Shown here: positions 1 through 25,731 of the stretch, in pieces
Layout of the letters: every line of letters begins with the position of its first letter
Numbering within the stretch: position 1 is the stretch's first letter
Virus record (IMG/VR): IMGVR_UViG_3300028024_000178
Location: 1-25,731 of that record
Strand: one strand, 5' to 3'
From: a virus
DNA: 25,731 nt
Program-made: the position numbers and the translations under genes
Notes under the pieces: model-generated
The model's database searches: none
What the model saw: only the letters and a program-made list of their open reading frames with translations
Told to the model about the DNA's origin: nothing

Positions 1-1332
1 ATGGAAATGCGGCGATGGACAATACTGACCCCGCATCCGATCCAGGCCGCCTATTGGAACAGCAGGCACCGGTTCAACACGGTCCCGGCGGGGCGGCGAT
101 CGGGTAAGACCGAGCTTGCCAAGCGCAAGCTGGTGCGCAAAGCACTTGAGGGCACGAAATTTCCCGATCCCCGCTTCTTCGCCGCGGCGCCGACGCGGGA
201 CCAGGCCAAGCGGATCTATTGGCAGGACCTCAAGGCGTTGGTTCCGGCAGAACTGCTCGATGGAAAGCCGAGCGAGACGGATCTGATCATCCGCCTCGTC
301 AACCAGTCGGAACTCCATATCGTCGGGCTCGACAAGCCGGAACGCATCGAAGGCTCGCCCTGGGACGGCGGCGTGCTCGACGAATACGCCAATATCCGGC
401 CGGAGGCCTGGAGCGCGCATATCAGGCCGGCGCTGGCCGACCGGAACGGTTGGTGCGACATGATCGGCGTGCCGGAAGGCCGCAATCATTTCTATGAGAC
501 CGACCGGGCCGCCCGCGCACTTTATAACGAGCTGGGGGATGCGAGCGAATGGGCCTCGTTCCACTGGGTCTCCGCCGACATCTTGCCGGCGAGCGAGATC
601 GAGGCGGCGCGGCGGGATCTCGACGAGCTCACCTTCGCCCAGGAATTCGAGGCGAGCTTCGTCAATTTCGAAGGTCGCGCCTATTATCCGTTCGACGAGC
701 GGATTCATTGCGCGCGGCTGGCCTATGATCCGTACCAGCCGCTCGCATTCTGCTTCGACTTCAACATTTCGCCCGGCGTGGCCGTCATCGTGCAGGAGCA
801 GGCGCTGCCCTGCGGGCAACTCGGTACGGGCGTCATCGGCGAAGTCCATATTCCGCGCAACAGCAACACGCCAGCAGTCTGTCGGAAGCTGGCGGCGGAA
901 TGGGGCGGCCATGCCGGGCCGGTGAGCTGCTACGGCGATGCGACCGGCGGCGCCGGTGGCTCGGCCAAAATCGCAGGCTCCGATTGGGATCTGATCCGAG
1001 CGGAGCTGAAGTCTGTTTTCAGGGACCGTCTGTCCTTCAAGGTGCCGCCCGCCAATCCCGCCGAGCGGGCGAGGGTCAATGCCGTCAATACCCGGCTCAA
1101 GGCGGGCGACGGCGTGATCCGCCTGCAGGTCGACGGCGCCAAGGCGCCGAATCTGGTCAAGGATCTCGAAGGTGTCCGGCTGCTTATGGGCGGTGCCGGT
1201 GAGATCGATAAGCGGGCTGACGAAACGCTCAGCCATCTCTCGGATGCGCTGGGCTATTACGTCGAGCGCGAATTCCCGATCGGCGGCCACCAGCGGGCCC
1301 GGGCCACGACCGTTCCCTTCCTTCAGCGCTGA
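1..1332 (+). CDS. terL: Phage terminase large subunit (ATPase plus nuclease)
   Basis: This is the packaging motor that cuts concatemeric DNA and pumps it into the prohead through the portal. The 443-residue protein shows the expected order: a Walker A motif AGRRSGKT at residues 30-37, a Walker B GGVLDE at 123-128 and a coupling motif GVPEGRN at 157-163. An RNase H-like nuclease follows, with candidate metal-binding acidic residues D253 (FDFN), D313 (YGDATGG) and D415 (SHLSDALGYY). All catalytic positions are present, so it looks functional. The start is at the first base of the window, with a second ATG at position 7; no upstream sequence is available to choose between them. The small terminase subunit is not in the window and presumably lies upstream. 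The portal gene follows after 19 bases. Confidence 0.95.
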   Translation: MEMRRWTILTPHPIQAAYWNSRHRFNTVPAGRRSGKTELAKRKLVRKALEGTKFPDPRFFAAAPTRDQAKRIYWQDLKALVPAELLDGKPSETDLIIRLVNQSELHIVGLDKPERIEGSPWDGGVLDEYANIRPEAWSAHIRPALADRNGWCDMIGVPEGRNHFYETDRAARALYNELGDASEWASFHWVSADILPASEIEAARRDLDELTFAQEFEASFVNFEGRAYYPFDERIHCARLAYDPYQPLAFCFDFNISPGVAVIVQEQALPCGQLGTGVIGEVHIPRNSNTPAVCRKLAAEWGGHAGPVSCYGDATGGAGGSAKIAGSDWDLIRAELKSVFRDRLSFKVPPANPAERARVNAVNTRLKAGDGVIRLQVDGAKAPNLVKDLEGVRLLMGGAGEIDKRADETLSHLSDALGYYVEREFPIGGHQRARATTVPFLQR

Positions 1333-1351
1333 GCCGAGGAGGCCTCGCCAA

Positions 1352-2806
1352 TTGTTCCAGACGATAGCCCGCACCATTCCGCGCGACCCGGATTTCCCGG
1401 AGCGCTGCTGGTGGATCGACGTGCGTACCAGATTGCTCGACGGCTCCTTCTATGATGGGCTCAGCTACGAGTTCCATCAGGAGACGCGCGGCGAGGGCGG
1501 CCAATATGTGCCGATCGCCGAGCGGCGGCCGAGCGTGCGTACCGGTCTCCTCCGCACGGTGGTCGACGACAGCGTGTCGCTGCTGTTCGACGAGGATCAT
1601 TGGCCCGCGCTCGAGACCGCCGAGGCCGATATCGAGGCGCGCGGCCAGCTCGCGGCACTCGCCCGGCAGATGCGGCTGAACGAGATCATGATGGCGGCGG
1701 CGACCATCGGCGCCGTCGGCTCGGTCTGCCTGCATCTGCGCATTCTCGGCGGCGCCCGAGGGTTGCGGCCCTTCGTCAAGGTGATGAACACCATGTACCT
1801 GACGCCGGAATGGGACCCGGCGGCGCCCGACACGCTGATCAAGGTGACCGAATGCTACAAGGTCACCGGCGACGAGCTCCGGCAGCGCGGCTATACGGTC
1901 GATGACGGCGCGCTCGGCGAGCGTTTCTGGTTCGAGCGCGTCTGGGACGATATGGCGGAAACCTGGTATCTGCCTTGGAAGCTGGGCGAGACCGATCCTG
2001 CGCGTATCCGCCAGGTCGACGATGCGCCCGGCCGCACGGTACGGCACGAACTGGGCTTCGTGCCGATGGTCTGGATCAAGGATCTGCCCGGCTGCGACGA
2101 GATCGACGGCACCTCGACCCTGACCATGGAGGCGGTCGAGACGATCATTCAGATCGACTATCTGCTGAGCCAATGCGGGCGCGGCCTCAAATACAGCCAG
2201 GACCCGCTGCTGCTGATCAAGGAGCCGGCCGGCGGCGACGGGCCGTTCATCCGCTCGGCCTCGAATGCGATCACGGTCGATGCCCAGGGCGATGCGCGGC
2301 TGCTGGAGATCAACGGCTCGGCCGCCTCGGCGGTGATCGACTATTGCAAGGCGCTGCGCGAGATCGCGCTCGAATCGCTCCATGGCAATCGCGCCAACCC
2401 GGACCGGCTGGCGGCCGCCACGTCCGGCCGAGCCATGGAAATGATGAATCTGGCGCTGATCTGGCTTGCCGGACGGAAGAGAATTACCTACGGCGACGGC
2501 GGGCTTCTGGTGCTTCTGGAGATGATCGCGAGGGCGAGCGAGAAGCTGCCGCTCTCGCTCGCGGGCGGCACAGCCCGGACGATCCGGCTGACCGGCCCGC
2601 TGACGCTGCGCTGGCCGGCTTGGTACGCGCCCACGGCACAGGACCGGGTGCAGATGGCGACCGCTCTCCAGACCCACATTGCCAGCGGCACGCTTTCGGT
2701 CGAGACCGCGGTCAAGACCATCGCATCCGACTATGCGATCGAGGATGTGCCGGCCGAGCTGGCGGCGATCCGCTCAGATTCCCAAAACCAGAAGGCGAGT
2801 GGCTGA
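1352..2806 (+). CDS. Phage portal protein (SPP1 gp6-like), TTG start
   Basis: This is the dodecameric ring at the capsid vertex that docks the terminase and later the neck. The 484-residue protein follows terminase and precedes a scaffold-like gene, the usual place for a portal. It has the charged, Trp/Tyr-containing central region and the long helical C-terminal half (SGRAMEMMNLALIWLAGRK) typical of SPP1 gp6-type portals. The frame is open from 1172 inside terminase, but a strong Shine-Dalgarno CCGAGGAGG at 1334-1342 sits 9 bases before an in-frame TTG at 1352, giving a protein starting MFQTIARTIPRDPDF. I therefore take TTG as the start. The stop shares its last base with the ATG of the next gene (TGATG), which suggests translational coupling. 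Identification rests on position and overall character more than on one signature motif. Confidence 0.85.
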   Translation: MFQTIARTIPRDPDFPERCWWIDVRTRLLDGSFYDGLSYEFHQETRGEGGQYVPIAERRPSVRTGLLRTVVDDSVSLLFDEDHWPALETAEADIEARGQLAALARQMRLNEIMMAAATIGAVGSVCLHLRILGGARGLRPFVKVMNTMYLTPEWDPAAPDTLIKVTECYKVTGDELRQRGYTVDDGALGERFWFERVWDDMAETWYLPWKLGETDPARIRQVDDAPGRTVRHELGFVPMVWIKDLPGCDEIDGTSTLTMEAVETIIQIDYLLSQCGRGLKYSQDPLLLIKEPAGGDGPFIRSASNAITVDAQGDARLLEINGSAASAVIDYCKALREIALESLHGNRANPDRLAAATSGRAMEMMNLALIWLAGRKRITYGDGGLLVLLEMIARASEKLPLSLAGGTARTIRLTGPLTLRWPAWYAPTAQDRVQMATALQTHIASGTLSVETAVKTIASDYAIEDVPAELAAIRSDSQNQKASG

Positions 2807-3303
2807 TGCCCGAGATGATCGAGCCCCAGGCGGGCGGCGAGGACGAGACGCGCAAGAGCTTCCCCTATGAGTATGTGAAGGAGCTTCGGGAGGAGAATGG
2901 CCGCTACCGGCGGCAGAAGACCGAGGCGGAGCGCGAGCGCGACGAGCTGCGCACGACCGGCGAGAAACGGATCGCCACCGCGTTGAAGCAGGCCGACGAG
3001 CGCATCATCCGTGCCGAGCTCAAGGCCGAGGCGCTCAAGGCCGGCATCAACGATCCGGCCGATCTGAAGCTGGTCGATATCTCCGGCCTCAAGCTCGGCC
3101 AGGCCGGCGAGCTCGAAGGGGCGGCGGACCTCATCGCCCAGCTCAGGCAATCCAAGCCGTATCTGTTCAAGGCCGCCGCCGGCACCAGCGGCACCGGCAC
3201 CCCGCCACGCCCCGGCAGCCGCCAGGCCCGCAACGCCCGCGACATGTCGTCGAGCGAGTTCCGGGCGGCACTGGCGAAGCAGGGGATTAAGCTGCCGCGA
3301 TAG
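2806..3303 (+). CDS. Scaffold-like head assembly protein
   Basis: This 165-residue protein probably guides coat assembly and is lost on maturation. Residues about 20-85 are dense in K, R, E and D with a heptad-like pattern (YVKELREENGRYRRQKTEAERERDELR), as expected for the coiled coil of a scaffolding protein. A middle region reads DLKLVDISGLKLG, followed by a Gly/Pro/Arg linker and a short basic C-terminal tail (SEFRAALAKQGIKLPR) like the coat-binding tail of known scaffolds. The start ATG overlaps the portal stop by one base. In scaffold-containing phages the coat gene normally follows directly; here a toxin-like cassette separates the two. It could instead be a minor head protein, but length, charge and position fit scaffold best. 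Confidence 0.75.
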   Translation: MPEMIEPQAGGEDETRKSFPYEYVKELREENGRYRRQKTEAERERDELRTTGEKRIATALKQADERIIRAELKAEALKAGINDPADLKLVDISGLKLGQAGELEGAADLIAQLRQSKPYLFKAAAGTSGTGTPPRPGSRQARNARDMSSSEFRAALAKQGIKLPR

Positions 3304-3334
3304 GGGATGTGCCGGCTAGGGAGGTTGAAACATC

Positions 3335-4369
3335 ATGAATTTCAATGCCGACGAGCCGCGGGATGAGCGCGGCCGTTGGACGGGCGGTGTCCAGGCCGTT
3401 GCGGGAAATTGGCGCGACAAGACGCTCGTCAATAACAGCCGCTCGGGGCGCGCTGCCGCGTTGGTCATGAATGCCCTTCTCTCGCTTCCTGCACGGTTCC
3501 GACGCCAGCCGGGTTGGGCTGAGCCGGAAATGGCAGAGCGATTGGGTCGCTTGATCGATCGCTGGGACGCTGCCTCGGGGTTGGACGACAAAGCGTTCCA
3601 AGCCGTCTTTCTTGGAAACGATACAAATCCGGACGTTACCCACGATCTGCGAACCGCCGCTCAAGGTGCGCTGCGGGCGCGAACAGCCGGGGAGATGGCG
3701 GAGGCGGCAGATCATCTTGCTGCCGCCATGCGGATGATCGGCGCAGACCGGTGGTCGGACTTTTTGAGGAATATGGAGGCCAAGGCTCGGGTAGCTGACG
3801 ACGGCGCGGACCAGTCGACAGTTAAGCAGACGGAGCACGTGCTCGGTGATGATCCCATGACCGATGTCGATATTATGGGAAATCCCCTTAGCTTCCGAAG
3901 TCAGGCCGCCTCCGATGTGGCTTTGGGTGCGGGGGCTCTGGCGCTTGGAGCAGCTGGCGGTGGAGTGGCGGTCTTTTTGGGACGAGCGGCTATCTTGGGG
4001 TTGGGAAGCTTCTCCACCGCGGAGATCGCGATTGTTAGCGAAACCCAATCCATCCTGGAGGCCCCGGAATTCGCACAGCTTGCAGCCGCACACGAAGCCG
4101 GAGACTCGTTGGTTGTGCATATCGGCGGTCGCTTGATTCAATATGAGCCGAACCTTCCAGCGTCCGGCATGAGCTTGTTCGGAGAAAATGGATTTCTACT
4201 TGGCCCGGAAGCATTCGCATCGACGTCCGAGCTCAAGCAGACAATCCTCCATGAGTTGTACCGATTGACTTTTAGCAGGGCGGCTGGTGGTGTGTCCGGC
4301 GAGTTGGCTACCCAGGAGACGCATGCGGCGGCGAGCTTTGCTGCGCGCGCGGCAGGATTGATCCGATGA
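3335..4369 (+). CDS. Phage-borne polymorphic-toxin-like protein (candidate toxin)
   Basis: The 344-residue product opens with ADEPRDERGRWTGG (residues 5-18), the PRDxxGRW/F tag common at the junctions of phage MuF, protease and portal proteins that carry extra cargo. Residues 20-180 are a polar helical region, 191-235 a Gly/Ala-rich hydrophobic stretch with membrane-insertion character, and 255-344 a compact C-terminal domain. That domain carries GENGFLLG (283-290), HELYR (306-310) and QETHAAASFAARA (327-339). The HExxR plus a downstream Glu resembles a degraded zinc-peptidase signature, but HExxH itself is absent. The order tag, hydrophobic linker, small C-terminal domain, followed by a small overlapping gene, is that of a polymorphic toxin with its immunity gene. 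It has a good ribosome site (GGGAGG) and lies between scaffold and coat. Base composition looks lower in GC than in flanking genes (30 of 60 counted at 3841-3900). The enzymatic activity is unknown. Confidence 0.6.
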   Translation: MNFNADEPRDERGRWTGGVQAVAGNWRDKTLVNNSRSGRAAALVMNALLSLPARFRRQPGWAEPEMAERLGRLIDRWDAASGLDDKAFQAVFLGNDTNPDVTHDLRTAAQGALRARTAGEMAEAADHLAAAMRMIGADRWSDFLRNMEAKARVADDGADQSTVKQTEHVLGDDPMTDVDIMGNPLSFRSQAASDVALGAGALALGAAGGGVAVFLGRAAILGLGSFSTAEIAIVSETQSILEAPEFAQLAAAHEAGDSLVVHIGGRLIQYEPNLPASGMSLFGENGFLLGPEAFASTSELKQTILHELYRLTFSRAAGGVSGELATQETHAAASFAARAAGLIR

Positions 4370-4575
4370 AAGAACCCGATATCACCGCAAGATGGATTGC
4401 TGCCGGGAAGGCCTTGGCTGCCGACCCCACGACCAAGGTCCCGTGTCCCGTATGCGGGGAGGCGGATTTGACCGTGAAGGATATTCCGATCCAAGGGTCG
4501 AATAAATTCGAACGCGTGATGGAATGCCCAAATTGTCATGCACGAAATGTGCTGCTGATGACGGCGCCACAGTGA
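4366..4575 (+). CDS. Small zinc-ribbon protein, candidate immunity partner
   Basis: This 69-residue protein has two CPxC knuckles, CPVC at residues 27-30 and CPNC at 54-57, spaced as in a zinc ribbon. Between them is a short hydrophobic and acidic stretch ending in FERVMECPNC. The start ATG overlaps the stop of the toxin-like gene (ATGA), so the two are almost certainly co-translated. My recollection is that small proteins of this form, with a helical N-terminus (ITARWIAAGKAL) and a CPVCG...CPNC ribbon, occur next to polymorphic toxin genes; that cannot be verified here. The immunity role is therefore inferred from coupling and size. It could also be a small nucleic-acid-binding protein. It is complete and has no signal peptide or membrane segment, so a cytosolic role is expected. 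Confidence 0.6.
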   Translation: MKEPDITARWIAAGKALAADPTTKVPCPVCGEADLTVKDIPIQGSNKFERVMECPNCHARNVLLMTAPQ

Positions 4576-4603
4576 AGATCCTGAGCCGATAAAGTCGCGC
4601 TCT

Positions 4604-4690
4604 GTGGGCCTCGAAGATCGCGGGTTTGAATACAAGAACCGCGTCGGCGAGGAACGCATCCGCCGAAAGATTAGACGCTGGAACGGGTGA
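4604..4690 (+). pseudogene. Short orphan ORF, possible gene remnant, in the gap before the capsid gene
   Basis: Downstream of the zinc-ribbon gene the frame beginning at 4562 stays open to a TGA at 4688-4690. From a GTG at 4604 it encodes 28 residues, starting VGLEDRGFEYKNRV and ending in a strongly basic RIRRKIRRWNG. The composition looks like the tail of a real protein, not random translation, but there is no convincing ribosome site and I do not recognise it. A plausible reading is the leftover 3' end of a displaced immunity or toxin cassette. The rest of the gap (4691-4808) holds no gene I can support, only the ribosome site GAAAGG just before the capsid start. Confidence 0.3.
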
Positions 4691-4808
4691 CATTCCTTCC
4701 GGCGTATAGCTTGACGATTGTCGCTTTGAAGCGCGCGTCCCTATCACCACCCATCGGGTCCAGGCGGCCAGGGGTTCCATCGAACCACCGAACCGAAAGG
4801 ATTCCCGC

Positions 4809-6134
4809 ATGGGCATCGACAATTTTCCGCCGTCGCTGCAGCCGATCATTCAGCAGAATTTCCTCGAGCGCGCGTTCGAGGAGGCGCTGCATTCGCAGCT
4901 GGGCTATCGCGACGTGGCCGACCGCGAGCTCTTCCCACAGAAGATCGGCGAGACGCTGACCAAGACCAGGCGCGGCCTCAAGGCGCCGGCGACCAGCCCG
5001 CTCAATCCCGCGACCAACACCAATCTCGATAACGGCCTGACGCCGACCACCTGGACGGTCGAGCAGTACAGCGTCACGCTCAACCTCTATGCCGATACGA
5101 TCGACCTCAACACGGTCACAAGCCGGGTCGGCATCGCCGAGCAATTCATCCAGAACGCCATCGTCAACGGCGTCCAGGCGGCGCAGACGCTCGATCGGCT
5201 GGCGCGCAACCAGCTCTTCACCTCCTACTTCTCGGGCAATACCCGCGTCCGCACCACCCTCGGCTCGGCCGGGGCGGTGGTCGCGGTCGACGATATCCGC
5301 GGCTTCCAGACGGCGCCGGTCAACGGCGTCATGGCGCCGATCAGCGGCACCAACACGCTGACCGTCACGGTTGGCGCCAATGCCTATACGCTGGTGGCCG
5401 CCACGCCCGACGGCACCAACATCTCGACCGCACCCAACGGCGTCTCGGGCACGCTCACCTTCTCGGGCAATGTCTCGGTCTCGGACGGCACCGCCGGCAA
5501 CACGATCCAGGCCGCCAATGCCTGCGTCATCCTACGCCCGAACGGCCGGGCCAATACCGCCCAGCTCGTCGCCACCGACGTGCTGGCGATGGCGCCGCTG
5601 CTCGACGCCGTGGCGGCACTCCGGGCCAACAATGTGCCGGATATCGACGGCGCCTATAATTGCTATCTCGACCCGATCTCGGGCCGCCAGCTCTTCGCCG
5701 ACCCGGATTTCAAGCTGCTGTTCCAGGGCGCCACGAGTTCGAACGACGTGTTCCGCAAGGGCATGGTCAACGACTTCCTGGGGCTGCGCTTCATGCCGAC
5801 GACCGAGGCCTTCCTGCAGCCGCATCCGACCGTCGCCGGCCTCAAGATCCGGCGCCCGATCATCTGCGGCCAGGGTGCGCTGATCGAGGGCGATTTCGAA
5901 GGCATGGGCAAGAGCGACGGCGCCACGCCGGCGGACAGCGTCATCGACATCATCGACAGCATCGCCATGGTGACACGCGAGCCGCTCGACCGGCTGCAGC
6001 AGATCATCGCCCAATCCTGGTACTGGATCGGCGGCTTCACCGCACCGACCGACATCACCACCAACGCCACAATCATCCCGACGGCGAGCAATGCCGCCTT
6101 CAAGCGCGCCGTGATGCTGGAGCATGTCGGCTAA
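4809..6134 (+). CDS. Major capsid protein, HK97 fold, P22/N4-gp56-like
   Basis: This is the coat protein forming the icosahedral shell. The 441-residue product begins with a short helical arm, then an extended region that includes TNTNLDNGLTPT (70-81) and a long helix with YADTIDLNTVTSRVGIAEQF. These are features of the P22/N4-gp56 branch of HK97-fold coats. Residues about 170-250 are a Thr/Asn/Val-rich beta segment that looks like an inserted domain, comparable in position to the I-domain of P22-type coats. The C-terminal half contains NNVPDIDGAYNCYLDPISG (274-292), a stretch I associate with this family. There is no N-terminal delta domain, in keeping with a separate scaffold gene upstream. 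The start ATG follows a GAAAGG ribosome site. Confidence 0.88.
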   Translation: MGIDNFPPSLQPIIQQNFLERAFEEALHSQLGYRDVADRELFPQKIGETLTKTRRGLKAPATSPLNPATNTNLDNGLTPTTWTVEQYSVTLNLYADTIDLNTVTSRVGIAEQFIQNAIVNGVQAAQTLDRLARNQLFTSYFSGNTRVRTTLGSAGAVVAVDDIRGFQTAPVNGVMAPISGTNTLTVTVGANAYTLVAATPDGTNISTAPNGVSGTLTFSGNVSVSDGTAGNTIQAANACVILRPNGRANTAQLVATDVLAMAPLLDAVAALRANNVPDIDGAYNCYLDPISGRQLFADPDFKLLFQGATSSNDVFRKGMVNDFLGLRFMPTTEAFLQPHPTVAGLKIRRPIICGQGALIEGDFEGMGKSDGATPADSVIDIIDSIAMVTREPLDRLQQIIAQSWYWIGGFTAPTDITTNATIIPTASNAAFKRAVMLEHVG

Positions 6135-6155
6135 CTCTTTCCCAGGAGGCCGATG

Positions 6156-6449
6156 ATGGCGATCCAGCAGGCGTTCCAAGAATCCTACACAGTGCCGGTC
6201 GCGGCCGGCACCAGCGCCCAGTCCGTGGCGCTGCCCGCTTGCGAGGGCGATGCGTTGCTCGTCTTCAATGCCGCGCCGAGCATCGCCCATCTCTCGGTCA
6301 CCGGGACGGCCAGCGCCACGTCGCTGCCGATCCCGGTGGGCGGCTCGCGGCTCCTCACGATCGGCTTCCTGGCGCTCGCCGCTTCGGTGCTGATCGAGAG
6401 CGGCAGCGGCACGGTCTATCTCAGCCGCGGCAACGGCACGACCTATTGA
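6156..6449 (+). CDS. Small head-associated protein, possibly capsid decoration
   Basis: This 97-residue protein lies directly after the coat gene, a common place for decoration or head-stabilising proteins. The sequence is Ala/Ser/Thr-rich with alternating hydrophobic residues (HLSVTGTASATSLPI and SVLIESGSGTVYLS), so a beta-sandwich is likely. There is no signal peptide or obvious membrane helix. Two adjacent ATGs exist at 6153 and 6156. The AGGAGG site at 6144-6149 lies 6 bases from the second and only 3 from the first, so I choose 6156. The exact role is unknown; it might equally be a small surface-binding Ig-like protein. Confidence 0.65.
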   Translation: MAIQQAFQESYTVPVAAGTSAQSVALPACEGDALLVFNAAPSIAHLSVTGTASATSLPIPVGGSRLLTIGFLALAASVLIESGSGTVYLSRGNGTTY

Positions 6450-6456
6450 GGCGACC

Positions 6457-6840
6457 ATGTCCTTCACCGATGCCCAGAAGACGGATATCCGCCGCTTCTG
6501 CGGCTATCCCGTGTTCGGCCAGAGCCCGAACCAGTTCGTCGATTACCGCTTCTTCCAGGCGTACGGAAATCTCGAATACAAGCTGAACAATTTGCTGCCG
6601 GCCGAGGAAGCCGTGATCGAGACCGTCTATCTGGCGCAGCTCTATGCGCTGGAGGCCGCGATCCCGTCCAGCGGCGGCAATCTCGACACCCAATCGGCAG
6701 CGGTCTGGACCCGCAATCCGCAGGAGCCGCGCGATCGCGCGGCTCTTTTCGACAGCTGGCGCCGGCGGCTCTGCGCCTTTCTCGGCGTCCCGCCGGGCGA
6801 GGGGCTGCCGCCATGCGGCATGACCCCGCTGATCGTCTGA
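6457..6840 (+). CDS. Neck / head-tail adaptor protein
   Basis: The 127-residue, mostly helical protein begins MSFTDAQKTDIRRFCGYP and contains YLAQLYALEAAIPSSGGNLDT and AVWTRNPQEPRDRAALFDSWRRRLCAFLG. This helical pattern, with a conserved W-T-R-N-P motif and a C-terminal R-R-R-L-C-x-F-L-G, matches my recollection of a family found between coat and tail genes in alphaproteobacterial prophages. It probably forms the first ring below the portal. It begins 7 bases after the previous gene with a GAGG ribosome site. Assignment as adaptor, not a head decoration protein, comes from helical content and gene order. Confidence 0.7.
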   Translation: MSFTDAQKTDIRRFCGYPVFGQSPNQFVDYRFFQAYGNLEYKLNNLLPAEEAVIETVYLAQLYALEAAIPSSGGNLDTQSAAVWTRNPQEPRDRAALFDSWRRRLCAFLGVPPGEGLPPCGMTPLIV

Positions 6841-6861
6841 CCCCATAGCAAAGGCACCGAC

Positions 6862-7269
6862 ATGAATATCAGCCAGGTGGCCAGCACGGCCATGCTCAAT
6901 GCCCTGTTGGCGCTCGCCAATAGCGGCACGCTCAAGCTCTACACCGGTCCGAAGCCGACCAATCCCGACACGGCGCTCGGCTCCCAGACGCTGCTCGCCA
7001 CCTTCGCCTTCGCGGCCACGGCCTTCGGCAGCCCGAGCTTGGGTTCGGGTGTCGAGGGCGCCAATGCCAGCTTCACCGCTTCGACGGTAACGGCGGTCGC
7101 GACCGGTACCGCCGTCTTCGCCCGCATCACTAAGAGCGACGGCACCACGGTGATCGCCGATCTCACCATCGGCACCAGCGGTGCCGACATCAATCTCAAC
7201 AGCACCGCCATCACCAGCGGCGGCAACGTCACGCTCACCTCGCTGGCTTGGAACAACCCGGTCGATTGA
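6862..7269 (+). CDS. Phage beta-rich virion protein of unknown role
   Basis: This 135-residue protein starts with a short helix (ISQVASTAMLNALLALANSG) and then becomes beta-rich: GTLKLYTGPKPTNPDTALG, LLATFAFA, GTAVFARITKSDGTTVIADL and INLNSTAITSGGNVTLTSLAW. The combination of a 'GTLKLYTG' strand, a 'GTAxFxRI' strand and the final 'G.VTLTSL' strand is one I know from uncharacterised proteins in phage head-tail modules. No enzyme motif is present. It is likely a structural protein of the capsid surface or neck. Ribosome site AAAGG precedes the ATG. Confidence 0.65.
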   Translation: MNISQVASTAMLNALLALANSGTLKLYTGPKPTNPDTALGSQTLLATFAFAATAFGSPSLGSGVEGANASFTASTVTAVATGTAVFARITKSDGTTVIADLTIGTSGADINLNSTAITSGGNVTLTSLAWNNPVD

Positions 7270-7293
7270 GCCGTCGGAGCAAGGAGGCGAGAG

Positions 7294-7710
7294 ATGGATC
7301 AAGCGCTGAGGCTCCACGAAGACGGGGCCGCGGTGAGCTATCGGCAGGACGAGCCCGGCTGGATCGTGGTGCGGCTGAGCTACGATCTGCCCGGCGCGCA
7401 TACGCGGCTGCATAGCCATCGTTTCGATCATTGGATGCGCTGCATCACCGGCTTGGCCTGGGTCGATATCGAGGGCGATGCAAGAATCCTGCGGCCGGGC
7501 GACGAATATCTGGTTGAGGCGCATCGGCGGCACCGGGTGCTGCCGCTGGCCGCAGATACGGTGCTCGATTGCCGCCATGAGATCCGGCGCGAGAATGGGT
7601 TGCACGATCCTGCCGCCTTCACCGCCGATGGCATTCCGCTCGAATGGTTGCGCGGGTTGACCGAGGATTGGGGCCCCGGGCTCGAACAGGTCGGAAGGGT
7701 CATGACATGA
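7294..7710 (+). CDS. Cupin-fold protein in the head-tail module
   Basis: The 138-residue protein has a single cupin-like barrel. Residues 36-50 hold a histidine cluster, HTRLHSHRFDHW, followed by GLAWVDIEGDARILRPGDEYLVEAHRRHRV. That gives the G...PGDxxxxxxxxxH arrangement of a cupin second motif, with H77 and H80. The histidines could bind a metal, so an enzymatic or sugar-binding role is possible. It is also possible that the fold serves as a structural or decoration module. The ribosome site AAGGAGG at 7281-7287 is strong. The stop overlaps the start of the next gene (ATGA at 7707), suggesting the two products are coupled. I do not know its substrate. Confidence 0.75.
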   Translation: MDQALRLHEDGAAVSYRQDEPGWIVVRLSYDLPGAHTRLHSHRFDHWMRCITGLAWVDIEGDARILRPGDEYLVEAHRRHRVLPLAADTVLDCRHEIRRENGLHDPAAFTADGIPLEWLRGLTEDWGPGLEQVGRVMT

Positions 7711-8684
7711 GCCGCGCCGATTTCATCTCGATGACAGCGAGCGCCATCGCCGGCACAGGCGGCAACGGCGCCGTCACCTTGGTGCAGGTCACCGCGCCGG
7801 TGAATGTGCCGACCTTCAGCCAAGCCTTCGGTTCGAGCGCGAGGATGGTCGATTATACGATCATCGACGGCGTGGCCGGAAAATGGGAGAAGGGCTTCGG
7901 CTCGGTCGCCGGCAATGTTCTTACACGCTCGAGCATCCACGAGACCTATGACGGGGCGACCTACCTCTCCGGTAACCCATCGGCGCTGGCTTTCGGCTCG
8001 ACGCCGACGGTGGGAAATATCGTCATCCGCCTAGCCCCGACCAGCGATTTCGCGCTGCCCGTGCCGTCGGCGATCCAGCGGACGGTCGGTAGCGACTCTT
8101 TCCTCGGATATCAGCTTTCGGGCGCTATCGCGACGGACAATAACGGCAGCAACGCGGCGCTCTCGACCGGCATCGAATATTATTTCCCTTATCTGAACCT
8201 CATTCGGGGGAAGATCGATGCGGTGCTGATCGGGATCGGATCGGTCGGTGCGGCCAACGCCGGTGCCAAGCTCGGGATCTATGAGGTCGGCCCCGACGGG
8301 CTGCCCGGCCCTTGCATCACGCTCGCCAATGCGCTGCCGCTGACGGCGACGGGACCGGCCGTCGATGCCACGCCGGCGAGCTGGGGCGTCAACGCCGGGC
8401 CGATACGGTTGACGCCGGGCTGGTTCTACATCGGCGCGATGGTCAATGACGCCACGGCACAGCTTCAGATGTTTCAGGGCATTTCCGGCCGCGCCCTGAT
8501 CTATCCCCCGACCGGGCGGGTCAATGGCTACGGCTTCGGCACGAGCGTCCGCAAGACCGCCCAGAACAGCTACGCGACCGGATTGCCGACCGGCGTGCCG
8601 TCCCAGACGGGCGGAACCTACGTGCTCGGCAACATGAATGACGGCCTCGGAATGCTCGCGGTCGGGTTAAGGATCAACAACTGA
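7707..8684 (+). CDS. Fibre-like / appendage protein in the neck region
   Basis: The frame is open from 7644, but the ATG at 7707 overlaps the cupin stop and has GGAAGG at 7693-7698, so it is the likely start (325 residues). The first ~115 residues contain MVDYTIIDGVAGKWEKGFGSV and NVLTRSSIHETYDG. This resembles the small beta module seen at the front of many phage fibre and appendage proteins (YTIxDG...WExGxG...LxR). The remainder is Gly/Ala/Ser/Thr-rich and beta-like, including GSDSFLGYQLSGAIATD and GGTYVLGNMNDGLGM. A DUF4376-type gene follows with a one-base overlap, as fibre genes are often followed by assembly partners. It may form neck whiskers, capsid fibres or a second receptor-binding protein. 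Confidence 0.6.
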   Translation: MSRADFISMTASAIAGTGGNGAVTLVQVTAPVNVPTFSQAFGSSARMVDYTIIDGVAGKWEKGFGSVAGNVLTRSSIHETYDGATYLSGNPSALAFGSTPTVGNIVIRLAPTSDFALPVPSAIQRTVGSDSFLGYQLSGAIATDNNGSNAALSTGIEYYFPYLNLIRGKIDAVLIGIGSVGAANAGAKLGIYEVGPDGLPGPCITLANALPLTATGPAVDATPASWGVNAGPIRLTPGWFYIGAMVNDATAQLQMFQGISGRALIYPPTGRVNGYGFGTSVRKTAQNSYATGLPTGVPSQTGGTYVLGNMNDGLGMLAVGLRINN

Positions 8685-9232
8685 TGAGCGACCCACTCGT
8701 ACCGTTCCCCGTCAGATATACCGAGCAGGGATTGGGGCTGCATGCAGCAGTCGCGGCTGCCGGATTTTTGCTGCGCCAGATCGATGGAGCATGGTTCGCC
8801 TCCGATCCTTCGGTCCAACAGATTATCGACAATTACAATCCGCTGCCGGCAGTGCAGAGTGCCGCCATGATTGCGGCTCAAGCCCATTACGACGCGATCA
8901 TCGCGGCGGGCTTTTTCTACCAGGGCAAGAGCTTCCAGATCGATCCGGCATCGCAGGCGAATATGGCGGCGGCTGGTGCCATGGCGCTCGGTTCGATCAC
9001 TAATCCGGCCTCGAATCCTTGGCCTGCCGCCTTCGACTGGATCGCGGTGGATAATAGCCGGGTGCCGATGACGGCGCCGCAAACCTATGCCTTCACCTAT
9101 GCGGCGGGCGGTTATGTCAGCGCCTGCATCCTCTATCATCGCTCGCTCAAGGATCAGATCCTTGCCGCGACGAGTGCTGCCGCCGCGCAGGCGATCGATG
9201 TGACGGCCGGCTGGCCGGCCAACGGAGGGTAA
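8684..9232 (+). CDS. DUF4376-like fibre partner protein
   Basis: This 182-residue protein starts on the last base of the upstream stop codon (TGATG). The C-terminal half reads FQIDPASQANMAAAG, then PWPAAFDWIAVDNSRVPMTAPQTYAF. This is the S-Q-x-N plus W-x-x-x-DN-x-x-V-P-M-T pattern I associate with DUF4376 domains found at the end of phage fibres or in small proteins encoded beside them. The N-terminal ~90 residues are a separate helical region. A second gene with the same style lies after the main tail fibre at 23415. The function is probably fibre assembly or tip formation; direct evidence is lacking. Confidence 0.6.
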   Translation: MSDPLVPFPVRYTEQGLGLHAAVAAAGFLLRQIDGAWFASDPSVQQIIDNYNPLPAVQSAAMIAAQAHYDAIIAAGFFYQGKSFQIDPASQANMAAAGAMALGSITNPASNPWPAAFDWIAVDNSRVPMTAPQTYAFTYAAGGYVSACILYHRSLKDQILAATSAAAAQAIDVTAGWPANGG

Positions 9233-9235
9233 GCC

Positions 9236-10558
9236 ATGAGTTTCGGCGCGGTCGCGTTCGGCCTGTCGTCCTTCGGCACGGCGCCGGCAGGTGCCGCGAC
9301 GAGCGTCACAGGCTCGGGCAAGGCGGGCTCGGCGGCGCCAACGGCCGCCGGGACCGGCAATTTCAGCGCATCGATTTTCGCCGGAGGCGGATCAGCGGTT
9401 CTGCCGGTCACACGGATTCTGGGGGCAGGCCGCCTCGATGAGAGCGCCGCCGCGGCAAGTGCGGCTGGGCGAGTAACGGCGAACGGTGCCGGCCTGCTCG
9501 GCGTGACGGGGTCCGGCGTATCCATCTGTGCGCTTAGTAGGTTCGCCGGCGCGGGCAACACATCGCCGCCTGGAGTGGGCGGCGCCAGCGCTTTGATCGC
9601 CGCATCTCCCGGCGCTGCCGGCACAGGCTTGCTCGGGGAAACCGGCAGCGCCAGCCTCATCGACGCCGGACCTCGGTTCTCGGGACTCGGCAGCGCCGTT
9701 CCGCCCGGCTTCAGTGGTAACGGCTTCGTCGCGAACGGCTCTTCTTTCGTGTCGGGCAGTGGCCGGCTCGAAATTGTGGGGCGCAGCACCATGACGCTGG
9801 TCGCGACGGCAGTCCTGGGCATCGGGCAGAGTTCGGCCAGCCCTGTCGTCGGTGCCGGAAGCTTGATCGGTACTTCGAGCATGATCAATGGGACTGGATT
9901 GAGTGGCGGCGGCGGCATGAGCGGCGATCGGTTGCAGAGCCTGATCTACCGGCGCGGCTATGCCTCTCTCGCGGCCAAGGCCGGTTTGCCCTATCGCCAA
10001 TTCCGGCCGGCCGGGCCGTTCGACCCGATGAGCGGTCCGCCGCTCGGCATCCTGCCGGTCCTGTTCGGCCAGGACGACCGACTTCAATCGCCGAACCTTT
10101 ATGGCAACGCGGTGTGGCACGTCTGGATCGACGGCACGGCGACCGAGGTTGCCGATATTCTCATCGGCGATCGAACCTTCTTCATCGTCGCCCAGCAGCC
10201 GTTGCTCCCGATCCTTGCGGTGGAGGCGCCGCGCACCGTCGATGTCAGCCGGCCGTTCCATCAAACGCGAATCGGTTTCTCGCCGATCTATGGCGGTACG
10301 ATACCGGCTCTGGAGACCGTCATCATGCGCCAATGGCCGGCTTCGATCCTGCAGGGCGGCGGCGGCGACAGCGCCAACGCCGCACTGCCCGACGAGGTCA
10401 GGGCGCTGGGCTGGAGCATGCTGCTGCCTCAAGTTCCGGGCGTCGTTCTGCGCCCCTCCGATGTCGTCTCCGACGAGTTGGGGCGGCGCTACACGATTGC
10501 GTCGGCCGAGCTGACCAGTTTCGGCTGGCGATTGACGATCCACCAGGCAGAGAGCTGA
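9236..10558 (+). CDS. Head-closure protein fused to a Gly/Ala/Ser-rich repeat domain
   Basis: The 440-residue protein has two unlike parts. Residues 1-228 are low complexity, built from imperfect units around 'GxGxLxG' (GAGRL, GAGLLGVTGSG, GTGLLGETGSAS, GSGRLEIVG, GAGSLIGTSS), and probably form stacked beta turns. Residues 229-440 are a normal globular domain: RLQSLIYRRGYASLAAKAG, PNLYGNAVWHVWIDG and RTFFIVAQQPLLPILAVEAPR. I recognise this as a family of small proteins in alphaproteobacterial prophage neck modules, likely head closure. The strong ribosome site GGAGGG at 9224-9229 supports the start at 9236, and no internal start with a good site is obvious near 9920, so the fusion appears real. 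The repeat part could project from the neck as a whisker or decoration. Confidence 0.65.
   Translation: MSFGAVAFGLSSFGTAPAGAATSVTGSGKAGSAAPTAAGTGNFSASIFAGGGSAVLPVTRILGAGRLDESAAAASAAGRVTANGAGLLGVTGSGVSICALSRFAGAGNTSPPGVGGASALIAASPGAAGTGLLGETGSASLIDAGPRFSGLGSAVPPGFSGNGFVANGSSFVSGSGRLEIVGRSTMTLVATAVLGIGQSSASPVVGAGSLIGTSSMINGTGLSGGGGMSGDRLQSLIYRRGYASLAAKAGLPYRQFRPAGPFDPMSGPPLGILPVLFGQDDRLQSPNLYGNAVWHVWIDGTATEVADILIGDRTFFIVAQQPLLPILAVEAPRTVDVSRPFHQTRIGFSPIYGGTIPALETVIMRQWPASILQGGGGDSANAALPDEVRALGWSMLLPQVPGVVLRPSDVVSDELGRRYTIASAELTSFGWRLTIHQAES
9290..9915 (+). repeat. Coding imperfect repeat encoding GxGxLxG units
   Basis: Within the head-closure gene the DNA encodes a run of imperfect, roughly 25-40 residue units centred on Gly-x-Gly-Leu/Ser motifs at residues about 64, 85, 128, 149, 174, 195 and 206. 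The units are too diverged for a simple DNA tandem repeat and are best seen at protein level. Composition is dominated by G, A, S and T with periodic hydrophobic residues. Confidence 0.5.
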
Positions 10559-10561
10559 GCC

Positions 10562-11401
10562 ATGGCAGATATCTCGGATGCGCGGCAGGCACTGGCTCAA
10601 ATCATCGCCGGTCTCATCTACCCAGCCGGCGTGCCGGCCGGCACCATGCCGTCCGCAGCGGTGATCGGCGCTCCTGTCAGGATCTACGCGGGCAGTCCGG
10701 AACGTGAAGCGCTCGATGCGGATCTGGCGGCCGGCATCGTCAACATCACGGTCGAGACCGGCCAGGACGGTGTAAACACCACGCGTTTTCCGGCGGTCGA
10801 TCAGGTGATTTCGGTCGAGCCGCCGAGCCTGTCCTGGGTGGTGGCGGGCATCGGCGCCACACTCTGCGGCGCCGTTGCCACCCCGCAAAATGCCGGGCTG
10901 CTGGTCGATGGCAAGGCCTATCTCTACGCCGTGCAGCCGGCCGATACGCTCGAAACGATCGGTGCCGCGTTGGCCGCTCTCGTTGCCGTCGATCAGGCGG
11001 CCAGCGCCGAAGGCGCTACTATCGTCATGCCGAACAGCCATCGGATCGTCGGTCGGATCGGCACGGTCGGACGGACCTTGCGGGAAGTCGGGCGCGAGAT
11101 CATCACCGTGCATGTTTCGGTCTGGGCGCCCTCGCCGACATTGCGGCAGGCGGCGGCCGCCGCATTCGAGCCCAATCTGCGCGACTTGCGCCGCTTTCCC
11201 CTGCCGGACGACTCGATTGCCCAAATCTGGGCGGAGCGGAGCAATGACGAGGATCGGCTGGAGAAGGCGGCGCTCTATCGGCGCAATGCGCTTTATAAGC
11301 TCGAATATGCCAGCACGATCGCCGGCACCGCGTCGCAGATTCTGAGCTTCACGGAGAACGTCGCGGCCGGGGCGGCGCCGGCGGTGATGCTGGCGGGATG
11401 A
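10562..11401 (+). CDS. Tail terminator / completion protein with LysM-like insert
   Basis: The 279-residue protein has the N-terminal helix and mixed alpha/beta pattern of a tail terminator (ARQALAQIIAGLIYPAG; NITVETGQDGVNTTRFP). The C-terminal part, VSVWAPSPTLRQAAAAAF then LYRRNALYKLEYAST, matches a phage family I know at this position. Residues 119-158 look like a LysM module inserted in the middle: AYLYAVQPADTLETIGAALAAL, ending GATIVMP, that is Y-x-V-x-x-x-DTL...I-A...G-x-x-I-x-x-P. It lies immediately before the tail genes, where terminators that cap the tube and join it to the neck are encoded. The stop lies only 4 bases from the stop of the convergent - strand gene. Confidence 0.65.
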   Translation: MADISDARQALAQIIAGLIYPAGVPAGTMPSAAVIGAPVRIYAGSPEREALDADLAAGIVNITVETGQDGVNTTRFPAVDQVISVEPPSLSWVVAGIGATLCGAVATPQNAGLLVDGKAYLYAVQPADTLETIGAALAALVAVDQAASAEGATIVMPNSHRIVGRIGTVGRTLREVGREIITVHVSVWAPSPTLRQAAAAAFEPNLRDLRRFPLPDDSIAQIWAERSNDEDRLEKAALYRRNALYKLEYASTIAGTASQILSFTENVAAGAAPAVMLAG

Positions 11402-11405
11402 AAGT

Positions 11406-12143
11406 TTATGGAGCCAGGCATTCGGCCTCCATGGTGATGAGGTCGTAGGCCTCCAACCTGGCATCGTCGAAGGATTGCCAGTCACGGCCGGGGACGCGGC
11501 CGCTAGCGCTCAGGAAATGATCGCCGCCGCCTCCGGCGACACGCCAGGCGACATTATAGCTGACCCAGGCTTGGCCGATCGTTCGCTCGCTGACGGACGA
11601 TCGCTTGCCGGGATGGCCTACGAGCTGCTCCAGCTCCGGTATCCGCGTCGAAACGAAAGGATCCTGAGCCAGGCTGACGGTGAGAAGATCGGTCACCACC
11701 GCGTCCTGGAGCGTGCTGTCCGTGCCCGGTGGCAGCTCTTTGCATAGAGGACAGACGCAGGGATTCGGATCGACCAGGCTGCCCTCGAATTGGCCGGAAG
11801 GGCGGTAGCTGACATGGAAGGAACGGTTGTTCTTCGCGGACAGCCGGTAGATGTCGAGCCGACCAACCAGCCCCTGGCCGGGGGCATAGCTTTCCCTGGC
11901 GTAGCCGGGTTGGCCAAGCAGTGCCAACAGCCGCTGGCGATCGAGATTGTCGAGCTTCGTCTCGGCGAGGAAGCGATCCAACAGCACTTCGCGCGACCAT
12001 TGCTGCGATCGGGGATCGGCGGCGTGCCGCCAAGCGTCGGTCGTGAAATGCGATGCCTCCTGGGCGCCCGCCGGCAGGGCAAGGACTACCCCGAGCCCGA
12101 TTGCCGGAACGAGGCTTCGCAGGGCTTTGGAACTAATCGGCAT
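11406..12143 (-). CDS. Secreted protein with BamE/SmpA-like half, lysogenic-conversion candidate
   Basis: This 245-residue protein runs against the late operon. It starts with a clear signal peptide: basic SSKALR, a hydrophobic core LVPAIGLGVVLALP, and an AGA-Q cleavage site at 27/28. The mature N-terminal region reads AWRHAADPRSQQWSREVLLDRFL then LDRQRLLALLGQPG, like the helical start of BamE/SmpA-type domains (W...D...R..M..DLL...R.x.V..LLG.P). After it come beta strands IYRLSAKNNRSFHVSY. A CVCPLC cluster (C129, C131, C134) and a late cysteine follow, so disulfides or a metal site are possible. Its codons look like those of the neighbours, not low-GC. It would be expressed from its own promoter in the lysogen and act in the periplasm; an envelope-modifying role is inferred. 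Confidence 0.7.
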   Translation of the reverse strand: MPISSKALRSLVPAIGLGVVLALPAGAQEASHFTTDAWRHAADPRSQQWSREVLLDRFLAETKLDNLDRQRLLALLGQPGYARESYAPGQGLVGRLDIYRLSAKNNRSFHVSYRPSGQFEGSLVDPNPCVCPLCKELPPGTDSTLQDAVVTDLLTVSLAQDPFVSTRIPELEQLVGHPGKRSSVSERTIGQAWVSYNVAWRVAGGGGDHFLSASGRVPGRDWQSFDDARLEAYDLITMEAECLAP

Positions 12144-12210
12144 CGCGCGGACCCTATCTTGGTTTCATCGAAAGCAGAGCTATTCCACCGAACCACGAAA
12201 GAGACAAGCC

Positions 12211-12378
12211 ATGCATGTGTACACCGTCCGCGAGCCGTTCGCCGGTTTCGCGAAAGGCGATGTTTTGCCGGCCGAGACCGTCGCCAAGCTCGAGGCCGAG
12301 GGCGACCGCGACCTCGATCATCACCTGATCCGGCTGTGGCGCCCGGACCCGGCGCCCAGCGCCCACGACGCGATCTGA
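12211..12378 (+). CDS. Small protein upstream of tail sheath
   Basis: A 55-residue protein beginning MHVYTVREPFAGFAKGDVLP and continuing ETVAKLEAEGDRDLDHHLIRL. The frame is open from 11947, but the ATG at 12211 follows a purine-rich AAAGAG and is the only sensible start outside the antisense gene. The 'F-A-G-F-x-K-G-D' turn with a following helix resembles short phage proteins encoded just before sheath genes. The 67-base gap to the divergent - strand gene must hold that gene's promoter. The role is unknown; it may be a minor tail or regulatory protein. It ends 24 bases before the sheath start. Confidence 0.6.
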   Translation: MHVYTVREPFAGFAKGDVLPAETVAKLEAEGDRDLDHHLIRLWRPDPAPSAHDAI

Positions 12379-12402
12379 TTTTCCGCTTCCAGGAGCTTTC
12401 CA

Positions 12403-13938
12403 ATGCCAGCCGTGATTACTCAAGCCGGCGCCTTGAACACCACGGCACTGATCGTGCCGGACGCCTATGTTCAGATCGTGCCGCCTTCGGTCAATGTCTT
12501 CAACGGGCAACCCACCAACGTCCTGGGCGTGGTCGGCACCGCCAGCTGGGGACCGGTGAACCAGCCGGCGATCGTCGGCAGCATGCAGGGCTTCGCTCAG
12601 CTCTTTGGTCCGATCCAGCCGCGCAAATATGATCTCGGCACGCAGGTTGCGACAGCCGTGCAGCAAGGGGCGGGCAATTTCCGCTGCGTACGTGTGACCG
12701 ACGGCACCGATACGGCCGCCAGTGCTGCGCTCGATACGGCCCCGGTCAACATCACCTTCGCGTCGAAATATACCGGCTCCTACGGCAATGGCGCCCAGGT
12801 GACGATCAGCCCCGGCTCGAGCTCGACCGCGGCAATGCCGACCTTCAAATTGACCGTGGCGATGCCGGGCGTGCAGGAGGTGTTCGACAATATCGGCGGC
12901 ACCGGCGCGGCACTCTGGGCGAACATGGCGAACGCCGTCAACAACGGCATCAGTGCCATCCGCGGACCGTCGGCGCTGATCGTCGCCACGGCCGGGACCG
13001 GCGCCGCCGCACCGGTGCCAGCAACCACGCCCCTTACCGGCGGCACGGACGGCGCCGGCACGATCACGGCCACGACGCTCGTCGGCCAGGATACGATCCC
13101 GCGCAAGGGAATGTTCGCCCTTCGGTCCCAAGGCGTCTCGGTCGCGTGGCTCGCCGATGCCGACGACAGCACGCAATGGGCCGGCCAGCTCGCCTTCGGG
13201 ATCTCCGAAGGCATCTATATGATCGGTACCGGCCCGGTCGGCGACACCATCGCCAACGCTATCACCGCCAAGCAGACGGCCGGTATCGACAGTCCTTGGT
13301 TCAAGTTGATGTTTGGCGACTGGATCTATTGGCAAGACAGCGTCAACAACGTGCTGCGCCTGGTCAGTCCGCAGGGTTTCGTCGGCGGCCTGCTTGGGAA
13401 TCTGTCGCCGCAGAATTCGACGCTGAACAAACAACTCTTCGGCGTGGTCGGTACGCAGCGTTCGTCCAGCCCGGCGAACGGCACCTATGCCTATGCCGAG
13501 CTGCAAAGCCTGATCGGCGCGGGGTTCGACCTGATCGCCAATCCCTCCCCGGGCGGCGCCTATTTCGGCGCGCAGGCGGGGCACAACAGCTCGAGCGACC
13601 CAGCGCGCAACACGGACGCCTATACCCGCATGACCAACTTCATCGCGGCCTCGTTGGGAGCCGCGACCGGGCGCTTCGTCGGCCAACTGCAGACACCCCA
13701 GCAACAGCTCGACGCCAAGGCGTCGCTCGACGATTTCTTTTCAGGCCTGGAAGGGCAGGGGCAGATCAGCGCGTTCAAGGTGACGCTCGACGCCAGCAAC
13801 AATCCGCAATCGCGCCAGGCGCTGGGATACGAGCAGGCCGACATCCAGGTGACCTATCTCAACGTCGTCGAGAAATTCCTGGTGAATTTCCAGGGCGGCG
13901 GCTCGGTCACCATCGCCGCTGCCGTCAATCAGAACTGA
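12403..13938 (+). CDS. Contractile tail sheath protein
   Basis: This 511-residue protein forms the contractile outer tube. The N-terminus has the sheath signature DAYVQIVPPSVNVFNGQPTN followed by VLGVVGTASWGPVNQPAIVGS and FGPIQPRKYD. The middle carries a Thr/Ala-rich beta domain. The conserved C-terminal domain begins near RNTDAYTRMTNF and includes QQQLDAKASLDDFFSGL, then QVTYLNVVEKFLVNFQGGG, the strand exchanged between sheath subunits. A ribosome site AGGAG at 12391-12395 lies 7 bases before the ATG. The tube gene follows after 27 bases. Length is in the normal range for phage sheaths. This gene defines the phage as a myovirus type. Confidence 0.95.
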   Translation: MPAVITQAGALNTTALIVPDAYVQIVPPSVNVFNGQPTNVLGVVGTASWGPVNQPAIVGSMQGFAQLFGPIQPRKYDLGTQVATAVQQGAGNFRCVRVTDGTDTAASAALDTAPVNITFASKYTGSYGNGAQVTISPGSSSTAAMPTFKLTVAMPGVQEVFDNIGGTGAALWANMANAVNNGISAIRGPSALIVATAGTGAAAPVPATTPLTGGTDGAGTITATTLVGQDTIPRKGMFALRSQGVSVAWLADADDSTQWAGQLAFGISEGIYMIGTGPVGDTIANAITAKQTAGIDSPWFKLMFGDWIYWQDSVNNVLRLVSPQGFVGGLLGNLSPQNSTLNKQLFGVVGTQRSSSPANGTYAYAELQSLIGAGFDLIANPSPGGAYFGAQAGHNSSSDPARNTDAYTRMTNFIAASLGAATGRFVGQLQTPQQQLDAKASLDDFFSGLEGQGQISAFKVTLDASNNPQSRQALGYEQADIQVTYLNVVEKFLVNFQGGGSVTIAAAVNQN

Positions 13939-13965
13939 TCCGATATTCTTCAGGAGAGCCAGCTC

Positions 13966-14409
13966 ATGCCGGTCAATGTCGGCGCGCCGAACGCATTCAA
14001 TTTCGGCAAGGACGCGGTCTTCACCATCATCGGGCCGCTCGGAATCCTCAACTATCCCGTCACGCAGGGCGAGTATAAGCAGCAGACCAAGCCCGTCGAA
14101 AGCCGGCCGCTCAACAGCCCGCCGATCTATGCCGAGATCCCGGACGGCTGGAGCGGCAGCTTCTCGTTCGACCGCGTCGGACGGCAGCTCGACGATCTCT
14201 TCGCTCAGATGGAGCAGAGCTACTGGGCGAGCGGGCAGCTGTTTAATTTCTCGGTCACCGAGACCATCCAGGAGGTCGACGGCTCGATCTCGCAATATCG
14301 CTTTCAGAACATGGCGGTGAAGCTCGAAAGCGGCGGTATATTCAAGGGCGACGGCAAGGTCGATATGAAGCTGTCCTTCCGCTGCAGCCGTCGCATGCTG
14401 GTGCAGTGA
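13966..14409 (+). CDS. Tail tube protein
   Basis: The 147-residue protein follows the sheath with its own AGGAGAG ribosome site. It is beta-rich: DAVFTIIGPLGILNYPVTQG, SGSFSFDRVGR, LFNFSVTETIQEVDGSISQYRF and KLESGGIFKGDGKVDMKLSFRCSRR. The pattern fits tube proteins of contractile tails, which stack as hexameric rings inside the sheath. The first residues (MPVNVGAPNAFNFGKD) contain the short arm seen in tubes. The stop shares a base with the start of the chaperone gene. Confidence comes from the sheath-tube-chaperone order. Confidence 0.9.
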   Translation: MPVNVGAPNAFNFGKDAVFTIIGPLGILNYPVTQGEYKQQTKPVESRPLNSPPIYAEIPDGWSGSFSFDRVGRQLDDLFAQMEQSYWASGQLFNFSVTETIQEVDGSISQYRFQNMAVKLESGGIFKGDGKVDMKLSFRCSRRMLVQ

Positions 14410-14789
14410 TGAGCGAGGTTCAGGTCACGATCCATTCGGACGGGGCAGCCGCTTCGGCCACTGCTCCGCCAGACCCGAAGCGGGTCATCCGGTTTACCGA
14501 TGGACGCGGCCGAGAGGTCGCATTCCGTAGGCTTACCCTATCGCGGCGGCTGCATGTGCTGGGCTTGTTGGGCGAGGCCGGCGACAGCGACATCATCCAA
14601 TACTACGCGATGATCGCGTGCAGCGTCGTCGAGCTCGCCGGCGATCCAATTCCCTTGCCGGCCAGCCGTTTGCAGTTGGATGCGCTGCTCGACCGGCTGG
14701 AGGAAGAGACGCTGGCTGAGATTGCCAAACGCTATGGAGAAGCTTTCAACCTTACGAACCGACAGGGGGCTTCCTTAAAAAAAGGGTAG
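14409..14789 (+). CDS. Tail assembly chaperone, zero-frame product
   Basis: A 126-residue chaperone that holds the tape measure until tube proteins assemble, analogous to lambda gpG or the first protein of the Mu/P2 pair. The start is ATG at 14409, overlapping the tube stop. The protein is partly acidic: VIRFTDGRGREVAFRRL, LHVLGLLGEAGDSDIIQYYAMIACSVVEL and LLDRLEEETLAEIAKRYGEAFNL. It ends SLKKG then TAG at 14787. The run of seven A bases just before the stop is a shift site; ribosomes that slip back one base continue to 14953. The 'zero-frame plus extended' design is the standard two-product chaperone arrangement of long-tailed phages. Confidence 0.85.
   Translation: MSEVQVTIHSDGAAASATAPPDPKRVIRFTDGRGREVAFRRLTLSRRLHVLGLLGEAGDSDIIQYYAMIACSVVELAGDPIPLPASRLQLDALLDRLEEETLAEIAKRYGEAFNLTNRQGASLKKG
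14777..14783 (+). other. Programmed -1 frameshift site (A7)
   Basis: The zero-frame codons are TTA AAA AAA GGG TAG, so the heptamer A AAA AAA lets both lysine tRNAs slip back one base and re-pair perfectly. The -1 frame then reads AGG GTA GGG GAC and stays open. GGG and a stop codon follow immediately, which may favour slippage. Confidence 0.8.
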
Positions 14790-14953
14790 GGGACGCCGAG
14801 CTTCGCGAGATCTTGTGGCTCGTCAAGCACGGCGTCCCATTCGATGTCGCCGAAGCGCTCGATCCGTTCGATCGGGCGGCCTGGAGTATCGTATTCGGAG
14901 AATTCTCAGGCCGCCGCTTCGACTATCAAGAAATGGCGTGGTGCCGGCCTTGA
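14783..14953 (+). CDS. Tail assembly chaperone, frameshifted C-terminal extension
   Basis: Reading in the -1 frame from the A7 run adds 56 residues (total about 181). The extension reads RVGDAELREILWLVKHG then VPFDVAEALDPFDRAAW and FGEFSGRRFDYQEM, ending WCRP. This is the typical C-terminal half of tail assembly chaperones: a WLVxHGVPFDVAxxLxxxxRxAW motif followed by GExxGxxFD. There is no separate start codon with a ribosome site, so it is only made by frameshifting. The final 28 bases overlap the convergent - strand gene. The conserved meaning of this frame is good evidence that the shift is functional. Confidence 0.85.
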   Translation, partial: RVGDAELREILWLVKHGVPFDVAEALDPFDRAAWSIVFGEFSGRRFDYQEMAWCRP

Positions 14954-15498
14954 GCGGCCTCTTCACGCGCTACATGAAGGTGATGAGAGATAACATCGAA
15001 AATCTTCTTCGGAGGTTGATCAAGGAATTGAGCGTGAATTTTTAAAGAGTGCTTCGAAAAATCTCCAGGAAAGATGAAACGTGCCGATATGCTGTTACGT
15101 TTGTACCGAATATTCGGATCTATTTTCAGAGATACAAAGCGAAATGTTAGCAACAGATTCTCAAACACTTCCCAATAATCGACCTCCTTGACCATGTTCC
15201 AGGGAATGGTTTGGGGGTTTTGGAACGAGCTGTAAAATCCGTCTCTGTTAATTCTGATGACGTCCCCTGAGTAACATGCTTTAGCCAAACTTGACGATAG
15301 TGCGAGCAAAGCGACCGCGCACATACAAATCATTAGAATCGTTATGAGGTCATATCCGCGTTCCTTCAGCGTCGATTGAGTAAAAAAAACAGTAATTGCA
15401 AATGTCATCGCAAAAAGAAGTGCGTAAAATGCCAAAAATTTTCGATTGATTTTTACGACCAGCTCTTCATCGACTGAACCTGCTCCTTCGGTGTCCAT
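14926..15498 (-). CDS. Low-GC membrane protein with PH-like domain, possible immunity protein
   Basis: This 190-residue protein lies antisense after the chaperone. The frame extends upstream to 15681, but ATG at 15498 with GGAG 8 bases before it is the clear start. Two membrane segments are visible, at residues about 21-40 (FLAFYALLFAMTFAITVFFT) and 51-70 (LITILMICMCAVALLALSSS). Then comes a beta-rich domain: DVIRINRDGFYSSF, TIPWNMVKEVDYWE and RFVSLKIDPNIRY. The layout (two helices then an 'I-x-x-x-G-x...x-I-P-W-x-x-I' PH-like domain) recalls the STM3941 family, a membrane group of unknown function. GC is low: 46 of 120 bases at 15061-15180, against 37 of 60 in a coat segment, a sign of recent acquisition. 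Its last residues are encoded by the antisense of the chaperone end. Confidence 0.65.
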   Translation of the reverse strand: MDTEGAGSVDEELVVKINRKFLAFYALLFAMTFAITVFFTQSTLKERGYDLITILMICMCAVALLALSSSLAKACYSGDVIRINRDGFYSSFQNPQTIPWNMVKEVDYWEVFENLLLTFRFVSLKIDPNIRYKRNSISARFIFPGDFSKHSLKIHAQFLDQPPKKIFDVISHHLHVAREEAAQGRHHAIS

Positions 15499-15668
15499 AT
15501 GAATTCTCCGAATCCCGCGGTCGCGGCGGTCTATTGGAAATAGAGGATATACAATCCTGGACTCTCCCCTACCAGAAGAATCGATACATAACAAGAACGT
15601 CTGTGACGATTGCGAGTGCCGCGACCTGGGCGGCCTGCCCCGTTCAGCCCAGTACGAGGAGCGTGACG
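15499..15668 (+). promoter_or_regulatory. Divergent intergenic region with small palindrome
   Basis: This AT-richer 170-base stretch separates two diverging genes and should hold promoters for one or both. A 13-base inverted repeat, CTATT-GGA-AATAG, lies at 15531-15543 and could be an operator. A TATACA element at 15548-15553 resembles a -10 box for rightward transcription, but no good -35 is evident. These are weak signals on their own. Confidence 0.25.
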
Positions 15669-17084
15669 ATGGCTGAAACAAATGGACCGCGCGGCGAAGA
15701 GGATAAGGGACCAGTCGGAAACGCGATCGAGAACATCGAGGAGTTCTTGAAAACCCATCCGAGCCTTTGGTTCGAGACGCCCAGGTCCGGCCTGATAGAG
15801 ACCGCCCATCACCTGCTCGCCCACCATCCCGGATTGGTCCTCAAAGCGGTGAAATTCGGTCCTAGCATGTTGCTTACGGGGGTCGGAACAGCGGTCGACG
15901 ATGTTGTCGAAGGGAAGCTCGACCCGTCAAAAAGGCTTTCCAGAGAAGAAATCGCGGAGCATGTGGCAATAAATCTCGGCACTTCCGTGGTCGCGGAGGC
16001 GCTTTTAGGTGCCGGTCTTGTGGTAGCTGCTTCGACAGTTGGACTTCCTGTGCTTGTTGGGGCTGTGGCCGCGGCTCTGATCGCTCCGACCGTTGGCGCG
16101 CTTGTCGGAGATTCAATATTTGATGATTTCGTCCGCCGCGCTCCCTCTCCTTCAGCCGCCGAGACGCCGACGTTGGAGATGAACCCGGATGCGCTGCACG
16201 ATCTTTCCATTCCAGGACCCCTATCGGGAGCCGAGCTAGATCAGTCCGCTCTGGCACCGTTTCTCGGAGAACCGCCGATATCGCAGGCCGACAATATGGG
16301 ATCGGGCATCGTCATCACGGTGTCCGGCGATGGCGCGGCGGGAGATTCCCCCGGCTTCGGCTCTCCCATGTCGAAGAGCGGGACAGGCGGCGGCTTCGGT
16401 GATGGCATGGCTGGAAGCGGCGCGAGGAGCGGTGATCAGTCGCGCCTGGCGCTCCCAAACGATGTTCCGCACGGAAGCTACGCGTTCACCCGCTTCATGC
16501 TCGATGGTCCCGATCCCGAGCCTGCATGGCTTCAGAATCTCCGCATGAACGGCTTGGACGGTGTCGACGGCTTTCCAGGCTTCGGCGACGGCAAGGCGCA
16601 GGTGCAGTTCGATGCCGTCCCCGCTCTGAAATCGCCTCGGGTGAACGGAGGCCGTCTGCTGCTCGGGCTCTCAGGTTCGGCATTTCCATCGCTGTCGAGG
16701 GGTTCTCCTGGTCCATCCGGAAGTTTCAATCTCGATCCTCTCGAGTTGCCGCGGCCGATGGCGGGCGAGCGCCTGTTCGAGAACGGGACGACGAGCTCCT
16801 TCCTCGACGCCCGGAGGGATGTCCTGCCGGATCTTTCTTTCGGGTCTGGCGAGTCGCCCGGCAGCGGCATCGCCGACCCGATTGGCATCGTCCGCATCAT
16901 CGCGGCGATCGATCAGCTCGGCGAGCGGCTGAGCGAACGGCCGGTCAACGCCTTCCTCGACGGCCGCGACGTGACCGACATCGTCAACCGCCACAATGCC
17001 CGAGGGAGCAACGGCCCGCTCGGGAGCACCAGCGCCTTCGATTCATCGGCCGGCTTCACGCCCTATGGCGCAAGGACGGAGTGA
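15669..17084 (+). CDS. Tape-measure-locus protein, short and atypical (hybrid or candidate effector)
   Basis: At the position of the tape measure is a 471-residue protein starting at ATG 15669 (ribosome site GAGGAG just upstream). The last ~65 residues, IVRIIAAIDQLGERLSERPVN then FLDGRDVTDIVNRHN and GSTSAFDSSAGF, look like the C-terminal tail of tape measures. The rest does not. Residues 1-100 are a helical, charged domain (ENIEEFLKTHPSLWFE; DDVVEGKLDPSKRLSREEIAEH). Residues 105-150 form a long Gly/Ala hydrophobic hairpin (LLGAGLVVAASTVGLPVLVG). Residues 155-400 are Gly/Ser/Pro-rich and apparently disordered (GFGSPMSKSGTGGGFGDG). Usual long coiled coils are absent. It may be a truncated tape measure whose front was replaced, or a pore-forming effector carried by the tail. 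The divergent membrane-protein gene next to it could be its immunity gene. Confidence 0.6.
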   Translation: MAETNGPRGEEDKGPVGNAIENIEEFLKTHPSLWFETPRSGLIETAHHLLAHHPGLVLKAVKFGPSMLLTGVGTAVDDVVEGKLDPSKRLSREEIAEHVAINLGTSVVAEALLGAGLVVAASTVGLPVLVGAVAAALIAPTVGALVGDSIFDDFVRRAPSPSAAETPTLEMNPDALHDLSIPGPLSGAELDQSALAPFLGEPPISQADNMGSGIVITVSGDGAAGDSPGFGSPMSKSGTGGGFGDGMAGSGARSGDQSRLALPNDVPHGSYAFTRFMLDGPDPEPAWLQNLRMNGLDGVDGFPGFGDGKAQVQFDAVPALKSPRVNGGRLLLGLSGSAFPSLSRGSPGPSGSFNLDPLELPRPMAGERLFENGTTSSFLDARRDVLPDLSFGSGESPGSGIADPIGIVRIIAAIDQLGERLSERPVNAFLDGRDVTDIVNRHNARGSNGPLGSTSAFDSSAGFTPYGARTE

Positions 17085-17086
17085 TC

Positions 17087-17947
17087 ATGCCCGATTTTAC
17101 CGTCACGCTCGGCGGCTTCGCCTTCCAGAATTTCGAGGTACCGAACGAATTGCCGTTCGGCGGCGCGCAGGCCATCACGACCCACAAGCTGATCGGTGGC
17201 GGCCGCGTCATCGATGCGATGGGCCGCGACGATGCCAGGCTCGCTTGGTCCGGCACCTTCCTCTCGCCTGACGCCGATCTGCGCGCCCGCTCGCTCGACG
17301 CATTGCGCGTTGCCGGGGCGCCGTTGGCACTCGTCTGGAACGCCCATCGCTATCTGGTGGTGATCCAGAGCTTCAGCCCGGTCTATCGACGAGCGTCGGA
17401 AGTTCCTTACAGAATCGCTTGCGAGATCATCCAGGATCAGACCCAACCGGCCCTCGAACCGCCGGAATCACCGGATGCCGATTTTAACACCGGCCTGGCC
17501 GACGCCGGCGCCGCTCTTCCGGGAAACCAGGCGGTAACCGGCATCCAAGGGTTCATACAAAACGCCTCCCCGGCCGCGCAGATAGGTTTCGGCACCGTGC
17601 AGCAGGCGACGTCGACTTTGGCTTCAGTCGTTTCGCCGGGACTGGACACGGTACGTACCGTGCTCGGCGTCGCGGGGTCGATCGGCGGCGCCGGTGCGGC
17701 GCAGTTGAGCCAGATCTCCGGCGTGATCGCACAAGGCCAGACGGCTCTGACCCCGCTCGCCGATGCGCAAGACGGATTTTTAGGCTCGTTGCCGGCGTTG
17801 GGGGCCGTCGTGCCCGGTGCCACGCCCGCAGCAAATGCGGCGTCCATGATCATAGCGTCCGCTGCAGCCGCGCAGCTGCCGCAGTTGATCCAGGTCGGCA
17901 ATGCCCTGGCCAACATGGTCAAGGCGATTGGGAGGCAAGGACCATGA
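17087..17947 (+). CDS. Baseplate hub / tail protein, gpU-like N-terminus
   Basis: The 286-residue protein starts at ATG 17087, just past the upstream stop. Residues 1-125 form a beta-rich domain: LGGFAFQNFEVPNELPFGG, RVIDAMGRDDARLAWSGTFL, LDALRVAGAPLALVWN and YLVVIQSFSPVYRR. This is the layout of P2 gpU and related tube-baseplate proteins (a quality-matching 'G..W.G.f..' followed by 'G.p..L.w....y.vvi..f'). Residues 140-286 are Ala/Gly-rich and helical (TLASVVSPGLDTVRTVLGVAGS; AASMIIASAAAAQLPQL), an extension not present in gpU. The extension could line the tail lumen or contact the tape measure. Its stop overlaps the gpX-like gene. Confidence 0.65.
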   Translation: MPDFTVTLGGFAFQNFEVPNELPFGGAQAITTHKLIGGGRVIDAMGRDDARLAWSGTFLSPDADLRARSLDALRVAGAPLALVWNAHRYLVVIQSFSPVYRRASEVPYRIACEIIQDQTQPALEPPESPDADFNTGLADAGAALPGNQAVTGIQGFIQNASPAAQIGFGTVQQATSTLASVVSPGLDTVRTVLGVAGSIGGAGAAQLSQISGVIAQGQTALTPLADAQDGFLGSLPALGAVVPGATPAANAASMIIASAAAAQLPQLIQVGNALANMVKAIGRQGP

Positions 17948-18138
17948 GCAATCAGATCCAGGTCGCCGGCGCAGATCTGTTCAGGCTGGCCGTGCAATAT
18001 TATGGCGATGCGACGCAGTGGTATCGAATCGCCGCTGCCAACCAGCTTTTCGATCCCTTGGTTGCGGGACCGGCGACCTTGTCGATACCCGCTCCCTCGA
18101 CGCGGCCGACCAATGGAGGTGTCCTTGGCGGCGATTAG
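17944..18138 (+). CDS. Tail protein X-like LysM protein
   Basis: A 64-residue protein with a LysM-like motif: DLFRLAVQYYGDATQWYRIAAANQL then LVAGPATLSIP. This is the gpX family of P2 and relatives, a small baseplate protein that uses a LysM fold to join the hub to the tube. The start overlaps the previous stop (ATGA). Its end overlaps the beginning of the hub gene by 14 bases. Identification by motif plus position is firm. Confidence 0.85.
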   Translation: MSNQIQVAGADLFRLAVQYYGDATQWYRIAAANQLFDPLVAGPATLSIPAPSTRPTNGGVLGGD

Positions 18139-19264
18139 CCCTCTGGTACCGCCTGCAGCCAAGACGCTCCGCCAGCCGATCGCGGTCGTCCGGCTCGACG
18201 GCCAGGAACTCCAGGGCGTGCGCAGCGTCAAGGTCGCGAACAGCGCGCACCGCGCCGCCGATACTTTTGAGGTCAGGCTGGCCCTGCAGCAACAACCCTC
18301 GAACGCCGATTGGGCGGCGTGGGGTGGCCCGAACACGCGGAGCGAGATCGAAGTGCTGTTCGGCCTGGCCGACCCTGCGACCGGCCAGCGGGTGGCGCTG
18401 CAATCCGCGATCATCGGGCCGGTGGACAAGATCGAGGTCGAGCAGCCGGATAATCAGGTCGTCTTGTCCGGCCGCGACTATTCCGCCGTGCTGATCGACA
18501 CGCAGAGCTTCGAAAGCTTCGAGAACAAGCTGGCGAGCGAGGTCGCGACCCTCATCGCCGAGCGTCACGGGCTTACACCGAGGGTGACGGCCACGACCAC
18601 GCCGATAGGTCAATTCTCCGCACATGACAACGCCTATACCGGGGCGACGGTGCGTCAGAGCGAATGGGACCTGCTGACCCGGCTGGCGCAGGCCGAGAAT
18701 TTTGACGTGTTCGTTCGGGGCAGGACACTGTTCTTCCAGCCGCCGGCGGATCCTGCCGGACAACCTTATCCGCTCGGTTGGACTCCTGCCGCGGGTTTGG
18801 GCCTGGCGCCGCAGGCGAGCGTCAAGAATCTGCGGCTGACCCGGATGGTGCCGCTGACGCGAGACTTGATCGTCACCGTCACCTCGCATGCTTCGGCAAG
18901 CGGAACGGCGATCACTCAAACGGCGAGGTCCGCCCTCACGGGACCGTCGGCCGGCAGCGCGGCCATCGTCGGGCCGCAGCTCTATGTCGTGGACATTCCG
19001 GGCCTGACCGCGGCACAGGCGGCCGCCCGCGCACAAAAGCTGATCTCGGATTTCGGTCGGCACGAGCGGCTGGTCGACGTCGAGATGCCCGGTGATCCGC
19101 TGCTGACGATCGATTCGCCGCTTATCCTCTCCGGGACCGGGACGGGCTGGGATCAGAGCTATTTCATCGATCGCATCGAACGCGAGCTGTCGCTCGGACG
19201 AGGCTTCACCATGCATCTAAGCGCCAAGAATCGGTCCAACTCTGCCAGCGTCACCAGCGAATGA
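18125..19264 (+). CDS. Baseplate hub protein, gpD-like
   Basis: This corresponds to P2 gpD/T4 gp27-type hubs that connect spike and tube. Residues include PIAVVRLDGQELQGVRSVKV, a D-x-F-x-V-x-L strand (AADTFEVRLAL), IEVEQPDNQVVLSGRDYSAVLID and EWDLLTRLAQAENFDVFVRG. The last is the typical gpD motif (W..L..LA...g...fv..). The C-terminal domain ends with the L-x-x-G-x-x-T-M strand (SLGRGFTMHLSAK). A frame exists from 18002; three starts are possible: ATG 18113, GTG 18119 and TTG 18125. GGAGGT at 18115-18120 overlaps the first two and sits 4 bases before TTG, so I prefer TTG, giving 379 residues. The stop overlaps the spike start (ATGA). Confidence 0.85.
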   Translation: MAAISPLVPPAAKTLRQPIAVVRLDGQELQGVRSVKVANSAHRAADTFEVRLALQQQPSNADWAAWGGPNTRSEIEVLFGLADPATGQRVALQSAIIGPVDKIEVEQPDNQVVLSGRDYSAVLIDTQSFESFENKLASEVATLIAERHGLTPRVTATTTPIGQFSAHDNAYTGATVRQSEWDLLTRLAQAENFDVFVRGRTLFFQPPADPAGQPYPLGWTPAAGLGLAPQASVKNLRLTRMVPLTRDLIVTVTSHASASGTAITQTARSALTGPSAGSAAIVGPQLYVVDIPGLTAAQAAARAQKLISDFGRHERLVDVEMPGDPLLTIDSPLILSGTGTGWDQSYFIDRIERELSLGRGFTMHLSAKNRSNSASVTSE

Positions 19265-19869
19265 GCAATTCCAACGCGGTGCGACTTGCTGTCGAGCGGC
19301 TCAATGGGCTGCGCGCGCTGACCCGCTTCGGCATCGTCGACCGCTATGATCCGGCCACCTGCCGCGCCCGCGTGGTGCTGCAACCTTCGGCCAACGGCAC
19401 AACACCGATGACCGGCTATCTGCCGGTACTCACCCAGTGGCTTGGGAACGGCTGGGGTGCGGTGGCGCCGGTGCAGCAGGGCGATCAGGTGCTGGTCGTG
19501 TTCGCTCAAGACCATGCCGATAGCGGCGTCATCGTCGGCCGCCTGTTCGACGCGAAGCACGTGCCGCCGGTGCGCGCGGACGGAGAGCCGATACAAGCCG
19601 GTGAACTGGTGCTCGTGCATCGATCCGGATCGCGATTGGAGCTCACCAATGACGGAAAAGTGCTTGTCAGCGGCGATGCCGAGCTCGATCTGACCGCGCC
19701 GACCGTCACCATCACCGCCTCGACGATCAATCTGAGGGGCAATGTGGCCGTGACCGGCAATCTGACGGCCACGGGCGGTGTCACCGCCGGCCAGGGCGGC
19801 TCGGATCAGGTCACGGTGCAGCATCATGTCCATCCTTCGAACGGCGCGCCGCCGTCTGCCGGGAGCTGA
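19261..19869 (+). CDS. Baseplate spike protein, gpV-like
   Basis: The 202-residue protein is the membrane-piercing spike. The N-terminal OB-fold carries FGIVDRYDPATCRARVVL, TGYLPVLTQWLGNGWG and QQGDQVLVVFAQDHADSGVIVGRLF, matching gpV/gp45. Then follow repeating beta strands (LELTNDGKVLVSG, VTITASTINLRGNVAVTGN), the triple-stranded helix of the needle. The tip contains HHVH at residues 188-191 (VQHHVHPSNG). Known spike tips use H-x-H to bind an iron ion, so this is likely the sharpened end. It is complete and of normal length. Confidence 0.92.
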   Translation: MSNSNAVRLAVERLNGLRALTRFGIVDRYDPATCRARVVLQPSANGTTPMTGYLPVLTQWLGNGWGAVAPVQQGDQVLVVFAQDHADSGVIVGRLFDAKHVPPVRADGEPIQAGELVLVHRSGSRLELTNDGKVLVSGDAELDLTAPTVTITASTINLRGNVAVTGNLTATGGVTAGQGGSDQVTVQHHVHPSNGAPPSAGS

Positions 19870-19872
19870 GCC

Positions 19873-20244
19873 ATGTCCGACCTTGCCGATCTCGCGCATT
19901 TCTGGGGAGGCGATCTGACGCTCGGTCCCACGCAGAATTTGGCGCCGGTCTTCCGATCGGACCGGACCCTGCAGCGTATTCTCAGGCGCCTGCTCACCAA
20001 TCCGGGCGACTATATCTGGCAACCCGACTATGGCGCGGGATTGCCGGCCAAGATCGGTACCAACATCTCGGTGGGTGAGGTGACGGCGATCGTCACCGGC
20101 CAGATCGCGCTCGAGCCTTCGGTGGCACGGAATCCGGCGCCGCAAGTAACGGTGATGCAGATTTCCGGCGGCTTTTCGATCTCGGCAGTCATCTACGACA
20201 ATGCCGGTAACGGCACGCCGCTCGCCTTCAGCCTGACCGGCTGA
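19873..20244 (+). CDS. Baseplate wedge protein, gpW/gp25-like
   Basis: The 123-residue protein contains NPGDYIWQPDYGAGLPAKIG, the hallmark of the gp25/gpW family of baseplate wedges that also nucleate sheath assembly. A second part reads IALEPSVARNPAPQVTVMQI and SISAVIYDNAGNGTPLAFSL. The N-terminal 45 residues include a short helical arm (TLQRILRRLLTN). It begins 3 bases after the spike gene. Order spike, gp25, gpJ is the standard one. Confidence 0.88.
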   Translation: MSDLADLAHFWGGDLTLGPTQNLAPVFRSDRTLQRILRRLLTNPGDYIWQPDYGAGLPAKIGTNISVGEVTAIVTGQIALEPSVARNPAPQVTVMQISGGFSISAVIYDNAGNGTPLAFSLTG

Positions 20245-20275
20245 TTCCTTTCGACCTCGAATTCAAGGAGCGACC

Positions 20276-21415
20276 ATGGCCGTTTCGGGTCAGGGGTTCA
20301 GCACGTTCGTCGCCAACATGGTGTCGGCGGCGCGTGCCTCGGCGCAGGTGGCGCTCGATACTTCCGTTGGATCGATAGCGTTGGCCCTCATCCAAGCGGT
20401 CGCGGGCGCGTGCCTGTGGCTGCAGGCACTCGTGTTGCAGGTCCTGGCGCAATCCCGCGCCTCGACCAGCCAGGGAACGGACCTCGACAGCTGGTGCGCC
20501 GATTACGGCTTTGTCCGCCTGACGGCGACCTTCGCCGAGGGCCAGGCGACCTTCGCCAGGTTCCAGACGACGAACCAGGCGATCATTCCGGTCGGCGCGC
20601 TGATCGCCACGCAGGTCGGCGGCGTGCAGTTCGCGGTCACGGCGGACCCGACGAACCCGGCCTATAGCGCAAATGCGCTCGGGGCGGGACAAGGCGGCTT
20701 CGTCATCCCCGCTGGCACGAACTCGCTCGCCGTTCTAGCGACAGCCGTCGTTGCGGGAAGTGCCGGGAACATCGTGCCGGGCTCGCTCGCCGCTATCCTG
20801 CAGCCGATCTCGCAGGTGGATACGGTGACGAACCTGTCGAGTTTTGGCGGCGGGGCCGATCCCGAGAGCGACGCGGCGTTCCGGGCTCGGTTCCAGGCGT
20901 TCATCCTGCAGCTCTTCAAATCGACGCGGGCGGCGATCGTTTTTGCCGCGCAGTCCGTCCAGCCGGGGCTCACCGTTCAGGTGCTGGAGAACCAGACCTT
21001 CGCCGGTGCAACGGCGCCGGGCGGCTTCATCGTCATCGTCGATGATGGCTCGGGGGCGCCGCCACCAGGCCTGCTCTCGGCCGTTGGCGGTGCGATCGAT
21101 GCGGCGCGGGCATTGGGCGTAACCTTCTCCGTCATCGGCCCGACGATTGTGACTGCGAATGTCTCGATGACGTTGACCTCGATCGATACGACCCAGCACG
21201 CTGCAGATATCACTGCGGCGAAGACCGCCCTGACCGTCTTCCTCAACGCCGTTCCGCTCGGATCCGGCCTTGCCTATAGCCGGCTCGCGCAGATCGTCTA
21301 TGACGCGTCGTCCAATATCTCGAACGTGACGGCTGTGACCCTGAATGGCGGCACGGCGGACATCGCCGGCGTGGTCGACAAGGTCGTCAAAGCCGGCACT
21401 GTGGTGGTGTCTTGA
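20276..21415 (+). CDS. Baseplate J-like wedge protein
   Basis: The 379-residue protein is the baseplate J/Mu gp47 family. It has an N-terminal helical domain with QSRASTSQGTDLDSWCADYGF, an Ig-like strand block ATFARFQTTNQAIIPVGALIAT, then SAGNIVPGSLAAILQPISQVDTVTNLSSFGGGADPESDAAFRARF, here quoted by its start and end residues about 161-205. These are diagnostic: a '.G..N.......' turn, a 'V.N...f.GG.d.Esd..fr.R' motif. A ribosome site AAGGAG precedes the start. The stop overlaps the alternative start of the next frame by a few bases. Confidence 0.93.
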   Translation: MAVSGQGFSTFVANMVSAARASAQVALDTSVGSIALALIQAVAGACLWLQALVLQVLAQSRASTSQGTDLDSWCADYGFVRLTATFAEGQATFARFQTTNQAIIPVGALIATQVGGVQFAVTADPTNPAYSANALGAGQGGFVIPAGTNSLAVLATAVVAGSAGNIVPGSLAAILQPISQVDTVTNLSSFGGGADPESDAAFRARFQAFILQLFKSTRAAIVFAAQSVQPGLTVQVLENQTFAGATAPGGFIVIVDDGSGAPPPGLLSAVGGAIDAARALGVTFSVIGPTIVTANVSMTLTSIDTTQHAADITAAKTALTVFLNAVPLGSGLAYSRLAQIVYDASSNISNVTAVTLNGGTADIAGVVDKVVKAGTVVVS

Positions 21416-21417
21416 TC

Positions 21418-22128
21418 ATGGCGACCGGAGACCCTCGAGACATCGCCGCTCGCCTCGCCCGTTGGCTGCCGGCCAGATGGTTTGCCGACACCGGCTCCGT
21501 TCTCACGGCCGTGCTTGCGGGCTTCGCCTCGGGCCTATCGCTGACCAACGGCATGGTGCGCTACGCGGCTCTGCAGGTGCGGATAGCAACAGCTTCGGAC
21601 GGTTTCCTCGACCTGATCTCGGGAGATTTCTTCGGCGGCCGGATGCCGCGCGGCTTCGCCGAAACGGATGCCTCGTTTCGTACCAGAATACAGGCAGAGA
21701 TCTTTCGGCCACGGGGCACGCGTGCCGCGGTCGTGAAAGCGTTGCGGGATCTGACGGGCCGGCCGCCGGTCATATTCGAGCCATCGCGACCGGCGGATAC
21801 CGGCGCCTACAATGTCGGCGCCTCGCTCGGCTATGGCACGGCCGGCGCCTATGGTTCGCTGGCATTGCCGGACCAGTCCTTCGTCGTGGCGTTCCGGCCG
21901 ATCGGCGTGCCCGGCCTGCCAAATGTTGCGCCTTACGGCGTGGTGAATGGCGTGGGGGCGGGGGCCGTCGGTCGGGCCGGCGTATCGCCGGGCTCAGTGG
22001 TGGGCGGCACCGCAGAATATGCCAACCTCGACGACGTGCCTGGCACCGTCACGGACACTGAAATCTACGCCGCGATCAACTCGGTGCGTGCCGCCGGCAC
22101 CGTCATCTGGGTACGCGTCTCGAACTGA
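21418..22128 (+). CDS. Baseplate wedge / tail protein gpI-like
   Basis: This 236-residue protein follows gpJ as gpI (Mu gp48) does in most contractile phages. It contains LARWLPARWFADTGSVLTAVLAG, ASDGFLDLISGDFFGG and a typical ESDxSFRxRI-like motif (ETDASFRTRIQAEIF). The C-terminal half is Gly/Ala/Tyr-rich and beta-like (YNVGASLGYGTAGAYGSLALP; FVVAFRPIGVPG). The frame is open from TTG 21412, which lies inside the previous stop; ATG 21418 is preferred. The likely job is to connect the wedge to the fibre, which is encoded next. Sequence match to known gpI is loose, so the call rests partly on order. Confidence 0.7.
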   Translation: MATGDPRDIAARLARWLPARWFADTGSVLTAVLAGFASGLSLTNGMVRYAALQVRIATASDGFLDLISGDFFGGRMPRGFAETDASFRTRIQAEIFRPRGTRAAVVKALRDLTGRPPVIFEPSRPADTGAYNVGASLGYGTAGAYGSLALPDQSFVVAFRPIGVPGLPNVAPYGVVNGVGAGAVGRAGVSPGSVVGGTAEYANLDDVPGTVTDTEIYAAINSVRAAGTVIWVRVSN

Positions 22129-22153
22129 CGCCCCTTTACCATTGGAGATCTTC

Positions 22154-23407
22154 ATGGACCGCCAGATCGTCTATGCGGGCGCCATTCCGCTCGACACGGA
22201 TCAATTGCTGCAAAACCGAAGCGTGATGACGGCCCTCGGCTTCGTGCTGCAAGCGATGCTTGGGACCGGCCCCAATATCGACGGCTTGGCTTGCACGCCG
22301 ACCTCGCCCGCGACCATGCAGGTTCAGATAGGTACCGGCGCGATATACTCGCTCCAAAATCTCGATGGCAACGCTTATGGCTCCCTGCCTGCCGACACGT
22401 CGAGCAACCATCAGATCGTCAAGCAGGGACTGCTCACCGCGCCGATTCTGCTGTCCTGCCCGGCGCCTGCCGGCGTCGGCCAGTCGATCAATTATCTGAT
22501 CGAGGCCGCCTACCAGGACGCCGATACCGGCGCCACGGTATTGCCTTACTTCAACTCGGCCAATCCGGCCCAACCTTTCTCCGGCCCTAACAACACGGGG
22601 CTCTCGCAGTCCACCGTCCGGCAGGGCCAATGCGTCGTCCAAGTGAAAGCTGGTGTCGCGGCAACCACGGGCACCCAGACCACACCGGCGGCGGATACCG
22701 GATTTATCGGGCTCTATGTGGTCACGGTCGCGCAATCGACGACCTCGATTACGAGCGCCAATATTTCGGTGATTCCGGCGGCGCCGTTTATCCAGTTCAA
22801 GCTGCCGAATCTCACGCCGGGCTTTTCGAATATTCAGGTCTTTACGACCTCCGGGACGTTCACGGTTCCGCCTGGTATCACCAAGCTCTGGGTTGAAGGG
22901 TGGGGCGGCGGTGGTGGTGGCTCTGGAAATCCCGCTAATACGGCGGGTTCCGGAGGGTCGGGTGCATCCTATGGCGCGCGCCTTATCATGGTCGCACCCG
23001 GACAAATCATTGCGGTGATCGTCGGGGCGGCCGGCAATGGTGGCGCGGCGGGTGCAAATAACGGCCAGACTGGAGGGACGAGTTCGTTCGGCTCGCTCCT
23101 CTCGATATCAGGCGGCCAAGGTGGTGTCACGACCAGCGGTTCAGGCACACCGACTGGTGTAGTACCGACGGCCGACATTGCGATCGCTGGCGGCGGAGCT
23201 CCCGGCACAGTTGCTCCCAACAGCGGCTCTGGCGCCGGCGCATTTGGCGCAGGTGGATCTGCGCCTCGAGGCGGTGCTGGCGGGAATCTCTCTAGCTTTG
23301 GCGGTATCGCTGGTAACGCGCCAGGCGGTGGCGGCGGACCGGGCTTCGGTAGCACACCCACTGGCGGCGGCGCCGGCGCCCGCGGCCAGATCAACGTCTT
23401 TTTCTGA
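22154..23407 (+). CDS. Tail fibre with Gly-rich receptor-binding C-terminus
   Basis: The 417-residue protein starts at ATG 22154 with GGAG 6 bases upstream. The N-terminal ~230 residues are the baseplate-attaching and shaft part: QIVYAGAIPLDTDQLLQNRSVM, MQVQIGTGAIYSL and FIGLYVVTVAQSTTSITSANI. Residues about 235-417 contain the phage fibre motif FTTSGTFTVPPGITKLWVEGWGG followed by long Gly-rich runs (GGNLSSFGGIAGNAPGGGGG). Such Gly-rich tips can pack as polyglycine-II sandwiches in known phage adhesins and evolve fast to change host range. A DUF4376-type gene follows. The long Gly region also explains spurious antisense frames here. Confidence 0.85.
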   Translation: MDRQIVYAGAIPLDTDQLLQNRSVMTALGFVLQAMLGTGPNIDGLACTPTSPATMQVQIGTGAIYSLQNLDGNAYGSLPADTSSNHQIVKQGLLTAPILLSCPAPAGVGQSINYLIEAAYQDADTGATVLPYFNSANPAQPFSGPNNTGLSQSTVRQGQCVVQVKAGVAATTGTQTTPAADTGFIGLYVVTVAQSTTSITSANISVIPAAPFIQFKLPNLTPGFSNIQVFTTSGTFTVPPGITKLWVEGWGGGGGGSGNPANTAGSGGSGASYGARLIMVAPGQIIAVIVGAAGNGGAAGANNGQTGGTSSFGSLLSISGGQGGVTTSGSGTPTGVVPTADIAIAGGGAPGTVAPNSGSGAGAFGAGGSAPRGGAGGNLSSFGGIAGNAPGGGGGPGFGSTPTGGGAGARGQINVFF

Positions 23408-23414
23408 GGTCGAC

Positions 23415-23936
23415 ATGCAGTTCTACGCTCATATCGTCGACGGGATCGTCCGCGAGATCGTCTCGCCCATTGAAGGCTTTACCCTTGCGCAATGCTTCTC
23501 GGCTGACTTTGTCGAGTCGTGCATCGCCTGCGATGTATCGGTCCAGCAGGGATGGCTGTTCACGGCGCCTTCCAGCTTTATGCCGCAGTCGCCGCGTAAG
23601 CCGAGCCTCGCAGATCAGGCGACCGCGGCTCTAGTGGCCGGATGTCGGATCGTCTCGACGAGCATGCCATCAATCAGCGGTACCTATCCGTGCGATGCAA
23701 CCGCACAGGCACGGCTGGCCGCAACGACGACCTTCATCAATACAAACGGCAAGTTCCCTGGCAGCAACTCAGCATCGATCGCGTGGATGGATATGGCGAT
23801 GCAGCCGCATGTCTTTACGACCACTGAAGGCTTCCTCGAATTCGCTTCAGCGATTGCGAACTATGTCGCGCATCTTTACGAAGCGAATTTCGGCCAGGTT
23901 ACTACGCTTCCGGTACAGCCGCTGACGATATCGTGA
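23415..23936 (+). CDS. DUF4376-like fibre partner / assembly protein
   Basis: The 173-residue protein starts at ATG 23415 with GAGGT just before. The N-terminal 50 residues (MQFYAHIVDGIVREIVSPIEGF) form a small beta domain seen in fibre-associated proteins. The C-terminal 110 residues contain RIVSTSMPSISGTYPCDATAQ and ATTTFINTNGKFPG followed by WMDMAMQPHVFTTTEGFLEF. This is the DUF4376-type arrangement of a beta hairpin plus a W-x-D/M-x-x-x-x-x-x-V-F/P-x-T motif and a helix. It is the second such gene in the window (compare 8684-9232). It probably helps fold or tip the fibre encoded just upstream. Confidence 0.7.
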   Translation: MQFYAHIVDGIVREIVSPIEGFTLAQCFSADFVESCIACDVSVQQGWLFTAPSSFMPQSPRKPSLADQATAALVAGCRIVSTSMPSISGTYPCDATAQARLAATTTFINTNGKFPGSNSASIAWMDMAMQPHVFTTTEGFLEFASAIANYVAHLYEANFGQVTTLPVQPLTIS

Positions 23937-24213
23937 TGCCTATCTCTGGACTTCAACTGAGTCCCAAGAAGTCGGTGCGGGGCTAAAGCGCCTGATCCTG
24001 ATCGTTGTCTTGAGTTCTGGCACTACAGTTGTGCCTTTCATTCGGTGTAAGCCTTCTTCTTCGACACGCATAGCCTGCAGAACGAGACAAGATCTCTGCA
24101 ACCGTAAGAGCCCTAGATGTGCCGACTCAAACACTGCCGCCACAACGTTGCAAGATGCACGTGCTCTGTGCTTCTCCCCTCCCCAAACCCAAAAACCCAT
24201 CGGAGTTCTTGCC
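23937..24213 (+). other. Non-coding junction between fibre and lysis genes
   Basis: These 277 bases look less GC-rich than the neighbours and show no + strand gene with a start and ribosome site. An antisense frame of about 90 codons is open across it, but its translation is unlike any phage protein, so I do not call it. The region may hold the terminator of the tail operon and a promoter for the lysis genes. I see no clear stem-loop with a T run. Confidence 0.4.
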
Positions 24214-24495
24214 ATGACGGCTCCTTCATTCCCGCCGGAACGTTCCGGTGCGGAGACCTCTCGTCCTTGGCATCTCGACAAGCGCATTCCCGTGGCGCTT
24301 CTGGTCGCGACTGCCGTGCAGATGCTGATTGCCGGATCCTGGTTCGGGCGGACCGAGACGCGGCTGAGCGCGCTCGAGAGCTGGGTCGGGCACAATCAAG
24401 GCAATGACAGCCGCCTGGCGGTCATCGAGACACGCCTCGACGGCGTCCACGACGCGCTCGAGAAGATCGAGCGCCATCTCAGCATCAGCGAGTAG
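24214..24495 (+). CDS. Membrane-anchored coiled-coil protein of the lysis module
   Basis: The 93-residue protein has a polar N-terminus with WHLDKRIPVALLVATAVQMLIAGSWFG, a single membrane segment at about residues 25-45. After it comes a heptad-like coiled coil (LSALESWVGHNQGNDSRLAVIE and LDGVHDALEKIERHLS). This topology recurs in small proteins next to endolysins of alphaproteobacterial phages. It could serve as an inner-membrane spanin or a holin accessory. The frame is open from 24010, but ATG 24214 with GGAG at 24202-24205 is the credible start. Its stop precedes the endolysin start by 3 bases. Confidence 0.7.
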   Translation: MTAPSFPPERSGAETSRPWHLDKRIPVALLVATAVQMLIAGSWFGRTETRLSALESWVGHNQGNDSRLAVIETRLDGVHDALEKIERHLSISE

Positions 24496-24498
24496 GTC

Positions 24499-25023
24499 GT
24501 GCCGGGCGCTGATTTCGCCGCGGCACTCGCCCTCGTGATGATGCATGAAGGCGGTTATCAGAATGATCCCCGCGATCGCGGCAACTGGACCGGCGGCGCC
24601 GTGGGGGCGGGAGTGCTCAAGGGGACGAAATACGGAATTTCCGCCGCCTCCTTTCCCACTCTCGACATTGCCAACCTGACGCCGCAGCAGGCAGGCGCTC
24701 TTTATGAAGCGGAGTTCTGGCGCCGTTTTCATATCGATGAACTGCCGGCGCCCGCGAGTGCCAAGGTCATGGATATGGCGGTCAATTGCGGTGGAACACC
24801 GGCCGTAACCGCTCTGCAACGCGCGCTCGCTGCCTGTGGCATGCCGGTCGCGGTGGATGCCCTGATCGGGCCTGTTACGGTCGCCGCGGCCCGAGCTTGC
24901 GATCCGCAAACTCTCTATCGCGCCCTTTGCGACCAGATGGCGGCGCACTACCGCGCCGTCGTCGAGCGACACCCGGAAGAAGCCGAATATCTCGGCGCTT
25001 GGCTCAGGCGCGCCGCCGCCTGA
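24499..25023 (+). CDS. Endolysin, glycoside hydrolase family 108
   Basis: The 174-residue enzyme cleaves the peptidoglycan backbone at the end of infection. The GH108 signature HEGGYQNDPRDRG appears at residues 16-28, with E17 as the expected catalytic acid. Then KGTKYGISAASFPTLDIANLTPQQA and LYEAEFWRRFHIDELP follow, and the lysozyme helix AKVMDMAVNCGG. The second half (ALQRALAACGMPVAVDALIGPVTVAAARA) is a C-terminal peptidoglycan-binding domain as in this family. The start is GTG at 24499, 3 bases after the preceding stop, with a modest AGTAGG. No signal peptide is present, so export depends on a holin, for which the next gene is a candidate. Confidence 0.92.
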   Translation: MPGADFAAALALVMMHEGGYQNDPRDRGNWTGGAVGAGVLKGTKYGISAASFPTLDIANLTPQQAGALYEAEFWRRFHIDELPAPASAKVMDMAVNCGGTPAVTALQRALAACGMPVAVDALIGPVTVAAARACDPQTLYRALCDQMAAHYRAVVERHPEEAEYLGAWLRRAAA

Positions 25024-25083
25024 GCGCTTCGCTTCACTGCCGGCCCTGCGGAAGCCGGCTTCCCTGAAAACAGGAACTCTCGA

Positions 25084-25731
25084 ATGGATCTATCCACGCT
25101 GCTCGCGGCGCTGGCCGCTACTCCCTTGTCCGGCGCCATCCCCTATGTGACAGCCTTGATCGCGGCGGCTTCCGTGCTGGACGCCATGCTGCCGCAACCG
25201 GCGCCCGGCTCGCACTGGCTGCCCTTGCGCAAGGCGATCTCTCTTGTCGCGGCGAATTTCTGGAACGCGTCGAATGGGACGCAGCCTCAACTTTCGACGT
25301 GGCTGGCCCGGGTCCTGCAACCGCTGCTTCCGGCTCTGCAGGCAAATTCTGCGTCGCCGCCTGCCGTGAAGCAGGCCGATGCCCCGGCGCCCTCGAGTAC
25401 GTCTTCGGTCCTGGGTCTGCTGGCGATGCTGATCGTCGCAGGCAATCTTGCCGGCTGCACCAGTGCTGAAATCGGGGCGGCCGAAACCGACCTCGATCAG
25501 GGCGTCACCCTCGCCTGCACGGACTATGAGGCGGCGAAGCCGGTTGGTGCCGCAGTCGGTGTCTTGGCGCCGGACGCCGCCCCGATCATCGCCTCGCTCG
25601 AAATCTACGGCGACTCGATCTGCTCGACGCCGGCGCCCGCCACCGACGCGGGGACGGCCGCCTGGATCGGGCAGATCACGGGGCAATTGCTGACTCTCTC
25701 GAAACCGAAGACGGCCGGCACCACGGCCTGA
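25084..25731 (+). CDS. Holin-like protein fused to a lipobox-bearing outer-membrane spanin-like domain
   Basis: The 215-residue product joins two parts. Residues 1-62 resemble short phage proteins of the lysis region: a hydrophobic IPYVTALIAAASVLDAMLP, PGSHWLPLRKAISLVAAN then NASN. Residues 90-107 are a Pro/Ser linker. At 109-125 is a second hydrophobic run ending in the lipobox LAGC (C125), followed by CTSAEIGAAETDLDQG and a Cys-containing soluble domain (YGDSICSTPAPATDAGTAAWIGQITG). This tail is like small lipoproteins that act as o-spanins. An in-frame GTG at 25366 would start a separate lipoprotein (MKQADAPAPSS...), but no strong ribosome site precedes it. The gene may therefore give one fused product or two nested ones. 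Confidence 0.65.
   Translation: MDLSTLLAALAATPLSGAIPYVTALIAAASVLDAMLPQPAPGSHWLPLRKAISLVAANFWNASNGTQPQLSTWLARVLQPLLPALQANSASPPAVKQADAPAPSSTSSVLGLLAMLIVAGNLAGCTSAEIGAAETDLDQGVTLACTDYEAAKPVGAAVGVLAPDAAPIIASLEIYGDSICSTPAPATDAGTAAWIGQITGQLLTLSKPKTAGTTA

Follow-up and report, generated by a model that had tools for sequence, protein, structure and literature searches.

The question raised by this locus is why a toxin-like gene with a small partner gene lies among the head genes of a phage. The window, meaning the whole stretch of 25,731 nucleotides (25.7 kb) taken from IMG/VR record IMGVR_UViG_3300028024_000178, is a fragment of a contractile-tailed phage (myovirus) with a tail sheath gene at 12403-13938 (phrog_23, 2.4e-42). 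By Pfam and PHROG matches, the gene order of its head module is terminase, portal, scaffold, the insert and major capsid protein. An earlier note, made from the letters alone, had likened the insert to a polymorphic toxin gene followed by an immunity gene and had placed it between the scaffold and capsid genes. The reading frames, their lengths, their ATGA overlap and the two flanking genes were all confirmed (Table 1). ATGA overlaps are common in phages and alone are no proof of toxin-immunity pairing. The weight of the toxin-immunity reading therefore rests on the recurrence of the pair elsewhere.

Table 1. Positions of the insert, its flanking genes and the parts of the 344-residue protein within the window.
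Feature	Position	Strand	Basis
Scaffolding protein gene, upstream flank	2806..3303	+	PF06810 (6.7e-14), phrog_194
Toxin-carrier gene, 344 aa	3335..4369	+	Open reading frame; C-terminal domain common to bacteriocin, CDI and phage proteins
N-terminal tag FNADEPRDERGRWTGG, residues 3-18, candidate capsid-targeting or processing motif	3341..3388	+	Fits consensus of tagged phage proteins
Residues 19-225, orphan linker/carrier, predicted mostly helical, with Gly/Ala hydrophobic end	3389..4009	+	No homologue; low-confidence model
C-terminal toxin domain (putative), residues 226-344, zincin-like fold	4010..4366	+	Alignments, AlphaFold (pLDDT 90.9, pTM 0.87), fold searches
HELYR motif (H306, E307 and R310 invariant), where zincins have HExxH	4250..4264	+	Alignments
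Invariant E328	4316-4318	+	Alignments
Zinc-ribbon immunity gene (putative), 69 aa, CPVC and CPNC knuckles	4366..4575	+	Open reading frame; homologues adjoin toxin domain or remnant in L001, L002, L090 and L162
Major capsid protein gene, downstream flank	4809..6134	+	phrog_1357, 1.1e-37

The head module was compared with those of 80 relatives, which were retrieved by their capsid protein. The scaffold-capsid spacer is 1509 bp in the window and typically ~40-240 bp in the relatives where the scaffold gene was located. Neither the toxin gene nor the zinc-ribbon gene was found at this site among the ~80 relatives, and phiKX1 of Komagataeibacter, an annotated relative that carries antirepressor and XRE regulator genes, has the empty arrangement too. 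The GC content of the pair is 0.60, compared with 0.69 for the scaffold gene and 0.66 for the capsid gene, and the GC3 values are 0.64/0.61 for the pair and 0.90/0.90 for scaffold/capsid. The lower GC that had been claimed for the pair thus holds against its neighbours, but it is modest and not extreme within the whole window, where 61 of 490 sliding windows are equal or lower. The empty spacer in the relatives and the lower GC and GC3 together indicate that the pair is, by sequence comparison, an insertion of foreign origin and not a core head gene. The toxin gene starts 31 bp past the scaffold gene on the same strand, a Shine-Dalgarno-like GGGAGG stands ahead of its start, and no promoter-like site was found between the two genes. 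The shared strand, the short spacing and the lack of such a site suggest late co-expression with the head genes.

The spacer is 327-857 bp long in seven relatives, and frame-by-frame reading of these gave other small genes or nothing recognisable. Six inserts of the relatives were seen to hold small lipoprotein-like or membrane-protein-like genes, or an opposite-strand reading frame of ~140 aa. From its contents, the scaffold-capsid spacer resembles a site where accessory genes insert; a few of the 80 relatives carry other small genes there, and none carries another recognisable toxin. Elsewhere in the window, an AT-rich island with GC down to 0.41 lies among the tail genes (14926-15681, minus strand), and its opposite-strand reading frame looks like a membrane protein (moron-like).

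The 344-residue protein matched no family when searched in full against Pfam, PHROG, NCBIfam and PADLOC, the best Pfam match being DUF7711 (E 0.068). No Mu_F domain was matched in Pfam or PHROGs, and a Pyocin_S translocation domain is absent by Pfam. The PRDERGRW tag and the Gly/Ala-rich hydrophobic segment reported before are both present, the first at residues 8-15 and the second with its best 19-mer, LGAGALALGAAGGGVAVFL, at residues 197-215. No relatives of residues 19-225 were found by sequence search, and the structure model of this region is of low confidence and unusable. A small C-terminal domain is present as the earlier note had claimed; it starts near residue 226 and not at residue 255.

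AlphaFold was used to model this domain together with four homologues, and a confident model was obtained. The model consists of two helices, a four-stranded sheet, the helix bearing HELYR and a last helix with the conserved Glu. Its matches among solved structures are almost all zincins (IrrE/PprI, selecase, aminopeptidases and deuterolysin), with IrrE/PprI as the best (Z 6.6, rmsd 3.4, 94 residues aligned), and its viral fold matches are SprT, IrrE and M48 peptidases. These scores are modest (E > 0.001 and Z < 8; Foldseek, VIA). Sequence searches of solved structures with the toxin gave nothing informative. The model indicates that the domain likely has a zincin-like fold. The domain is probably an intracellular enzyme. 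HExxH itself is absent. All intact members have HELYR or HETHR with an invariant Arg, which replaces the second zinc ligand of HExxH, and a standard zinc protease is therefore not claimed.

Four full-length copies of the domain were found, namely in the window, in an IMG/VR phage contig (L001), in Pragia fontium (L002) and in Aliterella (L003), together with a degraded copy in Budvicia (L004). In the alignment of the copies, identity to the window domain is 53-59% over ~120 residues (~53-54% for Pragia), and the invariant core comprises IQYEPNLP, NGFxLGPxAF, HExxRL and a distal Glu. The Pragia protein has a Pyocin_S domain (PF06958, 1e-23, residues 188-323), followed by the common domain at ~330-454. 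S-type pyocins carry their killing domain after the Pyocin_S translocation domain. By this position, the common domain is the predicted killing domain of the Pragia bacteriocin.

Further contexts were found in other carriers. An Enterobacterales locus for CDI, a contact-dependent killing system (L090), encodes CdiA (Fil_haemagg_2, PT-VENN, LHH nuclease) with a SUKH immunity gene, and then an orphan toxin fragment with an intact zinc-ribbon gene. In a second CDI array (L162), a decayed toxin remnant lies amid repeated CdiA-type segments, directly followed by an intact zinc-ribbon gene. The phage contig L001 has the toxin domain, an ATGA-overlapping zinc-ribbon gene and then an SU10-type portal gene; its reading frame seems to shift upstream of the toxin domain (1-265), at the contig end. 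In Aliterella, the N-terminus of the carrier is common to a neighbouring protein that ends in Ntox44. At 6572-12161 of the same locus, coiled-coil proteins are interleaved with toxins (window-type domain and Ntox44) that share one N-terminus, and this cluster is a possible cyanobacterial toxin-delivery locus. Judged by gene neighbourhood, the Pragia, CDI and Aliterella contexts are independent antibacterial or polymorphic-toxin settings. As in polymorphic toxins, one C-terminal domain is found behind a Pyocin_S domain, behind the Aliterella N-terminus and behind the tag, and also in CDI arrays. Neither the full protein nor the domain had a tblastn match among annotated phages or plasmids, and E. 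coli genomes gave no match to the Pragia pair in a search for distant DNA similarity; the toxin family is therefore rare. When viral contigs were searched with profiles of the toxin domain and of the zinc ribbon, the L001 contig alone was recovered again.

The 69-residue protein has two CxxC knuckles (C27/C30 and C54/C57), in agreement with the zinc ribbon described in the earlier note, though its matches to zinc-ribbon families are all sub-threshold. When the homologues of the toxin domain were surveyed for a following zinc-ribbon gene, one was found directly after the domain or its remnant at five of seven places: the window, L001, Pragia and both CDI arrays. The exceptions are Aliterella and the degraded Budvicia copy. 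The Pragia zinc-ribbon protein is 40% identical, and its gene is directly 3' of the toxin. Whole-genome searches gave one zinc-ribbon copy each in G001 and G385, right after the toxin or a toxin fragment, and no homologue in G002 and G003. Among 395 Enterobacterales genomes, four had matches at 1e-4, three of them toxin-linked, with E-values inflated by construction for genomes whose sequence is in the alignment. Among 398 Pseudomonadota, five further matches were found, mostly weaker; the best of them (G742) has no toxin neighbour and lies amid small reading frames. Because of such matches without a toxin neighbour, the zinc-ribbon family is, by homology search, wider than the toxin family, and the statement that the zinc ribbon occurs only beside the toxin was rejected as too strong. 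Toxin-less homologues were observed at L164 1453-1695 (minus strand), L165 1429-1704 and L166 1471-1725 (minus strand), and the one in L164 lies amid small reading frames that resemble an orphan immunity array. In both CDI arrays the toxin is broken and the zinc-ribbon gene is intact. An intact zinc ribbon beside a decayed toxin fits what is expected of immunity genes kept in CDI orphan arrays; orphan CdiA-CT/CdiI modules in CDI loci are described by Poole et al. 2011 (PMC3150448).

The same pair thus turns up independently in a bacteriocin of the Pyocin_S type, in two orphan arrays of CDI loci and in a second phage, which supports the toxin-immunity reading of the earlier note. The result that the note had named as fatal to this reading, a match of the C-terminal domain to a structural head protein together with a small gene not conserved beside it, was looked for and did not appear. 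From these gene neighbourhoods, the pair is probably an antibacterial cassette of toxin and immunity genes, of the polymorphic-toxin kind, that was acquired horizontally. The points that count against this explanation are the zinc-ribbon homologues without a detected toxin (G742, G754 and G1009), the Aliterella toxin domain without a zinc ribbon, the loss of HExxH, and the lack of any other toxin at the site in the relatives.

The tag was then considered as a possible link to the head. The exact PRDERGRW pattern was found in 64 stretches of viral contigs. In real genes its consensus is [FY][DN]xx[QE]PRDERGRWTxGG, to which the tag of the window, FNADEPRDERGRWTGG, is an intact match. Among the 49 tagged proteins are portals (phrog_2662 in 7 and phrog_12 in 6), head maturation proteases, and minor head and head-morphogenesis proteins; the set also contains effector domains (ART-PolyVal in 4, Zeta toxin in 2, topoisomerase IB in 2, Pesticin in 1 and PBECR3 in 1). 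When the consensus peptide was searched against annotated phages, the sole matches, all weak, were head/capsid maturation proteases. No open-access paper with the string PRDERGR was found. A tagged group from ten records was observed to be acidic and of low complexity. By composition, this group looks like the scaffolding proteins of another phage type, in which case the tag would sit in scaffolds too. A portal or MuF domain was located in 25 of the 45 records with a tag; in 16 of these it is within 5 kb of the tag, often within 1 kb, and in the other 9 the nearest is more than 5 kb off. This distribution suggests a motif by which head cargo is targeted or processed. In seven cases (L128/L129 counted as one), the tag recurs, either ahead of one effector or head module after another within a single protein or from one gene to the next, and such repetition in unrelated phages suggests a general cargo or processing tag.

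No other PRDERGRW-tagged protein was seen in this phage fragment or its 80 relatives. The gene for the toxin was therefore probably acquired, tag included, from a different lineage of phages, and the partner of the tag, if there is one, may be absent from this phage. The solitary tag counts against head delivery, as do the 9 of 25 tagged records in which it lies far from a portal or MuF domain. The suggestion of the earlier note that the toxin could be packaged with the head has indirect support, from the occurrence of the tag in head and effector proteins of other phages. With these points weighed, tag-mediated delivery of the toxin through the head has, on the evidence of the tag's distribution, a little under an even chance of being correct. 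A wider and more tentative proposal is that [FY][DN]xx[QE]PRDExGRWTxGG is a portable head-cargo tag across unrelated tailed phages, which would load ADP-ribosyltransferases, zeta toxin, PBECR RNase, topoisomerase IB and a bacteriocin-type toxin; in that case, phage particles would serve in general to deliver tagged antibacterial toxins, with immunity genes adjoining.

In the main rival explanation, the pair would be a cassette for lysogenic conversion (a moron) whose product is not packaged. The toxin would be released on lysis or would act within lysogens, or the pair would be a toxin-antitoxin-like module for superinfection exclusion or addiction, and the tag would be an inherited relic. The isolation of the tag in this phage and its relatives is consistent with such a relic. 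The delivery of the toxin domain by other machines elsewhere (Pyocin_S, CDI), the lower GC3, which marks recent acquisition, and the unrelated insertions in the same spacer of relatives also agree with a moron. However, the suggested late co-expression with the head genes and the intact consensus of the tag argue against it, and the moron explanation is considered possible but somewhat doubtful.

Two other explanations give the head location a more direct role. The 344-residue protein could be a structural or assembly protein of the head, or a head protease, and the zinc-ribbon gene an unrelated neighbour. The location between the scaffold and capsid genes, the zincin-like fold and the presence of the tag in portals, scaffold-like proteins and head maturation proteases would agree with this. 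However, the gene is absent at the site in ~79 close relatives with the same head genes and is therefore dispensable, no head-protein family was matched, and the domain is a putative bacteriocin killing domain, accompanied in CDI loci by the same small gene. With relatives that lack the gene and the domain found in a bacteriocin, the head-protein reading was rejected as highly improbable. The zincin-like domain could also be an injected anti-defence effector, with the zinc ribbon as a chaperone or cofactor protein. Domains with a zincin fold occur commonly in the polyvalent proteins of phages (PMC5512222), and such a role would also explain the head location. This is unlikely, as Pyocin_S and CDI are antibacterial delivery systems, and a zinc-ribbon gene kept beside dead toxins in CDI arrays fits immunity and not a chaperone.

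For the toxin-immunity cassette, the following mechanism is proposed. The shared strand, the spacing and the GGGAGG site suggest that the toxin and immunity genes would be expressed late, along with those of the head. The killing domain would be formed by the final ~119 residues of the 344-residue protein, which have the zincin-like fold and the HExxR/E motif. From the recurrence of the pair, the 69-residue protein would be the specific immunity protein that protects the producing cell. The tag may recruit the toxin to the assembling head. The toxin would be ejected with the DNA, in the way of the internal proteins of T4 or as has been proposed for MuF toxins, and the zincin-like domain would then act in the newly infected cell. 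Lysogens or earlier infected cells would be protected by the immunity gene.

Among the closest known systems are the MuF polymorphic toxins of temperate phages, for which head delivery was proposed (Jamet et al. 2017, PMC5576092). Like the window pair, MuF toxins are phage-encoded, have a C-terminal effector common to other polymorphic toxins and a small downstream immunity gene, and lie in the head/packaging module. The window protein differs in having a short N-terminal tag and an orphan helical region instead of a MuF domain, and it is therefore not itself a MuF toxin. The nearest named relatives of this myovirus infect Komagataeibacter (Alphaproteobacteria) and not Firmicutes. The S-type pyocin of Pragia fontium has a homologous killing domain with a zinc-ribbon gene directly after it, but the window protein is without the Pyocin_S translocation domain that delivers the Pragia toxin. 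Similarly, a homologous zinc-ribbon gene follows fragments of the same toxin in the two CDI loci, as in orphan CdiA-CT/CdiI modules; compared with such modules (PMC3150448), the window pair has an intact toxin and is without CdiA or a VENN region. The window pair is thus neither an S-pyocin nor a CdiA-CT, though the toxin domain is in common. Zincin-like alpha+beta domains are also known as C-terminal toxins in Tox-MPTase1-5 and others, listed with HExxH (Zhang et al. 2012, PMC3482391), whereas in the window family HExxR is invariant and the putative immunity protein is a zinc ribbon. For the tag, the suggested parallel is the capsid targeting sequence of T4, a short N-terminal peptide that loads internal proteins into the prohead (reviewed in PMC9026906). 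The PRDERGRW tag differs from it in sequence and is often internal and repeated in other phages.

The toxin-immunity family is new, as it is unnamed in any library searched (Pfam, PHROG, NCBIfam, PADLOC). The description that suits the pair best is a new family of toxin and immunity genes in a variant of the phage-head setting, where the MuF-toxin-like idea appears without a MuF domain. The finding adds a family, composed of a putative HExxR zincin-like toxin domain and a putative zinc-ribbon immunity protein, that moves among bacteriocins, CDI systems and phages. A single 1.2-kb insertion that combines a short tag, an effector and an immunity gene also offers a concrete case on which to test whether phage heads carry antibacterial toxins. 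As the toxin begins with a tag that recurs in head genes of unrelated phages, it may travel inside the virion as a weapon. Should the tag load cargo, its sequence would help to find packaged effectors among metagenomic phages.
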